Shown here: positions 1 to 64,000 of the stretch, one piece after another
Numbering within the stretch: the stretch's first letter is position 1
How the letters are laid out: each line of letters opens with the position of its first letter
DNA from: Dechloromonas sp. A34
GTDB taxonomy: Bacteria > Pseudomonadota > Gammaproteobacteria > Burkholderiales > Rhodocyclaceae
Length of the DNA: 64,000 nt
Assembly (NCBI RefSeq): GCF_026261605.1
Contig: NZ_CP102486.1
Coordinates: 2,914,001-2,978,000, forward strand
Direction of reading: 5' to 3'
Notes under the pieces: generated by a model
What the model saw: only the letters and a program-made list of their open reading frames with translations
Database searches by the model: none
Told to the model about the DNA's origin: nothing
Position numbers and translations under genes: made by a program

Positions 1-959
1 TCGCCGGTGTTGAAATAGCGGACCTGGCCGTCGACGCGGGTGAAGGTGCGCACCAGGTTCAGGCGCAGGCGTTGGCCGGCGAGGTGTTCGAGCAGCGCGA
101 CGATCGGCTGCTCGCCGTCGTCGAGGGTGATGTAGTCGAAATAGTCGAAGACGCGGGCTTCCTTGAGTTCGCGCAGTTCGGTATTGACCCAGCCGCCGCC
201 GAGTACGGTGACGATGGCCGGGTGCCTGGCCTTGATCGTCTGCGCGATGCGGAAGGCGGCATAGACCGAACCGGGAAAGGGCACCGACAGCAGCACGATG
301 GCGGGGCGATGGCGTTCAATGGCGGCCAGGGTCAGATCTTGCAGCGTGTCGTCGACCAGGGTTGGCGGGGCTGCCAGCGCCCTAGCCAGCGGCTCGAAAG
401 TCGGCTGGCTGCGGGCCAGCGATTCGGCGTAGCGGACGAATTCGAAGCGGCCATCGACGGCTTCGCGCAGCACGTCGGCGAGATCGTCGAGGTAGAGGGT
501 CGCCAGATGGCGCGCCCGGTCCTGGACACCAAGCGAGCCGAAGGCCCAGGCCAGCGGGTCGCCACCGTCATCGTCGATATAGTTGTCGAGCGACGCAAAG
601 CGCGGCCCCTCGGGCAGGAAATTGCGGCCGCAGATGCGGTGGCCGATCGAGGGGTCGGCGCCCTGCAGGAAGGCGACGGCCGGCGTGACGGTAGCCAGAT
701 AGCGGTCGAACTGCGCGGCGAAGCCGGCCACCACCGGCGAGCGCTTGCGCGCCGGTATGGCCTCGACGTGCTTCCTGATCGCCTGCAGGCCGGCCTGCGA
801 AAACAGTTCGAGGACGAGGGCCAGGGCGATGTCTTCCTGCACCGCATCGACCCCGCGCGAACGCAGGAAGCCAGTCAGGTAGGCGGTCGACGGGTAGGGG
901 GTGTTGAGCTGCGTCATCGGCGGGATGACGGAGAGGACGCGAATGGGGGAGGCGGGCAT
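1..959 (-). CDS. B12-binding / radical SAM-type protein, C-terminus beyond window
   Basis: An open frame of 319 codons starts at ATG 959 and runs off the left edge. The N-terminus (MPASPIRVLSVIPPMTQLN) and a later stretch resembling a cobalamin-binding Rossmann fold (IVLLSVPFPGSVYAAFRIA, then VTVLGGGWVNTE) are typical of B12-binding-domain radical SAM proteins. The radical SAM CxxxCxxC cluster motif would lie in the missing part, so that half of the name is inferred from family architecture. The substrate is unknown. The gene stands alone, and the next gene diverges from it. Confidence 0.65.
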   Translation of the reverse strand, partial: MPASPIRVLSVIPPMTQLNTPYPSTAYLTGFLRSRGVDAVQEDIALALVLELFSQAGLQAIRKHVEAIPARKRSPVVAGFAAQFDRYLATVTPAVAFLQGADPSIGHRICGRNFLPEGPRFASLDNYIDDDGGDPLAWAFGSLGVQDRARHLATLYLDDLADVLREAVDGRFEFVRYAESLARSQPTFEPLARALAAPPTLVDDTLQDLTLAAIERHRPAIVLLSVPFPGSVYAAFRIAQTIKARHPAIVTVLGGGWVNTELRELKEARVFDYFDYITLDDGEQPIVALLEHLAGQRLRLNLVRTFTRVDGQVRYFNTG

Positions 960-1058
960 GGTGGGGCGAATGATAGGGGAAGCGGCTGGCTTGTAAAGGG
1001 CGTGAAATCTTGGGGTGCTTAAATGGCTATCTCTTTATCTCGATAACCCCGTTGCCCG

Positions 1059-1898
1059 ATGCTGCGATCCTGTCTTTTCGGCCGTGCCTTGTCCGCCGCC
1101 ATTTTTGCCCTCGTCCTTTTCGCGATACCGCCCGCCCAGGCCGCCACCTCCGGCGACCCCGGCCTGATTGCCCAGGATATTGCCGGCGCCGGGCGCCTGC
1201 GCATGCAGTCGCAACGGCTGGCCAAGCTCTATCAGCAGGCAGCCATGGGTATGGCCGCGCCGGTGGCTTCGCGGCAGATCGGGGAGGCCGCTCTTGAAAT
1301 CGACGGTGAACTTGCCCGCCTAGCCCGCTATGCCCGGAAACCGAATGTTCAGCGCGTCCATGGCCGTTGCCAGGAGATCTGGCTGGAATTGCGCGCCACC
1401 CTGAAGAGCAACTCCGGCCGGGCCGCGATCGAGCGCGTGAATCAGCTGGCCGATGAGTTGATGATCCACACCGGCAAGCTGGCGATGCTGATCGAGGCCG
1501 AGGCGGAAACGCCGGTTGGCCGCCTGCTCGATCTGTCCTCGCGGCTGAATATGCTCTCCCAGCGGCTGGCCCGGCTCTACTTGCTAGCCCAGGCGGGCGA
1601 CAAGTCGCAGGGGGTGCTGATCGATATCGCGCAGGCGCGCAAGGAGTTTAGCGCCGGTCTGCACGAGCTGGATACGGCCCGCGAGAATACCTCGGCCAGC
1701 CGGGAGGCGATTGCGCTGGCCAAGAACCAGTGGATCTTTTTCGAGCTGGCGATCAGCCAGCTGAACCAGGGCAACCGGGGCGACGGCCGGGCGGCGCAGC
1801 ATGTCGCGACGAGCAGCGAGCGGATCGCCCAGGTGCTGGACGAGGCTAGCGCGCAATACGCCCGGGATTATTCGGGGAGCCTGCGCGCCGCCAGGTAG
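1059..1898 (+). CDS. Exported PilJ/NarX-type sensor-domain protein
   Basis: 279 aa with an N-terminal signal peptide (hydrophobic ALSAAIFALVLFAIPPAQA). Two copies of the PilJ/NarX-type periplasmic helical sensor module are visible: GAGRLRMQSQRLAKLY near residue 45 and SSRLNMLSQRLARLY near residue 160. There is no later membrane segment and no HAMP, kinase or MCP domain, so the protein looks like a free periplasmic ligand-binding module rather than a full receptor. The ligand and partner are not evident. It converges with the patatin gene. Confidence 0.75.
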   Translation: MLRSCLFGRALSAAIFALVLFAIPPAQAATSGDPGLIAQDIAGAGRLRMQSQRLAKLYQQAAMGMAAPVASRQIGEAALEIDGELARLARYARKPNVQRVHGRCQEIWLELRATLKSNSGRAAIERVNQLADELMIHTGKLAMLIEAEAETPVGRLLDLSSRLNMLSQRLARLYLLAQAGDKSQGVLIDIAQARKEFSAGLHELDTARENTSASREAIALAKNQWIFFELAISQLNQGNRGDGRAAQHVATSSERIAQVLDEASAQYARDYSGSLRAAR

Positions 1899-1906
1899 CG
1901 GCGGCG

Positions 1907-2842
1907 TCAGCGGGCGAGCTTCTGGCGGATCATGGGCAGGGCGGCAAGGGCAGCGCGCTCGCCTTCCATGATCGCGTCGTGGCGGGCGGTGAAATCCCAG
2001 GATTTGACGTAGGGCAGGTTGGGGCGGATGACGATGTCGGCATCGCGCAGCTCTGTTTTGCCGATCAGGCCGCCCATGATGGTGGTGGTCTGCCACAGGA
2101 TGCTGGTCAGGCTATCGACCGGCTGGCCGTCGGGGATGGCGGAAATGTCCACCGCGATCACGAAGTCGGCGCCCATCTCCCGCGCCGCCCGAACCGGGAC
2201 CGGGCTGGTCAGCCCGCCGTCGACATAGCTCCTGCCGCCGAACTGGGTGGGCTGAAAGACGCCGGGTACCGCGGCCGAGGCGCGCACGGCGAGGCCGGTG
2301 TCGCCGGTGCGGAAGACCACGCGCTCGCCGGACTTGAGGTCGGTGGCGACGGCGGCGAAGGGCTTGTTGAGCTTTTCCAGCGGGCGGTTGTGCAGATGCT
2401 GGTTGATGAAGTCCTGGAGCGCTTCGCCCTTCAGGATGCCGCGGCCGCCCAAGGTCCAGTCCGCGAAGATTTTCTCGTCGAGCTGCTGGGCAATTTTCTG
2501 CATCGCATAGGCGTCGTTGCCGCTGGCGTAGAGCGCGCCGACGACCGCGCCGGCGCTGGTGCCGACCACGTAATCGGCGACGATGCCCTGCGATTCCAGC
2601 ATCTTGATCACGCCGATATGGGCGAAGCCGCGCGCCGCGCCGCCGCCCAGGGCGAATGCGACTTTCGGCTTGTGCACCGCCAGGGTCGGCGGCGGGGTCG
2701 GTTTGCCGGGAAAGAGCGCTGTGCAGCCGGCCAGGCTGAGGATACAGGCCGCCAGCAGGGTACGGCCGAGCAGGGCAACCGCTCTTGATGTGTTCAGCGG
2801 CTTGGCAGCAGCGCTGGCGGCTTCGAGGTGTTGATATTTCAT
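1907..2842 (-). CDS. Patatin-like phospholipase, lipoprotein (RssA-like)
   Basis: About 311 aa from ATG 2842. An upstream in-frame start at 2950 would overlap the RIO kinase gene and precede the signal peptide, so it was not chosen. A lipobox (LSLAGC) predicts a lipid-anchored envelope protein. The patatin fold is shown by the oxyanion loop GGGAARGFAHIG, the serine elbow GTSAGA and the catalytic-dyad DGG. The family hydrolyses acyl esters of phospholipids; the actual substrate is unknown. Confidence 0.85.
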   Translation of the reverse strand: MKYQHLEAASAAAKPLNTSRAVALLGRTLLAACILSLAGCTALFPGKPTPPPTLAVHKPKVAFALGGGAARGFAHIGVIKMLESQGIVADYVVGTSAGAVVGALYASGNDAYAMQKIAQQLDEKIFADWTLGGRGILKGEALQDFINQHLHNRPLEKLNKPFAAVATDLKSGERVVFRTGDTGLAVRASAAVPGVFQPTQFGGRSYVDGGLTSPVPVRAAREMGADFVIAVDISAIPDGQPVDSLTSILWQTTTIMGGLIGKTELRDADIVIRPNLPYVKSWDFTARHDAIMEGERAALAALPMIRQKLAR

Positions 2843-2924
2843 GCAGTTTCCGGGCGTGCTGTTCGCCAATGGGGCGGGCGCCAATTTTCTATCAAATGAC
2901 GACGCAAGGCTGGTTTTTTTGGCC

Positions 2925-3761
2925 TTACCGGCACATCCGGCGAATTTCATCTTCCTTGATCGCCTCTTCGACCTGGAAGAGGACCGCCTCGACGTCGGCC
3001 AGATGTTCGTCGAGGACGACCTGACCGGTCAGGACCTGATCGGGTTGCAGTGTGCCGCTCTCGTAGAGGCCCCAGATTTCCTTGCCGTACTGGCTGTCCT
3101 TGAGCGCCGGCGCGAAGGCGCTGAAGTAGCTGCGCAGATTGATCACGTCGCGCTCCAGCATCTCGGCGGACATGCTGTTCGCCGCGGCATCGATGGCCTG
3201 CGGCAGGTCGATGATGACCGGCCCGTCGGCGGCGACCAGAATGTTGTATTCGGAGAGGTCGCCGTGAATGATCCCGGCGCACAGCATGCGTACCACCTGA
3301 TTGACCAGCAGGGCGTGGTATTCGAGCGCCACTTCCTCGCTCAGGGCAACATCGTTAAGGCGCGGCGCCACGTTGCCGTCGGCATCTGTCACCAGATCCA
3401 TCAGCAGCACGCCCTCGAAGCAGATATGCGGCTGCGGCACCCGGACGCCGGCCGCGGCCAGCCGGTACAAGGCATCGACCTCGGCGTTCTGCCAGACCTC
3501 TTCCTGCATCTGGCGCCCGTAGCGGCTGCCTTTCTCCATGGCGCGCGCCTGCCGGCTGTTCTTGACCTTGCGGCCCTCCTGGTAGGAAGCCGCCTTGCGG
3601 AAACTACGCTGGTTCGCTTCCTTGTAGACCTTGGCGCAACGGATGTGCTCGCCGCAGCGAACGATATAGACGGTGGCTTCCTTGCCGCTCATCAACTGCC
3701 CAAGCACCTCGTCTACAAGGCCTTCTTCAACGAGTGTGGTGAGTCTTTTCGGGGTTTTCAT
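2925..3761 (-). CDS. RIO1-family serine protein kinase
   Basis: 278 aa, a complete bacterial RIO kinase. It has a glycine-poor nucleotide loop (LMSGKEATVYIV) with the invariant lysine in CAKVYK, a catalytic loop HGDLSEYNIL, and the metal-binding aspartate in IIDLPQAID. RIO kinases are atypical Ser/Thr kinases. Bacterial members of this long type are widespread in Proteobacteria but have no firmly established substrate. The gene lies between the response-regulator PDE gene and the patatin gene on the same strand. Confidence 0.88.
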   Translation of the reverse strand: MKTPKRLTTLVEEGLVDEVLGQLMSGKEATVYIVRCGEHIRCAKVYKEANQRSFRKAASYQEGRKVKNSRQARAMEKGSRYGRQMQEEVWQNAEVDALYRLAAAGVRVPQPHICFEGVLLMDLVTDADGNVAPRLNDVALSEEVALEYHALLVNQVVRMLCAGIIHGDLSEYNILVAADGPVIIDLPQAIDAAANSMSAEMLERDVINLRSYFSAFAPALKDSQYGKEIWGLYESGTLQPDQVLTGQVVLDEHLADVEAVLFQVEEAIKEDEIRRMCR

Positions 3762-3845
3762 GGGTGTGTTTGGGTTTCAGCGGCTTGCGGCAAATGATTC
3801 AGAGCCGAATCAGACCACGGTTTGGCCGGCAACACAAAGCCTGCT

Positions 3846-6800
3846 TCATTCTGCCGGTGTATCGCCCGACGGGAGGGGGCTTGCCGGCAGCTTTTGCAAC
3901 TGCTGGCTGGCTTCTGTGATCTGGCTGTTGGCCTGGAGCACTTCGCTGTGCAGGCGGCGATTCTCGTCGGCCATCTCCTTGGCGCGGAAGGCTTCCTGGA
4001 TGTTGGCACGGAGGTGGCTATCGTCCCAGGGTTTGGTCAGGAACTTGTAAATCGCACCCTCGTTGATGGCGTCGGTCACGGTCTGCAGGTCTGTATATCC
4101 CGACAGCACCAGACGGATCGTCGCCGGATGCAGCACCTTGACCCGGCGCAGGAACTCGACGCCGCTCATGCCTGGCATGCGCTGGTCGGATACGATGACG
4201 TCAACCCGGTGTCTGGCCAGCAATTCCAGCCCTTGCTCGGCGCCAGACGCGGTAAGGATCTGGTAGCCATCGGCCCGCAACAGTCGCTTCAGCGACGCGA
4301 GAATGTTCACCTCGTCGTCGACCAGGAGCAAGGTGCGGCTTCGTTTCATGCCGCCCAGCATCCGGCTGTCCAGTGAGCGACCGGTGCGCAGCAGGGCGGT
4401 TGCTTCCTCGGCGGGTAGCGGCCAGCTGAAATAGTAGCCCTGGATTTCATCGCAATAATTGGCGATCAGGAGGCCCAGTTGCCCCTCGGTCTCGACCCCT
4501 TCGGCAACCACCTTGAGGTTCAGGCTGTGGGCCAGGGTGATGATGGCGCGGGTGATCGACACATCGTTCGGATCGGCGATGATGTCGCGAACGAAGGCGC
4601 GGTCGACCTTCAGGCTGTCAATCGGGAAACGTTTCAGATAGGCCAGGCTGGAATAGCCGGTGCCGAAATCGTCCACCGAAAGTTTGACCCCCATCGCCTT
4701 CAGGCGGGTCAGGATGCCGATGACGTTCTCGGCATTCTTCATCAACTGGCTCTCGGTCAATTCCAGTTCGAGATAGGCCGGGGCCAGCCCGCTGGTATCG
4801 AGCGCCGCCCGCACCATCTGGTACAGGCTGTCGCCGAGCATCTGGCGGCCGGAAACATTGACGGCAATCGTTGGCGTGCCCAGCCCGGCCGCGTGCCAGT
4901 TCTGTGCCTGGATGCAGGCGGTGGTCAGCACCCAGGCGCTGACGTCGATGATCAGGTCAGTCGTCTCCAGCGCCGGAATGAAGTCGCTCGGCCCGACCAG
5001 GCCGCGTTGCGGATGTTGCCAGCGCAGTAAGGCTTCCAGGCCGGTCACCTTGCCAGTGGTGCAACTGACCTGGGGCTGGTAATAGAGCAGGAACTCGCCC
5101 CTGGGCAGCGCGTAGTGGAGATCGGCTTCCAGGCGCAGTTTGTCCTGGGTGTTGCGGTTCATCTCCGCGGTGAAGAACTGGTAGGTATTGCGCCCCAGAT
5201 CCTTGGCCCGATACATCGCGCTGTCGGCATTGCTGACCAGGCCGTCGCTGTTGTCAGCATCGTCCGGGAACAGTGCGATACCGATGCTGGCCGAGACGAA
5301 CAGCTCGTGGCCGTCGATCTGGTAAGCCTTGCGGCCGCTGGCGATCACTTTGCGGGCGACGTTTGCCGCCGCCTCGCTATTCTCGATTTCGGGCAGGATG
5401 ATGGCGAACTTGTCGCTGCTCATCCGGCCGACGGTGTCGGTGTCACGCAGGCAGGCGGCAAGGCGACGCCCGACCTCCTGCAGGCAAAGGTCGCCGCCCC
5501 CATGGCCGAGCGTGTCGATGACCGTCTTGAAGTTGTCGAGGTCGACCGACAGCACCGCCAGCAGAGTCTGATTGCGCCGCGCCAGGGCCAGGCCCTGGGT
5601 CAGGCGCTCGTAGAACAGGGTGCGGTTGGGCAGCCCGGTCAGGACATCGAAGTAGGCCAGATAATTGAGCCGCTCCTGCTTGTCGAGATGATCGACGGCA
5701 AAGGCGATGTCACCGGCCAGTTCGGTCAACAGCCTCATCTCTTCTTCATGGAACAATTCAGGCTCGCCGGCGTAGAGGGCGAGCACGCCGATGGCCTGAC
5801 CCGCCACCAGGAGCGGCAAAACGGCCATCGAACGGATGCTGGAATCGGCGTAATTCTTGGCGAACAAGACCGCCGGATCGTTTTGCGAATCGTTGGAAAC
5901 GATGGTCGTCTTCTCGCGGATGACCCGGGCAACCAGCGTTTTTGGCGCATCCTCGGGCGACGACAGGATGGTCGTGATGGCGGTGACCAGTGCGTCACTC
6001 TTGCCGCTGCTGGCGACCGGGACAATCAGCCCGCTGCTGTCTACGACGGCGATCAGGGACATCCGGAAGCCGCCCGCGTCGACAGCAAGCCGGCAAGCTT
6101 CCCGGAACAACTCGGCCCGGTCACGGACGCGCACGATCAGCGTATTGATGCCGCTCAGCATGGCGTAGACGCGGTTCAACTGGGCGATTCTGTCCTGCGC
6201 TGCCTTGCGTTCGGTGATGTCGCGAAACATGCTCAGCAGACAGTCCTTGCCGCCCAGGGGAATGGCCGTTCTGGTGATATCGGCGTAAAACAGCGAAGCA
6301 TCCTTGCGCCGGATGCGTGTATCCGTCGATAGAGGAATGTCGCCGTGGAGGATTCTATCGGTCTGCGCGATGGCGGATGAGGCCTCCGGTCTCGGATGGA
6401 TATCGGCGATGCCGATATTGACGAGTTCCTCCCGCGTGTAGCCGAGCATCTGGCAGATGGCCGGATTGCCAGCGAGAAATTTGCCGCTGGCAATCTCGGT
6501 CACCAGGATGCCGTCGAGGGCGCTGTCGAAAATGGTGCGCAGTTCCAGTTCGGAATCGTGCAGCGCCTCTTCCGCCTGACGTCGTTCGGTGATGTCGATG
6601 TGCATCACGACGGCCCCGTTTTGCTGGCCGCGTACCAGCGGCGACACGGTCATCACGAACCAGCGTTGTTGGCTGGGCGAATGGCAGGGGTATTCGATGG
6701 TGAAATGCTGTTCCTGTCCAGCCAGCACCCGGCTGATGCCAGCTGCGACCTGAGCTGCCTCGGTCGCGTCTTCACCTTGAGCCCTGAGGCAAGTGTCCAG

Positions 6801-7139
6801 GTAATTTTCACCGATGCCGTAGTTTGCATCACGCAGCCCATTGCTGTCGGCAAAGCGCCGCCACGCCTCATTCACCACGATGATGCGTGCCTGGGTATCG
6901 AGCAAGGCGATATTGGCCGGCAAGGCGTTGAGAATGGCCGCCTGTTTGGCAGCTTCGGTGTTGCGCAACTGTTCCTGCACGTGGCGCAACAGATAGGTCC
7001 GGCCTTCGCGGTCGGCCACCCCGTCCACTTCACCGGCCGTCAGTTCTTCCAGGCGCTGGCTGGTCGAGTGCAGTGTTTCGATCAGCGCCAGAATTTCTTC
7101 GTTGCTGTCGCTGGGAGCGGAGGGTTGGGCCGGGTTCAT
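3846..7139 (-). CDS. PAS-PAS-GAF-GGDEF-EAL-REC signalling protein, likely c-di-GMP phosphodiesterase
   Basis: 1097 aa. Order: short N-terminal helix, PAS (about 65-185), PAS (about 195-315), GAF (about 335-490), GGDEF (about 495-665), EAL (about 670-925), C-terminal receiver (about 950-1065) and a coiled tail. The GGDEF signature is degenerate (SSDKF), so cyclase activity is unlikely. The EAL domain keeps EALLRW, ELTESQLM, DDFGTGYSSL and AEGVETEG and should hydrolyse c-di-GMP. The receiver has LLLVDDE, SDQRMPG and the KPW lysine. Its ATG overlaps the kaiB stop (ATGA), so it is probably translationally coupled to the kaiC-kaiB pair as their output. A C-terminal receiver on an EAL protein is unusual. 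Confidence 0.9.
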   Translation of the reverse strand: MNPAQPSAPSDSNEEILALIETLHSTSQRLEELTAGEVDGVADREGRTYLLRHVQEQLRNTEAAKQAAILNALPANIALLDTQARIIVVNEAWRRFADSNGLRDANYGIGENYLDTCLRAQGEDATEAAQVAAGISRVLAGQEQHFTIEYPCHSPSQQRWFVMTVSPLVRGQQNGAVVMHIDITERRQAEEALHDSELELRTIFDSALDGILVTEIASGKFLAGNPAICQMLGYTREELVNIGIADIHPRPEASSAIAQTDRILHGDIPLSTDTRIRRKDASLFYADITRTAIPLGGKDCLLSMFRDITERKAAQDRIAQLNRVYAMLSGINTLIVRVRDRAELFREACRLAVDAGGFRMSLIAVVDSSGLIVPVASSGKSDALVTAITTILSSPEDAPKTLVARVIREKTTIVSNDSQNDPAVLFAKNYADSSIRSMAVLPLLVAGQAIGVLALYAGEPELFHEEEMRLLTELAGDIAFAVDHLDKQERLNYLAYFDVLTGLPNRTLFYERLTQGLALARRNQTLLAVLSVDLDNFKTVIDTLGHGGGDLCLQEVGRRLAACLRDTDTVGRMSSDKFAIILPEIENSEAAANVARKVIASGRKAYQIDGHELFVSASIGIALFPDDADNSDGLVSNADSAMYRAKDLGRNTYQFFTAEMNRNTQDKLRLEADLHYALPRGEFLLYYQPQVSCTTGKVTGLEALLRWQHPQRGLVGPSDFIPALETTDLIIDVSAWVLTTACIQAQNWHAAGLGTPTIAVNVSGRQMLGDSLYQMVRAALDTSGLAPAYLELELTESQLMKNAENVIGILTRLKAMGVKLSVDDFGTGYSSLAYLKRFPIDSLKVDRAFVRDIIADPNDVSITRAIITLAHSLNLKVVAEGVETEGQLGLLIANYCDEIQGYYFSWPLPAEEATALLRTGRSLDSRMLGGMKRSRTLLLVDDEVNILASLKRLLRADGYQILTASGAEQGLELLARHRVDVIVSDQRMPGMSGVEFLRRVKVLHPATIRLVLSGYTDLQTVTDAINEGAIYKFLTKPWDDSHLRANIQEAFRAKEMADENRRLHSEVLQANSQITEASQQLQKLPASPLPSGDTPAE

Positions 7140-7425
7140 TCAGCGAGACTGACCAAACCCAGGGCCAGCAGTACGGTCTGCGTATGACTCAGGGTGCCGA
7201 CGATTCTGCGGACCGGGGCGGCGTCAGGGCGATCAGCGTCGGGGTCATGAAAATGCCTTCGGCCAGGGCGCGCTTCGGTTCCCGAAAGACGTCCACAATT
7301 TCGATTTCGTAACGCTCTGCCAGGTGAATCCGGCAGAACGTGGCCAGGTTGGCAATTGCCTGTGCCGAATTCGGCGCGTCGCCAGCGACATAGAGGTGAA
7401 ACTTGAAGTGCGTGCGCCGGTTCAT
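7136..7425 (-). pseudogene. kaiB: KaiB-like clock protein, single-base frameshift
   Basis: From ATG 7425 the frame gives a KaiB N-terminus (FKFHLYVAGDAPNSAQAI, then TPTLIALTPP) and then stops early at codon 79. The rest of KaiB (RRIVGTLSHTQTVLLALGL) is intact in the neighbouring frame up to a stop that overlaps the next gene's ATG. Adding one C in the CCCC run (G4 on the plus strand, 7215-7218) restores a normal KaiB of about 96 aa. The start overlaps the kaiC stop (ATGA). Given four similar lesions in this window, a base-call error is more likely than a real mutation. Confidence 0.85.
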
Positions 7426-9167
7426 GGCGAATCCTCCTTGCCGCCTGCAATCGTTGCATCGGCACCGCGCAATTCCTTCATCTGGGTGCGGCCGCGTGAC
7501 AACTCGCCTTCGTGGCTTTGCGTCGAGCGGACCAGCAATTCCTTCTCGACCTGCTTGGCGACGAGTTCGGTCTGCAACGACTTCAGCCGGACCTCGAGTT
7601 CGGCCTCTTCGGCATCAAGCCTGACCCGCTTGAGCTTGGCATTGGCCTCGGCGGCCTCGGCGGCCACGCGTTCGGCGCGTTCCTTTTCCCAGCGCAGCGT
7701 GCCCATCAAGACTTCGCCGCCGGCCGTATAGGTATCGGTCAGCGTTACCCCGGAATCGCTCAGGATCAGTTCGCGCACCTGGTTCGAATGGGCGGTGCCC
7801 CGGGATTTGACGATCGACAGCCCGCGATTGCGTTCGCCGGCCTGCATCAGGTAGTTGAGGTGAATCCAGGTATCGGCGAGGGCCGATATCTGCAACGGTG
7901 AGCCGCTTTCGGCCCGGTTCGACATCTCGTCGAGCAGGCTGGTGCACACCAGAGTGATGCCGTCGCCCTTGGACCAGTCGATCAAGCGGTCCGCCACACT
8001 CTGTGCGGTCAGGTCATCGCCGGATTTGTACCAGGTGGATACCGGGTCGATCACCACGCAACGGGCATCGTGTTGCTGGGCCAGCGTCTTGATGCGCACC
8101 AGATAGGTTTCCTCGCTGCCGGCGATGGAGCGGGCCGAGACCATATGCAGGCAGCCATTGTCCAGATAAGGATCCAGCCGGATGCCGACCGATGCCAGAT
8201 TGCGGATGACCTCGTTGCGATCCGAATCGAAGCTGACGAACAGGGTGCGCTCCCCGCGCCGGCAGGCCGCCTCGGCAAAGGCGCCGCTCAAGGTGGTCTT
8301 GGCGGTGCCGGAGAAGCCGGTAATCAGAATGCTGGCGCCCCGGTAGTAGCCACCGCCGAGCATGGTGTCGAGTCGCTCGACGCCGCTCGAAACTCGCTCG
8401 TTGCTGACTTTGGCATCAACCCGGATGCGGGCGTGCGCCGCGTCGACCACCAGTCCGCTGGTGCCGATCAGGAATGGCGATTCATTTTCGTCGAAGCTGG
8501 AGCCGCGATATTTCTGTACCCGCAGATTACGATGCGACACCCCCTGCGCCACGCTGTGGTTGAGGATCACGGCGCAGTCCACCATGAATTGCATGAAGCC
8601 GAAAGGTTGCTGGATGACGGTGCTATCGTCATCACCACCGGCCTTCGCGGTGATGATCCCGGTCAGTTCCCTCGACAATAACCAGGCGTGCAGCCGGTAT
8701 ATCTCCTGGCGTCGTTTGGCCGGGTCCGGCAGCAAGGCCAGAACGACATCCAGGGCATCAAAGACAATGCGTCGCGCCCCCATGGTCTTGATCTGGGCTT
8801 CGAGCACCGCCAGCATGCCGCTCAGATCGAAGTCGCCAGACTGGACCAGGTCCGGTGGCGGCTGGGCATCCAGGAAGAAGAGTTTCTTTTTCTGCAAGGT
8901 GGCCAGCTGCCAACCGAAGCTTTCAGCATTGGCCACGATCCGCTGCGAGCTTTCCTCAAAGGCGACAAAGATGCCCGGCTCCCGGCAGTCCCGTGCGCCA
9001 TGGGTCAGGAATTGCAAGGCGAGTATGGTCTTGCCGGAGCCAGGTCCGCCGACCAGCAGCGTGGTGCGGCCGCGGGGCAGGCCGCCACCGGTTATTTCAT
9101 CGAAACCGGCAATGCCGGTCGGCACTTTGTTGGTCGCACTGACCAGGGGAGGCGGCAAGGACTTCAT
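7422..9167 (-). CDS. kaiC: KaiC-like circadian clock ATPase
   Basis: 581 aa with two RecA-type domains and a C-terminal coiled coil (about 490-580) longer than in cyanobacterial KaiC. CI has Walker A GPGSGKT (41-47) and the catalytic pair in FEES. CII has Walker A GFSGTAKT, but the glutamate pair is replaced (FDSD). The autophosphorylation strip ISTITDT of cyanobacterial KaiC aligns with ISALADT: the serine is kept and the threonine is Ala. It leads an operon with kaiB and the EAL-receiver protein. No kaiA is present. A weak promoter-like pair (TTGACT, 17 bp, GGCATT) lies at 9277-9305 upstream. Confidence 0.9.
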   Translation of the reverse strand: MKSLPPPLVSATNKVPTGIAGFDEITGGGLPRGRTTLLVGGPGSGKTILALQFLTHGARDCREPGIFVAFEESSQRIVANAESFGWQLATLQKKKLFFLDAQPPPDLVQSGDFDLSGMLAVLEAQIKTMGARRIVFDALDVVLALLPDPAKRRQEIYRLHAWLLSRELTGIITAKAGGDDDSTVIQQPFGFMQFMVDCAVILNHSVAQGVSHRNLRVQKYRGSSFDENESPFLIGTSGLVVDAAHARIRVDAKVSNERVSSGVERLDTMLGGGYYRGASILITGFSGTAKTTLSGAFAEAACRRGERTLFVSFDSDRNEVIRNLASVGIRLDPYLDNGCLHMVSARSIAGSEETYLVRIKTLAQQHDARCVVIDPVSTWYKSGDDLTAQSVADRLIDWSKGDGITLVCTSLLDEMSNRAESGSPLQISALADTWIHLNYLMQAGERNRGLSIVKSRGTAHSNQVRELILSDSGVTLTDTYTAGGEVLMGTLRWEKERAERVAAEAAEANAKLKRVRLDAEEAELEVRLKSLQTELVAKQVEKELLVRSTQSHEGELSRGRTQMKELRGADATIAGGKEDSP

Positions 9168-9411
9168 TATGTTTCCTATAGAAACCCATGATCATCCGAG
9201 TTGGCGTGAACCAGGCGCGGGGTATTGCTTGGTTCGAAAACTCCCCTTGCCGGCTGTTTTCGGCGTTAGTGGTGAAAATGCCAAATCTCTGTCGATTGCA
9301 GTCAAATGGTATTTGTTGCTGAAAATCGATATTTGATCTGCATCCTAGAGAGGATCAGCCAGCTTTCACTGGCCGTCTGTACGGCAGGACACGTAGCCGC
9401 CGAACTGTGGC

Positions 9412-9669
9412 TCAGTCCGTAACAAAGACCAATCCAAACGCACCAACGGAAGTCAGCTTCTCATTGACCGTGGTGTATGAACCGACACCAAATGAGTGGT
9501 AGCGGGAGGCGAACGAAGTTAGGTGGCCGATGCCGAGCACCCGTTCCAGCTGACTGCGTTCGGCAATGGCTTCCCTGATTTTTTCGCGGTGCTTTTCCGG
9601 CGAGGGATTGAGGACAACGGCAAGGACGATGGTAATGGCGGCAACGATAAAGGGGACTGCTTTCGACAT
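9412..9669 (-). CDS. Small membrane-anchored protein, DUF4359-like
   Basis: 85 aa with one N-terminal membrane segment (VPFIVAAITIVLAVVL), followed by NPSPEKH and a short soluble domain ending SVGAFGLVFVTD. The layout (TM, N-P-S/T, charged helix, G-x-G-x-F end) resembles DUF4359 proteins. The assignment is by eye and the function is unknown. It lies alone, upstream of pldA on the same strand. Confidence 0.6.
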   Translation of the reverse strand: MSKAVPFIVAAITIVLAVVLNPSPEKHREKIREAIAERSQLERVLGIGHLTSFASRYHSFGVGSYTTVNEKLTSVGAFGLVFVTD

Positions 9670-9730
9670 GATGTGCTCCGCTATGGGGTGGTTAACTGAA
9701 TCGGCCGGCGATATTTTCCGGCGCCACCGT

Positions 9731-10759
9731 TCAATACCATTCCAGCAAGGAAAAACCGACGCCGTAATAATTGGCGCGGTGGTTGTAGTCGATCATGCTT
9801 TCGCCGTAGCCTGAAAACCATTGTAGATGGCCGCGCAAGCTGCCGGCAATCGGGAAGGCGTAGTCGAGTTGCACGGCGCCATGGCTGTTCCGGCCACTTT
9901 GCAGGCTGTGGCGCAGCAGTACCGAGAACTGCTGGTCGCCCCAGCGCTTGACCAGATGCAGGTCGGCCCGGCCCAAATAGCTTGAAATATCCGGGTTGTC
10001 GTCCTGGTCGGCCGATTCCGGAATGCGCCACCAGGGACGGAAAGTCACCGTCCAGTCATTTTTTTCCAGCGCAACCGAGGCCATGACCCGGTTCCAGCTG
10101 CGCGACAGCGGCAGTGAGCGGCCATTCGACTGGTGGTTGATGCCAAACGATAGATAACGACCGCGCCAGCCGCCGAGTGCGTAATCGGTGCGCCAGACCA
10201 ACATCAGTTCCGGCTCGTGGTTGGTTTCCCGGAACGGGCGCGAGGTGCCGCCGTGATAGACCTGCCAGCGCGAGGTCTGGGTATAGCCGAACCAGAGGTC
10301 GCCGTTGTCGCCGAACAGGTCTTCGCCCAGCTTGGTTTTCAGGCTGATCTGGAGCTTGGCTTCGTCGTTGCTGAGGTCGGCGGCCGAGGTGCTGGCGTGG
10401 CTGGCGGCCGGCGAGGCCGGGAAGCGGTTGGGGTTGCTGTTATGGAAGCCGGGCAGGATATAGACCGGCTTGTAGGGGCGAATGCGCAGGATGTGTCCCC
10501 GTTGCCCGGGGTCGAGTTCCCAGGCGCTGCCGAGCAGCGAAGGCCGACTGTCGGGTTCTTTCTGGGCGCTTGGCAGCAGGGCGTCTTGCGGCGTTTCGCT
10601 GTGGAGACTGCCTTCCTCCGGGCTGGTCAGCGCATCGTAGCAGGCCAGGCGTTTGGCATCATTCCCGATGCGCTGGCATTGGCCCAGCGACTGGCCGAGC
10701 GCGGCCAGCGGTGCGAGGCTAAAAAAGAGTAATGCAGAAACTCGGGGAATCGTACTCAT
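9731..10759 (-). CDS. pldA: Outer membrane phospholipase A1 (copy 1)
   Basis: About 342 aa from ATG 10759, the first start after the parE stop that leaves a proper signal peptide (SALLFFSLAPLAALGQS). The OMPLA active-site segment NHQSNGRSLPLSRSWNRV carries the catalytic His, Ser and Asn, and the protein ends in an aromatic beta-barrel terminus (LLEWY). An N-terminal CQRIGNDAKRLACYD motif is shared with the second copy at 20847. OMPLA hydrolyses misplaced outer-membrane phospholipids. Nothing like the 18-bp operator of the second copy's region was seen upstream. Confidence 0.9.
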   Translation of the reverse strand: MSTIPRVSALLFFSLAPLAALGQSLGQCQRIGNDAKRLACYDALTSPEEGSLHSETPQDALLPSAQKEPDSRPSLLGSAWELDPGQRGHILRIRPYKPVYILPGFHNSNPNRFPASPAASHASTSAADLSNDEAKLQISLKTKLGEDLFGDNGDLWFGYTQTSRWQVYHGGTSRPFRETNHEPELMLVWRTDYALGGWRGRYLSFGINHQSNGRSLPLSRSWNRVMASVALEKNDWTVTFRPWWRIPESADQDDNPDISSYLGRADLHLVKRWGDQQFSVLLRHSLQSGRNSHGAVQLDYAFPIAGSLRGHLQWFSGYGESMIDYNHRANYYGVGFSLLEWY

Positions 10760-10812
10760 GGGTGATCGATCACTTTCTGAATGCCGACTGTTGCCGGGGT
10801 TACTGCCGTAGT

Positions 10813-12762
10813 TTAAACGTCCGCTTCGACCAGCCCGCCATCCTTTTCCATCCACGCCCGGCGGCCGGCCGCTTCGCCTTTGCCCATCAGCAGCGTGAAG
10901 GTGGCGGTCATTTCCTTGATGGTTTCCCGGCTGGCCTGGAACGGCACCAGGCGGCGGGTGTCGGGGCAGAGCGTGGTTTCCCAGAGCTGGTCGGGGTTCA
11001 TTTCGCCGAGGCCCTTGAAGCGGGAGACGGTGATCTTGTTTTCCGAGACTCCTTCATCGGCCAGTTTCTGCAGCGTCTGTTGCTTTTCGGCTTCGTCCAG
11101 GCAATAGACCTTGCGGGTGTGACCACGCGCTTCGACATCGACGCGGAACAGCGGCGGCTGGGCGACGTGGATATGGCCGCGCTCGACCAGCGCCGGGAAG
11201 TGCTTGAGGAAGAGGGTGAACAGCAGGACCTGGATATGGCTGCCATCGACGTCGGCATCGGACATCACGATGATCCGCCCGTAGCGCAGGCCGGAGACGT
11301 CGACACTGTCGATCTGCTCGATGCCGTGCGGGTCGACGCCAATGGCCACCGAAATGTCGTGGACTTCGTTGTTCTTGAATAGCTGGTCGCGGTCCACTTC
11401 CCAGGTGTTCAGCACCTTGCCGCGTAAAGGCAGCACTGCCTGGGTTTCCTTGTCGCGGCCTTGCTTGGCCGAGCCGCCGGCCGAATCGCCCTCGACCAGG
11501 AAAACCTCGTTGCGCGAAATATCGTCGGATTCGCAATCGGTCAGCTTGCCGGGCAGGGTGGCGATGCCGGAGGACTTCTTCTTTTCCACCTTCTGCGTGG
11601 ACTTCATGCGGTTCTGCGCCGCCTTGACCGCCAGCTCGGCAATCTTCTTACCGTACTCGGCATGGCTGTTCAGCCATAGCTCGAAGGGGTCGCGCACCAT
11701 CTGCGAGACCAGTTTGTAGGCGTCGCGGCTGGTCAGCTTTTCCTTGGTCTGGCCCTGAAACTGCGGGTCGAGGACCTTGGCCGACAGCAGGTAGGTCATC
11801 CGGCCGCAGACGTCTTCCTGTGCCAGCTTGACCTTGGCCGGCAGGATGGCGTGGTGGTCGGCGAAAGTCTTGATCGCCTCGAAGACGCCGGCCTTGAGCC
11901 CGGCTTCGTGGGTGCCGCCGTCCAGTGTCGGAATCAGGTTGACGTAGCTTTCCGGCTTGCCGCCGCCTTCCTCGAACCAGGCCAGGGCCCAGGTGGCGCC
12001 TTCGCCGACCGCGAAGCCGTTGGCGGTGTCGACGTATTTCTCGCTGACGAAAATCGGTGCCACCGGTGAGCCGACCATCATTTCAGCCAGGTAGTCGGCC
12101 ATCCCGTTCTGGTAGCACCAGGTCTTCTTCTCGCTGCCTTCGATATCCAGTTCGACCGTGACATTGGGCATCAGCACGGCCTTGGAACGCAGCAGGTGTT
12201 CCAGTTGCGCCAGATTGACCTTCGGCGAATCGAAATACTTGGGATCGGGCGAGATGCGCACCGTGGTGCCGGTGTTGCGCTGGCCGCAGTCGCCAATCCG
12301 GCTCAACGGCTCGGTAACGAAGCCAGCCCCGAAAGCGATGTGGTGAATGCCGCCGCCGCGCTTGATTTCGACTTCGAGCCGCGTGGACAAGGCATTGGTC
12401 ACCGAAACGCCGACGCCGTGCAGGCCGCCAGAGAAGCGGTAAGCATTGCCGGCTTCCTTCTTGTTGAACTTGCCGCCGGCGTGCAGCTTGCAGAAGACCA
12501 GCTCGACCGCCGGGCGGCCTTCTTCCGGGTGGATTTCGACCGGAATGCCGCGGCCGTTGTCGGACACCTCGATGACCCCGTCGGCGCGGATGACGACCGC
12601 AATCTTCTTGGCGAAGCCGGCCAGCGCCTCGTCGGCCGCGTTGTCGATGACCTCCTGCACGATGTGGGTCGGGCAGGTCGTCCGGGTGTACATCCCCGGG
12701 CGTTCCTTGACGGGTTCGAGGTCCTTGAGGACGCGGATGGAAGAGGCTGAATATTCGGTCAT
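10813..12762 (-). CDS. parE: DNA topoisomerase IV subunit B
   Basis: 649 aa, full length. The GHKL ATPase region has EVIDNAADEA, DNGRGIPVEIH and GGLHGVGVSVTNAL. The TOPRIM region has LVEGDSAGGSAK and MSDADVDGSHI. It ends with the ParE-type tail. With ParC it decatenates daughter chromosomes. GyrB is excluded because the insertion typical of proteobacterial GyrB is absent and the length fits ParE. Confidence 0.95.
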   Translation of the reverse strand: MTEYSASSIRVLKDLEPVKERPGMYTRTTCPTHIVQEVIDNAADEALAGFAKKIAVVIRADGVIEVSDNGRGIPVEIHPEEGRPAVELVFCKLHAGGKFNKKEAGNAYRFSGGLHGVGVSVTNALSTRLEVEIKRGGGIHHIAFGAGFVTEPLSRIGDCGQRNTGTTVRISPDPKYFDSPKVNLAQLEHLLRSKAVLMPNVTVELDIEGSEKKTWCYQNGMADYLAEMMVGSPVAPIFVSEKYVDTANGFAVGEGATWALAWFEEGGGKPESYVNLIPTLDGGTHEAGLKAGVFEAIKTFADHHAILPAKVKLAQEDVCGRMTYLLSAKVLDPQFQGQTKEKLTSRDAYKLVSQMVRDPFELWLNSHAEYGKKIAELAVKAAQNRMKSTQKVEKKKSSGIATLPGKLTDCESDDISRNEVFLVEGDSAGGSAKQGRDKETQAVLPLRGKVLNTWEVDRDQLFKNNEVHDISVAIGVDPHGIEQIDSVDVSGLRYGRIIVMSDADVDGSHIQVLLFTLFLKHFPALVERGHIHVAQPPLFRVDVEARGHTRKVYCLDEAEKQQTLQKLADEGVSENKITVSRFKGLGEMNPDQLWETTLCPDTRRLVPFQASRETIKEMTATFTLLMGKGEAAGRRAWMEKDGGLVEADV

Positions 12763-12902
12763 GCGCTTTTGAGAATGGGGCTGATTGGGCGGGCCACCGC
12801 AGGTTGCGGCGCGGCCGAATTCTACCGGTTTCCTTACCGAGATGAGTGGATTCCCCCTGTGGCATAATCAGTCCCCGGTCCATCGATCAATGAGGTAAAG
12901 CC

Positions 12903-13109
12903 ATGACCCAGAAAGATACACAGGATCATTCGGCACGCTGGGTGCGTCCGCCCAGAGGCTCTGAACGCCGCCTCCGGACCCGGGTTGCGCCGCCCCCGTA
13001 CCATACCTCCGAAGGGCTGGTTACGCTGGACCGGCGCTCCCACATTGATCGACGCTCGACGTGGATCAGGGATTTTTCCGTCGATCACAGTGATCACGAG
13101 GCGATCTGA
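12903..13109 (+). CDS. Small basic conserved-looking protein
   Basis: 68 aa preceded by a good ribosome binding site (GAGGTAAAG) and a -10-like CATAAT upstream. The sequence is rich in arginine, with a distinctive LDRRSHIDRRSTWIRDF stretch. I recall similar R-D-R-R-S motifs in small proteins of this bacterial group, but no function is known. There is no signal peptide, Cys or membrane segment. Confidence 0.6.
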   Translation: MTQKDTQDHSARWVRPPRGSERRLRTRVAPPPYHTSEGLVTLDRRSHIDRRSTWIRDFSVDHSDHEAI

Positions 13110-13173
13110 GCAGCATTGCCGAAGCCTGTTTGTTCGATAGAATCCCGGCCTTTCAACCCAATGGAATAAAGTG

Positions 13174-14097
13174 ATGGCCGGAGCCAGCCTGCTTGCCCTG
13201 ATTGACGATATTGCGACGATCCTCGACGACGTCGCGCTGATGACCAAGGTGGCCGCCAAGAAAACTGCCGGCGTGCTGGGCGACGACCTGGCCTTGAACG
13301 CGCAGCAGGTTTCCGGCGTGCGGGCCGAGCGGGAACTGCCGGTGGTGTGGGCCGTAGCCGTTGGCTCGCTGAAGAACAAGCTGATCCTGGTTCCCGCCGC
13401 GCTTGCGATCAGCGCGCTTGCCCCGTGGGCGGTAACCCCCTTGCTGATGCTGGGCGGCTTTTATCTGTGCCTGGAGGGCGTCGAAAAACTCGCCCACAAG
13501 TGGCTGCACAGCCCGGAAGAAGACGCCGCGCACCACGCCGCCGAACTGGCCGCGCTGGCTGACGAAAACGTCGACCTGGCCGCTTTCGAGGCGGACAAGA
13601 TCAAGGGCGCCATCCGGACCGACTTCGTGCTGTCGGCGGAAATCATCGTCATCGCGCTGGGCACCGTCGCCGATCAGCCGTTCTCTTCGCAGGTGGCCGT
13701 GCTGGCCAGTATTGGCCTGATCATGACGGTGGGGGTTTATGGCATCGTTGCCGGCATCGTCAAGATGGACGATCTCGGGTTTTACTTGCTGGAAAAGGGA
13801 AGTGCCGTGGCGCGAACCATCGGCCGCGGGCTTGTGCTGACCGCGCCGAAACTGATGAAGGCGCTGACGGTGATCGGCACCGCGGCGATGTTCATGGTCG
13901 GTGGCGGCATCCTGGCGCATGGTGTGCCGCCGGTACATCACGCTATCGAGCATCTCGCCGACTTGTCCGGAATGCTCGGCGGTGTGGTGTCGCTGACGCT
14001 CGATGTCGGCGTCGGCATTGTTGGCGGCGGGTTGGCCTTGCTGGTGGTCAAAGGCTTCGCGAAGGTCGCGGGCGCATTCCGGAAGGCGCAGGCCTGA
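13174..14097 (+). CDS. DUF808 family inner-membrane protein (YedI-like)
   Basis: 307-308 aa. GTG 13171 and ATG 13174 are adjacent possible starts; the ATG is chosen. The N-terminus (LLALIDDIATILDDVALMTK, then AAKKTAGVLGDDLALNA) is the hallmark of DUF808/YedI. Several hydrophobic segments follow, with a central acidic loop (HSPEEDAAHHAAELAAL). It is a predicted multi-pass membrane protein of unknown function and ends 10 bp before the small cysteine protein gene. Confidence 0.9.
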   Translation: MAGASLLALIDDIATILDDVALMTKVAAKKTAGVLGDDLALNAQQVSGVRAERELPVVWAVAVGSLKNKLILVPAALAISALAPWAVTPLLMLGGFYLCLEGVEKLAHKWLHSPEEDAAHHAAELAALADENVDLAAFEADKIKGAIRTDFVLSAEIIVIALGTVADQPFSSQVAVLASIGLIMTVGVYGIVAGIVKMDDLGFYLLEKGSAVARTIGRGLVLTAPKLMKALTVIGTAAMFMVGGGILAHGVPPVHHAIEHLADLSGMLGGVVSLTLDVGVGIVGGGLALLVVKGFAKVAGAFRKAQA

Positions 14098-14106
14098 CCC
14101 GGAGCG

Positions 14107-14310
14107 ATGAATTTGGCGATGTCCCCCGAGTGCAAACCGAAGTGCCACCAGTGCATGCATTACTTCATTACGCACGATGCGGTATTCCGCTACGGTTGCC
14201 GCGCTCTGGGGTTCAAAAGCCGGTCGCAACCTGGCCGTGAGGTAATCGCCGCCTCCGGCGAGCAATGCCTGTACTTTCAGGCCAAACCCGTCCGCGGCAA
14301 GCTGCCATGA
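14107..14310 (+). CDS. Small cysteine-rich protein, probable metal-binding knuckle
   Basis: 67 aa with RBS CCCGGAGCG. Cysteines fall in a C-x3-C-x2-C pattern near the N-terminus (CKPKCHQC), followed by HYFITHD, GCRALGF and a late GEQCLYF. The pattern suggests a zinc- or iron-binding knuckle. Similar short proteins are common in Rhodocyclaceae and are sometimes labelled uracil-DNA-glycosylase-like, which the sequence does not support. The stop overlaps the next start (ATGA). Confidence 0.72.
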   Translation: MNLAMSPECKPKCHQCMHYFITHDAVFRYGCRALGFKSRSQPGREVIAASGEQCLYFQAKPVRGKLP

Positions 14311-14942
14311 AGCGCCGGGAACTGATTGGCGTTCTGGTGGCCGCCGCCGTTCTGGGGGCTTGCGGGAAAAAGTCGAAACTGCCGGCCATTGCTCCGGGTA
14401 AAACCGTACTGGCTTTTGGCGACAGTGTGACCTTCGGTACCGGCGCGGCGAGCGGCGAGGATTGGCCAACGCTGCTGGCTTCCCGGACCGGCTGGCAAAT
14501 CGTGAATGCCGGCATTCCCGGCGATACGGCTGAAGCGGGCAGGGGACGCCTGCGCGGCTTGCTCGATGAACATCAGCCAGCGCTGGTGATTGTCGAAATC
14601 GGGGGCAATGATTTCCTGCGCCGCCGCTCAGCCAAGGCCGTCAAGGACGATCTGCGCAGCATTGTCCAAACCGTCAGGCAAGGAGGAGCACAGGTCGTAC
14701 TGGTGGCCGTGCCCGAATTGTCACTGCTTGGCGTCGTGGCGCGACGGCCGGCTGACTCGCCCATTTACCGGGAACTGGGCGAGGAAGAGAAGGTGCCGGT
14801 CATCGAGGATGTGTTCGCGGAAATTCTGGGTCGCCCCGAGTTGTGCGCCGACCAGATCCATCCCAACGCCCAGGGCTACCGGGAGATGGCGACGGGGATT
14901 CACGCGGCCTTGAAAACAATGGGCCTGAGTTTGGCCCCCTGA
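14307..14942 (+). CDS. GDSL-type arylesterase / lysophospholipase (TesA-like) lipoprotein
   Basis: 211 aa from ATG 14307, which overlaps the previous stop. The N-terminus MKRRELIGVLVAAAVLGAC carries a lipobox, so the mature protein is probably lipid-anchored. SGNH blocks are visible: I, FGDSVTFGTG; II, NAGIPGDT; III, EIGGNDFLRR; V, CADQIHPNAQGY. The family hydrolyses thioesters, aryl esters and lysophospholipids. Confidence 0.88.
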   Translation: MKRRELIGVLVAAAVLGACGKKSKLPAIAPGKTVLAFGDSVTFGTGAASGEDWPTLLASRTGWQIVNAGIPGDTAEAGRGRLRGLLDEHQPALVIVEIGGNDFLRRRSAKAVKDDLRSIVQTVRQGGAQVVLVAVPELSLLGVVARRPADSPIYRELGEEEKVPVIEDVFAEILGRPELCADQIHPNAQGYREMATGIHAALKTMGLSLAP

Positions 14943-15017
14943 ACGCGATATCCAGGCGCCGGAAAAGCGCAATCCCGTAGCGTTCGGCTTGCGGAATGGC
15001 CGCCCTGGTTTATCGCC

Positions 15018-17666
15018 TCAGGCCTTGTCGCCTTCCGACAATCGGAAAGTCTTGCCGTCCCGGCCGATGGCCCGCAGTTCAGCCTCCAGTTGCTTGGCGC
15101 GGCTGACGTCGTTGACGGTGATGACCACCCCGTCGATCACATTATCCAGCGTGCGGTAAGGCATGATCTTGACCTGGAACCAGCGGCCGTCGCCGGTGGC
15201 CACTTCGCGGTCCGAGAAGACCAGTGTGCGTAGCACTTCCTCGGCATCGCCGAGCAGCGTCGGATAGTCGAGGTCGGTGACGATGTCGGACAGGGCGCGG
15301 CCGAGATCGCTCGGGATCAGCTTGAAAATTCGCGTCGCCTGGGTCGTGAAGCGCCGGACGTGCAGCGCACTATCGAGGAAGACGGTGGCGATGTCGGTGC
15401 TGTTGAGCAGGTTCTTCATGTCGTTGTTGGCGGTCGACAGCTCATCAACCTTGGATTGCAGTTCGACATTGACCGTCTGCAATTCCTCGTTCAGGGACTG
15501 CATTTCCTCCTTGGAAGTCGTCAGTTCCTCGTTGGCCGACTGTAATTCCTCGTTGGTCGATTGCAACTCCTCGTTGGCCGACTTCAGTTCTTCCTGCGAA
15601 CTCTGCATCTCCTCGCGCAGGGTCTGGACTTCCTGATGCTTCTGCTCCAGCGCCTGTTCCAGTTCGGCTTCGCGCTGGCTGCGCTTGCCGCCGTGCTTGC
15701 CGGCCGTGGCTTCCGGCAGGCGCAATGCCTTGGCGACATCGGCGAAGACCAGCATGATCATGCCGCGTAATGCGGCGGGTTCGGTAATCGGCTGCACCGT
15801 CAGATCGACGATCTGGGCGCTGCCATTGCTGCCGATTGCCAGGTTGTGGCAAACCACGCGCTCGCCGGTGCGCAGGGCCTTGGGCAGGGCAACGGCGATT
15901 TCCTGGCGCAAGCCATCGCGGGCCATGGCGTGGATGTTCCAGTTAACCTTGCCGGCGGCGGGTTCCAGGTACTTGCCGGTGCGCCCGCTGATATAGACCA
16001 GGTCGCCGGTGGCGGTGACCAGTACGGCGGCGGGCGAAAATTGCTGGAGCAGCAGGTCGTCGGCGAGATGTTGCAGATTGGCGGTGACTGGTTCGGGTTT
16101 GGTATCCATGAAAGGCTCGGTTTTGTTGTGAAAATTCCGGGTCGGGAATTCAAGGGTGGCGGAGCGCTGCGGGCTGTCGTTGCGTTTGAACAGGCGTGCC
16201 TTGGCTTCCAGCGGCACGAACAGGTCGCTGAAGTTGCCGATCGATTCGGCACTGCCCAGCAGTAGCACGCCGCCCGGCTTGAGACTGTAATGAAACAGCG
16301 GCAGCACCCGCTTTTGCAATTCGGCGCCCAGATAGATCAGCAGGTTGCGGCAGGTCAGGATGTCGAGCTTGGTAAAGGGCGGATCCAGGATCACGTCCTG
16401 CGGCGCGAAGACGACCATTTCGCGGATTTCCTTGTTGACCCGGTAGCCATTGCCTTCGTCGCTGAAAAAACGCTTCAGGCGCGCCTCGGATACGTCGGCT
16501 ACGATATTGGCCGGATACAGGCCACGCCGCGCCTTCGCGATGGCGTCCGGGTCGAGATCGGTGGCGAAGATCTGCAGCGACAGGCGCGCGGTTGCCGGCA
16601 ACTGGTCCAGCGCTTCGCGGAAAGTGATCGCCAGCGAAAAGGCTTCCTCGCCGGTCGAGCAGCCGGCCACCCAGGCCCGCAAGACGCTGCCCGGCGGGTG
16701 ATTGGCCAGCAGTCCGGGCAACACCTTGCGTTCCAGATATTCCCAGGTCGCCGGGTCGCGAAAAAAGCTGGTGACGCCGATCAGCAGTTCCTTGAACAGC
16801 AGGTCGACTTCCTGCGGGTTCTCACGCAGGTAATGCACATAGTCGGCAATCCGGTCGAGCTGATGGATTGCCATCCGGCGCTCGACCCGGCGATAGACCG
16901 TCGTCTTCTTGTAGAGCGAAAAATCGTGGCCGGTGCGCGCCCGTAGCAGGATGCAGACCCTGTCGAAGGCGCTGCGCTGGTCGGCGGTTTCGATTTCCTG
17001 CAGATTTCTGCCGAGGGCCGTCGGGCGCAGGTGGTGCAGGGTCTCGACGATGCGCAGCGGCAGTTGTTCGGCGGGAGCGACGATATCGGCGAGGCCGGCC
17101 GCAATGGCGCTCTTTGGCATGCTGTCGTACTTGGCGGTGGCCGGTTCCTGGACCAGGGCAAGACCGCCGGCTTCCTTGATGGTGCGCAGGCCGAGCGTGC
17201 CATCCGAGCCCATGCCCGAGAGGATGACGCCGATGGCGAATTCGCGGCGGTCCTCGGCGAGGGCGTGGAAGAAGAAGTCGATCGGCAGGCGCAGGCCGCG
17301 CGGCGCCACTGGTTCGAGCAGGTAGAGGCTGCCGTGCAGGATGGAGATATCGGTGTTGGGCGGAATCACATAGACGTTGTCCGGCCGGACCTTCATCCGG
17401 TTACGGGCCGGCGTCACCGGCATTGCGGTGGACCGTTGCAGCAGTTCCGAAAGCATGGCCTCGCGGTCGGGGGAGAGATGCTGGATGACGACGAAGGCCA
17501 TGCCGCTGGCCGGCGGGACATGAGCGAGAAACTGTTCCAGTGCCTCAAGGCCGCCGGCCGATGCACCGATTGCGACAATCGGGAAGGTGCGTGCCAGGAC
17601 TGCCGGTTTCTCCTCCCCGGTCTTGGTCTGGCGGCTGGGCCGGCTCTTCATCACTTCCGCTGGCAT
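15018..17666 (-). CDS. CheB-CheR-PAS chemotaxis-type fusion protein
   Basis: About 882 aa from ATG 17666, preceded by AGGAGAG; an in-frame start 75 bp upstream lacks an RBS. CheB methylesterase: GASAGGLEAL, IQHLSP, LSGMGSDGTLG. CheR methyltransferase: RRVERRM, VAGCSTGEEAFSLA, FTKLDILTCRNLLIY. Then a long coiled coil of NEELQS-type heptads (about 660-740) and a C-terminal PAS. No receiver or kinase domain is present, so regulation must be by partners. The promoter at 17759-17801 carries the shared 18-bp operator. Confidence 0.92.
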   Translation of the reverse strand: MPAEVMKSRPSRQTKTGEEKPAVLARTFPIVAIGASAGGLEALEQFLAHVPPASGMAFVVIQHLSPDREAMLSELLQRSTAMPVTPARNRMKVRPDNVYVIPPNTDISILHGSLYLLEPVAPRGLRLPIDFFFHALAEDRREFAIGVILSGMGSDGTLGLRTIKEAGGLALVQEPATAKYDSMPKSAIAAGLADIVAPAEQLPLRIVETLHHLRPTALGRNLQEIETADQRSAFDRVCILLRARTGHDFSLYKKTTVYRRVERRMAIHQLDRIADYVHYLRENPQEVDLLFKELLIGVTSFFRDPATWEYLERKVLPGLLANHPPGSVLRAWVAGCSTGEEAFSLAITFREALDQLPATARLSLQIFATDLDPDAIAKARRGLYPANIVADVSEARLKRFFSDEGNGYRVNKEIREMVVFAPQDVILDPPFTKLDILTCRNLLIYLGAELQKRVLPLFHYSLKPGGVLLLGSAESIGNFSDLFVPLEAKARLFKRNDSPQRSATLEFPTRNFHNKTEPFMDTKPEPVTANLQHLADDLLLQQFSPAAVLVTATGDLVYISGRTGKYLEPAAGKVNWNIHAMARDGLRQEIAVALPKALRTGERVVCHNLAIGSNGSAQIVDLTVQPITEPAALRGMIMLVFADVAKALRLPEATAGKHGGKRSQREAELEQALEQKHQEVQTLREEMQSSQEELKSANEELQSTNEELQSANEELTTSKEEMQSLNEELQTVNVELQSKVDELSTANNDMKNLLNSTDIATVFLDSALHVRRFTTQATRIFKLIPSDLGRALSDIVTDLDYPTLLGDAEEVLRTLVFSDREVATGDGRWFQVKIMPYRTLDNVIDGVVITVNDVSRAKQLEAELRAIGRDGKTFRLSEGDKA

Positions 17667-17758
17667 CAGCCCTCTCTCCTGGGAAAATATTGGTGTCTCG
17701 GCGCAGAACATGGATTCAACGGTGCTGTAGCGCCGCAGCACGGTTAATGACGGGAGTC

Positions 17759-17801
17759 AGACTAGCACCGATTCTCCGGGATTTATGTGCCGTGACACAC
17801 T
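17759..17801 (-). promoter_or_regulatory. Crp-type operator plus -10 for CheB-CheR gene
   Basis: On the minus strand AGTGTGTCACGGCACATA (17801-17784) matches the shared operator with two mismatches. Its centre is 29.5 bp before TAGTCT (17764-17759), which is preceded by C. The predicted start is near 17752, 86 nt before the ATG. This is one of the weaker operator matches, but the spacing is exact. Confidence 0.55.
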
Positions 17802-17885
17802 TAACCGAGTGCCAGTCGTCGTCGGCGATATTTTTCCCGGGGATGGACGGGAAATTTACCGGAAATTCCGAAGACTTTCGCGCTA

Positions 17886-17928
17886 TGTGTGCTTGCCGAC
17901 ATACAAATCCGTCATCGGGAACTAAGCT
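17886..17928 (+). promoter_or_regulatory. Crp-type operator plus -10 for Crp-PAS-GGDEF gene
   Basis: TGTGTGCTTGCCGACATA (17886-17903) has one mismatch to the shared operator. TAAGCT (17923-17928) follows at the standard spacing. The predicted start at 17935 leaves a 58-nt leader. It implies that the fusion regulator is controlled by itself or by its paralogue. Confidence 0.7.
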
Positions 17929-17992
17929 GAGAAAAGGGCCATGTTATGCATCACTCCAGATGCTCGGCAATCAATGGCCGTAGAGGTAATCA

Positions 17993-20542
17993 ATGCCGTC
18001 GAATCCGCTGCAAAACCCGAAACAGAACCGCATACTGGCAGCCCTGACGCCTAATGATTACGCGCGCCTGCAGGACGATCTCGAACCCGTTACGCTGCAT
18101 CTCGGCCAGGTGCTATTCGAGTCGGGCGACAGCCCGACCTACGTCTATTTTCCGGCGACCTGCATCGTTTCGCTGATCTTCACCACCCGCAAGGGGGCGT
18201 CTGCCGAACTGGCGATCACCGGCAACGACGGTCTGGTCGGCATTCCGCTGGTGCTCGGTGGCGAAACCACGACCCATCGGGCGGTGATTCAGAGCGAGGG
18301 GACGGCCTACCGGCTGAAGATCGAGGTCATGCGCTGGGAACTCGACCAGGGTGGCGAACTGCAGCATCTCGCCCTGCGCTACGCCCAGGCCCTGATGACG
18401 CAGATGGCGCAGAGCGTGGTCTGCAATCGCCACCACGCCGTGGACCAGCAGTTGTGCCGCTGGTTGTTGCTCAGTCTCGACCGCCTGCCGGGCAACCAGC
18501 TGAACATGACGCAGGAACTGATCGGCAACATGCTCGGCGTCCGCCGTGAAGCGGTGACCGAAGCCGCCGGCAAACTGCAGGCGGCGGGTTTGATCCAATA
18601 CAGTCGTGGGCATATCACCATTCTCGATCGGCCGGGCCTCGAGTCCCGGGCCTGCGAATGCTACGCCGTGGTCAAGGCGGAATACGACCGGCTGTTTCAG
18701 TTCCCGGTCAATGAGCGCATCAAGAGCCGCTCGCGACCCAATCCGGAAACTTTCCGCAAGCGGGCCGAAGCGCGCTTCCTGCAGTCATCGCCAGAGGTGC
18801 CGAAGACGCCGTGGGATTACGCGCAGTTGGTGCATGAACTGCAGGTCCACCAGATCGAACTCGAAATGCACAACGAGGAGCTTCGTCATGCCTATGACGA
18901 GGCCGATGCCCTGCGTGACCGCTACGCCGACATCTACGATTTCGCCCCGGTTGGCTACTTCACACTCGACCGCCAGGGCGTCATCCTCGACATGAATCTT
19001 GCCGGTTCGATCCTGCTCGGCATCAAGGGTTCGCAGAAGGGCCGGCATCGTTTCGCCTCCCATGTCGTGGAGGACGACCTGCCGGTCTTCAACGGCTTCT
19101 TCGACAAGATACTGACGGCGACGCACAAGATGCAGTGCGAAGTCCAACTGGCGCCGACCACTCATCGTGGCGAGGCCAGCGTCAGGATCGAAGCCGTTCC
19201 CGATGAAAACGGCGACGAATGCCGCATGGTGGTGATGGACATTTCGGCCGCCAAGCAGGCCGAAAAGGCCTTGCAGGAGCGCGAGCAGTACCAGCGCGCC
19301 GTGCTCGATAATTTCCCCTTCAAGGTCTGGCTCAAGGACTCGCAATCACGTTTCCTGGCTGTCAACACGCCCTTCGCTACCACGTTCGGCAAGCCGTCGG
19401 CCGATGCCCTGATCGGCCAGTCCGATTTCGATATTTTCAGTCGGGATATCGCCGAGGCGCATCGGGCCGACGATCTGACCGTCCTCGAATCGGGCCAGCA
19501 GAAAACCGTGGTCGAGATGATCGAAGCCGACGGTCAGCGACGCTGGTTCGAGACCTACAAGTCGCCAGTGCATCTGGCGGGGCAGCCGATCGGCACCGTC
19601 GGTTTCGCGCGCGACATCACCGAACGTCACAATACCCAGCAGGCGCTGAAGAATTCGGAAAAGCGCTACCGCAGCTTCATCGAGAAGCTGCCACTCAGCG
19701 TCGCCATCCTTCAGGACGGCGTACTCAAATACCTGAATCCGAAAGGTCTGGAACTGATCGGCTACGCGCCCGACGAGTGCATCGGCAAACCCTTCCTGTC
19801 GCTGATCTTTGACGCCGATCGCCAATGGGCGATCGAGGCCCACAAGTCGCATTCGCTCGGCCAACTGCAAGCGTCAAGCTCCGAGATCCGCCTGCTGACC
19901 AAGTCGGGCCAGGTGATTGACTGCCTGATGCACGTCAATAGCGTCGAATGGGAAGGGCACATCGCCGTCCTGGCAACCCTCGAGGATGTCACCGCCACCA
20001 AGGCGATGGATCAGGAGCTGCGTCGTCTGGCCAGTATCGACACGCTGACCGAACTGGCCACCCGGACGCACTTCTACAGTCATATGGAACAGGCGCTTTC
20101 CCGGCTCAAGCGTGGTATCGATCCGGAAGTCGCCGTGCTGGTGCTCGAACTCGATGATTTTCCGGCGATCAGCGACGCCCTCGGTCATCTGGCCAGCGAT
20201 GCCGTCCTGCACCTGTTCTCGGCACTGTTGCGCGAAGAATTGCGCAAGATCGATTTTGCCGCCCGGATCGATGGCGAGCGCTTCGCCGTTTTGCTGCCGA
20301 GCAGCCTGGCGGCGGCTCAGGTATTCGCCGAACGCTTGCGGGCGAAACTGGCCGGGATGGCAGTTACTGTCGGCAAGCGGCAGGTCACGATCACCGCCAG
20401 TATGGGGATCGCCATGTTGACTGCCGCCGATGGCTCGGCCGGTCAGGCGTTCCGGACGGCCGAATCGGGCGTCGCCAGAGCCCAAGGCGCCGGCGGCGAT
20501 CGGGTGGTGGTTGCCGCCGCCGAGTTCGAAAGCGCTCATTGA
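17993..20542 (+). CDS. Crp/Fnr-type regulator fused to PAS domains and degenerate GGDEF
   Basis: 849 aa. The N-terminal cyclic-nucleotide-binding-type beta roll (about 15-130; NDGLVGIPLVLGG) is followed by a Crp winged HTH (about 145-215; LNMTQELIGNMLGVRREA), then a coiled coil, a PAS (about 315-425), a second PAS (about 435-545), a third PAS (about 555-670) and a GGDEF fold (about 680-845). The GGDEF signature is DGERF, so cyclase activity is doubtful. A DNA-binding domain in front of PAS/GGDEF in one chain is unusual. The HTH is nearly identical to that of the partial gene at 62134. No N-terminal FNR-like cysteine cluster is visible. It is inferred to be a regulator of the 18-bp palindrome regulon. 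Confidence 0.88.
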   Translation: MPSNPLQNPKQNRILAALTPNDYARLQDDLEPVTLHLGQVLFESGDSPTYVYFPATCIVSLIFTTRKGASAELAITGNDGLVGIPLVLGGETTTHRAVIQSEGTAYRLKIEVMRWELDQGGELQHLALRYAQALMTQMAQSVVCNRHHAVDQQLCRWLLLSLDRLPGNQLNMTQELIGNMLGVRREAVTEAAGKLQAAGLIQYSRGHITILDRPGLESRACECYAVVKAEYDRLFQFPVNERIKSRSRPNPETFRKRAEARFLQSSPEVPKTPWDYAQLVHELQVHQIELEMHNEELRHAYDEADALRDRYADIYDFAPVGYFTLDRQGVILDMNLAGSILLGIKGSQKGRHRFASHVVEDDLPVFNGFFDKILTATHKMQCEVQLAPTTHRGEASVRIEAVPDENGDECRMVVMDISAAKQAEKALQEREQYQRAVLDNFPFKVWLKDSQSRFLAVNTPFATTFGKPSADALIGQSDFDIFSRDIAEAHRADDLTVLESGQQKTVVEMIEADGQRRWFETYKSPVHLAGQPIGTVGFARDITERHNTQQALKNSEKRYRSFIEKLPLSVAILQDGVLKYLNPKGLELIGYAPDECIGKPFLSLIFDADRQWAIEAHKSHSLGQLQASSSEIRLLTKSGQVIDCLMHVNSVEWEGHIAVLATLEDVTATKAMDQELRRLASIDTLTELATRTHFYSHMEQALSRLKRGIDPEVAVLVLELDDFPAISDALGHLASDAVLHLFSALLREELRKIDFAARIDGERFAVLLPSSLAAAQVFAERLRAKLAGMAVTVGKRQVTITASMGIAMLTAADGSAGQAFRTAESGVARAQGAGGDRVVVAAAEFESAH

Positions 20543-20547
20543 GTTGA

Positions 20548-20577
20548 TGGCCGGTGGCGCTGTCGTCGCCACCGGCC
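20548..20577 (+). terminator. GC-rich hairpin after Crp-PAS-GGDEF gene
   Basis: An 11-bp stem (GGCCGGTGGCG with CGCCACCGGCC) and a short loop begin 6 bp after the stop codon. There is no U-run, so it may act as a weak terminator or a 3'-end stabiliser. Confidence 0.5.
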
Positions 20578-20589
20578 ATCCATGTCTTG

Positions 20590-20632
20590 TGTGCGCTAGC
20601 GCACGGTGGCGCCTGGCGAAGCAGAAGACAAT
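20590..20632 (+). promoter_or_regulatory. Crp-type operator plus -10 for small RNA copy 1
   Basis: TGTGCGCTAGCGCACGGT (20590-20607) contains a perfect 14-bp palindrome (GTGCGCTAGCGCAC). GACAAT (20627-20632) lies at the standard spacing, predicting a start at 20639, exactly the first base of the small-RNA hairpin. The next protein gene begins 239 bp away, behind a terminator. Confidence 0.75.
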
Positions 20633-20638
20633 GACTTC

Positions 20639-20719
20639 AGGTGTTCGTGCCCCACCCCCAATTTCCGAACACCTTTTGTACTTTGCCCGGCACGGTCCGC
20701 CCGTTCCGGGCTTCTTTTT
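20639..20719 (+). ncRNA. Small RNA with C-rich hairpin loop, copy 1
   Basis: The predicted transcript is about 81 nt. The 5' hairpin has a 9-bp stem, AGGTGTTCG (20639-20647) with CGAACACCT (20666-20674), and a loop containing GCCCCACCCCC. After a short U-rich linker comes a terminator stem, GCCCGGCACGG with CCGTTCCGGGC (20685-20711), and a U-tract. The same structure, loop core and terminator recur on the minus strand at 40650-40728 behind an equivalent promoter. No convincing protein is encoded. The exposed C-run suggests pairing to G-rich ribosome binding sites, which is inference. I do not recognise the family. Confidence 0.8.
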
Positions 20720-20846
20720 GCCGGCACCGGCGCCCGGCTTGCCCATAAGTTCGACAGCACACATACACGGTGCGCGCGATGGCAGACAATCCCCCGAAGA
20801 CCGTCAGTGCCCAGGCCGGGAACGACGCGATCCGGGGAAACGAAAA

Positions 20847-21884
20847 ATGAAGAAGAGAATGATCATCCCGCTGGCCATGCTGGCCGGGACCTGCATGGCC
20901 AACGAGCCATCCGCCACCTGCGCCGGCGAAGCGGACGACAGGCGGCGGCTCGCCTGCTATGACCGCTCGGTCGGCCGGCCGACCGACGTCTCTGCCGCAT
21001 CGCCGGACGGTACCCGGGCCGTCGATAGCGGACTCGTCACCAACAACGAGAACCGACGCACGGCATCGGCCATGCAGTCGGCCTGGGAACTGGGCGACGC
21101 CGACAAGCGCCGCGATTTCGTAATCCGGACCTATCACCCCAACTTCCTGCTGCCGCTGCACTACACCTCGAACATCAACCGGACGCCGAGCAGTCCGACC
21201 CTGTCAGGAGGCTCGCTCAACCCGAACTATCGCCCGATCGAAGCCAAGCTGCAGATATCGCTGCGCGCCAAGGTGGTCGAGGACTTGTTGCTGCCGGGGG
21301 CCGACCTGTGGGTTGCCTATACCCAGCGCTCGTTATGGCAGGTCTGGGATACCAAGGATTCGGCGCCGTTCCGCAGTACCGACTATCAGCCGGAAATGAT
21401 CTACGTCATCCCGGTGCCGGAGAAGCTGGGGGCTTTGCCTTTCGGCTGGAACTTGCGCATGGTTCAGCTCGGTGCCGTGCACCAGTCGAACGGGCAGAGC
21501 GATCCGCTGTCGCGCAGCTGGAACCGGCTCTATCTCGGACTGGGGCTGGAACACGGCGATTTTTCGCTGATGCTGCGCACCAACCAGCGCTTGCGCGTAC
21601 AGGATCTGGATGACAATCCGGATCTCGTCGATTACATCGGCCGCAACGAAATGACCATGGCCTGGGCTCCCGGCCTCTCTACCTTCGGCCTGAACTGGCG
21701 CACCAACCTGAATTCGGTCAGCCGCGGTTCGCTGCAATTCGACTGGACCTATCCGGTTTTTGCCAGCCAGCCATCGGGCCTGCGCTGGTACGTGCAACTG
21801 TTCACCGGTTATGGCGAGACCCTGCTTGACTACAACCATCGCCAGACCAGCATTGGGGTCGGCCTCGCCTTGTTCCAGTTCTGA
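20847..21884 (+). CDS. pldA: Outer membrane phospholipase A1 (copy 2)
   Basis: 345 aa from ATG 20847 (leader GGGGAAACGAAAA). It has a signal peptide, then CAGEADDRRRLACYDRS, a motif shared with copy 1. The OMPLA catalytic segment HQSNGQSDPLSRSWNRLY holds the His, Ser and Asn, and the C-terminus ends in aromatic FQF as expected for a barrel. It lies 3 bp upstream of the VIT transporter gene, so they are probably an operon. The mature sequence diverges considerably from copy 1. Confidence 0.9.
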   Translation: MKKRMIIPLAMLAGTCMANEPSATCAGEADDRRRLACYDRSVGRPTDVSAASPDGTRAVDSGLVTNNENRRTASAMQSAWELGDADKRRDFVIRTYHPNFLLPLHYTSNINRTPSSPTLSGGSLNPNYRPIEAKLQISLRAKVVEDLLLPGADLWVAYTQRSLWQVWDTKDSAPFRSTDYQPEMIYVIPVPEKLGALPFGWNLRMVQLGAVHQSNGQSDPLSRSWNRLYLGLGLEHGDFSLMLRTNQRLRVQDLDDNPDLVDYIGRNEMTMAWAPGLSTFGLNWRTNLNSVSRGSLQFDWTYPVFASQPSGLRWYVQLFTGYGETLLDYNHRQTSIGVGLALFQF

Positions 21885-21887
21885 ACC

Positions 21888-22577
21888 ATGAGGCACACCG
21901 AGAAACACCGGACGGAACGCATCGGCTGGTTACGTGCTGCAGTCCTCGGTGCCAATGACGGCATCGTGTCCACAGCCAGTCTGGTGCTTGGTGTTGCGGC
22001 AGCCGGTGCCGATGCAAAAGGCGTTTTGGTCGCCGGCGTGGCCGGACTGGTTGCCGGTGCGGCCTCGATGGCTGCCGGCGAGTACGTTTCCGTTAGTTCT
22101 CAGGCTGATACGGAAAATGCCGATCTCGAACGCGAAAGGCGGGAACTGGCGGCTGACCCGGCGCACGAAAAAGCCGAGCTTTCCGCCATTTATGTCGGAC
22201 GTGGCCTGGATAAGAGCGTTGCCTCGGAAGTCGCGACGCAATTGATGGCGCACGACGCCCTTGGCGCGCATGCACGTGACGAACTGGGTATTTCCGCAAG
22301 TCTCGGGGCCAGGCCGCTCCAGGCTGCGCTGACTTCTGCCGCCACCTTTTCGGTGGGGGCGGTACTGCCCCTGCTCGTTGTCCTGGTGGTCCCGGCATCG
22401 CTGCTTTTTTGGAGTGTTGCCGGTAGCGCCCTGTTGTTTCTTGCTCTGCTCGGCACCCTGTCGGCCTGGGCCGGCGGTGCCCCCTTGATCGTCGCGGCAG
22501 CCCGGGTGAGCTTCTGGGGGGCATTGGCGATGGCCCTGACGGCCGGCGTCGGCTCTTTGTTCGGCGTCTCCGCCTGA
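21888..22577 (+). CDS. VIT1/CCC1-family iron/manganese transporter
   Basis: 229 aa. The N-terminus WLRAAVLGANDGIVSTASLV, then AGEYVSVSSQ, is diagnostic of the VIT/CCC1 family. There are two N-terminal membrane segments, a charged cytosolic helical domain with repeated acidic residues (about 75-140), and about three C-terminal membrane segments. The family exports Fe2+ or Mn2+ from the cytosol. It follows pldA copy 2 by 3 bp. Confidence 0.9.
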   Translation: MRHTEKHRTERIGWLRAAVLGANDGIVSTASLVLGVAAAGADAKGVLVAGVAGLVAGAASMAAGEYVSVSSQADTENADLERERRELAADPAHEKAELSAIYVGRGLDKSVASEVATQLMAHDALGAHARDELGISASLGARPLQAALTSAATFSVGAVLPLLVVLVVPASLLFWSVAGSALLFLALLGTLSAWAGGAPLIVAAARVSFWGALAMALTAGVGSLFGVSA

Positions 22578-22610
22578 GACTGGCGGGGGCTGAATATATA
22601 GGCCGATCTA

Positions 22611-22653
22611 TGTGCGCCAGCGGACAGATGGCAGCCCAACTGTCCCGTAGCCT
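22611..22653 (+). promoter_or_regulatory. Crp-type operator plus -10, perfect consensus
   Basis: TGTGCGCCAGCGGACAGA (22611-22628) matches every consensus position. TAGCCT (22648-22653) lies at the exact class II spacing. The predicted start at 22660 leaves a 140-nt leader before the gene at 22800. Confidence 0.8.
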
Positions 22654-22799
22654 CACCCCCATCGGAGCCAAAAGCAGTGCCTTCCTGGACTGCGGCAATG
22701 CGCGATGCTCAAGCACTGCGCGGTCTTGGCGAAGAAAACTGTGGTCCTGGCGTCGTTTGCCAGTGCAACGGTCCAAGGATCAACATTTAAGGAACGACA

Positions 22800-23411
22800 A
22801 TGAAAAAACTCAACATCAATGCGATCGCCCTGGCGATCACCCTGGCATTCAGCGCCGGTGCCATGGCTGAAGGCATGTCCAAAGGCGATTACAAGGGCCA
22901 CAAGGACAAGATTTCGGCGGAGTACAAGTCGGCCAAGGCCGCCTGCGGTTCGCTGGCCGGCAATGCCAGCGACGTCTGCGTCGCCGAAGCCAAGGGCAAG
23001 GAAAAGGTTGCCCTGGCCGATCTCGAAGCCAGCTACAAGCCGACCCAGAAAACCCGTTACGACGCCCGCGTCGCCAAGGCTGACGCCGACTACGGCGTGG
23101 CCAAGGAAAAGTGCGACGACCTGGCCGGCAATGCCAAGGACGTTTGCGTGAAGGAGGCGAAGGCCGCCGAAACCACCGCCAAGGCCGATGCCAAGGCACA
23201 GATGAAGACGGCAGCAGCCAACACGACGGCCAATGAAAAATCGGCCGACGCGCGCAACGATGCCAACAAGAAGGCCGTCGATGCCAACAAGGATGCCAAG
23301 GCCGACAAGGTTGATGCCCAGAAGGATGTTGCCAAGGAAAAGTGCGATGCCTACTCCGGTGCCGCCAAGGACAGCTGTCTGGACAAGATGAAAGTGAATT
23401 ACACCAAGTAG
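22800..23411 (+). CDS. Exported protein with three cysteine-pair repeats
   Basis: 203 aa with a clear signal peptide ending AGAMAEG. Three related units each carry a cysteine pair: CGSLAGNASDVCV near residue 49, CDDLAGNAKDVCV near 103, CDAYSGAAKDSC near 183. Between the last two lies an Ala/Lys/Asp-rich helical stretch with ANKKAVDANKDAKADK-type repeats. It is probably periplasmic, with disulphide-closed helical hairpins. No function is known. It leads a series of small envelope genes in the same direction. Confidence 0.8.
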   Translation: MKKLNINAIALAITLAFSAGAMAEGMSKGDYKGHKDKISAEYKSAKAACGSLAGNASDVCVAEAKGKEKVALADLEASYKPTQKTRYDARVAKADADYGVAKEKCDDLAGNAKDVCVKEAKAAETTAKADAKAQMKTAAANTTANEKSADARNDANKKAVDANKDAKADKVDAQKDVAKEKCDAYSGAAKDSCLDKMKVNYTK

Positions 23412-23479
23412 GAAGTTCCCGTTGCACTCCGGCAATCGCCGGGTGCCGGAAACCAGAGGTTCAAGAAAGAGGTAATCCC

Positions 23480-23692
23480 ATGAAATCAATGCAAAGCTAT
23501 CTGCCCAGTGCCTTCGCCATCGTGCTGACGCTGGGGCTGGGGGCTTGTGCGGGCGCGTCGCAGGGCCAGAACACGGCCATCGGCGCCGGTGTCGGAGCGA
23601 TCGGCGGGTCCGTTCTGACCGGCGGTAGCGCGGCGGGAACCATCGGCGGCGCCGTTGTCGGTGGTGTCGTCGGCCACGAAATCAAGAAGTAG
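23480..23692 (+). CDS. Small glycine-zipper lipoprotein (OsmB-like)
   Basis: 70 aa from ATG 23480 with RBS AAAGAGGTAA. A lipobox (LGLGAC) is followed by a glycine-zipper membrane region (IGAGVGAIGGSVLTGGSAAG, then IGGAVVGGVVGHEIKK). The length and layout resemble OsmB-type stress lipoproteins. It follows the Cys-repeat gene by 68 bp and is probably co-expressed with it. Confidence 0.8.
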   Translation: MKSMQSYLPSAFAIVLTLGLGACAGASQGQNTAIGAGVGAIGGSVLTGGSAAGTIGGAVVGGVVGHEIKK

Positions 23693-23785
23693 GTCCCAAT
23701 GACGAGCGGCGGTGATTCCCGGGAGGGCGTCACCACCCGCTCATTTCCCCGACGCCAGGTGGCAAGGGGGGAACAGGAGGAAATC

Positions 23786-23983
23786 ATGATCAAACTCGGA
23801 AAAAGTGTCACCGTCGCCGTTGCAATGACCGCCTTGCTGGCGGCCCTGTATGGCTGCGAGAAGAAGGAAGGCCCGCTGGAAAAGGCGGGCAAGGCAGTCG
23901 ACAACGCCGCCGCAACCGCGGGGCAGAATATCGAGAAAGCCGGCGAGAAGGTCCAGGACGCAGCCAAGGGCGACAAGAAGTAA
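23786..23983 (+). CDS. Small entericidin-like lipoprotein
   Basis: 65 aa from ATG 23786, behind a strong RBS (AGGAGG). A signal sequence ends in LYGC, followed by a short Lys/Ala-rich amphipathic helix (EKAGKAVDNAAATAGQNIEK). The layout is similar to entericidin/YjbJ-neighbour small lipoproteins. The function is unknown. Confidence 0.75.
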   Translation: MIKLGKSVTVAVAMTALLAALYGCEKKEGPLEKAGKAVDNAAATAGQNIEKAGEKVQDAAKGDKK

Positions 23984-24067
23984 CGCCGCAACACCCAACC
24001 CCGCACTGAAAGGATCGCCCGCCTTCCGGCGAACGATTCTCCCCAAGCCTATTGAGAAGGACACACC

Positions 24068-24427
24068 ATGAACTATTCGAAACTATCTGTCGTCGCGCTG
24101 ATGACCCTTGCGCTGAGTGCCTGTATTACCGCGCCCGCCGGCCCACCCGGACCGCAAGGCGCGACCGGCAGTACTGGCGCCAAGGGTAGTACCGGCTACA
24201 CCGGGGCGACCGGCAGCGTTGGTGCTACCGGCAATACCGGCGCTACGGGCTACACCGGCGCGGCCGGTGGCACGGGAGCCACGGGCGCGACTGGCTATAC
24301 CGGGGCGACCGGCGATACCGGCGCCACCGGCAGCACGGGTGCAACCGGCACCACTGGCGCCAAGGGCAGCACCGGTGCCCGGGGCAGCACGACCGAAGGC
24401 ACCGTGGTCATCGTTCCCGGGCGCTAA
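24068..24427 (+). CDS. Collagen-like Gly-X-Thr repeat lipoprotein (copy 1)
   Basis: 119 aa. A lipobox (ALSAC) is followed by about thirty uninterrupted Gly-X-Y triplets, almost all with Thr, Ser or Ala in Y ([19 protein letters not shown]), then a short tail TVVIVPGR. Bacterial collagen-like proteins form triple helices. Here a lipid-anchored envelope fibre is inferred. A related gene lies at 38843 with a similar end (TIVVVPPAPAR). The repeats are low-complexity and prone to slippage. Confidence 0.85.
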
Positions 24428-24552
24428 TTTCGCCGTGGCATGATCGAGCACGCAGAGAAATTTCGGCGCCAATTAAGCGGCTACCGGAATTCGCGTTTCT
24501 GACGTGCTCACTTGTGCGGCCCGGCAACTGCAGCATATTGATGAGGATTCCC

Positions 24553-24981
24553 ATGATGAGACTATTTCTGATCGCAGTCTTACTGGCGGCAGCAACCACG
24601 CCGGCCCGCGCGGCTGATGTCGGTGTGTCGGTCAACGTAGGCCAGCCTGGCTTTTACGGTCGACTCGATATCGGCGACTATCCGCCGCCGCGACTGATTT
24701 ATCAGCAACCCCGGATGGTTCGCCGGGTCGAGGTGGACCGTCCGCCGGTCTATCTGCACGTGCCGCCAGGACACGCCAGGAACTGGCGCCGCCATTGTCG
24801 TGCCTACGACGCCTGTGGCGAACGGGTCTACTTTGTCCGAAACAGCTGGTACGAGCGCGAATATGTGCCGCGTTACCGGGATCGTCACGATGGACGCGGT
24901 GATGGCCGTCGCGACGGACACCGCGGTGATAATCGCGGCGATTGGCGCGACAACGATCATGATCGTGGTCGCAATCGCTGA
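24553..24981 (+). CDS. Exported Arg/Asp-rich protein
   Basis: 142 aa from ATG 24553 (MMRLFLIAVLLAAATTPARA signal peptide); in-frame ATG 24541 is an alternative. The mature part has a Pro/Tyr-rich region (YPPPRLIYQQPRMVRRVEV), two cysteines (CRAYDAC) and a C-terminal Arg/Asp/Gly/His tail (RHDGRGDGRRDGHRGDNRGD). It resembles small envelope proteins with YxxxR-rich tails near stress genes. No function is assigned. A terminator follows. Confidence 0.7.
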   Translation: MMRLFLIAVLLAAATTPARAADVGVSVNVGQPGFYGRLDIGDYPPPRLIYQQPRMVRRVEVDRPPVYLHVPPGHARNWRRHCRAYDACGERVYFVRNSWYEREYVPRYRDRHDGRGDGRRDGHRGDNRGDWRDNDHDRGRNR

Positions 24982-25008
24982 CCCAGAAAATATCGAGCGT
25001 TATTTGAG

Positions 25009-25033
25009 AGCCCCGGAAACCGGGGCTTTTTCT
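25009..25033 (+). terminator. Intrinsic terminator
   Basis: The stem AGCCCCGG/CCGGGGCT with an AAA-type loop is followed by TTTTTCT, 28 bp after the exported-protein stop. It probably ends the transcript of the small envelope gene series. Confidence 0.85.
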
Positions 25034-25115
25034 CGGTCGTATCGGCCAGACGGCAGAACCCGGTAAGACCGGGGCAGGGCGGAGGCGAACCGGCGGCAGG
25101 CCGATCGGCCGATGG

Positions 25116-25472
25116 CTATCGCCGGAAGGTGTATTTGTTGGAATCGCCCTTGCGAACTGGCCAGAACCATGGCCAGTAGCGCCAGAGGATGAAGCCGTAA
25201 TCGAAGAAGCTGGCGCCGGCAGGGTCGGCGATCCCGGCGGCCTTGTCGCCAACGCAGAAATTGTTGATCTTGCGGTCGTAGGCGACACGTGACGCGGGCA
25301 GCTTGAGCGCCCGGTAAGCTTCCGCAACATCCTTGAATTTGCGCTCACCGTCGGCGTCTTCGGTAACGTCGGGATGAAAGCGCTGGGCGAGCGCTCGGTA
25401 AGCCCGTTTGATCTCGGCGCAGGAAGCGCAGCGGTCAATGCTCAATGTGTCGTAGTGGTCGTGGTTCTTCAT
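25116..25472 (-). CDS. J-domain protein with hydrophobic C-terminal tail
   Basis: 118 aa. The N-terminal J-domain (about 6-70) has the HPD motif in QRFHPDVTED plus EIKRAYRALA and FKDVAEAYRAL. The C-terminus is short and aromatic (FFDYGFILWRYWPWFWPV), perhaps a membrane-associating segment. There is no G/F region, zinc domain or client-binding domain, so it is a minimal DnaK co-chaperone rather than DnaJ. Confidence 0.85.
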   Translation of the reverse strand: MKNHDHYDTLSIDRCASCAEIKRAYRALAQRFHPDVTEDADGERKFKDVAEAYRALKLPASRVAYDRKINNFCVGDKAAGIADPAGASFFDYGFILWRYWPWFWPVRKGDSNKYTFRR

Positions 25473-25552
25473 GGATGGCTCCTTCGAAGCGGGGCCGCCG
25501 CCTCGTGCAAGGCAACCGTCTTTGATATCTGCTACTCAGTCGCCTTCACTAC

Positions 25553-25594
25553 AGCCTACGCGTCGGGTGGGCACAGTCTGTGCCCTGCCGCGCA
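25553..25594 (-). promoter_or_regulatory. Possible Crp-type operator for J-domain gene
   Basis: Minus-strand TGCGCGGCAGGGCACAGA (25594-25577) has two mismatches to the operator. A -10-like TAGGCT (25558-25553) is one base closer than the usual spacing. It overlaps a perfect palindrome, GGGCACAGTCTGTGCCC. It is a weak candidate. Confidence 0.35.
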
Positions 25595-25670
25595 TTAGGT
25601 CTCCATTGTCCAGTTTCCACGCAGCGGTCGCCGGATCGCCGGCACTTCGGCAAGTCGTATCTCCTGGACG

Positions 25671-25707
25671 TTAAAACGGCCCTGATTCACGATGGAATCA
25701 GGGCCGT
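25671..25707 (-). terminator. Intrinsic terminator of SYLF gene
   Basis: A 12-bp stem (ACGGCCCTGATT with AATCAGGGCCGT) is followed on the minus strand by TTTTAA, 30 bp after the SYLF stop codon. Confidence 0.85.
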
Positions 25708-25737
25708 CCGGGGTGCTGCGGACTTATTGGTTGCAGC

Positions 25738-26301
25738 TTAACGCTTGATGCGGGAAATCTTGGTGCCTTCGAGGCTCAGGCTGGCCATCAGGCCTTGCTG
25801 GTCGAAGATGAAGGCATAGGCATCGTTCTTCAGGGTCGAGGTCGAGAGATTCTTGGCAATGCCCTCATTGACCACGACGATGGTCGGGCCGACGCCGAAT
25901 TCCCAGCCCTTGGAGTCATCCAGGTACTTGACGGCCTTGTCGCTCATCAGGAAGACCACATAACCGTATGACTCGGCGCCCGCTTGCCAGCCGAAGGAGG
26001 CGGTCACGGAGTTGTAGTAGTTACCGTATTTCCCGTCCTTGCTCAGAACGCCTTCACCATAGGCGCCGCCGAAGACCAGTCCGGCCTTGACCATCTTGGG
26101 GAATATCAGGATCGCCTTGGCTTTCTTGGAAAGGCTCTCGGCTGTCGGGTTGGACTTGTACAGGGTTTGCAGCGCCTGCGCGGCATCCTTGTTCAGATCC
26201 TCGGCGGATGCCGCGACGGCCTGCTGGCTGATGCTGCCCAGTGTGAAGACAGCGGCGGTGATCAGAATGAATTTCTGCAAAACACTTTGTGTATTGGTCA
26301 T
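25738..26301 (-). CDS. Exported SYLF (Ysc84) lipid-binding domain protein
   Basis: 187 aa with a signal peptide ending QQAVAAS. SYLF features: KAKAILIFPKMVKAGLVFGG, GNYYNSVTASFGWQAG, VVFLMSDKAVK, FGVGPTIVVV and AYAFIFDQQGLMASLSLEG. The family binds phosphoinositides in eukaryotes. In Proteobacteria it is a periplasmic or outer-membrane-associated protein of uncertain role, often stress-linked. The promoter carries the shared operator at 26419-26436. Confidence 0.9.
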   Translation of the reverse strand: MTNTQSVLQKFILITAAVFTLGSISQQAVAASAEDLNKDAAQALQTLYKSNPTAESLSKKAKAILIFPKMVKAGLVFGGAYGEGVLSKDGKYGNYYNSVTASFGWQAGAESYGYVVFLMSDKAVKYLDDSKGWEFGVGPTIVVVNEGIAKNLSTSTLKNDAYAFIFDQQGLMASLSLEGTKISRIKR

Positions 26302-26393
26302 TTTCTTGTCCTCAAAATTGCAAAATGGAACTCGGCTTATCCTGATACGAGCCTTGAATTAACCGGCCGATGTGGATAAGAATTCCTGGGGAC

Positions 26394-26436
26394 AGGTTAG
26401 CTTGGACGATTGGCGCTCACTGTTCGCTAGCGCACT
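26394..26436 (-). promoter_or_regulatory. Crp-type operator plus -10 for SYLF gene
   Basis: On the minus strand AGTGCGCTAGCGAACAGT (26436-26419) has a near-perfect core. TAACCT (26399-26394), preceded by C, lies at the exact class II spacing. The predicted start is 26387. Confidence 0.7.
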
Positions 26437-26529
26437 TAAGAGGGGTTGATATGCTTGCGCGTTGAACAGCGGCGGCGCCAAAAAAATCCATGCATTGTCG
26501 CGATCGGGACAGGTTGCGAATAACGGCTT

Positions 26530-26742
26530 TCAATAGCGACACTCAGCTTCAAAACCGGCATCGACGATGGCTTGAAGAATGTCGTCCGGGCTAACGAAGC
26601 GGCCATGGTCAATACTGGCCTCGCCTTTTTCCAGTGATATCTCGACTTGGCCAATGCTTGGCAGGTCTTGTATGGCGTTGGCCAGGGTCCGAACGGAGTT
26701 CTCGTCGGTCAGACCGCTGATCTTGAAAAGCAAGTGCTGCAT
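26530..26742 (-). CDS. Heavy-metal-associated-type domain lacking CxxC
   Basis: About 70 aa from ATG 26742 (MQHLLFKISGL); longer in-frame starts up to 26829 add a poorly conserved-looking N-terminus. The betaalphabeta pattern (FKISGL, SVRTLANAIQDLPSI, VEISLEKGEASI, PDDILQAIVDAGFEAE) is that of an HMA/CopZ fold. The metal loop GMxCxxC is replaced by GLTDENS, so copper binding through cysteines is not possible. It may be a protein-interaction relict. Confidence 0.7.
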   Translation of the reverse strand: MQHLLFKISGLTDENSVRTLANAIQDLPSIGQVEISLEKGEASIDHGRFVSPDDILQAIVDAGFEAECRY

Positions 26743-26912
26743 GGGATATCCGCGGCCAGAAGTAATTAGTGGCTGGTTCGGCAATGGTTTTTCCATGAAG
26801 TTCGCCGCCCGGGACTTTTCGACCATCAATCGACCTCATCAGCCTGTCCCGATGGCAGCCATTCAGAAGTGGTCAAAGCAACGCCCGGCAACTGATCGAG
26901 AGGGCTCTCCTA

Positions 26913-26955
26913 TGTGCGCAGGGGAACAGACCAGCCCTGGCCTGGCCCACAAACT
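26913..26955 (+). promoter_or_regulatory. Crp-type operator plus -10 for hemoglobin gene
   Basis: TGTGCGCAGGGGAACAGA (26913-26930) has one mismatch. CAAACT (26950-26955) sits at the standard spacing. The predicted start is 26962, a 45-nt leader before ATG 27007. Confidence 0.7.
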
Positions 26956-27006
26956 TCCTCGCACGCCCCCAGTCTTGGCGCGATGATTCAAATAAAGGAG
27001 ATCGTG

Positions 27007-27507
27007 ATGAAAAAGTACTTAATAACCGTACTGTCGATATTCACATTGACACTGGCTCTGCCGCTGCAAGCCGCTCCCGAGGCCGAGAAGAGTCTCTATG
27101 AACGGCTTGGCGGCGTCTTCGCCATTGCCGCGGTCATTGACCATTTTAGCGATGCGGTGGTGCAGAACCCGATCGTGGGCAAGACTTCCCAGAACCCGGC
27201 CCTCAGGGAATGGCACACCAAGAACCTGGGCCGCTTGCCGGGCCTCAAGTTCGAGCGGACCCTGTGGGTCTGCGAAGTCGCGGGCGGGCCGTTCAAATAC
27301 TCGCCAACCAAGCCGGGCAAGATGCATTTAGGCCTTGAGGTGGCGCATCGTGACCTCAAGATCTCGCCGGAAGAATTCGACGAGGTAGCGGCCGAACTGG
27401 GGCGCAGTCTTGACTTCGCCAAGGTGCCGGCGCGTGAAAAGGGAGAAGTCCTCTCTGCCTTCGCGGCGCACAAGAAAGAAGTCACGGCAGGCTACAAGAC
27501 GAAGTGA
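27007..27507 (+). CDS. Exported group 1 truncated hemoglobin
   Basis: 166 aa from ATG 27007, behind AAAGGAGAT. A signal peptide (LITVLSIFTLTLALPLQA) precedes a truncated-hemoglobin fold: SLYERLGGVFAIAAVIDHF, then the proximal-His region around MHLGLEVAHRDLKIS. Group 1 truncated hemoglobins bind O2/NO. An exported form is uncommon and would act in the periplasm. The promoter carries the shared operator. Confidence 0.85.
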   Translation: MKKYLITVLSIFTLTLALPLQAAPEAEKSLYERLGGVFAIAAVIDHFSDAVVQNPIVGKTSQNPALREWHTKNLGRLPGLKFERTLWVCEVAGGPFKYSPTKPGKMHLGLEVAHRDLKISPEEFDEVAAELGRSLDFAKVPAREKGEVLSAFAAHKKEVTAGYKTK

Positions 27508-27555
27508 TCTTCCCTGGCTGGCGCTTCGGCCTGCTATGCAGCAGCCGTTCGCTGG

Positions 27556-28458
27556 CTAATCAGCCCGTTCGCACCGATATTCCGGGCGAAGCGCCAGACC
27601 GCTCTTGAGGGCTTCGATCAGCAGACGGACCTTGGGCAGCGCGTAGCGCCGCTGGGGATAGACCGCCCATACCGCAGTGTTGGGGGGCTGATTCGCTTCG
27701 AGAAGGGAAACCAGGCTTCCTTTCTGCAACAGATCCACAACGTAGTAATCCGGAAGCTGGCTCAGGCCGAAGCCGCGCAGCGTCGCATCGAGCACGGCCT
27801 GGCCGCTATTGCAGCGCCAATTGCCGCTCGGCCGGAACTGGTGTTCGCGTTCGCCTTGCTGGAACAGCCACACGTCGCTGGTGCCGATCAGGCAATTGTG
27901 TTGTCCGAGTTCCGAAAGCGTGTGGGGACGACCGTAGCGTTCGAGGTAGGAGGGGGCCGCACACAGATACATGGCACGCGGCGACAGGCGGGTGGCGACC
28001 AGACTCGATTCGTTGAGCCGGCCGAGACGGATCGCCAGGTCGAAGCCCTCATGCACCATGTCCAGCGTGCGGTTGGTCAATTCGATATCGACTCGCAACT
28101 GCGGGTGATCGGCCATGAAGTCATTGACCAAAGGCACGATGAAGCGCTCGCCGTAGGCTACTGCAGCGGTCATGCGGAGCAGGCCGGCCGGCGCGTTCTG
28201 CAGATCGCCCATGGTCAGGAAAGCCTCGTCGCGTTCTTCGACCAGGCGCTGGCAGCGGGCAAAGAAAGTCTGACCGGCTTCGGTCAGCGATACCCGCCGG
28301 GTCGTCCGGTAGAGCAGCCGTGCCTGCAGACGCTCTTCGAGGGCGGCTACCTGTCGGCTGACGTGCGAGGAGGAAACATGCAGCGCCTCGGCTGCCCGGG
28401 CAAAGCTGCCGCTCTCGACCACGGCGACGAATTCATCCAGACCATCCCAGCGGCTCAC
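27556..28458 (-). CDS. LysR-family transcriptional regulator
   Basis: 300 aa from GTG 28458, behind GAGGG, giving the usual N-terminus (VSRWDGLDEFVAVVESGSFA); ATG 28512 is an alternative adding 18 residues. The winged HTH includes AAEALHVSSSHVSRQVAALE, followed by a periplasmic-binding-protein-like effector domain. It is divergent from frmA and so probably regulates the formaldehyde detoxification genes, by position only. Confidence 0.88.
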   Translation of the reverse strand: MSRWDGLDEFVAVVESGSFARAAEALHVSSSHVSRQVAALEERLQARLLYRTTRRVSLTEAGQTFFARCQRLVEERDEAFLTMGDLQNAPAGLLRMTAAVAYGERFIVPLVNDFMADHPQLRVDIELTNRTLDMVHEGFDLAIRLGRLNESSLVATRLSPRAMYLCAAPSYLERYGRPHTLSELGQHNCLIGTSDVWLFQQGEREHQFRPSGNWRCNSGQAVLDATLRGFGLSQLPDYYVVDLLQKGSLVSLLEANQPPNTAVWAVYPQRRYALPKVRLLIEALKSGLALRPEYRCERAD

Positions 28459-28502
28459 TCGCTTACCCTCAAGCTGAAACCCTTCAAAGCTATTATCCCT
28501 GA

Positions 28503-29708
<1,206 letters not shown>

Positions 29709-29718
29709 GGCGCCAGCG

Positions 29719-30567
29719 ATGAACCTCGAAAACATCTCCTGCCAGAAAAGCTTCGGCGGCTGGCACAAGCGCTACCGGCATCGCTCCGCGACCCTGAATT
29801 GCGACATGAGCTTTGCCGTCTATCTACCGCCACAGGTCGAGGCCGGAGAAAGACTGCCGGTCGTGTACTGGCTGTCCGGACTGAGCTGCACCGACGAAAA
29901 TTTCATGCAGAAGGCCGGCGCCCAGCGCATGGCCGCCGAGCTCGGACTGATCATCGTCGCCCCGGACACCAGTCCGCGTGGCCCGGAGGTGCCAGGTGAC
30001 CCCGATGGCGGCTGGGACTTCGGGCTAGGGGCGGGCTTCTACCTGAACGCCACGCAGGCGCCCTGGGATCGGCACTATCGCATGCATGATTACGTGGTGC
30101 ATGAACTGCCCGCCCTGATCGAGGCCAGTTTTCCGGTTACGGACCGGCGCGGTATCTGCGGGCACTCGATGGGCGGGCATGGCGCTCTGGTCTGTGCCCT
30201 GCGCAATCCCGGTCGCTACCAGTCGCTATCGGCCTTCGCCCCGATTTGCAACCCGATGACCGTGCCCTGGGGCGAAAAAGCCTTCTCGCGTTACCTGGGC
30301 GAGGACCGTTCGGCCTGGCGTGAATGGGATGCCAGCTTCCTGATCGCCCAGGCCGCAGAGCGCCTGCCCATCCTCATCGACCAGGGCGACCGTGACGATT
30401 TTCTGCCAACCCAGTTGAAACCGGAAACCTTGCGCGCCGCCGCCGAGGCGGCAAATCATCCGCTCGCGATACGCATGCAGGCCGGCTATGACCACAGCTA
30501 CTATTTCATCGCCACTTTCATTGAGGACCATCTGCGGCATCATGCCCAATCGCTGAAGCCGGTTTAG
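29719..30567 (+). CDS. fghA: S-formylglutathione hydrolase
   Basis: 282 aa of esterase D type. The N-terminus has [26 protein letters not shown] marks the oxyanion region, the nucleophile elbow is [10 protein letters not shown], and the catalytic Asp/His are in DQGDRDDFL and GYDHSYYFI. It converts S-formylglutathione to formate and glutathione, completing the pathway started by frmA. The 3' end overlaps the convergent Mla-operon lipoprotein gene by 4 bp. Confidence 0.95.
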
Positions 30568-31265
30568 CGGGCCGCCGTGGGTTGTTCTTCAGCTTGATGA
30601 CGCGTCCTTGCCGCCGGTCGCCAGTTGCCCGCCGCTTCGACGCAAAAGCTGGCCAGGCGCTGCATGACGTTTTGCACGGCGCTATTCGCCGCCATCACGC
30701 CGCCGTAGGGATCGGCCTGGGCGGCCACCACGGCGTCGTCGAATTCCCGCCAGGCCAGCACCTGACGGCTGTCGTTATCGACCAGGTAGGCGCGTAGCGT
30801 GAAGCGGGCGCGACTGGGCGAACTGTCGAACTCATGCTGCAGGCGGACGATTTCGACATCGAGGCGGAGATCGCCGGCGGCAGCACTGGGGGTCAGGACG
30901 ACGGCGCGGAAGGCACCGGTGTTCTCGAGCGCGGCGACGATGCTCGGAGCAATCATCCGAGCCGGCGTATCGACCCATTCGCTGTGCGCGAAATACTCCA
31001 GCTGGTAGGGCTCGCGGACGTAGATGATGCGCTGGCTGTCGAACCCGGCCGCGGCCCGCGGCGGATTGACGATCAGCGTCGGGGCGAGCGACCAGGGGGC
31101 CGGCGATGCGGTCGCCGCCTGCGCGCCGGGGCGGGCACCGTAAAGTGAATAGAAAGCCGGTTGCGTTTCCTTGGTCGCATCAAGAATGCTGCAGGCACCG
31201 AGCAGGGCCAGCAAAAGACCGGCGACGGCGAGCCGGGACAGGGGGGTATGTGCTGGGCTGATCAT
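30564..31265 (-). CDS. ABC transport auxiliary lipoprotein (PqiC-like)
   Basis: 233 aa. A lipobox (LLGAC) is followed by a PqiC/ABC_trans_aux domain with the characteristic FYSLYG near the start and [20 protein letters not shown]. It is the last gene of a four-gene lipid-transport operon; its ATG overlaps the corrected stop of the MlaD-like gene. It is probably an outer-membrane lipoprotein partner of the MCE protein. Confidence 0.85.
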
Positions 31266-32211
31266 GGCTTTCGGCTTCCTTTGGATGATTCTCCCGGGCC
31301 ATCCGGCACCGGTTTGCGGCCGAACAGCAGCCCGAGGGGTTGCGTTCGGTCTGATCGCTGAGGCGACGCAGCGAGGTGGTCAGCACGCTGAGTTCGCCGA
31401 GCAGGCGCTCCAGCTGGGGCAGGGTTTCCGCCGTGAAGCGGTTGATGTCGCCACCGACCGAGTTGATGGTCTTGCCGGCGCTGGCACTCGTTCCGGCGAC
31501 TTCATTGCCCATTTTCTCGACGGCGTCGGCCGCCCGGCCGATGCGACCGATCAGCGGCTCGAGTTCGGCGCTCGCGCGCGCAGTATTTTTCATCGTCCGG
31601 GCGGCATCGACCAGGCCGGCGTCGATGCTCTCGTTACGGGCGGCCAGGGTGTGCGCCACGCTAGCGAGGTCGGCCAGGGTGCTCTTGATGGCCGCCTGGT
31701 TTTCCGGGCCGAGCATGGCGTTGAGATTGTTCGAGGTGCTATCCAGCTTGGCCAGCACGCTGGTCAGGATGTTCTCGAGGCGCGCGGCAAGCGACGGCTT
31801 GGTGCGGATCACCGGATACTCGTTGCCGGCGGTGGCCTGCAACAGGGGCATGTCGTTGGCGCCGCCGCTCAGTTCGACGTAGGCGATGCCGGTCAGCCCC
31901 TGCGTCTTGAGGACGGCCACGGTGTCCTGCTTGATCGGCGTGCCGTGCTCGATGGCGAAGAGCAGATTGACCCGCTCGGGATTGGCCGGGTCGAGGTGGA
32001 TCTGCCGTACCTTGCCGACATCGACGCCGTTGTATTTGACCGGCGCATTGAGGTTGAGGCCGGCGACCGACTCCTCCGAGATCGCCATATAGAGATCGTA
32101 TTTCTTCTGGAAGGCGCCGCCCGAGGCGAGCCACAGGGTGACGGCGACCAGCACGGCGCCGAGGATGACGACGAAGCTGCCGACCAGTGTGTAATTGACT
32201 TTGGTTTCCAT
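31262..32211 (-). pseudogene. MlaD-family MCE protein, frame broken near C-terminus
   Basis: From ATG 32211: METKVNYTLVGSFVVILGA, one membrane anchor, and an MCE domain (ISEESVAGLNLNAPVKYNGV, DVGKVRQIHLDP), then a long helical region. After QTERNPS the frame runs into unlikely sequence and stops only at 31180. With one extra base near 31331-31339 the usual tail GLLFGRKPVPDGPGESS follows, and the stop overlaps the next ATG (ATGA). The corrected protein is 316 aa. A base-call error is likely. It should bind phospholipids between the two membranes. Confidence 0.85.
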
Positions 32212-33002
32212 CAGGTGGCCCCGCTCTGTTGCTGGGCGGCCCGCCCGCGCGGGCCGTCGAAGAATTGCCGGATTGCCGGGAGGTCGATGTCCGCCAGCTC
32301 GGCCATCGAGCCGACACCCTGCACCTTGCCGTCGCCGAGCACGGCGACGCGGTCGGTCACCTGCCACAGCAGGTCGAGATCGTGGGTGATGAGAACGATG
32401 GTCAGGCCGAACAAGTCGCGCAGTTTGCGGATCAGCTGGTCGATCTCGCCGGCGCTCTCGGGGTCGAGGCCGGCGGTCGGTTCGTCGAGAAAGAGCAGTT
32501 CCGGGTCGAGGGCCAGGGCGCGGGCGAGCGAGGCGCGTTTCATCATGCCGCCGCTCAGTTCGGCCGGGTACTGGGCGCCGACGGCCGGCTCCAGGCCGCT
32601 CATCGCCAGTTTCCAGTCGGCGATTTCGTCGATCAGCCGGTCGGCCAGCGCAGTGTGCTCGCGCAGCGGCAGGCCGACGTTTTCCTTGACGGTCAGCGAA
32701 CCGAACAGCCCGCCGCTCTGGAACATCACCCCCCAGCGCTGGCGCAGGGCGAGGGCGGCGTCGTCGGCAATGTTCTCCAGATCGACGCCGAGCACCTGGA
32801 TCGAGCCCGATTCGGGTTTCTGGAGCAGGATGATCTCCCGGAGCAAGGTCGATTTTCCCGAACCCGAGCCGCCGACCAGCGCGAAGATTTCGCCGCGCCC
32901 GACGACCAGATCGAGCCCGGCATGCACGACATGCTCGCCGAAGCGCGTCGTCAGCTGGCTGATCGCGATGGCCGGGGTGTCGATGGCGGTCCGGTCGTTC
33001 AT
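32211..33002 (-). CDS. MlaF-type ABC transporter ATPase
   Basis: 263 aa. Walker A GGSGSGKST, Q-loop MFQSGGLFGSLTV, signature LSGGMMKRASLARAL, Walker B LLFLDEPTAGLDP and H-loop LITHD are all present. FQSGGLF and the C-terminal FFDGPRG segment are typical of Mla-type importers. It lies between the STAS-permease and the MCE gene, with an ATGA overlap to the latter. Confidence 0.93.
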   Translation of the reverse strand: MNDRTAIDTPAIAISQLTTRFGEHVVHAGLDLVVGRGEIFALVGGSGSGKSTLLREIILLQKPESGSIQVLGVDLENIADDAALALRQRWGVMFQSGGLFGSLTVKENVGLPLREHTALADRLIDEIADWKLAMSGLEPAVGAQYPAELSGGMMKRASLARALALDPELLFLDEPTAGLDPESAGEIDQLIRKLRDLFGLTIVLITHDLDLLWQVTDRVAVLGDGKVQGVGSMAELADIDLPAIRQFFDGPRGRAAQQQSGAT

Positions 33003-33003
33003 C

Positions 33004-34139
33004 TCAGAGATCCAGGGCGCTGAAGGCGACCGAGAACAGGGCGTCGGCCACGATCACCAGGAAGATCGACTGGACCACGCTGCGCGTCGTCTGCCGCCCG
33101 ACACTGTCGGCGCCGCCATGGGTGCGAAAACCCTGGAAACAGCCGACGGTGACGATGATCGCGGCAAACACCGGCGCCTTGCCGATGCCGATCAGAAAGT
33201 CAGTGACGCTGACCGTCTTGACGAAGCGGTCGAGGAATTCGACATAACTGACCGCCAACTGTGCGCGCGCCATCAGCATGCCGCCGAAGACGCCGAGGAC
33301 GTCGGCAAACACCGTGAGCAGCGGCAGGGTGATGAGCAGGGCGACGATCTTGGGCAATACCAGCATGTCGAGCGGCGGGATGCCGATGGTGCGCATGGCG
33401 TCGATTTCCTCGGTCACCGCCATGGTGCCGATCTGTGCCGCATAGGCCGAACCCGAGCGGCCGGCGACGATGATGGCGGTGATCAGCGGCGCGAACTCGC
33501 GCAGCATCGAGAGGCCGACCAGATCGGCGACGAAGATGTTGGCACCGTATTGCCGGAGCTGGTCGGCGCCCTGGTAGGCGACGACGATGCCGAGCAGGAA
33601 GGAGAGCAGACCGACGATGGGCAGGGCGTCGAAACCGGCGCTGCGGATGTTGTAGAGGATGGGGCGCCAGCGGATCAGCGCCGGGCGGGCCAGCCAGCCG
33701 CCAAAGGCGAGCGTGCATTCGCCGACGAAGGCGAGCAGGGCGCTACCTTGTTGGAAGGCGGCAGCCGTGCTGCGGCCCAGGCTGGCGAGCCGGGATGTGG
33801 CGCGGGCGGGAGCCGGCGTGCCCGGAGCGGACGGGGGGCGACTTCCCGGCCAAGGACGTCGAGCAGTCTGGCGAACTCCGGACGCAATTGGCGCAGTTCG
33901 ACGTTAGCCGAATCGTCCCGCAGTCGGTGCAGCAGTTTCTGCACGACCCAGGCGCCTGCCGTATCGAAAGCCTCGATGCCCGAGGCATCGATGACCCAGG
34001 AGGTGCCGGACGGCGCCGACAGGGCGTCGAACTCGGTGACGAGCTGGCCGATGCCGCGCGCCGTCCACGAACCCGACAATGCCAGTTCCTGCGGTGTCGT
34101 GCGGAAGATGGCAGCCGGTGCTGCCGGAGTAAGCGTCAT
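33004..34139 (-). pseudogene. STAS-MlaE fused permease, single-base frameshift
   Basis: The first frame (ATG 34139) encodes a STAS domain (LALSGSWTARGIGQLV, VIDASGIEAFDTAGAWVV). Past the C6 run (G6 on plus, 33833-33838) that frame is nonsense, while the next frame holds the whole MlaE permease (ALLAFVGECTLAFGGW, FAPLITAIIVAGRSGSAYAA, EEIDAMRTIGIPPLDMLV). One extra C gives a natural linker and a 378-aa protein, a known fusion layout. It is the first gene of the operon with MlaF, MlaD and PqiC types. Confidence 0.87.
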
Positions 34140-34256
34140 GGCTCGTCTGACTGTCGAATGATTGCCCTGAACAGGCGAAGCGCCGGAGCGCCACTGTCAG
34201 CGAGCCTGCACGAAAAGCCGCCTTGGCACGAAATGCCCCCGGGCGGCAGCGGTTGC

Positions 34257-34580
34257 CTACTTGTCGGCCACGACCTTGATGTCATTCTTGACGTGGGTCA
34301 CGCCCTTGACGCCTTTGGCAATCGAGACGGCCTTGTCCACTGCCGCCTGGCTCGCGGCCGTGCCGCTCAGGGTGACCGCGCCGGCCTTGTCGGTATCGAC
34401 GTTGATCTTGACCAGGCTGGACATCTTTTCGGCGGCCAGTTCGGCCTTGATCTTGGTCGTAATGACCGAATCCTTGACGTATTCGGTTGGCGTCGACTTC
34501 TCGGCATCGGCGGTATAGCCGGCAACCGGTAGCAGCAACAGGCCGGCCACGAGGAAACTTGCGGTGAGTTTGTGGTTCAT
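34257..34580 (-). CDS. Exported BON-domain protein (OsmY-like)
   Basis: 107 aa from ATG 34580. A signal peptide ends AGYTADAE. A single BON domain has DSVITTKIKAELAAEK, VKINVDTDKAGAVTLSGTA and GVKGVTHVKNDIKVV. BON proteins are periplasmic and bind membranes or phospholipids; OsmY is the stress-induced model. The promoter at 34654-34698 contains the shared operator. Confidence 0.9.
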   Translation of the reverse strand: MNHKLTASFLVAGLLLLPVAGYTADAEKSTPTEYVKDSVITTKIKAELAAEKMSSLVKINVDTDKAGAVTLSGTAASQAAVDKAVSIAKGVKGVTHVKNDIKVVADK

Positions 34581-34653
34581 GGTGGATCCTTCCCAAATAG
34601 TTGAAAAAACGCGCGCCTGGCAACGCAGGGGGCTTGCCATTCGCCGTTATTAA

Positions 34654-34698
34654 CGTTTAGCACGGACTGCCCCGGGGTTCTGTGCGGCGTCGTACATA
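34654..34698 (-). promoter_or_regulatory. Crp-type operator for BON gene
   Basis: Minus-strand TGTACGACGCCGCACAGA (34696-34679). The plus-strand reading TGTGCGGCGTCGTACATA (34681-34698) is a perfect consensus match. TAAACG lies at the standard -10 position (34659-34654), with a poor last base. The gap to the BON ATG is 100 bp. Confidence 0.65.
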
Positions 34699-34729
34699 GC
34701 GTGTTTTTCGCGGGGCGACCGGCTGCTTA

Positions 34730-34772
34730 GGTGCGCTGGCGCACAGATGCCGGTTTGGCGCTGGCGCATTCT
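34730..34772 (+). promoter_or_regulatory. Crp-type operator plus -10 for FecR-like gene
   Basis: GGTGCGCTGGCGCACAGA (34730-34747) mismatches only at position 1. CATTCT (34767-34772) lies at the exact spacing. The predicted start is 34779, a 32-nt leader. Confidence 0.7.
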
Positions 34773-34810
34773 GCAAGCCGGTTCAGCGAACGTTCGCGCA
34801 AGGAAACATC

Positions 34811-37513
34811 ATGCCGGTACACCTCATTCATCGTCGCGCCCTGGTCTTCGTGGTCGGTCTGGCAATCGTCGCATTCAGCAACTGGGCCGCGGCCGATCCC
34901 CCCTCGCGGGTTGCCCGGCTCAGCTACACGGCCGGCGCCGTCAGCTTCTCGCCGGCCGGCGAAAACGACTGGGTGAAGGCGAGCCTCAACCGCCCGCTGG
35001 GTCCCGGTGACCGCCTGTGGACCGATAGCGGTGGTCGGGCGCGGGCCGAAATCCAGGTCGGCGGCGCGATGATCCGGATGGATGGTGGAACCAGCCTGTC
35101 CGTACTCAATCTCGACGATCGCATCACCCAGTTGCAGGTGACGCAGGGCTCGTTGAATGTCCGCGTCCGGCGGCTCGACGCGAATCAGGTCTTCGAGGTC
35201 GATACCCCGAATCTCGCCTTTACGTTGCGCCAGCCCGGTGCCTATCGGATCGATGTCGATCCCGAGGGCAATGCGACGACCATCATCGTCCGCCAGGGCA
35301 AGGGTGAGGCCTATGGCGAAGATGCGGCCTATGTGATCGATGCACAGCAGCCCTATCGCTTCACCGGTACCGGCCTGCGCGATTACCAGCGGCTCGAGGC
35401 GCAACGCCTCGATGATTTCGACCGCTGGGCGGGCAGCCGCGATCGCGGCTATGACAACTCGCGCTCCGCGCGTTATGTCTCTTCCGACGTCGTCGGCTAT
35501 CAGGACCTCGATGACAACGGGACCTGGCGGGTCGATAACAGTTATGGCAACGTCTGGGTCCCGAATCGCGTTGCCACCAACTGGGTACCCTACAGCGATG
35601 GTCACTGGGCCTGGGTCGACCCCTGGGGCTGGACGTGGATTGACAATGCGCCCTGGGGTTATGCCGTCTCCCACTACGGTCGCTGGGCCAACCTGCGTGG
35701 CCAGTGGGCCTGGGTGCCCGGCCCGGTGCGATCCCGCGCCTACTACGCCCCGGCGCTGGTCGCTTTCGTCGGCGGCAGCAACTTCCAGCTCAGTATCTCG
35801 AGCGGCAGCATCGGCGCCGTCGCCTGGTTCCCGCTAGCCCCGCGCGAAGTCTATCGGCCATCCTATCCGGTCAGCCGACGCTACTTCGAAAACGTCAATC
35901 GCAGCAATACGGTGATCACTAACACGGTCATCAACCAGCAGTACACCACGATCAATACCACCAATGTGACCAACGTGGTGTACGCCAACCGCCAGATTAC
36001 GGGCGCGGTGGTTGCCGTGCCGACGACGGCCTTTGTCCAGTCGCAGCCGGTGTCCAGCGGGCGGCAGCGGGTTTCCCGTGAGGCCCTGGTCGGGCGACCG
36101 GTGATGGTGGCGCCGAGTGTGGCGCCGACCGAAAGAAGTGTGCGGGGTGCTGCCGCCAACTCCGACCAGCCGCCACCCAAGGTCTTCCAGCGACCGGTCG
36201 TCGCGCGCACTGCTGTGCCTGCAGCCCATGCCGGCTTCGCGGCGCAACGCGAACAACTCGCTACCAAGCCTGGCCGGCCGCTCGATGCCGCCAGCCGCCA
36301 GAGATTGAAAGCCGAAGCCAGCGCACCGGCGCCGGTCGTCAAGGTTCTCGCCCCGAGCAACGAACCCGTCAAGGCGGCACCACCGCCGACTGCGGCGCGG
36401 CCGGATGAGCGGCGCGGCCGAGCGGAATCGCGTCAGGAATCAGTCGCACCGGTACTGCCGAGCGCACCGCCACCCGACAAGTCAGCGCCGACGGTCAAGC
36501 CGCCGGTGCCGGTTGCTTCGGTGCCGGAGGCGCGGGGAAAACGCGAGAGCGATGAGCGCCGTGGCTCGCCGAATGCGCGTCGGGATAGCGCCGTACCGAT
36601 GGTGCCGAGCGCACCGCCACCCGACAAGTCAGCGCCGACGGCCAAGCCGCCGGTGCCGGTTGCTTCGGTGCCGGAGGCGCGGGGAAAACGCGAGAGCGAT
36701 GAGCGCCGTGGCTCGCCGAATTCGCGTCGGGATAGCGCCGTACCGATGGTGCCGAGCGCACCGCCACCCGACAAGTCAGCGCCGACGGCCAAGCCGCCGG
36801 TGCCGGTTGCTTCGGTGCCGGAGGCGCGGGGCAAACGCGAGAGCGATGAGCGCCGCGGCTCGCCGGATGCGCGTCGGGATAGCGCCGTACCGATGCTGCC
36901 GAGCGCACCGCCACCCGACAAGGCTGCGGCACCGATGCCGAAGCCACGTGAGCAGCCGGAAACGGATGCCAGGCGCGAGCAGCGCTTGCCTGCTGCAACG
37001 CCGCCGTCAGAAAAGGCCGGCTCGGCAATACCCGCCCTCAGGCCGGACCGGAGCCAGGAAGCGGCCGGGCAGCCGCCTGAATCGCGCGGCCGGGGCGAAG
37101 CGCGCAACAGGAACGAGGCACCGGCCTCTCCGGTCGCCCAGCCCAAAGCCGCTGCGCCTCCGGAAAGCGCGCCACGACCGGCCAAAGCGCCGGAAGCGCC
37201 GGCCCGGGAGCCTCGTGGTCAGGACCAACGCGGTAGTGCCGAGCCGCGTCCGCCGGTGGTGACACCGCCGCCGCGCCCGCCCGAACCGAAAGCTCCGCCA
37301 CCGCTGGCACCACCGCCGCAACCGGCTGCTCCGCCGCCTCCGCCTCTTCCAGCTCAGGCAGCCCCGCCGCCTCCGCCTCCGCCAGCGCCGAAGGCTGCAC
37401 CACCGACACCGGCTCCCCAGGCCGCGCCACCGGCCACCGAGAAGCCGAAGGAGCAGCAACGCGGTCGTGGTGACAAGGAACGCGATGACGACAAGCCGCC
37501 GCGTGATAAATAG
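34811..37513 (+). CDS. Large exported FecR/DUF6600-type protein with proline-rich repeats
   Basis: 900 aa. A signal peptide ends NWAAADP. A FecR-like domain (about 35-155; ARLSYTAGAVSFSPAGENDW, GDRLWTDSGGRARAEI) comes first. A Trp-rich DUF6600-like block follows (about 225-330; SDGHWAWVDPWGWTWID, APWGYAVSHYGRWA). The C-terminal half is disordered, with Pro, Ala, Arg and Lys, including three 49-residue tandem repeats and a long poly-Pro region. It is probably a periplasmic or envelope protein. No kinase or sigma partner is adjacent. The function is unknown. Confidence 0.85.
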   Translation: MPVHLIHRRALVFVVGLAIVAFSNWAAADPPSRVARLSYTAGAVSFSPAGENDWVKASLNRPLGPGDRLWTDSGGRARAEIQVGGAMIRMDGGTSLSVLNLDDRITQLQVTQGSLNVRVRRLDANQVFEVDTPNLAFTLRQPGAYRIDVDPEGNATTIIVRQGKGEAYGEDAAYVIDAQQPYRFTGTGLRDYQRLEAQRLDDFDRWAGSRDRGYDNSRSARYVSSDVVGYQDLDDNGTWRVDNSYGNVWVPNRVATNWVPYSDGHWAWVDPWGWTWIDNAPWGYAVSHYGRWANLRGQWAWVPGPVRSRAYYAPALVAFVGGSNFQLSISSGSIGAVAWFPLAPREVYRPSYPVSRRYFENVNRSNTVITNTVINQQYTTINTTNVTNVVYANRQITGAVVAVPTTAFVQSQPVSSGRQRVSREALVGRPVMVAPSVAPTERSVRGAAANSDQPPPKVFQRPVVARTAVPAAHAGFAAQREQLATKPGRPLDAASRQRLKAEASAPAPVVKVLAPSNEPVKAAPPPTAARPDERRGRAESRQESVAPVLPSAPPPDKSAPTVKPPVPVASVPEARGKRESDERRGSPNARRDSAVPMVPSAPPPDKSAPTAKPPVPVASVPEARGKRESDERRGSPNSRRDSAVPMVPSAPPPDKSAPTAKPPVPVASVPEARGKRESDERRGSPDARRDSAVPMLPSAPPPDKAAAPMPKPREQPETDARREQRLPAATPPSEKAGSAIPALRPDRSQEAAGQPPESRGRGEARNRNEAPASPVAQPKAAAPPESAPRPAKAPEAPAREPRGQDQRGSAEPRPPVVTPPPRPPEPKAPPPLAPPPQPAAPPPPPLPAQAAPPPPPPPAPKAAPPTPAPQAAPPATEKPKEQQRGRGDKERDDDKPPRDK
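36458..36925 (+). repeat. 147-bp tandem repeat inside the FecR-like gene
   Basis: Units begin at 36458, 36605 and 36752, each 147 bp (49 codons), and a fourth partial unit begins at 36899. Units start PSAPPPDKSAPT and carry VASVPEARGKRESDERRGSP. They differ by only a few bases, so copy number can change by recombination and assembly could collapse it. Confidence 0.95.
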
Positions 37514-37542
37514 ACAACCCGGCCAGTGACTGATGAGAACAA

Positions 37543-37575
37543 CCGAGGGGCCGCCGCTCAAGCCGCAGCCCTCGG
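37543..37575 (+). terminator. Possible weak terminator after FecR-like gene
   Basis: A CCGAGGG/CCCTCGG stem closes a GC-rich loop and is followed by CTTTGTC. The T-run is short, so confidence is low. Confidence 0.35.
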
Positions 37576-37607
37576 CTTTGTCTGGTGTCCGGTGTTTCAT
37601 GGCCCAT

Positions 37608-37650
37608 TGTGTGCCAGCAAACGGAGCGCCTCGGGCGGAAGGGAAATACT
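37608..37650 (+). promoter_or_regulatory. Crp-type operator plus -10 for Spy/CpxP-like gene
   Basis: TGTGTGCCAGCAAACGGA (37608-37625) has two mismatches. AATACT (37645-37650) lies at the exact spacing. The predicted start is 37657. Confidence 0.65.
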
Positions 37651-37717
37651 GAATCCTCGAAGGCCATGTCCGGGAATTGTCCGGGACGCAAGGGCCTGAG
37701 CCACGAGGAGAACGAAC

Positions 37718-38220
37718 ATGAAACAGAACCCCCTTCAATTTACCCAGGCTGGAGCGCGGCTGTTGGCGGCGGCGGCTCTGGCTGCCAGCCTGGTCTTCGC
37801 GCCGGCGCGGTGCTGGCTGCCGACAAGGTGTCCCACACGGTCCGCGCCGAGCAGCATGGCAAGAAGATGCACGACAAACTGATGATCACGCAGGCCCAGG
37901 AAGAGCAGTGGGGCAAGGTCGCCCAGGTCATGGCCGAGAACGCGAAGACCATGGATACCCTGACCCAGGCCAGGGCCGATCGCGCCAAGGAAATGACGGC
38001 GGTCGACGATCTCAAGTCCTATGGCGAGATCACCGATGCCCATGCCGACGGGATCAAGAAGCTGACGCCGGTGTTTGCGACCCTCTATGCCAGCATGTCG
38101 GACCCGCAGAAAAAAGTTGCCGATACCTTGTTCCGCCGCGGTGACCGCATGCAAGGCATGCACAGGCAGGGACATCGCCACGGTCATCGCCATGACCAAA
38201 TGAAGCCCGACAGCAAGTGA
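37718..38220 (+). pseudogene. Spy/CpxP-like periplasmic chaperone, frame broken in signal peptide
   Basis: ATG 37718 follows GAGGAGAACGAAC and begins a signal peptide (ARLLAAAALAASLVFAP). In the given sequence that frame then degenerates, while the next frame continues AVLAADKVSHTVRAEQHGKK and an LTxxQ-type helical protein (MITQAQEEQWGKVAQVM, LYASMSDPQKKVADTLF) with a His-rich end. One extra base near 37801-37808 joins them into a 167-aa protein. It is a likely base-call error. The family chaperones envelope proteins under stress. Confidence 0.82.
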
Positions 38221-38308
38221 GCCAGGCTCCGGAAGCCACTGATGAACTCAGGCGCTTCCGGCCGCGAGGCCACCGATGCACCCACCATCCCGGAAAGGGA
38301 AAACTACT

Positions 38309-38647
38309 ATGACGAACACTTCAATAGGCCAGACCATCGACATCTGGTCGATCGGCCGCAAGCTGCTGTCGACCATCGCGATGGCATCGGCAGTGATGAC
38401 GCTGAGCGTTTCACCTGCGCTCGCCGATCGAGACGGCAACCATGGTCGGGGCGACCGGCATGGCAAACACAGCCAGAAGCATTCGCGGGGCGATCACGAC
38501 AGCTATCGCCAGGCCAACCGTTACCAGCGAACCTACCCGCAACCCTACTACTACGCCCAGCCCGTCTATGTCCCGCCACCGGTTTACTACGAACCGCAAC
38601 GCTCGCCCGGCATCAGTCTGTTCTTCCCGCTTGACCTCCGGCGATAA
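38309..38647 (+). CDS. Exported His/Arg/Tyr-rich protein
   Basis: 112 aa from ATG 38309 (RBS GGAAAGGG further upstream). It has a signal peptide (IAMASAVMTLSVSPALA), a His/Arg/Asp-rich segment (GNHGRGDRHGKHSQKHSRGD) and a Tyr/Pro/Gln stretch (QPYYYAQPVYVPPPVYY), ending FFPLDLRR. It resembles small exported proteins near stress genes, but no domain is recognised. It is probably co-transcribed with the Spy-like gene. Confidence 0.7.
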   Translation: MTNTSIGQTIDIWSIGRKLLSTIAMASAVMTLSVSPALADRDGNHGRGDRHGKHSQKHSRGDHDSYRQANRYQRTYPQPYYYAQPVYVPPPVYYEPQRSPGISLFFPLDLRR

Positions 38648-38726
38648 CGGCAAGGGCTGGCGCTCGCGATCGATCGCTGGTAACGCGACAGCCGCCGGCA
38701 GGCGGCGCTCGCCCAGGGTGGCTATC

Positions 38727-38769
38727 TGTGCGCCAGCGAACGGACCTGATCGACCTGGCATCGTATTGT
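38727..38769 (+). promoter_or_regulatory. Crp-type operator plus -10 for collagen-like gene 2
   Basis: TGTGCGCCAGCGAACGGA (38727-38744) has one mismatch (position 16). TATTGT (38764-38769) lies at the exact spacing. The predicted start is 38776. Confidence 0.75.
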
Positions 38770-38842
38770 TCAGAGGTCGCTCCCGATGGTCGCCAGACCA
38801 TCAACAAGAGGCGTTTTCATTCAATAGCCAAGAGGAATCAAA

Positions 38843-39148
38843 ATGAAATATTCAGTGATCTTTTCCGCAGTATTGGTCGCGCTGGCTTTAAGCGCATGTG
38901 ACAAACCGACGGTGGTGCAACCGACTGTCGTGACCGTACCGGCTCCGGCTCCGGTTCCGGGCCCACCGGGCCCGACTGGGGCTACCGGCTCCAGCGGCAT
39001 GACCGGATCCTCGGGGGCTCCTGGAATGACCGGCTCGACCGGCGATACCGGTGCCACCGGTTCGACCGGCGGCACTGGAGCGCAGGGCGAGCCAGGCAAA
39101 ACTGGCGGCGATACCATTGTCGTTGTCCCGCCGGCCCCGGCACGCTGA
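38843..39148 (+). CDS. Collagen-like Gly-X-Y repeat lipoprotein (copy 2)
   Basis: 101 aa with lipobox LALSAC, a Pro/Val spacer (VVQPTVVTVPAPAPVPG), about nineteen Gly-X-Y triplets (GPPGPTGATGSSGMTGSSG) and a tail TIVVVPPAPAR resembling copy 1 at 24068. The repeats include Pro and Met as well as Thr. An envelope-anchored triple-helical stalk is inferred. Confidence 0.85.
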   Translation: MKYSVIFSAVLVALALSACDKPTVVQPTVVTVPAPAPVPGPPGPTGATGSSGMTGSSGAPGMTGSTGDTGATGSTGGTGAQGEPGKTGGDTIVVVPPAPAR

Positions 39149-39243
39149 GTATCCGGCAACACAAGGCAGGTCCCTGACCGCGGCTGAGCACCAGATTTCT
39201 GCGTAGCCGGTGCCGAGAGCCTGCCTCGTGTGGCAGGCAAACC

Positions 39244-40632
39244 ATGCTCGCGCGCGGTTTCAGGTTTCTTGCGGTGGCGGCAGCCGTCCTGTTCGTGACG
39301 GCAGGGTGCGCCGCGCTCCCCGATAGCGATGCCCTGATCGATCAGCATTCCGGGCGGGCCGCCCAATTCGAGAATGCCGGCGGCCCGCTCTCGGCGCAGA
39401 AAGGCGCGGCCATCGTGGCCGACCTTAAACGCAGATCCGGCGACATCGATATTCTCGACAAGCAGATTGCGCTGGAACAGGCCATTGTCGGCAGCCCGCT
39501 GATCACCGGCAACAAGGTGCTCCTCCTGCAGGACGGTACGGCCACCTATGCGGCGATGTTTGCGGCAATCCGCGCCGCCCGCGACCATATCAATGTCGAA
39601 ACCTACATCATCGAGGACGACGAAATCGGGCGCCAGTTCGCCGATCTGTTGCTGCTTCAGCAGCAGCGCGGCATTCAGGTCAATCTGATCTATGACAGCG
39701 TCGGCTGCATCAATACGCCCAAGGCCTTCTTCGAACGCCTGCAACAGGGCGGCATCAATGTCCTCGAATTCAACCCGATCAACCCGCTGGCGGCCGGCAA
39801 GCCGTGGTTGCTCAATCATCGCGACCACCGAAAACTGCTGGTGGTCGACGGGCGCATCGCCTTTCTGGGCGGGATCAATATCAGCAGCGTCTATTCCTCG
39901 GGGTCGGGTACCCGGCGGCACATGGAAGCTGAACAAAAGAAAAGTGCCTGGCGCGATACCGACCTGCAGGTCGAAGGTCCCGTGGTGGGCGAATTGCAGA
40001 AACTGTTCATCGAGACCTGGGCCAAGCAGCAGGGCAAGCCGCTGGCCGCCCGCAAGTATTTCCCCGAATTGCGGAGTCAGGGCAAGGATATCGTGCGCGC
40101 CATCGGCAGTTCGCCCGACGAGCCCTACAGCCTGATCTACGTGACGCTGATGTCGGCCATCGGCAATGCTGAACGCCAGATCCAGCTGACCAATGCCTAC
40201 TTCGTTCCCGACGCCCAGTTGCTCAAGGCGCTGACCGATGCCGCCGGACGGGGCGTCGAGGTGACATTGATACTGCCCAGCCATACCGACTCGGAAATCG
40301 TATTTCAGGCCGGGCGCGCGCACTATTCCCCGCTGCTCAAGGCCGGCGTCAGGATCTATGAGCGGCGCGGTGCGCTGCTTCACTCGAAGACCGCGCTGAT
40401 CGACGGCGTCTGGTCCTGCGTCGGCTCGACCAACCTCGACTGGCGCAGTTTTCTCGACAACGACGAGGTCAATGCGGTCGTGCTCGGGCGCGATTTCGCC
40501 GGGCAGATGACGGCGATGATCAACCGCGACCTCACAGCGTCGGAGGCGATCACTCTGGAGAAGTGGGAGCAGCGCTCGTTGCTGCTGCGCATCAAGGAGT
40601 GGGGCGCCAGCCTGTTGCAGCGACTGCTTTAG
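39244..40632 (+). CDS. Cardiolipin synthase / phospholipase D family lipoprotein
   Basis: 462 aa with an N-terminal lipobox (LFVTAGC), unusual for a Cls enzyme, which is normally membrane-spanning. Two HKD motifs are intact: HRKLLVVDGRIAFLGG near residue 198 and HSKTALIDGVWSCVGSTN near 380, so it should form the phospholipase D-type active site. It synthesises cardiolipin from two phosphatidylglycerol or PG plus PE. A small hairpin (GCCTGCC/GGCAGGC, 39219-39238) lies just before the start. Confidence 0.88.
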   Translation: MLARGFRFLAVAAAVLFVTAGCAALPDSDALIDQHSGRAAQFENAGGPLSAQKGAAIVADLKRRSGDIDILDKQIALEQAIVGSPLITGNKVLLLQDGTATYAAMFAAIRAARDHINVETYIIEDDEIGRQFADLLLLQQQRGIQVNLIYDSVGCINTPKAFFERLQQGGINVLEFNPINPLAAGKPWLLNHRDHRKLLVVDGRIAFLGGINISSVYSSGSGTRRHMEAEQKKSAWRDTDLQVEGPVVGELQKLFIETWAKQQGKPLAARKYFPELRSQGKDIVRAIGSSPDEPYSLIYVTLMSAIGNAERQIQLTNAYFVPDAQLLKALTDAAGRGVEVTLILPSHTDSEIVFQAGRAHYSPLLKAGVRIYERRGALLHSKTALIDGVWSCVGSTNLDWRSFLDNDEVNAVVLGRDFAGQMTAMINRDLTASEAITLEKWEQRSLLLRIKEWGASLLQRLL

Positions 40633-40649
40633 CCCACAGGGTTGCGGCC

Positions 40650-40728
40650 AAAAAAATGCCCGGTACGGGCTGGCCGTGCCGGGCAAAATACAGAAGGTGT
40701 TCGAAAAGGGGGTGGGGCGCGAACACCT
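40650..40728 (-). ncRNA. Small RNA with C-rich hairpin loop, copy 2
   Basis: On the minus strand the 5' hairpin has a 9-bp stem (40728-40720 with 40703-40695) around a loop containing GCCCCACCCCC. The terminator stem GCCCGGCACGG/CCGTACCGGGC (40684-40658) ends in U7 (40656-40650). Length is about 79 nt. The stem, loop core and terminator match copy 1 at 20639 nearly base for base, with differences mostly in loops and linkers. The predicted start, 40728, is the first stem base. It lies 3' to the cls gene on the opposite strand, and its run-through would be antisense to cls. Confidence 0.82.
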
Positions 40729-40734
40729 GACGCC

Positions 40735-40779
40735 ATGTTCTACTTATTCGTCATTAAGTTCTGTGCGCTACCGTACATA
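40735..40779 (-). promoter_or_regulatory. Crp-type operator plus -10 for small RNA copy 2
   Basis: Plus-strand TGTGCGCTACCGTACATA (40762-40779) is a perfect consensus match, and the minus reading TGTACGGTAGCGCACAGA is near-perfect. In the minus direction GAACAT (40740-40735) falls at exactly the class II spacing. No suitable -10 exists at the same distance on the plus strand. Confidence 0.78.
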
Positions 40780-40877
40780 AGAGAAAACTTGTGCACCGGG
40801 GTCTGATCTCGCGACGGGATGGCGATCCGCTCCGACATGGCAGGGTTTTCGCCGCCGCCGTCGGCCTGGCCTGCTTG

Positions 40878-40920
40878 GGTGCGGCGGCGCACAGACCGGC
40901 CGGAAGGTGCCGACTAGCCT
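40878..40920 (+). promoter_or_regulatory. Crp-type operator plus -10 for general stress protein gene
   Basis: GGTGCGGCGGCGCACAGA (40878-40895) mismatches only at position 1. TAGCCT (40915-40920), preceded by C, lies at the exact spacing. The predicted start is 40927, a 38-nt leader. Confidence 0.75.
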
Positions 40921-40964
40921 GTGGATTCACCCGTCGAGCACGGGTCAATCCAAGGAGAGTCAAT

Positions 40965-41492
40965 ATGGATCAATATCGCCATCACGTATCGGGCTTTTTT
41001 GCCCACCGCGAAGAAGCCGAAGGCGCGCTTTCCCGACTCGTCGAGCAGGGCCTGCCACGCAGTCAGTTGCAACTTTTCGCTGCCGACTCGGGGCCGGCCG
41101 TTACCAAGCCGCAGGGCGAGAGCAACGAGGTGCTGAACAACGTTCTGGTCGACGGCGCCATCGGTACGGCGGTCGGTACCGGCATTGGCGCCCTGGCGCA
41201 ACTGGCGCTGGTTGCCAGCAGTGCCACCTTGTTCGTCGCCAGCCCGCTGGTTGCGCCGCTGGTCATGCTCGGCTGGGGCGCCAGTCTCGGTGCCCTGGTT
41301 GGCGCTGCCGCCGGAGCCAATACCGACGTCAAACCCAAGGAAGGCTGGCTTTCGGACCTGGTCCAGGATGCCATCGCCAACGGCCAGGTGGTTCTGGTCG
41401 TGCAGACCCGGACCGAGCAGGAGACGGCAACCGCCCGCGAGGTGATCGGCGCGGCAGTCGGCGAGTTCAAAGACGTTGCCAGCCTTACCTGA
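40965..41492 (+). CDS. General stress protein 17M-like membrane protein
   Basis: 175 aa from ATG 40965, behind AAGGAGAG. The N-terminus HHVSGFFAHREEAEGALSRL resembles the general-stress-protein-17M-like domain (a short flavinator-type fold). A glycine-rich hydrophobic pair of segments follows (GTAVGTGIGALAQLALVAS, ASPLVAPLVMLGWGASLGA). The C-terminal part has VVLVVQTRTEQETATAREVI. It is probably an inner-membrane stress protein of unknown function. Confidence 0.78.
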   Translation: MDQYRHHVSGFFAHREEAEGALSRLVEQGLPRSQLQLFAADSGPAVTKPQGESNEVLNNVLVDGAIGTAVGTGIGALAQLALVASSATLFVASPLVAPLVMLGWGASLGALVGAAAGANTDVKPKEGWLSDLVQDAIANGQVVLVVQTRTEQETATAREVIGAAVGEFKDVASLT

Positions 41493-41494
41493 AC

Positions 41495-42564
41495 ATGATC
41501 GAGATTCGCAAAGGCCAGGCGCCGGCTCAACTTGAACGAACCGAGTTCAGTCGCCGTTTTCGCGAGGCCTTTGTCGATCCTGATTTCCGGAATGAAGATC
41601 AGGCTATCGCCCGGCTCGAAGAAATCGCCTGGCAGATATATCTCGTCGGCCGCAAGGCGCCCTTCACCCGCCGGGCGGGTCGGGGTATGCCGATCCCGAG
41701 TACGAACTGTCGGTCGAGTGGCTGGCGACCAAGGCGCGCATCGATGAAGCCCAGCGTCGCTGGTCTGATGTGGCGAGCTCGTCGCGGGTCCTGCTGATCT
41801 GCGGTTCGGCGCGCAATGACGGCACCTGTCCGGGCGAGATGTCGAAGTCTTTCCGATTGGTCGGGCTGGCTCGCGAAATCCTGGAGCAGGCGGCAATCGA
41901 GGTCGATGTGCTCGACCTCAGCCAGCTGACTTCCGAATATGGCCGCAACATCTTCCCCTGCAAGGGCTGCGTCTCGACAGCCATGCCGCTCTGCCACTGG
42001 CCGTGCAGTTGCTACCCGAACCACACGCTGAACCAGACCAACGACTGGATGGCGGAAATCTACGAACGATGGACCGCCGCCCATGCGGTGATCATCGTCA
42101 CACCGGTCTATTGGTATCAAAGCCCCAGTCCCTTGAAGCTGATGATCGACCGCCTGGTCTGTGCCGACGGCGGCAACCCCGACCCGACCTCGACCTCGGG
42201 CAAGACGGCGGCCAAGGCCAAGGCGCTCGAAATGGCCGGCTGGGACTACCCGAAGCACCTGGCCGGGCGGGCTTATGGTCTGGTCGTCCACGGTGACGTG
42301 GCCGGTATCGAAGATGCCCGCCGCGCGCTGTCGGACTGGCTGGACTGGATGGGCTTCATCGATGCCGGTGCCGCCGCCCGGCTCGACCGCTACATCGGTT
42401 ACTACGAGCCGTACGCAACCAGCCACGAAGCCCTGGACCGCGACGAAGCGATGCAGGAAGAAACGCGCAACGTGGCGCGGGCCGTCGCCAAGGCCGTGCT
42501 TGAGCTGCGGGCCGGACGACTGCAGGCCGTGCAGCCGGCGTTGTCGCGACCGCGACCCAAATAG
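41495..42564 (+). pseudogene. NADPH-dependent FMN reductase / flavodoxin-family protein, frameshifted
   Basis: The frame from ATG 41495 (GQAPAQLERTEFSRRFREAF, GRKAPFTRRAG) loses sense near 41678-41685. The next frame continues YADPEYELSVEWLATKARID and then the whole flavin domain (VLLICGSARNDGTCPGEMSK, VTPVYWYQSPSPLKLMIDRL, cysteines in CKGCVSTAMPLCHWPCSC). One extra C in GGTCGGGG joins both into 356 aa. The fold reduces or binds FMN. A base-call error is likely. It follows the stress-protein gene by 2 bp. Confidence 0.85.
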
Positions 42565-42570
42565 AGGTGA

Positions 42571-43890
42571 ATGATGAAAACGAACCTGACCCCGCTATTG
42601 ATCGGCCTGCTGGCGCTGACCCTTGCCGCTTGCGGCGAAATGGCCAAGCTGCCGGTCTCGGCTGGCACCGGTAGCCAGCCGGCGTTGCCGGCGCCGGTAC
42701 GGAATGTCATTCCCACCGTCAATATCGCACCGGCCAAAGGCTGGGCGGTCGGTGCCTCGCCGCTGGCGGCACCGGGCACCCGGGTCGCCGCGTTTGCCGG
42801 CGGCCTCGATCACCCGCGCTGGCTCTACGTGCTGCCCAATGGCGATGTACTGGTCGCCGAGACCAATGCCCCGCCCAAACCCGACGACGCCCAAGGCGTC
42901 AGGGGCTGGGTGATGGGCAAGGTGATGAAACGTGCCGGTGCGCGGGTGCCCAGCGCCAACCGCATTACCTTGCTGCGTGACGGCGATGGCGACGGGGTGG
43001 CCGAATTCCGCTCGGTATTGCTGGAAGGACTGAATTCGCCATTCGGCATGGCCCTGGTCGGCAACGATCTCTATGTCGCCAACTCGGATGCAGTACTGCG
43101 CTTTCCCTACACGGCCGGCGATACGCGCATCACGGTGCCCGGCACCAAGGTCGTCGACCTGCCGGCCGGCACGATCAATCACCATTGGACCAAGAACCTG
43201 ATTGCCAGCCGGGACGGCAGCAAGCTCTATGTGACGGTCGGCTCGAACAGCAATGTGGCCGAACGCGGCATGGCGGCCGAGGAAGGCCGGGCCGCCATCT
43301 GGGAGGTGGATATCAAGACTGGAGCCCACCGGGTCTTCGCCTCCGGCCTGCGCAACCCGAATGGCCTGGCCTGGGAGCCGGCCAGCGGCGCGCTGTGGAC
43401 GGTGGTCAATGAGCGCGACGAACTGGGCAGCGACCTGGTGCCTGATTACCTCACTTCGGTGCGCGCCGGCGCCTTTTACGGCTGGCCGTACAGCTATTAC
43501 GGCCAGCATGTCGACGAGCGCGTCAGTCCGCCGCACCCCGAACTGGTGGCCAGCGCGATCGCCCCGGACTATGCCATCGGGCCGCACACCGGCTCGCTGG
43601 GCCTGGCTTCTTCGGCCGGTACGACATTGCCCGCTACTTTTGCCAATGGCATGTTCATTGGCCAACATGGCTCCTGGAACCGCAATCCGCACAGCGGTTA
43701 CCAGGTGATCTTCGTTCCCTTCGCCAAGGGCAAGCCCTCCGGCGCACCGCCGGTGGAGGTGCTGACCGGTTTTCTCAGCAAGGACGGCGAAGCCTATGGC
43801 CGGCCGGTCGGCGTTGCGCTCGACAATCGCGGCGCGCTCCTGGTGGCAGATGATGTCGGCAACGTCATCTGGCGGGTGAGCGCACGATGA
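42571..43890 (+). CDS. PQQ-type sugar (sorbosone) dehydrogenase lipoprotein
   Basis: 439 aa with RBS GAGGTGA. A lipobox (LTLAAC) is followed by a six-bladed beta-propeller of the soluble glucose/sorbosone dehydrogenase type: [72 protein letters not shown]. The family oxidises aldoses or sorbosone with PQQ. The true substrate and quinone partner are unknown. It lies 6 bp after the flavin protein gene. Confidence 0.88.
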
Positions 43891-43912
43891 ACAGCAGCGC
43901 TGGTCGTTTCAC

Positions 43913-44521
43913 TTGAATAGCCATCCGCCCCCGCTCATTGAAAGAATTGCGCAACAATTGGAAAAAGTAGGCTATGTCGTTCTCCAGTATCCGCAGCTGA
44001 GGACATTGGCCAGGCGTTTGCTGGTGCGTTGCCAGAACGACGAAGTCTCACGCTTCCAACCGGCCGGGATTGGCCGGGGCGCGGCCAATCAGCGGCGTGA
44101 AAGCATCCGCGGTGACCTGATCAGTTGGTTCGATCTGGCGGACCACACCGACCGCGCCTATCTCGCCTGGATGGAAGAGCTGCGCCTGGGGCTGAATGCC
44201 GCCCTGTTTCTCGGCTTGTTCGACTACGAGTGTCACTACGCGATCTATGGCTCGGGTGCCGGCTACGCAAAGCATTCGGATGTCCTGAACGGGGCGCGGC
44301 AGCGCGTCCTGTCCACCGTGCTCTACCTGAACGAAGGCTGGCAGGAAGGCGATGGCGGCCAGCTGCGCCTGTTCGATCCGACCGGCGACGGGGTCATCGC
44401 GACGATCCAGCCGGAATTCGGCACGATGGTCATTTTCCTGAGCGAAGTCTTTCCGCATCAGGTGCTCACGGCAAACCGGCAACGGCGCAGTATTGCCGGA
44501 TGGTTTCGCGGCCGCGAGTGA
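43913..44521 (+). CDS. 2OG-Fe(II) oxygenase, prolyl 4-hydroxylase/SM-20 type
   Basis: 202 aa, apparently from TTG 43913; no ATG fits the conserved N-terminus. Iron ligands are in YAKHSDVL and EVFPHQVL. The 2-oxoglutarate Arg is in QRRSIAGWF. LSTVLYLNEGW and GGQLRLFD are typical of the family. The target is unknown. It lies 22 bp after the PQQ enzyme gene and converges with pgl. Confidence 0.82.
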   Translation: MNSHPPPLIERIAQQLEKVGYVVLQYPQLRTLARRLLVRCQNDEVSRFQPAGIGRGAANQRRESIRGDLISWFDLADHTDRAYLAWMEELRLGLNAALFLGLFDYECHYAIYGSGAGYAKHSDVLNGARQRVLSTVLYLNEGWQEGDGGQLRLFDPTGDGVIATIQPEFGTMVIFLSEVFPHQVLTANRQRRSIAGWFRGRE

Positions 44522-44538
44522 GCCGCGTTGTCGTTATC

Positions 44539-45231
44539 TCAGCCTGAGGCGAGACCGGCGGCGCGGGCGGTTCCGGTATCGACCAGCAGGCAGGCGTTGT
44601 CGGTTGCGGCCAGGGCGATGGGCAGCTTCTCGCCTTGCCGCCAGGCAGCCAGGGCGGCCGATTTCCCGGTGCCGCTGACCAGGATCAGCTGCCGGCGGCA
44701 GGCGCGCAGGCTCTGGTAGTTGAGGCTGACGCGCTCGGCCGGGGCTTTGGTCGCACCGTATACCGCGATCACCGGGTCGGGCGCGTCGGCGCTTCCCGGA
44801 AACAGGCTGGCCGTGTGGCCGTCCTCCCCCATGCCGAACACCACCAGATCGAAGGGCAGCTGGTCGGCGATGGTCTTCGCATAGGCGGCGGCGGCTGGCG
44901 CGGCGCCGAGTTCGGCCGGAATGACGTGCACCTGAGCCGCCGGGAGCGGCACATGCGCCAGCCAGGCCTGATACGCCAGCACGGAGTTGCGGGCGGGGTG
45001 GTCGGCCGGCAGGCAGCGCTCGTCGCCCCAGAAAATCTCCCAGGCCGCCCATTCCTGCCGGGCCGTGGCCAAGTGCTGATAAGCCCGGCCGGGCGTTCTG
45101 CCGCCGGCCAGCACCAGGCGAAAAATCCGCCGTGCGCGAATGGCTTCCTGCGCCGCGTCGACGATCAGGCGGCAGGCTTCGACGGCCAGCGCTTCGCCGT
45201 CGGCCAGGAGGCGCGTGTCAGCCGGCAGCAT
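44539..45231 (-). CDS. pgl: 6-phosphogluconolactonase
   Basis: 230 aa from ATG 45231, which overlaps the zwf end by 14 bp. It has VLAGGRTPGRAYQHL, FWGDERCLPADHPARNS and VVFGMGEDGHTASLFPGS. It hydrolyses 6-phosphogluconolactone, the second step of the oxidative pentose phosphate pathway. It is the last gene of gnd-zwf-pgl. Confidence 0.95.
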   Translation of the reverse strand: MLPADTRLLADGEALAVEACRLIVDAAQEAIRARRIFRLVLAGGRTPGRAYQHLATARQEWAAWEIFWGDERCLPADHPARNSVLAYQAWLAHVPLPAAQVHVIPAELGAAPAAAAYAKTIADQLPFDLVVFGMGEDGHTASLFPGSADAPDPVIAVYGATKAPAERVSLNYQSLRACRRQLILVSGTGKSAALAAWRQGEKLPIALAATDNACLLVDTGTARAAGLASG

Positions 45232-46702
45232 TCGGGAGAAAGTCCGCCTTGCCGTTGCAGCCCATGCTCTGCCGCCATTCCTGGCCGGCCTGGCCGAAGA
45301 TCTGGTTGGCGGCCTTCGGCCCCCAGCTGCCGACCGGGTATTGCAGCGGCGGGTGCTCATCGTCGGCCCAGGCGCGCATCACCGGATCGACGACATTCCA
45401 GGCTGCCTTGACCTCGTCGTAGCGCAGGAACAGCGAACGATTGCCCTCGATGACATCGAGCAGCAAGTCCTCGTAGGCGTCGGCCTTGCGCTCGCCGGGA
45501 TTGCCGACGCTGGCATCCATCACGATCTGCCGCGTCCTCGTCTCGGTGCCCGGCACCTTGGCGGAAATTTCCATCTGCACCACGTCGTCGGGCTGGATGC
45601 CGATCAGCAACCAGTTGGGGTGGACGGTGGCGGCGCTGGTCCCCTGAAAGAGCTGCATCGGCGGCTCGCGGAAGCGGACGGCGACCATCGAGCGGCGCTC
45701 CTTGAGGCGCTTGCCGGTGCGCAGGTAGAAGGGCACGTCGCGCCAGCGCCAGTTGTCGACATAGAGCTTCAACGCGGCGTAGGTCTCGGTGTGGCTGCCC
45801 GGGGCGATGCCCGGTTCCTGCTGGTAGCCGGCATACTGGGCGCGTACCGCGTGGCCGGTCAGTTGCGCGGTGTCCACCGGGCGGATGGAGCGCAGCACCT
45901 TGACTTTTTCATCGCGCAGCGACTCGGCCTCCAGCGAGACCGGCGGTTCCATCGCGAGCAGCGCGAGCACCTGCAACAGGTGGCTCTGGATCATGTCGCG
46001 GGTCGCTCCGCCATGGCCATCGTAGTAGCTGGCGCGGCCCTCGACGCCGACCGTCTCGGCATGCGTGATCTGCACATGGTCGATGTAATGGCGGTTCCAC
46101 AGCGGTTCGAGGATCATGTTGGCGAAGCGCAGGACCAGCAGGTTCTGGACCGATTCCTTGCCGACGTAATGGTCGATGCGGTAGATCTGCTCTTCGCCGA
46201 GATGGGTGTTCAGTGCATGCTGCAGGTCGCGGGCCGATTGCAGGTCGTGGCCGAAGGGTTTCTCGACCACCATCCGCCGCCAGCCGTTGGTCTCGGCGAG
46301 CAGCCCGGCATCGGCCAACCCGACGGTCACCGGCACGTAGAGTTCGGGACTGACCGACAGGTAAAAGATGACGTTGCGGGCGCATTCGCCAGCCCCGATC
46401 CAGTTGCCCAGCGCCTGGTAGAAGGTGGCATCGTTCAAACTGCCGGCGAGATAGTCGAGGCGCTGGAGAAAGCCGTTCAGGCAGTCCGTCGCGTCCGCGC
46501 CGGCCTCGGCCAGTGTCTTGCGTACTTCGTCGCGCCAGTCGTCGCGGGCGTGGGCGGTCCGTCCGCAGCCGAGGATTTTTACGTCGGGGGCCAGGTAGCC
46601 GAGGCAATGCAACTGGTAGAGGGCCGGCAGGAGCTTGATCTTCGCCAGATTGCCGTTCGCCCCGAAAATCACGTAGGCATGCGACTCGGTGGTGCAGCTC
46701 AT
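45218..46702 (-). CDS. zwf: Glucose-6-phosphate 1-dehydrogenase
   Basis: 494 aa. The N-terminal nucleotide motif is FGANGNLAKIKLLPALY. The catalytic segment RIDHYVGKESVQNLLVLRF and the substrate site near EKPFGHDL are present. It ends near the family's usual length. It makes 6-phosphogluconolactone and NAD(P)H. Its ATG overlaps the gnd stop (ATGA). Confidence 0.96.
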   Translation of the reverse strand: MSCTTESHAYVIFGANGNLAKIKLLPALYQLHCLGYLAPDVKILGCGRTAHARDDWRDEVRKTLAEAGADATDCLNGFLQRLDYLAGSLNDATFYQALGNWIGAGECARNVIFYLSVSPELYVPVTVGLADAGLLAETNGWRRMVVEKPFGHDLQSARDLQHALNTHLGEEQIYRIDHYVGKESVQNLLVLRFANMILEPLWNRHYIDHVQITHAETVGVEGRASYYDGHGGATRDMIQSHLLQVLALLAMEPPVSLEAESLRDEKVKVLRSIRPVDTAQLTGHAVRAQYAGYQQEPGIAPGSHTETYAALKLYVDNWRWRDVPFYLRTGKRLKERRSMVAVRFREPPMQLFQGTSAATVHPNWLLIGIQPDDVVQMEISAKVPGTETRTRQIVMDASVGNPGERKADAYEDLLLDVIEGNRSLFLRYDEVKAAWNVVDPVMRAWADDEHPPLQYPVGSWGPKAANQIFGQAGQEWRQSMGCNGKADFLPNAAG

Positions 46703-48138
46703 GGCAGCTGCTCCTCGACCCCGTCGCCCAGCCAGCGGGTGTGGAAATTTTCCGAGCCGTCGCGGTCGGTGCGCTGGTAGGAATGGGCGCCGAAGAAGTC
46801 GCGCTGCGCCTGGATGATGTTGGCCGAGCCGCTGGCGCAGCGGTAACCGTCGTAGAAGGCGAGGGCCGATGACAGGGCGGGTGCGGCGACGCCGCTGCCG
46901 ACGGCGAGTGTCACCGCCTGGCGCCAGCCTGACTCGGCGGCCTTGAGCTCGCCGACAAAGAACGGGTCCTGGAGAAGGCTGGGCGGCACCGGGGTGCGCG
47001 AGAAACTGCGTTTGATGTCATCGAGAAAACGGCTGCGGATGATGCAGCCCGCGCGCCAGAGCAAAGCAATGTCGCCATAGGGCAGTACCCAGCCCTGAGC
47101 CTCGGCGGCGGCCTGCATCAGCATGAAACCTTGCGCGTAGGAGACCAGCTTGGCGGCATAGAGGGCGTCGTGCAGGGCGTCCAGGCAATCGGCGCGGCCG
47201 GATTCCTCGACCACCACCGGGGCGCTGCCGAGCAGGGCGGCGGCCGCTACCCGTTCGGCCTTGCGTGCCGAGAGCATCCGGGCGTGCACGGCCTCGCCGA
47301 TCAGGGTCAACGGCACGGCGTGATCGAGGGCATCCTGCGCTGTCCACAGGCCGGTGCCTTTCTGCCCGGCGCGGTCGAGGATATGGTCGACCAGGGGGGC
47401 GCCGTCCTGGTCGCGCTGGCGCAGGATGCGGCTGGTGATGTCGATCAGGTAGGACTCGAGGCGGCCGGCATTCCATGCGGCGAAAGTGTCGGCCATCGCT
47501 TCATGGCTCATGCCCAGCGCGTGCTGCATCAGGTGGCAGACTTCAGCGATCAGCTGCATGTCGCCGTATTCGATGCCGTTATGCACCATCTTGACGTAAT
47601 GGCCGGCTCCGCCATCGCCCAGCCACTGGCAGCAGGGCACACCATCGACGCGGGCGGCGATGGCCTGGAACATGTCGCGGATGACCGGCCAGGCGGCCGC
47701 GGCGCCGCCCGGCATCAACGACGGGCCGTGGCGGGCGCCTTCCTCGCCACCGGAGACGCCCATGCCGACAAAATGGATGCCTTTACTTGCCAGCTCACGG
47801 CAGCGTCGCGTGCTGTCCTGGTAATTGGAGTTGCCACCGTCGATCAGGATGTCGCCTGCTTCGAGCAGCGGCAGCAGTTGCCCGATCACCGCGTCAACCG
47901 CCCGTCCGGCGGTGACCATGAGCAGGATGACGCGCGGCGCGGCCAGATGGCTGACCAGTTGTTCGGGGCTATCGGCCGCGGTGATTGCCCGCTTCTGGCC
48001 ATGGGCGGCGACGAATTCCGTAGTAACTGCTGCCGTGCGGTTATAGACGCTGAGGCGGAAACCCTTGTCGCTGAGGTTGAGCGCCAGATTGACACCCATC
48101 ACGCCGAGGCCAATGACGCCGATATCTGCTGTGTTCAT
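46699..48138 (-). CDS. gnd: 6-phosphogluconate dehydrogenase, decarboxylating
   Basis: 479 aa from ATG 48138 (MNTADIGVIGLGVMGVNLAL); ATG 48177 would add a non-homologous extension. Key blocks are GNSNYQDSTRRCREL, GVSGGEEGARHGPSLMPGG, KMVHNGIEYGDMQLIAE and a C-terminal RTDRDGSENFHTRW. It is the long (NADP-type) form and completes the oxidative pentose phosphate branch, giving ribulose-5-phosphate. Confidence 0.96.
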   Translation of the reverse strand: MNTADIGVIGLGVMGVNLALNLSDKGFRLSVYNRTAAVTTEFVAAHGQKRAITAADSPEQLVSHLAAPRVILLMVTAGRAVDAVIGQLLPLLEAGDILIDGGNSNYQDSTRRCRELASKGIHFVGMGVSGGEEGARHGPSLMPGGAAAAWPVIRDMFQAIAARVDGVPCCQWLGDGGAGHYVKMVHNGIEYGDMQLIAEVCHLMQHALGMSHEAMADTFAAWNAGRLESYLIDITSRILRQRDQDGAPLVDHILDRAGQKGTGLWTAQDALDHAVPLTLIGEAVHARMLSARKAERVAAAALLGSAPVVVEESGRADCLDALHDALYAAKLVSYAQGFMLMQAAAEAQGWVLPYGDIALLWRAGCIIRSRFLDDIKRSFSRTPVPPSLLQDPFFVGELKAAESGWRQAVTLAVGSGVAAPALSSALAFYDGYRCASGSANIIQAQRDFFGAHSYQRTDRDGSENFHTRWLGDGVEEQLP

Positions 48139-48181
48139 GCCTGACTCCGCATTTGAGGCCTGGTCGACGCTGGACAACGGG

Positions 48182-48205
48182 AAAACCGGCTTGTTCCCAA
48201 GCCGG
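48182..48205 (-). terminator. Intrinsic terminator of OsmC/lipoprotein transcript
   Basis: Stem CCGGCTT/AAGCCGG with loop GTTCCC is followed by TTTT on the minus strand, about 32 bp after the small lipoprotein stop and before gnd. Confidence 0.75.
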
Positions 48206-48236
48206 GCCCGCCGCGGAGGGTGAAAAGGGGAGCGGC

Positions 48237-48437
48237 TCAGTAGCGGCGCGGGTCGTTCGGGCGACTGTCGTGCCGATTCGGCACGCCATCGTTGTCGCGG
48301 TCGCGGTCGACGCGATTCGGTACGCCGTCGCGGTCGCGGTCGCCGCGGTGTCCACCATCACGGTGGGGGGGGTCATAAACAACGCACCCGGTGAGGAGGG
48401 TGCTCAAGGCGATCAGCAATGCAGCAAGTGTTTTCAT
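48237..48437 (-). CDS. Small lipoprotein with thrombospondin type 3-like Asp repeats
   Basis: 66 aa from ATG 48437. A lipobox (LLTGC) is followed by DRDRDGVPNRVDRDRDNDGV-type repeats, as in thrombospondin type 3 calcium-binding repeats. The coding strand holds a C8 run (about 48365-48372), which is a slippage risk. It starts 17 bp after the osmC-type stop. Confidence 0.8.
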   Translation of the reverse strand: MKTLAALLIALSTLLTGCVVYDPPHRDGGHRGDRDRDGVPNRVDRDRDNDGVPNRHDSRPNDPRRY

Positions 48438-48454
48438 GTCGTTTCCTCGATGGT

Positions 48455-48880
48455 TCAGGGCGCCAGCTTGGCGTTCAGGGTGGGTTTGATGGACAACAGT
48501 TTCGATACCGGGCATTCCACCCTGGCAATCTCGGCAATCTTCTGAAAGTTTGCCAGGTCGCCGCCCGGAATGTCGGCGACCAGTTCGAGATGAACGGCGG
48601 TAATGGCAAAGCCGCCATCCTCTTTTTCGAGCGTCACCGACGCCGAGGTCTGGAGGCTCTTGGCCGTCATCCCTTCCTTCTCGAGCATCGCGGCGAGCGC
48701 CATGGTGAAACAGCCCGCGTGGGCGGCGGCAATCAGTTCTTCCGGATTGGTGCCCGGCTCGTCCTCGAAACGGGTGGCGACGCCATAGGTCGTCTCGCTC
48801 AGGATGCCGCTCTGGGTCGACAGCGCCCCCTTGCCATCCTTCAGGTTGCCGCGCCAGGCGGCTGATGCAGTGCGTTTCAT
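48455..48880 (-). CDS. osmC: OsmC-family peroxiredoxin
   Basis: 141 aa. MKRTASAAWRGNLKDGKGAL, TNPEELIAAAHAGCFTMALA (first redox Cys) and IARVECPVSKLL (second Cys) define the OsmC/Ohr fold of the osmotically inducible subtype. It reduces organic hydroperoxides. It lies downstream of the CHRD gene on the same strand (24 bp), probably one transcript from the operator promoter at 49432-49474. Confidence 0.93.
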   Translation of the reverse strand: MKRTASAAWRGNLKDGKGALSTQSGILSETTYGVATRFEDEPGTNPEELIAAAHAGCFTMALAAMLEKEGMTAKSLQTSASVTLEKEDGGFAITAVHLELVADIPGGDLANFQKIAEIARVECPVSKLLSIKPTLNAKLAP

Positions 48881-48904
48881 CGATGTATTTCCTTGTCGTT
48901 CGGG

Positions 48905-49363
48905 TCAGTTGGCCAGACGCAACGGGACGCCGGGCAACTGCGCGCGGATTTCGCCGTCCGGGTGCTGGGCGCTATGGACATTGACATACAGCATGCCGGT
49001 AGCGTAGCTCGAGTAATGCGCTTCGCTGAGCCGGGTGCCGGCGGGTACGGCATAACTGTCGTTGGCACCCTTGATCAGCGTCACGATCGGCGGCCCATTC
49101 TTGCCGACAGCGGCTTCATGGATATGCGCCATGGTCGCCACCATGCCGGAAACCTTGATGCTGCCGCTGATGTTGCGGTCGGGGGTGACGGAAATTTGTC
49201 CCGAGGCAGTGGCCGCCGTGACCACCGGCGGCACCTCGGTCGCGCCATTCAGGGATAGCGTGATCGGCGATTCGGCATACAGGCTGGCCGAAGCGAGCAG
49301 CAGCAGGGCAAGCGGCACACCGCGCCGGAGCAGGGATGGTGGGGAGCGTGACGGCAGATTCAT
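48905..49363 (-). CDS. Exported CHRD-domain protein
   Basis: 152 aa from ATG 49363, behind AAGGAGG. A signal peptide ends ASLYAES. The CHRD domain is visible in LSLNGATEVPPVVTAATASG, MAHIHEAAVGKNGPPIVTL and the end MLYVNVHSAQHPDGEIRAQL. CHRD is the chordin-type beta fold of unknown role in bacteria. It leads the CHRD-osmC-lipoprotein group. Confidence 0.9.
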   Translation of the reverse strand: MNLPSRSPPSLLRRGVPLALLLLASASLYAESPITLSLNGATEVPPVVTAATASGQISVTPDRNISGSIKVSGMVATMAHIHEAAVGKNGPPIVTLIKGANDSYAVPAGTRLSEAHYSSYATGMLYVNVHSAQHPDGEIRAQLPGVPLRLAN

Positions 49364-49431
49364 GGGGGCCTCCTTGGCTGGCAATCGGCATGGCGAAGGT
49401 GGCGAAGCGCCAGAGCCCCATGCGAACCACC

Positions 49432-49474
49432 ACCTTGCGCCGCGATGAATTGCACTTCCGTTCGCCACCGCACA
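49432..49474 (-). promoter_or_regulatory. Crp-type operator plus -10 for CHRD-osmC group
   Basis: Minus-strand TGTGCGGTGGCGAACGGA (49474-49457) has one mismatch. CAAGGT (49437-49432) lies at the exact spacing. The predicted start is 49425, a 61-nt leader. Confidence 0.72.
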
Positions 49475-49492
49475 TAGATTCCAGGTTTCTTG

Positions 49493-49535
49493 TGTGTGCT
49501 ATCGAACAGAGATCGAGCGCCGGGGCTGGCATGCT
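49493..49535 (+). promoter_or_regulatory. Crp-type operator plus -10 for NADPH-dependent reductase gene, perfect consensus
   Basis: TGTGTGCTATCGAACAGA (49493-49510) matches every consensus position. CATGCT (49530-49535) lies at the exact spacing. The predicted start is 49542, a 22-nt leader. It forms a divergent pair with the CHRD promoter. Confidence 0.75.
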
Positions 49536-49564
49536 TTGCCGGACTTAGGGACAGGGGGATGGAA

Positions 49565-50149
49565 ATGAACCAGATCAGTATTCTCGGTATCGTCGGCAGT
49601 CAGCGCCCGCAGTCGTACAACCGGTTCGCCCTGAAGGCGGCGCAGGCGCTGGTGCCGGATGGGGTGACGATCGATTTGTTCGAACTGCACGACATTCCTT
49701 ACTTCGCGCCGAAACACGAACACTCGGCGCCGCCTGCCGTCATCGAATTCAGGCGCCGGGTTATGGCCGCCGATGCCATCCTGTTTGCCACGCCGGAGTG
49801 TCATCACGCCGTGCCCGGCAAGCTGAAGAGCGCCATCGACTGGGCGTCGCGGCCTTACGGCGAGGGTGTCTGGCGGGGCAAGCCGGCGGCGGTGATGAGC
49901 GCTTCGACCGGCGGTCTGACGACGGCGCGGGCGCAACACCATCTCAACCAGATTCTTGCCGGCCTCGAGATGCCGATCGTTGATCGACCCGGCGGGATAA
50001 ACGGCCATGCCGAACGGCGCTTCAGTCCGGACGGCGAACTGATTGATGACCTGACCCGACAGTTCATCCGCGGCCTGGTTGCCGAGCTGGCCAGCCTGGT
50101 CAGGGGCGAGTGGGCGGCGCGTGGATTCAGGGTCAAGGAGGTTGCATGA
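49565..50149 (+). CDS. NADPH-dependent FMN reductase (chromate reductase-like)
   Basis: 194 aa from ATG 49565, best spaced from GGGGG; ATG 49559 is an alternative. The flavin loop ILGIVGSQRPQSYNRFAL, then TPECHHAVPGKLKSAIDWAS and SASTGGLTTARAQHHL, is typical of ChrR/ArsH-type quinone or azo reductases. It probably reduces quinones with NADPH. Confidence 0.9.
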   Translation: MNQISILGIVGSQRPQSYNRFALKAAQALVPDGVTIDLFELHDIPYFAPKHEHSAPPAVIEFRRRVMAADAILFATPECHHAVPGKLKSAIDWASRPYGEGVWRGKPAAVMSASTGGLTTARAQHHLNQILAGLEMPIVDRPGGINGHAERRFSPDGELIDDLTRQFIRGLVAELASLVRGEWAARGFRVKEVA

Positions 50150-50349
50150 AAAAGGAACAGACCCCGCGGCGCAAGCCGGTGATGCGTGGCGCACTGGAAG
50201 GCGGCTGTGCTTCCTGGGCGCCGATCCGGCCTGCCGGAAACAAGGAATCGTCCGGGAATGCGACGGCCAGTAACGATCCGCAGACGACGCCGGATGCCGT
50301 CACTGGCTCAAATCCGCCGCCATCGTCTGCATCTGATGCTAAACGTTGA
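50146..50349 (+). CDS. Small hypothetical protein coupled to the reductase
   Basis: 67 aa. The ATG overlaps the reductase stop (ATGA). It has a Lys/Arg start (MKKEQTPRRKPVMRG), one Cys, then a Ser/Pro/Ala-rich disordered tail. There is no domain. The overlap argues for translation; the sequence gives no function. Confidence 0.45.
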   Translation: MKKEQTPRRKPVMRGALEGGCASWAPIRPAGNKESSGNATASNDPQTTPDAVTGSNPPPSSASDAKR

Positions 50350-50404
50350 AGCTTCCGCTGGCGGCTGCTAAGGCCAGGGCAGACCCGGCACCGCAGGAGC
50401 GCGC

Positions 50405-51424
50405 GTGAGAAGGCGGAGCCGCACTTCGCCGTGGGCCAAGCTCTTCCAGCGCAGCCTGGCGACGGTCACCCGCGCCGCGGTCAAAACCGGTACCCGGGTT
50501 GTCAAACGTGCCGTCAAGCAGGCGACCAGGGCGGCCGTCGTCAGGAACAAGCCGCCACCGGGCGCCGGTGACTGGAGCCTGGGTGTTGCGCTGGGCACGA
50601 GCGGTGCACGCCGCTTCCGGCTCTACCGGCCGCCCGGCGTCAAATTCGGCGAACGGCTGCCGCTGGTCGTGATGTTGCACGGTTGCGGCCAGGACGCGAA
50701 CGGCTTTGCGACGAGTACTCGGATGAACCGGATTGCCCAGCGCGAGCGATTTCTGGTTCTCTATCCGGAACAGGATCGTCTGGCCAATCCGCAAGGCTGC
50801 TGGAACTGGTTCGACACCTCATCCGGCCGCGCCTACGGCGAAGCCGCACTGATCATGCAGGCGATCGACCAGGTCTGCCTGCTCCATCCGGTCGATGCGG
50901 CGCGCGTGGCGATTGCCGGGCTGTCGGCCGGCGCCAGCATGGCGGCGCTGCTGGTCACCCGTCATCCCGGTCGTTTCAAGGCGGTGGTCATGCATTCCGG
51001 CATTCCGCCGGGGACCGCGCATTCCACCATGTCGGCGCTGGGCGCCATGCACGGCCGGCGCGGCACGCGACCGCTGGCGGCGACGCCGCTGACCATGGCC
51101 GCCTCCTGGCCGCCGCTGCTGGTCATTCATGGCGATGCCGATAGTGTGGTTTCGCCGAACAACGGCCGGGCTGCCGTTCAGGCCTGGGCCGATGCGGCGG
51201 GCGCCCGGGCCGGCGTGGAGCGCAGCGTCCAGCGCGGTCAGCGCTACCCGATGGTAGTGACCGATTTCAAGCGCCGGGGTAGCACGGTGGCGACGCTGGT
51301 CGCGGTCAGCCGGCTGGCCCATGCCTGGAGCGGCGGCGCCGCCAGCCAGCCGTTCAGCGACGGGCAGGGGCCGGATGCCTCGCGCATGGTCTGGGCCTTC
51401 GCCGCCCGGCAGTTCCGGTCCTGA
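50405..51424 (+). CDS. PHB depolymerase-family esterase (LpqC-type)
   Basis: 339 aa from GTG 50405. After a basic N-terminal stretch, the alpha/beta-hydrolase core has LPLVVMLHGCGQDANGFA (oxyanion), the nucleophile elbow GLSAGASMAAL, and DADSVV around the acid region. The family cleaves PHB oligomers or feruloyl-type esters. The cationic N-terminus is not a standard signal peptide, so an intracellular or PHB-granule role is possible given the phasin at 61328. Confidence 0.85.
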   Translation: MRRRSRTSPWAKLFQRSLATVTRAAVKTGTRVVKRAVKQATRAAVVRNKPPPGAGDWSLGVALGTSGARRFRLYRPPGVKFGERLPLVVMLHGCGQDANGFATSTRMNRIAQRERFLVLYPEQDRLANPQGCWNWFDTSSGRAYGEAALIMQAIDQVCLLHPVDAARVAIAGLSAGASMAALLVTRHPGRFKAVVMHSGIPPGTAHSTMSALGAMHGRRGTRPLAATPLTMAASWPPLLVIHGDADSVVSPNNGRAAVQAWADAAGARAGVERSVQRGQRYPMVVTDFKRRGSTVATLVAVSRLAHAWSGGAASQPFSDGQGPDASRMVWAFAARQFRS

Positions 51425-51441
51425 GATGGATTGCCAGTCTT

Positions 51442-51484
51442 TGTTGGCTGGCGAACAGACGCTGCGGCAGTGGATGCCTAGCCT
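51442..51484 (+). promoter_or_regulatory. Crp-type operator plus -10 for PRC-barrel gene
   Basis: TGTTGGCTGGCGAACAGA (51442-51459) has two mismatches in the left half. TAGCCT (51479-51484), preceded by C, lies at the exact spacing. The predicted start is 51491. Confidence 0.7.
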
Positions 51485-51551
51485 CGGCTTGGGTGAGCGT
51501 CGAGCCGGCGGCCACCTGGAACATTCCCCAACCCGGCGACAGGAGACAGAC

Positions 51552-51995
51552 ATGAACTACGAAGAACGCGATCCCTACGGCATGTACAAGGTAGAAACCG
51601 GCAACGCATCGGGCCCCGATGTCAGCCACGGCCCCGGACCCAACCTGATGGGGGCCGACACGCTGGTCGGCAACGATGTCTACAACAAGGCCGCCGAGGA
51701 TGTCGGCGACATCAAGGAAATCATGATCGACATGCGTACCGGACGGGTGAGCTATGCCGTTCTGGCCTTTGGCGGTTTCATGGGTATGGGCGAGAAGCTC
51801 TTCGCCGTGCCCTGGGAGGCCCTGAAGCTGGATACCGAGAACAAGCGTTTCGAGCTCGATGTGAACAAGGAGCGCCTGGAAAGTGCCCCGGGTTTCGACC
51901 GCAACAAGTGGCCGGATATGGCCGACCCGACCTGGGAAGCCGGTATCCACGCCTATTACGGTACGACGCCGGGCGGCCTGCCGCCGACCATCTGA
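51552..51995 (+). CDS. PRC-barrel domain protein
   Basis: 147 aa from ATG 51552, behind AGGAGACAG. The PRC-barrel is visible from DTLVGNDVYNKAAEDVGDIK to MRTGRVSYAVLAFGG and KLFAVPWEALKLD. The remainder is DPTWEAGIHAYYG. PRC-barrel proteins bind RNA or protein partners; stress-linked members of unknown function are common in these bacteria. Confidence 0.9.
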   Translation: MNYEERDPYGMYKVETGNASGPDVSHGPGPNLMGADTLVGNDVYNKAAEDVGDIKEIMIDMRTGRVSYAVLAFGGFMGMGEKLFAVPWEALKLDTENKRFELDVNKERLESAPGFDRNKWPDMADPTWEAGIHAYYGTTPGGLPPTI

Positions 51996-52013
51996 CTCTG
52001 CCGCAGATGGCAA

Positions 52014-52247
52014 TTGCCGGCCACGGTGCTGAACGTGGCTAAAAGCAAACCCGTTACCGCTAAGACGGTTCCATCAGGCGTCATCACCGTGCCCGCAGGA
52101 AATATCATGGGGGTGGCGGGCGATGTTGCCCAGGAGGAGATCAGGCGCGCCTATCGCCAGCTGGTCGGCCAATATCATCCGGATGTTGAGCAGGCGCCCG
52201 CTACCGATATCGGCTTCAAGGAACGCGGAGTGATGGGCGACGTATGA
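52014..52247 (+). pseudogene. Truncated J-domain fragment
   Basis: The frame opened by TTG 52014 has no good start or RBS. It ends with AQEEIRRAYRQLVGQYHPDV, which is a J-domain helix II plus HPD. The helix I part (DYYxxLGV) is eroded (NIMGVAGDV) and helix IV and anything beyond are missing (ends GFKERGVMGDV). It is most likely a degenerate DnaJ-type remnant; a short real protein cannot be excluded. Confidence 0.5.
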
Positions 52248-52279
52248 AGCGCCGCCTTTAATGAATCAAGGAGAAGCCA

Positions 52280-54649
52280 ATGGCCTCAACTGAACCGGTG
52301 CTTGCCGCCGAACAACTCAAGCGGATGGATGCCTGGTGGCGGGCCGCCAACTACCTTTCGGTCGGACAGATCTACCTGCTCGACAATCCGCTGCTCAGGC
52401 AACCGCTGCTGCGCGAGCACATCAAGCCGCGCCTGCTCGGCCACTGGGGCACGACGCCCGGCCTGAACTTCATCTACGTGCATATGAACCGCGTCATCAA
52501 GGCGCGCGACCTGAGCATGATCTACATTGCCGGTCCCGGTCACGGCGGCCCGGCGGTGGTCGCCAACACCTGGCTGGAAGGCAGCTACAGCGAGCTGTAT
52601 TCCGATATCTCGCAGGACGAGGAGGGCATGCGCCGGCTGTTCCGGCAGTTCTCCTTCCCCGGTGGTATTCCCAGCCACGCCGCACCGGAAACGCCGGGCT
52701 CGATTCACGAGGGCGGCGAACTCGGCTATGCCCTGTTCCATGCCTACGGCGCGGTCTTCGACAACCCCGATCTGATCGCCTGCTGTGTCGTCGGCGACGG
52801 CGAAGCGGAAACCGGGCCGCTGGCCACCTCCTGGCATTCCAACAAGTTCCTGAATCCGAAGACCGACGGCGCGGTGCTGCCGATCCTCCATCTCAACGGC
52901 TACAAGATCGCCAATCCGGCGGTGCTGGCGCGGATCAGCCACAGCGAGCTGGAATCCCTGTTCGTCGGCTACGGCTACAAGCCGATCTTCGTCGAAGGTG
53001 ACGAGCCGGAAAAAATGCATCAGCTGATGGCGGCGGCGGTCGACATGGCACTCGACGAAATTCGCGACATCCAGCACCAGGCCCGGCAAAGTGGCGAAAC
53101 GATCCGCCCGCGCTGGCCGATGATCGTGTTGCGTTCGCCCAAGGGGTGGACCGGGCCCAAGGAAGTCGACGGCAAGAAGAGCGAAGGCAACTGGCGTTCG
53201 CATCAGGTGCCGTTCAGCGACATGGAAAAGCCGGAACACATTCACCTGCTGGAGGACTGGATGCAGTCCTACTTCCCGCGCGAACTGTTCGATGCCGAGG
53301 GCCGGCTCAACGAGGAACTGGCGGCCCTGGCACCCGCCGGCGAACGGCGCATGGGGGCCAATCCCCATGCCAACGGCGGCGTGCTGCTGCACGACCTGCG
53401 GCTGCCCGATTTTCGCGACTACGCCGTAGACGTCCCAACCCCCGGCAGCAAGCGGGCCGAATCGACGCGTTCGATGGGTTTCTTCCTGCGCGACGTGATG
53501 CAAAAGAACCCGCACAATTTCCGCGTCTTCGGGCCCGATGAAACCGCTTCCAACCGCCTCGGCGCCTTGTTCGAGGTCACCAACCGGACCTGGATGGCCG
53601 ATCTGCAAGCCGACGACGATCATCTCGCCGCCGATGGCCGGGTCATGGAAATCCTCTCCGAGCACGCCTGTGAGGGCTGGCTCGAAGGCTACCTGCTGAC
53701 CGGCCGGCATGGCCTGTTTTCCTGCTACGAGGCCTTCATCCACATCATCGACTCGATGTTCAACCAGCACGCCAAGTGGCTCAAGGTCTGCGGCGAGATT
53801 CCCTGGCGGCGACCGATCGCCTCGCTGAATATCCTGCTCACCTCGCACGTCTGGCGCCAGGACCACAACGGTTTCTCGCACCAGGACCCGGGCTTCATCG
53901 ACCACGTCGTGAACAAGAAGGCCGACATCATCCGCGTCTATCTGCCGCCCGATGCCAACACACTGCTCTACGTCACCGACGAGTGCCTGAAGAGCCGCAA
54001 CCTGGTCAATGTCATCGTCGCCGGCAAGCAGCCGGAACGGCAGTGGCTGGACATGGCGGCGGCGATCAACCACGCCAGTGCCGGCATCGGCATGTGGGAA
54101 TGGGCCTGCAGCGACCAGGACGGCGAGCCGGACATCGTGCTCGCCGCGGCCGGCGACGTGCCGACCCTGGAAATGCTGGCCGCCATCGACATCCTGCGCC
54201 AGATCGCGCCAGACTTGAAAATCCGCTTCATCAACGTCGTCAACCTGATGACCCTGCAACCGCGGGAAGAACATCCGCACGGTCTGTCGGATGCCGAATT
54301 TATTTCACTGTTCCGCAGCGACACGCCCATCCTCTTCGCCTATCACGGCTACCCCTGGCTGATTCACCGCCTGACCTACCGCCGCAGCAACCACGCCAAC
54401 CTGCACGTCCGCGGCTACAAGGAGGAGGGCACGACGACGACGCCTTTCGACATGGTGGTCCTGAATAACCTCGACCGCTTCAATCTGGTAATGGATGTGG
54501 CGAACCAGGTGCCCAAGCTGCAGGCGCAGGCGGCCCACATCAAGCAGCAGATGCGCGACAAGCTCAACCAGCACACCCAGTACATCCACGAACACGGCGA
54601 AGACATGCCGGAAATTCGCGACTGGAAATGGCCGGAGGCCAAGGCATGA
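52280..54649 (+). CDS. xfp: Phosphoketolase
   Basis: 789 aa, with RBS AAGGAGAAG. It has [40 protein letters not shown], then [19 protein letters not shown]. It is a thiamine-diphosphate enzyme that cleaves xylulose-5-phosphate (and possibly fructose-6-phosphate) to acetyl phosphate plus glyceraldehyde-3-phosphate (or erythrose-4-phosphate). It overlaps transaldolase by ATGA, so one operon. No acetate kinase or phosphotransacetylase gene lies in the window. Confidence 0.95.
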
Positions 54650-55731
54650 ACGAGAACCCCCTGTTGGCGCTGAAAGCGCTGGGCCAGCACGTCTGGCTCG
54701 ACAACTTGTCGCGCACCCTGTTGCGCGAAGGCAAGCTGCTGCGCCTGATCGGCGAGGACGGCATCGATGGCGTGACCTCGAATCCCGCCATCTTCCAGAA
54801 AGCCATTGCCGGCAGTCCGTACTATGCCGAGGATCTGGAACGCCTGCGCGCTGCCGGGCTGGATGCCGAGGCGATTTACGAAGGGCTGGTCATTCCCGAT
54901 ATCCAGGCTGCCTGCAACATCCTGTGGCCGGACTATGTCGCCAGTAGCGGCGAGTTTGGCTATGTCAGCCTGGAAGTCTCGCCGGAACTGGCGCATGACG
55001 CGGCGGCGACCGAAGCCGCGGCACTGAGATTGCGCGCGGCGGTGGAACGCGACAACCTGCTGATCAAGGTGCCGGGCACGCCGGCCGGGATACAGGCTTT
55101 CGAAAACCTGACCGCGGCCGGGGTCAGCGTCAATGTCACGCTGATCTTTTCGCTGGCCCAGTACGAGGCCGTAGCCCAGGCCTATCTGCGCGGGACATTG
55201 CGCTGGGTGGCAAGCGGCGGGCACGCCCGGCAGGTACGCTCGGTGGCGAGCATCTTCCTGAGCCGCATCGATACGCTGGTCGATAAGCTTCTGGCGGCGA
55301 TCGGCACGCCGCCGGCCACGGCGATGATGGGCGAGAGCGGCGTCGCCGTCGCCAAGGTTTGCTATAGGCGTTACCGGGAACTCTTTGCCGGTGCCGCCTT
55401 CAACATGCAGCGTCTGGCGTCGGTGCGCCGCCAAACCCTGCTCTGGGCCAGTACCGGCACCAAGAACCTGGCTTACAGCGACCTGCTCTATGTCGAGCCG
55501 CTGATCGGCCCGGCGACCATCAACACGCTGCCGGATGCGACCCTGACTGCTTTTCGGGAGCATGGCAAGGTGCAAGACCGGCTGGCCGAAGACATGGACC
55601 AGGCAATAGCCCGGATCGATGCCCTGGCCGGGCTGGGGATCGACCTGAACGAAGTTGGCGAAACCTTGCAGGGAGAAGGCCTGAGCCTTTTTGCCGAGGC
55701 CTATCGGGCGATCCTGCGCGAGATGGCATGA
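54646..55731 (+). CDS. tal: Transaldolase
   Basis: 361 aa from ATG 54646, which overlaps the phosphoketolase stop. [18 protein letters not shown], the Schiff-base lysine in [11 protein letters not shown] and [15 protein letters not shown] are typical. The long form matches the Tal/Pgi-type subfamily used by actinobacteria and some Proteobacteria. It links sedoheptulose-7-phosphate and glyceraldehyde-3-phosphate with erythrose-4-phosphate and fructose-6-phosphate. Confidence 0.94.
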
Positions 55732-55743
55732 TCGCCCCGGCGA

Positions 55744-56448
55744 TCAGAGCTTGCTGCTCTTGATCCAGTCGACCAGAAGTTGACTGACTTCGGCGGGCTG
55801 GTCGAGCGTCGCCAAGTGGCCGCATTGCTCGATGAGCTTGAGCTTGGCATGCTTGATGCCGTCGGCGATTTCTTTCGCCAGTTCGGGCGGCGTGATCAGG
55901 TCGTCCCGGCCGCAGATCACCAGGGTCGGGCAATTGATGGCCGCCAGGGTCGGCCGGCTGTCGGGTCGCCCCATGATCGCCCGCTGCTGGCGCTCGAAAA
56001 CCTCCTTGCCGAGGCTGGTCGCCATCGACTGGATGACGCCGCGCACGGCGGGAAGATTCATCAGCTCGGGATGCGAGAGGCGGGGTAGCAATTGCTCGGT
56101 CACCGCATCGAGATCGGTGGCGGCCAGCTCGATCAGCTCTTCACGTTTGGCGGTGGCTTCGGCACTGTCGGGGCGGGCTGTGGTGTCCATCAGGACCAGT
56201 CCGCTGACCCGCTCGGGCGCCTGACGCATGATCTCGAAGGCAACGTAGCCGCCCAGCGATAGGCCGAGCAGCACAAAACGCTCGGCCGTGGCCGCCTGCA
56301 GCACGCTGGCGGCCATCTCGGCGATGCTCCCGGCCGTGCTCAGGTCGCCGACTTCGACGGTTCCCAGTGGCGACAAGGCGGCAATCTGGTCGGTGAACAG
56401 GCTGGCATCGTTGAGCAGCCCGGGTAGCAACAAGAAATTCAGTTTCAT
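55744..56448 (-). CDS. Alpha/beta hydrolase
   Basis: 234 aa from ATG 56448, behind GGAGGAAAG. It has LLLPGLLNDASLFTDQ, the nucleophile elbow LGLSLGGYVAFE, the acid in VICGRDDLITPPE and His in EQCGHLATLDQP. It resembles pimeloyl-ACP esterase/3-oxoadipate enol-lactonase-type hydrolases. The substrate is unassigned. It is downstream of the crystallin-type gene, and converges with tal. Confidence 0.85.
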   Translation of the reverse strand: MKLNFLLLPGLLNDASLFTDQIAALSPLGTVEVGDLSTAGSIAEMAASVLQAATAERFVLLGLSLGGYVAFEIMRQAPERVSGLVLMDTTARPDSAEATAKREELIELAATDLDAVTEQLLPRLSHPELMNLPAVRGVIQSMATSLGKEVFERQQRAIMGRPDSRPTLAAINCPTLVICGRDDLITPPELAKEIADGIKHAKLKLIEQCGHLATLDQPAEVSQLLVDWIKSSKL

Positions 56449-56476
56449 TCTTTCCTCCAGAATCCAATACGGTTTT

Positions 56477-57601
56477 CTAGCTGCGCGGTTCGCCGCGCTC
56501 ATTGACGGTGACCGTCGCGCCGGGGCGGTTCGTCATCTGGATGCGATGTTCCTGACCGCGAAATTCGTAGGAGACATCCCAGTACTCGGGGCGGCTGGCG
56601 GCCGGGGTGTCGGCGCAACGCTGGACGTCACGGGTCTGGGCCGGGCTTTCGCCGCGACCGATGTTGGCGCCCAGGAACCCGCCGGCGACGGCGCCACCTG
56701 CTGTGGCCAGGTCCTTGCCGCGTCCGCCTCCGACCTGATGGCCGAGGACGCCACCGATCACGGCGCCGGCAATGGCGCCCGGAATGTTGGCCGAACTGCT
56801 TGCCGGGGCTACTTGCTCCTGCTCGATCCAGCAGCGCTGCTCGGGTGTCCCCATGACGGCGCGGACCGCAGTGACCCTGGCTTCGTACAGGCGCTCGTTG
56901 TCGCGCCGACGGCTGTCGTAAACCGGCACTGGCGGCGGGGCGTAGCGCTCATCGTCGATGCGTGCGTCGGACTGGACTTCGCGGACGGATGAAACCCGAT
57001 CGTTCAAGCCCATCGCCGCCAAGGACGGATAACGGCCCGGCCGCAAGATGACACAGCGACCGTTGAAGCCGGCGTCTTCGCAAACCTCCCAGCGGCCGTG
57101 GAGAACGACGACCGACGAGGCGCGGTCGTTGAACCCATGACGCACCATGTTGCCGACTCGTTCGTCCGTGCCGAATGAGCGGCCGGCAAAGCCCTCGTGT
57201 TCGAAGAACATGACCGGCGCGGTCGCGTTGTCCCGGGGCGGCGCCGGGGGCAGGGGGGCGTACTGGTTTTCATCGACGCGCGCATTCCGCCGGACCGGTT
57301 GTACCGAAGTAATACGGTTGTTCAAGCCCATCGAGGCGAGCGACGGGTAGTGGCCGGGACGCAGGACCACGCAGCGGCCGCGGAACCGCCGGTCATCGCA
57401 AACCTCCCAACGTTCGCTGGTGACGATTACCGACGAGGCACGGTCGTTGAACCCGAAGCGCTCGAAGTTGCGGACCTCATTTTCTGTCGAGAACGATTGC
57501 CCGGCAAAGCCTTCGCGTTCGTAAAAGGTCACTGTGGCGCTTGCCTGGGTGGCTATCGCCAGACTTGCCACGGCAAGGATGTTTCTGATACTGGAATTCA
57601 T
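56477..57601 (-). CDS. Exported beta/gamma-crystallin plus glycine-zipper protein
   Basis: 374 aa from ATG 57601. A signal peptide ends TQASA. Two beta/gamma-crystallin domains follow (about 22-100 and 120-200; FYEREGFAGQSFSTENEV, GFNDRASSVIV, CVVLRPGHYPSLASMGLNN). Next is a 17-kDa-antigen-type glycine zipper (about 280-325; IPGAIAGAVIGGVLGHQVGGG) with two cysteines. The crystallin folds bind Ca2+ and the zipper spans or binds membrane, suggesting an outer-membrane-associated stress protein. The combination in one chain is uncommon. Confidence 0.88.
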   Translation of the reverse strand: MNSSIRNILAVASLAIATQASATVTFYEREGFAGQSFSTENEVRNFERFGFNDRASSVIVTSERWEVCDDRRFRGRCVVLRPGHYPSLASMGLNNRITSVQPVRRNARVDENQYAPLPPAPPRDNATAPVMFFEHEGFAGRSFGTDERVGNMVRHGFNDRASSVVVLHGRWEVCEDAGFNGRCVILRPGRYPSLAAMGLNDRVSSVREVQSDARIDDERYAPPPVPVYDSRRRDNERLYEARVTAVRAVMGTPEQRCWIEQEQVAPASSSANIPGAIAGAVIGGVLGHQVGGGRGKDLATAGGAVAGGFLGANIGRGESPAQTRDVQRCADTPAASRPEYWDVSYEFRGQEHRIQMTNRPGATVTVNERGEPRS

Positions 57602-57735
57602 TTGTCTCTCCTGTGAAAGCGGAATCCGCCGAGGTCCTGCGGGGAGCAGGGCGCAGGGCCAAAGCATGGGAAGTTCCGCTTGTCCAGAATGTTGTGGAAC
57701 ACCTCCGGCGAACGGGGCATTGCTGTTGTGAATGA

Positions 57736-57779
57736 ACCATAGTCCGCGCCGCCATCGCGGGTCTGTGCGCTGCCACACC
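57736..57779 (-). promoter_or_regulatory. Crp-type operator plus -10 for crystallin gene
   Basis: Minus-strand GGTGTGGCAGCGCACAGA (57779-57762) mismatches only at position 1. TATGGT (57741-57736), preceded by C, is one base further than the usual spacing. The gap to the ATG is 160 bp. Confidence 0.62.
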
Positions 57780-57871
57780 AATCGCGCGGCGACCTTGGTA
57801 TGGACCTCAGGCAGCGCGATCTATCCGCGTTCAATCCAGTCTGCGCTCAGCGCTTGTTCGAAAGGCCTATA

Positions 57872-57914
57872 TGAGCGTTGGCGTACAGAGCACCAGGCGC
57901 GTCGCAGGTAAGGT
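57872..57914 (+). promoter_or_regulatory. Crp-type operator plus -10 for small peptide genes
   Basis: TGAGCGTTGGCGTACAGA (57872-57889) has one mismatch (position 3). TAAGGT (57909-57914) lies at the exact spacing. The predicted start is 57921. Confidence 0.72.
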
Positions 57915-57984
57915 GGTCTTTGGCATCTCGTGAATCTTCTTGGAGACGCGAGTCGCTTACGCAACCATGCGAAAGGAAACGCTC

Positions 57985-58059
57985 ATGAACAACATCATCT
58001 ACATCGTCGGGCTGGTCGTCGTCATCATTGCTGTCATGTCATTTTTCGGTCTGCGCTAA
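57985..58059 (+). CDS. 24-residue single-span membrane peptide
   Basis: ATG 57985 follows AAAGGAAACGCTC and reads MNNIIYIVGLVVVIIAVMSF, then FGLR and a stop. It is one hydrophobic helix. Similar tiny peptides recur in Burkholderiales and Rhodocyclales genomes and are often unannotated. The operator promoter at 57872-57914 supports expression. The function is unknown. Confidence 0.7.
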   Translation: MNNIIYIVGLVVVIIAVMSFFGLR

Positions 58060-58083
58060 GCGCCGACTACTCAGGAGGATTTC

Positions 58084-58239
58084 ATGAAACAGCGCCCCAA
58101 CGACCCGCAGCAGAAATCGGGACAACTACCATCATCCTTGTCGGAAGCGGTGACCAAACAAAAGCAGCGCGCCGAACAACGCGAGGTCTCCGGCCGGCAC
58201 AAGAATGATGGCTCCAAAGCACGCAAGGGTGGCCGTTAA
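58084..58239 (+). CDS. Small basic hydrophilic protein
   Basis: 51 aa from ATG 58084, behind a strong AGGAGG. It is rich in Lys, Arg and Gln (KQRPNDPQQKSGQ, then TKQKQRAEQREVSGRHKNDG). There is no domain. It lies 24 bp after the membrane peptide, and its end overlaps the CheB-type gene, so the three are probably co-expressed. Confidence 0.65.
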   Translation: MKQRPNDPQQKSGQLPSSLSEAVTKQKQRAEQREVSGRHKNDGSKARKGGR

Positions 58240-58858
58240 GGGAACCCCTGGCGGCGTGGACGGCAGGCATTCCGACGGCGTGCCCGGCATAAAAAACTTC
58301 CCGATCGTTTGCGTCGGCGGTTCAGCCGGCGGCCTTGACGCCTACATCCGGCTATTGAAAAACCTGCCGCCGGATATGGGTGTGGCCATCGTGATCGTCA
58401 ATCACATCACGATCATGCCAACGCAGCTCCATCAAGTGCTTCCCCGCTTCACCACCATGCCGGTGGACCTGATCACGGAAAATCTGGTCATCGAGCCCAA
58501 CCGGGTATTCATCATCCCGGCAAACCGCGATTTGCACGTCGAGAATGGCGAGTTTCACCTCAAGCCGATCTCGAAGCCGCTGGGCTGGCCCGATGTCATC
58601 ACCGTCTTCCTGCGCTCCCTGACCAACCACTGGGAGGGCAAACTGATCGCAATCATCGTCTCGGGTTACGACGGCGACGGTGCAGCCGCCCTGTGCGGTA
58701 TCAAGGAGGTCGGCGGCATCACCATCGCGCAAAAACTCAGTACGGCAATTCAGCCCGACATGCCGGAAAGCGCCATCGCCAGCGGTTGCATCGATTTTGT
58801 GCTGTCGCCGGAAGCGATGGCTCATGAGATTGTGCGCATCGCCAACTTGCAGCTCTGA
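58205..58858 (+). CDS. Stand-alone CheB-type methylesterase domain protein
   Basis: 217 aa from ATG 58205 (ATG 58208 also possible). The CheB catalytic segments are present: VCVGGSAGGLDAYIRLL (Ser), IVNHITIMPTQLHQVL (His), IVSGYDGDGAAALCG (Asp). No receiver is attached. It may demethylate or deamidate a chemotaxis-like receptor or act with the convergent hybrid kinase. The frame starts inside the preceding small gene. Confidence 0.85.
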   Translation: MMAPKHARVAVKGTPGGVDGRHSDGVPGIKNFPIVCVGGSAGGLDAYIRLLKNLPPDMGVAIVIVNHITIMPTQLHQVLPRFTTMPVDLITENLVIEPNRVFIIPANRDLHVENGEFHLKPISKPLGWPDVITVFLRSLTNHWEGKLIAIIVSGYDGDGAAALCGIKEVGGITIAQKLSTAIQPDMPESAIASGCIDFVLSPEAMAHEIVRIANLQL

Positions 58859-58906
58859 ACGGTAGCCTGAATTCCCCCGGCAAGCAGCCGGTTTCGGGAT
58901 GCCCGG

Positions 58907-61069
58907 CTAGCGGGGCGCCAGCCATTTCAGCAGAGTGATGAACAGGACACGCGGATTAACCGGCTTGGTAATGAAGTCGTTCATGCCGGCGTCGAGGCAG
59001 CGCGCCTTGTCCTCGCTAAAGGCATTGGCCGTCATCGCCACAATCGGCAGCTGGGCGCCGGCAGGCAACTGCCGTATCTGGCGGGTCGCCTCCAGTCCAT
59101 CCATGTTGGGCATCTGCATGTCCATCAGGATCAGGTCGTAGTGATTGATGCCGGCCAGTCTGAGCGCCTCGACCCCATCGTTGGCACACTCCACGGATTG
59201 CCCGACAAGCTTCAACATTTCCAGCGTGACTTCCCGGTTGATCGGCTCGTCTTCCGCCAGCAGAATTCGACGACCGCGAAATTCGCGGAGTAGCTTTTCT
59301 TCAGCCGAGTCGGCTGCGGCGGCCGCGCTTGGCAGGCGGGATGCTTGCCCCTTCTTGAGCCGCGCGGTGAACCAGAAGGTGCTGCCGACACCGGGCGTGC
59401 TCGATACCCCGGCGGTGCCGCCCATCAGCTGGGCCAGCTTGCGCGTGATGGCCAGGCCCAGTCCGGTGCCACCGTACTGGCGCGTCGTCGAATTGTCGGC
59501 CTGTTCAAAGGAAGAAAATAGTTTCGGGATGACGCCTGGGGCAATGCCTATTCCGGTGTCCTCGACCTCGAAGCGAACCAGTACGCTGTCGTCCGTTTCC
59601 TCGTCCGGGTGCGCCCGCAAGGTAACGGCGCCCGTTTCGGTGAATTTGACGGCGTTCGCTGCAAGATTAAGCAGGGCCTGCTGGAGCCGGGTCGGATCAC
59701 CGATCAGATGATGGGGGAGGGGTTGGGTGTCGACTTGCAGCTGAAGCTCCTTGGCCCGCGCCCGGTCGAACAGCATCGAGGCGACATTGGCGACCAGACT
59801 GCCGACGCTGACTTCGCTTTCGTCGAGGGCGAACTTGCCCGCGTCGATTTTCGACAGGTCGAGGATGGCATCGATGATCGCCAGCAGGTGATTGGCGGCG
59901 CCGGCAATTTTCTCCAACTTGTCCGATTCGTCCGCGCTCAATCCGCTGCGGCGCTGCAGGAGCATGGTCAACCCGACGATGGCATTCATCGGCGTGCGAA
60001 TTTCGTGACTCATGTTGGCAAGGAATGAACTCTTGGCGCGACTGGCCGCCGAGGCGACCACCACCTGCTCCTTGAGTTGCCGGTTGAGTTCGATGATTTC
60101 GCCGGAACGCTGGCTAACCAGCGTTTCAAGATGGTGGCGATGCTGGTCGAGTTCCTCGGCGTTACGTTTGTGCTCGCTGACGTCTTCCTTGATCGCGACA
60201 TAGTGCGTAATTTGGCCATCGGCCTGGCGTACCGGCGAGATGATGGCTTTCTCGACAAAGACTTCGCCATTCTTGCGCCGGTTGATGAACTCGCCATGCC
60301 AGGTTTCGCCGCTGGTCAGGGTTTGCCACATCTCGCCATAGGTTTCGCGTGGCGTTTGGCCGGAATGCAGCAGGCGCGGATTCTTGCCGAGGACTTCGTC
60401 GAGTGCATAGCCCGAGGCCACCGTGCAGGCGGCATTGGCATATTCGATATTGCCTTCCAGGTCGGTGATCACAACGCTTTGCGTGGTTTGTTCGACCGCC
60501 AGGGCCAATTGGCTTAGCTTGTCTTCGGCCAGTTTCGTGGCGCTGATGTCCACCACGGCCGCACGGAAAACCTCACCCTCGCCACTGAGCACCGTTTCGA
60601 CATGGACGAATGGGCTTTTGGCGGCCGGGTCGCCGGTGACCAGGGCAATGTCACAGGTTTCACGGTCATGGCTGACGAATGCCTTGTTCAGCAACTCGGC
60701 AAATACCGGGCGGGCAGCAAGCGCGATGAAATCGGCGAAATGGCGACCGATCAAGCGGATGCGATCAACGCCCAGCAAACGGGCCCCTGCCAGATTGGCC
60801 TGGCGGATGATGCCGTGGCGGGAAAAGGTGAAATAGCCGACCGGAGCGAAGTCGTACAGTTCGGTGTAGCGGGCGAGCGCCGCCTCCAGTTGAGCCTGGC
60901 TTTCCAGCAACTCGTTATTCTGTATTTCCAGTTCGATCTGATGCACCTGCAGTTCGTGCACCAGGACCGCCAGATCAACCTCCGGAGAATAAGCGCTGGC
61001 CGCCACCTGTTTGTCCAGCATTGCCTCGGCAGCCCTGCGCAGGGCTGCGGCATCATTTTCCATGGTCAT
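58907..61069 (-). CDS. PAS-PAS hybrid histidine kinase with receiver
   Basis: 720 aa. It has a short coiled N-terminus ([20 protein letters not shown]), as in the Crp-PAS proteins, then PAS (about 65-185) and PAS (about 190-310). HisKA has the phosphoacceptor in [15 protein letters not shown]. HATPase has [20 protein letters not shown] and GGTGLGLAI. The C-terminal receiver (about 600-715) has [22 protein letters not shown] and KPV. There is no transmembrane segment, so it is a cytosolic kinase. No cognate output domain is encoded next to it. Confidence 0.92.
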
Positions 61070-61270
61070 CGGGAGCCTTTCGGATGCAATCTTCCGCCAG
61101 CTACTGCAAGCCCATGCCGAAGGGAAATCCGGTTCATCTAGGTCCAGGCGTTGGGTCGGCTAACGGCCAGACCTTACGCTCATGCGAAAAGAATAGCCAA
61201 GCATGAATTTGCCCGGTGCATATAACGCTGTCGGTAAAAAATGGCCTGTCTCCGTGCCGCGCGAAAGTGG

Positions 61271-61299
61271 AAAAAAAGAGCCCCGACCGGCGGGGCTCC
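61271..61299 (-). terminator. Intrinsic terminator of phasin gene
   Basis: Stem GAGCCCC/GGGGCTC with a short loop is followed on the minus strand by TTTTTTT, about 29 bp after the phasin stop. Confidence 0.85.
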
Positions 61300-61327
61300 C
61301 AATTTGATAGCGCGATGGCCGTGGTCT

Positions 61328-61819
61328 TCAGGCGTGCTTCGCCGATTGCGAAGCTGTTGCCTTTGCCACTCTGGATGTAACGTCGGCCATTGCCTTGTGG
61401 TTTGCCTCCGTGATGGCGCTGACCTGATGCCCGAGGCTCTTGAATACGCCGTCGAATCCCTTGAGCCATGCGGCACTCGGGTTTGCGCCATGGCCATGCG
61501 CCGAAAAATAGGAGGTCATCAGCTGGGTCAGTTCTTGCTGGGTTTCCGTGGTCAGTTCCTGCACCTCCTGAAAATAGGCCATTGCGTTCTGCGTGGCCGT
61601 TTCGGGGATTGCCTTCTGGGCTTTCGTCGATGACGTCGAGTTGCCGGATTCAAGCATCAGGCTAGTAGCGGCGGCACTTTCCTCGAGCAGAGTCCGGGTC
61701 GTACTCAGATTCAGGTTGATCAAGTGCTCGAAGCTGGAAAGGACAATGTTCGAAAACGCCATTGCGGTGTCCGCATTGCTCTTGATTGCATCGATCTGTT
61801 CAGGGCTGTAACTCTGCAT
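61328..61819 (-). CDS. Phasin family protein
   Basis: 163 aa, all helical, without signal peptide. AFSNIVLSSFEHLINLNLST and ESAAATSLMLESGN resemble PHB-granule phasins, as does the late GHQVSAITEANHKAM. Phasins coat polyhydroxyalkanoate granules and control their size. An esterase of the PHB-depolymerase family lies at 50405. The promoter has the shared operator. Confidence 0.88.
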   Translation of the reverse strand: MQSYSPEQIDAIKSNADTAMAFSNIVLSSFEHLINLNLSTTRTLLEESAAATSLMLESGNSTSSTKAQKAIPETATQNAMAYFQEVQELTTETQQELTQLMTSYFSAHGHGANPSAAWLKGFDGVFKSLGHQVSAITEANHKAMADVTSRVAKATASQSAKHA

Positions 61820-61903
61820 TTATTGCTCCTTGTTGGCTGGATAAGGCGTTCAGCGGGGCCGGCATATCGCCTTGACCAAAATTCGCAATGAACTCCAATG
61901 TTC

Positions 61904-61946
61904 AGTCTAGGGAATCGCCACGGTACTTTCTGTTGGTTGTCACACA
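61904..61946 (-). promoter_or_regulatory. Crp-type operator plus -10 for phasin gene
   Basis: Minus-strand TGTGTGACAACCAACAGA (61946-61929) has one mismatch. TAGACT (61909-61904), preceded by C, lies at the exact spacing. The predicted start is 61897, a 77-nt leader. Confidence 0.72.
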
Positions 61947-62013
61947 TAGCGATTGGCAGCTGCTGCTTGACATGCGGAGTCAATTGGACGTGCTTTTTGT
62001 GATTGTCACGATA

Positions 62014-62056
62014 TGTGCGGAAACGAACATACCAACTGCGAATTTCTGACTATAGT
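62014..62056 (+). promoter_or_regulatory. Crp-type operator plus -10 for Crp-PAS gene, perfect consensus
   Basis: TGTGCGGAAACGAACATA (62014-62031) matches every consensus position. TATAGT (62051-62056), preceded by C, lies at the exact spacing. The predicted start is 62063, a 70-nt leader. It suggests autoregulation. Confidence 0.78.
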
Positions 62057-62133
62057 TTTTCCATTGGCATAAGACGTTCGGGTTTTTGCCCGAGATGCAG
62101 TTCCAGAAAAAATGCCAGGGGAGCACGGTTGCG

Positions 62134-64000
62134 ATGGTTTTAATTGACAGGCCAAAAGAGAACTTAATTCTGGCGGCGCTCGCCGGCGCTCAGTATGAGC
62201 GGCTGGTCGACAATCTCGAATTCATCCAGCTCGAACCGGGGCAGGTTCTCTACGACGCGGGAGATCGTCCGGGATATCTCTATTTCCCGACGACTTCGAT
62301 TGTTTCGCTGGTGTTCACCACGATCAACGGTTCGACGGCAGAGTTGGCGATTGCCGGCAATGACGGGCTGGTTGGCGTTCCGATGGTTCTCGGCGGGCAA
62401 ACCACGACCCATCGCGCCGTCGTGCAATGTGGCGGTCATACCTATCGGCTGAGGGCCGACCTGGCCCGCTGGGAGCTGGATCAGCCGGGCGGATTGCAGC
62501 AACTATCATTGCGCTACACCCAGGCCTTGATGACCCAGATGGCCCAGAGTGTCGTCTGCAATCGGCACCATTCGATCAAGCAGCAGCTATGCCGCTGGCT
62601 CTTGCTAAGCCTGGACCGTCTGCCGGGCAACCAGCTCAACATGACGCAGGAACTGATCGCCGGCATGCTCGGCGTGCGGCGCGAGGCGGTAACCGAGGCC
62701 GCAGGGAAGCTGCAGGCCGCCGGCCTGATTCAATACAGCCGGGGCCGGATCACGGTTATCGACCGGGCCGGTATCGAGGCGCAAGTCTGTGAGTGTTACG
62801 CCGTGGTGAAGGGCGAACTGGATCGCCTGTCTCGACTGGCACCGGATGAGGAGGCCAGTGACCGGGTCCGGCCGAACCTGGCGCCCCTGCGTCAGCGGGC
62901 CGAGTTGCAGCTCCAGGAAACCGGGCCGCCGGAGTTGGGCCAGGAGACTGATGCCGTACGGCTGTTGCATGAGCTCCAGGTCCATCAGATCGAACTTGAA
63001 ATCCAGCTTGAAGAACTGCGCAGCATCAGTGGCGAGGCTTGTGCACTGCGCGACCGCTACGCCGACATCTATGATTTCGCGCCGGTCAGCTATTTCACGC
63101 TGAGTGCTCAAGGCACCATTCTCGATCTCAATCTTGCCGCCGCCATCCTGCTCGGCATCAAGCGCTCAGAGCAACGCAAGCATCGCTTCGCGGCCTTTGT
63201 CGCAACGTCATGCCTGAGCGAATTCAACTCTTTTCTCACCGGCGTTCTGAGCGGCCGCAGCAAGAAGGTATGCGAAATTACGCTGCTGCCAACCCGGCAG
63301 CGTCCGCAGGCGAGCATCAGAATCGAGGCCGTCTCGGACGAGAACGGTCAGGAGTGCCGGATGGTGGCGATCGATGTCTCCGCGGAAAGGCAAGCCGAAA
63401 AGCTGCTGGCGGATCGGGAGCACTACCTGCGCACCTTGCTCGACAACTTCCCGTTCATGGCCTGGCTGAAAGACGACCAGGGGCATTTCCTGGCTGCTAA
63501 TCGGGCTTTTTCTTCCGCTGGGCTGGAGGAGGACGAGTGGGCTGATGATCAAGCCGTGCTGGCCGGCGGTTCCAGCCAGCCGGTGGAGTCGATGATCGAA
63601 ACGGACGGACTGCGTCGGTGGTTCGAGATATATCAGGCGCCGGTCCAGTCGGGGGACTTGTTGGGGACGGTTGGTTTTTCGCGGGACATCACCGAGCGCA
63701 AGGAGCTCGAGCTGGCATTACAGGATAGCAATGCCTTGAAGCGCTCGATCCTGAATTCCGTGCCGACGGCGATTGCCGTCGTCGATGGCGATGGCGTGAT
63801 TCTCGTGGTCAACGACCATTGGCGCGAATTTTCACGGGAAAACGGTATTGATCCGGGTAGTGCTGCGCCGCACACCGATGTCGGCGCCAATTACCTCGCC
63901 GTCTGCCAGGCCGGCATCGATGCCATGTCTCCTGGCGCACTGGCTGCCTACGACGGCATTCAGGCCGTCCTCAACGGAAAGTTGCCGAGCTTTCGCATGG
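62134..64000 (+). CDS. Crp/Fnr-type regulator fused to PAS domains, partial
   Basis: 622 codons from ATG 62134 (RBS AGGGGAGCAC), open at the right edge. The N-terminal beta roll (NDGLVGVPMVLGGQTTTH) and HTH (LNMTQELIAGMLGVRREAVT) are near-identical to the gene at 17993, then a coiled coil ([20 protein letters not shown]), PAS (about 320-425), PAS (about 435-525) and the start of a third. What follows (GGDEF, kinase or other) is outside the window. With identical recognition residues, the two proteins should bind the same DNA palindrome but sense through different PAS domains. Confidence 0.87.
   Translation, partial: MVLIDRPKENLILAALAGAQYERLVDNLEFIQLEPGQVLYDAGDRPGYLYFPTTSIVSLVFTTINGSTAELAIAGNDGLVGVPMVLGGQTTTHRAVVQCGGHTYRLRADLARWELDQPGGLQQLSLRYTQALMTQMAQSVVCNRHHSIKQQLCRWLLLSLDRLPGNQLNMTQELIAGMLGVRREAVTEAAGKLQAAGLIQYSRGRITVIDRAGIEAQVCECYAVVKGELDRLSRLAPDEEASDRVRPNLAPLRQRAELQLQETGPPELGQETDAVRLLHELQVHQIELEIQLEELRSISGEACALRDRYADIYDFAPVSYFTLSAQGTILDLNLAAAILLGIKRSEQRKHRFAAFVATSCLSEFNSFLTGVLSGRSKKVCEITLLPTRQRPQASIRIEAVSDENGQECRMVAIDVSAERQAEKLLADREHYLRTLLDNFPFMAWLKDDQGHFLAANRAFSSAGLEEDEWADDQAVLAGGSSQPVESMIETDGLRRWFEIYQAPVQSGDLLGTVGFSRDITERKELELALQDSNALKRSILNSVPTAIAVVDGDGVILVVNDHWREFSRENGIDPGSAAPHTDVGANYLAVCQAGIDAMSPGALAAYDGIQAVLNGKLPSFRM

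Follow-up and report, generated by a model that had tools for sequence, protein, structure and literature searches.

A duplicated small RNA gene with a putative Crp-type operator in Dechloromonas sp. A34, and its homologues in the same order

A 64,000-nt stretch of the Dechloromonas sp. A34 genome (here called the window) carries two copies, about 20 kb apart and on opposite strands, of an RNA gene whose reality and duplication are well supported. Our preferred reading of copy 2, to which we give a probability of roughly 0.6, is that it is an sRNA gene of about 80 nt with a promoter dependent on a Crp-type activator, and that the RNA would act in trans through pairing of its C-rich loop with the G-rich ribosome-binding sites of mRNAs. 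The RNA family is new and its kind ordinary; what stands out is its repeated linkage to a Crp-type regulator. The features of the two copies are as follows.

40650..40728 (−), sRNA copy 2: 9-bp stem, C-rich loop, linker, terminator hairpin and T7
40735..40740 (−), −10 element GAACAT of copy 2, positions −12 to −7
40760..40779 (−), Crp-type operator of copy 2, centred at about −41.5; matrix score 27.5, as a training site of the matrix
39244..40632 (+), cls, the convergent neighbour of copy 2, with a PLD-type phospholipase domain
20639..20720 (+), sRNA copy 1, found by blastn with the copy 2 region
20588..20607 (+), Crp-type operator of copy 1; matrix score 23.7, also as a training site

The positions given in the original prediction proved correct, with the first stem base at 40728 on the minus strand, the T-run at 40656–40650 and the cls stop codon at 40630–40632. 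As the predicted 3′ end of the RNA is 17 nt from that stop codon, the RNA does not overlap cls. A stem of 9 bp (AGGTGTTCG/CGAACACCT) encloses the C-rich loop and is followed by a short linker, a G+C-rich terminator hairpin and 7 T. The hairpin, loop and terminator had been said to occur twice, and comparison of 40790–40640 (−) with the window using blastn did return 20585–20726 (+), with 77% over 142 nt including the promoter (E 9e-27). Copy 1 and its promoter (20588–20720, plus strand) have the same layout. The 9-bp stem is identical in the two copies, and the differences are confined to the first loop, the linker, the loop or bulge of the terminator and the tail, much as had been described. 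When a 151-nt query was searched against the whole 4.76 Mb genome, the only two good matches were the window copies, the next having an E value of 0.6. Judged from sequence alone, the gene is intergenic and has its own promoter and an intrinsic terminator, as would be expected of a trans-acting base-pairing sRNA.

A blastn search of 60 relatives identified four further true homologues, some with altered stems that still pair. The first model was built from six sequences, and model searches covered 76 genomes of the genus (twice) and 300 and 399 genomes of the order. In total, 22 loci in 19 genomes from seven families of the order were accepted, 13 of them in 11 genomes of the genus and nine (L058, L059, L064, L256, L267, L257, L258, L259 and L262) in eight genomes of six other families. 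Two copies each were found in G000 (the A34 genome), G066 and G394. L064 (E 0.004 in the 300-genome search) entered model R2 because of its operator, and L262, which the model had mis-registered, was placed via its operator. Model rows were dropped in both genus searches (7/19 in the first and 4/17 in the second) and in both searches of the order (5/11 with 300 genomes and 9/22 with 399). The distribution is a lower bound, because the 399-genome and second genus searches scored only 11 and 62 candidates per genome, respectively. A pattern scan of the genome contigs gave at least 117 matching stretches. Similar double-hairpin RNAs with C-rich loops and without the operator were seen in L260 (1501–1573, +) and L263 (1501–1579, −), from two genomes of one genus (G446 and G165), and may be a relative with another promoter. 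No description of the sRNA or its regulator was found in the open literature searched.

Promoter, operator and candidate regulator

The operator of copy 2 is present where it was predicted, but the match called perfect is perfect only against itself; it agrees with the family consensus at 18/20 positions, and the copy 1 operator agrees with that consensus at 17/20. The further claim that a −10 element exists in the minus direction only was upheld, the mirrored place on the plus strand reading GGGTCT. The consensus of the operator is TATGTGCGCYAGCGCACAGA, with a half-site spacing that we take to be that of Crp/Fnr sites. In class II Crp promoters the site is centred near −41.5, and the layout seen here, a palindromic site near −41.5 together with a −10 element, is that of a Crp/Fnr class II promoter. 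The distance from the end of the operator to the first stem base is 31 nt in 20/21 registered loci and 32 nt in L059. Operator positions T-51, G-48, G-44, A-36, C-35 and G-33 and −10 positions A-11 and T-7 are invariant in all 21. Conservation of the operator among the accepted loci is partly the result of selection, because acceptance leaned on the operator as seen by eye. The fairer figures come from models that contain no promoter. With these, the operator accompanied 6/6 new strong matches in the first genus search (E≤4.2e-10) and 5/5 in the 399-genome search of the order (E≤1.7e-5), versus 0/7, 1/10 and 1/5 of the weaker rows in the first genus, 399-genome and second genus searches, respectively.

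The candidate for the activator is encoded next to copy 1, a link to the promoter that the original prediction had not drawn, and it has a paralogue at the end of the window.

17993..20542 (+), CRP-PAS-GGDEF protein of 849 aa, candidate regulator, ending 96 nt upstream of copy 1
17884..17903 (+), operator-like site before this gene, score 18.9
62146..64000 (+), second CRP-PAS-GGDEF gene, which runs past the end of the window
62012..62031 (+), operator-like site between a phasin gene and the second CRP-PAS-GGDEF gene, score 19.6

The domains of the 849-aa protein are cNMP_binding, HTH_Crp_2, PAS and GGDEF, and the Crp part of the second protein is 72% identical to that of the first. A GGDEF-type signature in the cyclase domain is absent from the first paralogue (17993–20542) and present in the second. 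The site at 17884–17903 makes autoregulation of the first gene possible. An orthologue of the CRP-PAS-GGDEF gene ends 61–88 nt before the sRNA in G027, G026, G014, G065 and G067. In other families, G247, G460, G228 and one copy in G394 have a gene for a Crp-domain protein no more than 0.3 kb from the sRNA, and in G217 the distance is 1.7 kb. The Crp-type regulator is fused to PAS-GGDEF in the genus and free-standing in the other families. A Crp-domain gene thus lies within 3 kb of 11/22 loci, in five families. The remaining 11/22 are copy 2, the loci of G005, G085, G002, G086, G045, G391 and G227, the other G394 copy and both G066 copies, one of which has a Crp gene at 5.1 kb; the G045 and G227 contigs span only 6–6.5 kb. 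Within the genus, a Crp homologue (E≤1e-30) was found in 10/11 genomes with an accepted sRNA versus 15/65 without (Fisher p 3e-5, with relatedness ignored), and 15/25 of the genomes with the Crp homologue had no accepted sRNA.

The linkage suggests that the Crp-like regulator encoded beside the sRNA is likely to switch it on. The CRP-PAS-GGDEF protein beside copy 1, or its paralogue, would bind the operator and activate the promoter, and the RNA would then be made from a start predicted at the first stem base. The nearest solved structures are distant from CRP-PAS-GGDEF (3dv8, E 2.8e-7), so the ligand and specificity of the regulator cannot be read off.

The strongest alternative is that the sRNA is real and regulated, but that it answers to another Crp/Fnr protein or acts in another way, for example as a protein sponge. 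We consider this unlikely, though far from negligible. The A34 genome encodes five Crp relatives at E≤1e-30, and G086, which carries both the sRNA and the operator, lacks a Crp homologue at that threshold, so another protein may bind the operator there. The association of the sRNA with Crp-domain genes in five families argues against a different Crp/Fnr protein. CsrA-type sponges carry GGA in a loop, and a sponge of that type is unlikely, as GGA was found in 0/21 loops.

Loop, targets and relation to known families

The loop contains a run of at least three C in 20/21 members and a pyrimidine run of at least six in 19/21; in L042 the pyrimidine run is ordinary relative to its flanks. Distant members have CUCCCUGA-type loops, which could pair with GGAGG-type ribosome-binding sites. 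Because the loop sequence varies between species, no single seed is conserved. The genome encodes Hfq (103 bits), the chaperone expected to accompany a trans-acting sRNA. When the genome was searched with the loop complement, 21 matches were found, two of them the sRNA genes themselves, versus 22 for a reversed control pattern, and there is hence no excess of potential targets. A mechanical open frame starts within 45 nt of 9/19 of the matches other than the sRNA genes. The best duplex within the window was no better than shuffled sequence (z −0.77), and the starts of 40 window genes gave a mean z of +0.41. In none of these target searches did the signal rise above the control, which is a point in favour of some other mode of action. 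Because they found no targets, the pairing step of our preferred reading is drawn from the chemistry of the loop and from published double-hairpin RNAs. Under that reading, trans pairing with Hfq's help, the C-rich loop would pair with G-rich ribosome-binding sites and translation of the targets would be blocked.

The published RNAs include RF02278, represented by the double-hairpin RNAs ncS03, ncS05, ncS27 and ncS62 of Burkholderia cenocepacia; as described in PMC5688073, their CU-rich region is predicted to lie over ribosome-binding sites and overexpression of ncS27 attenuates growth. Like them, the sRNA described here is short, has two hairpins and is present in several copies per genome, with a CU-rich single-stranded region predicted over ribosome-binding sites. 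The sequence differs from RF02278. The anti-hemB RNA (RF02837) is likewise betaproteobacterial, and its hairpin with a CUCCUCCCUGA loop resembles the distant homologues found here; it differs in its stems, linker, extra hairpin and separate locus. As described in PMC5688073, the Neisseria NmsR or sibling sRNAs are a homologous pair whose CU-rich stretches are complementary to ribosome-binding sites. That likeness is one of description, and the Neisseria pair is in tandem whereas the window copies are not. S17 of Bordetella pertussis, in the account of PMC11722255, is also betaproteobacterial, with a C/U-rich loop, a terminator and ribosome-binding sites as targets, but it arises by processing of a longer transcript and is related to RF02278, whereas the start of the sRNA here is predicted at the stem.

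The possibility that the sRNA is a divergent member of RF02278 (Betaproteobacteria toxic sRNA) or of RF02837 was considered because all are laid out as short hairpins that carry CU-rich loops, and for anti-hemB also because of the CUCCCUGA-type loops of the distant homologues. It is improbable. At the gathering score, Rfam found no match in the window, and the RF02278 model gave none at E≤5 on nine loci. The best score for anti-hemB was 20.8 bits on L059 (E 0.88), against a cut-off of 49.5. Matches to RF02278 lie elsewhere in the A34 genome, at 808806, 3935617 and 2875522, two of them over the cut-off, and as they are additional to the sRNA copies, CU-loop sRNAs of at least two families are present in the genome. 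Anti-hemB has a match at 788980 and two weaker ones, with none on the window copies. An operator within 100 nt upstream was found in 0/30 RF02278 loci and 0/20 RF02837 loci (30 fetched), where the best scores were 6.1 and 3.4, respectively, compared with 15.2 for the weakest left-out homologue of the sRNA. The family is one that Rfam 15 does not detect, and it has strong comparative support, with a predicted start site, an operator and a candidate regulator named.

Covariation of the structure

Covariation among homologues had been proposed as a check, and the structure passed it, with 18/20 base pairs changed on both sides across 21 aligned loci. Changes on both sides occupy 50 cells, and 0/500 shuffles, which ignore relatedness, reached the observed number of pairs or cells (averages 6.8 pairs and 15.6 cells). 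Pairing cells make up 94.9% of this alignment, which leaves out L262 and was fitted to the structure, and is thus biased towards it. When the partner was slid by 1–3 columns, only two to six two-sided pairs were found and pairing fell to 31–48%. An alignment of six sequences made with MAFFT without the structure gave seven covarying pairs, again reached in 0/500 shuffles. A conserved and covarying structure of this sort is expected of a trans-acting base-pairing sRNA. With the promoter and terminator conserved alongside it, the conclusion first offered, that this is a real, duplicated regulatory RNA, is still the best reading.

The covariation also bears on whether the element is only the terminator of a neighbouring gene with a chance hairpin in front of it. 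Copy 2 comes directly after the convergent cls gene, and in the first genus search the model matches that lacked an operator were terminators. However, the T-run is on the minus strand alone, stem 1 covaries at 9/9 pairs and the promoter is kept at a fixed distance, making this explanation very improbable. A short coding sequence is hardly credible, since even though neither copy has a stop codon in any frame within the RNA, both lack an ATG start, homologue lengths differ by increments other than multiples of three and the stems covary.

Genes and operator-like sites around the copies

Trained on 20 loci, the two window copies among them, the operator matrix found 19 sites in the window, whereas 40 dinucleotide shuffles averaged 0.275, and 17/19 were not training sites. 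By position and domain content, sites precede the genes for CRP-PAS-GGDEF, phospholipase A1, Ysc84, a globin-like protein, BON, DUF6600 and LTXXQ proteins, among others. Further sites precede the genes for a 175-aa protein (40965), FMN reductase, CHRD, PRC-barrel and crystallin-domain proteins and phasin, as well as the second CRP-PAS-GGDEF gene. Across the whole genome there are 19 distinct consensus sites at ≤3 mismatches (control 0), eight in the window and three more within 15 kb past its end. The region 17884–62031 is putatively an island of a Crp-type stress regulon that runs past the end of the window, and both sRNAs appear to sit in this putative local regulon. The sRNA would then supply the RNA arm of a local regulon for envelope and storage stress.

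A broader proposal, which we hold tentatively and at somewhat less than even odds, is that of a betaproteobacterial cassette that unites a Crp-type one-component regulator with a C-rich-loop sRNA of its own, the two travelling together. The regulator would activate a regulon for envelope and storage stress, and the RNA would shut off mRNAs with G-rich ribosome-binding sites. With a predicted start site, an operator and a candidate regulator named for the sRNA, little-studied stress genes of environmental betaproteobacteria can be tested as a single regulon that includes an RNA arm.

One of the sites lies between copy 2 and the gene divergent from it.

40876..40895 (+), operator-like site before the gene for a 175-aa protein at 40965, score 16.2

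The 175-aa protein (40965–41492) has a weak glycine-zipper match, under the Pfam cut-off. Relatives of its gene were also seen near the sRNA in L185, L187, L190 and L191. Since L187 and L190 show the same divergent arrangement, there is conservation of the copy 2 site as well. The best operator in the window (22609–22628, score 30.6) is 181 bp upstream of a gene for a 203-aa protein (22800–23411) with no Pfam domain.
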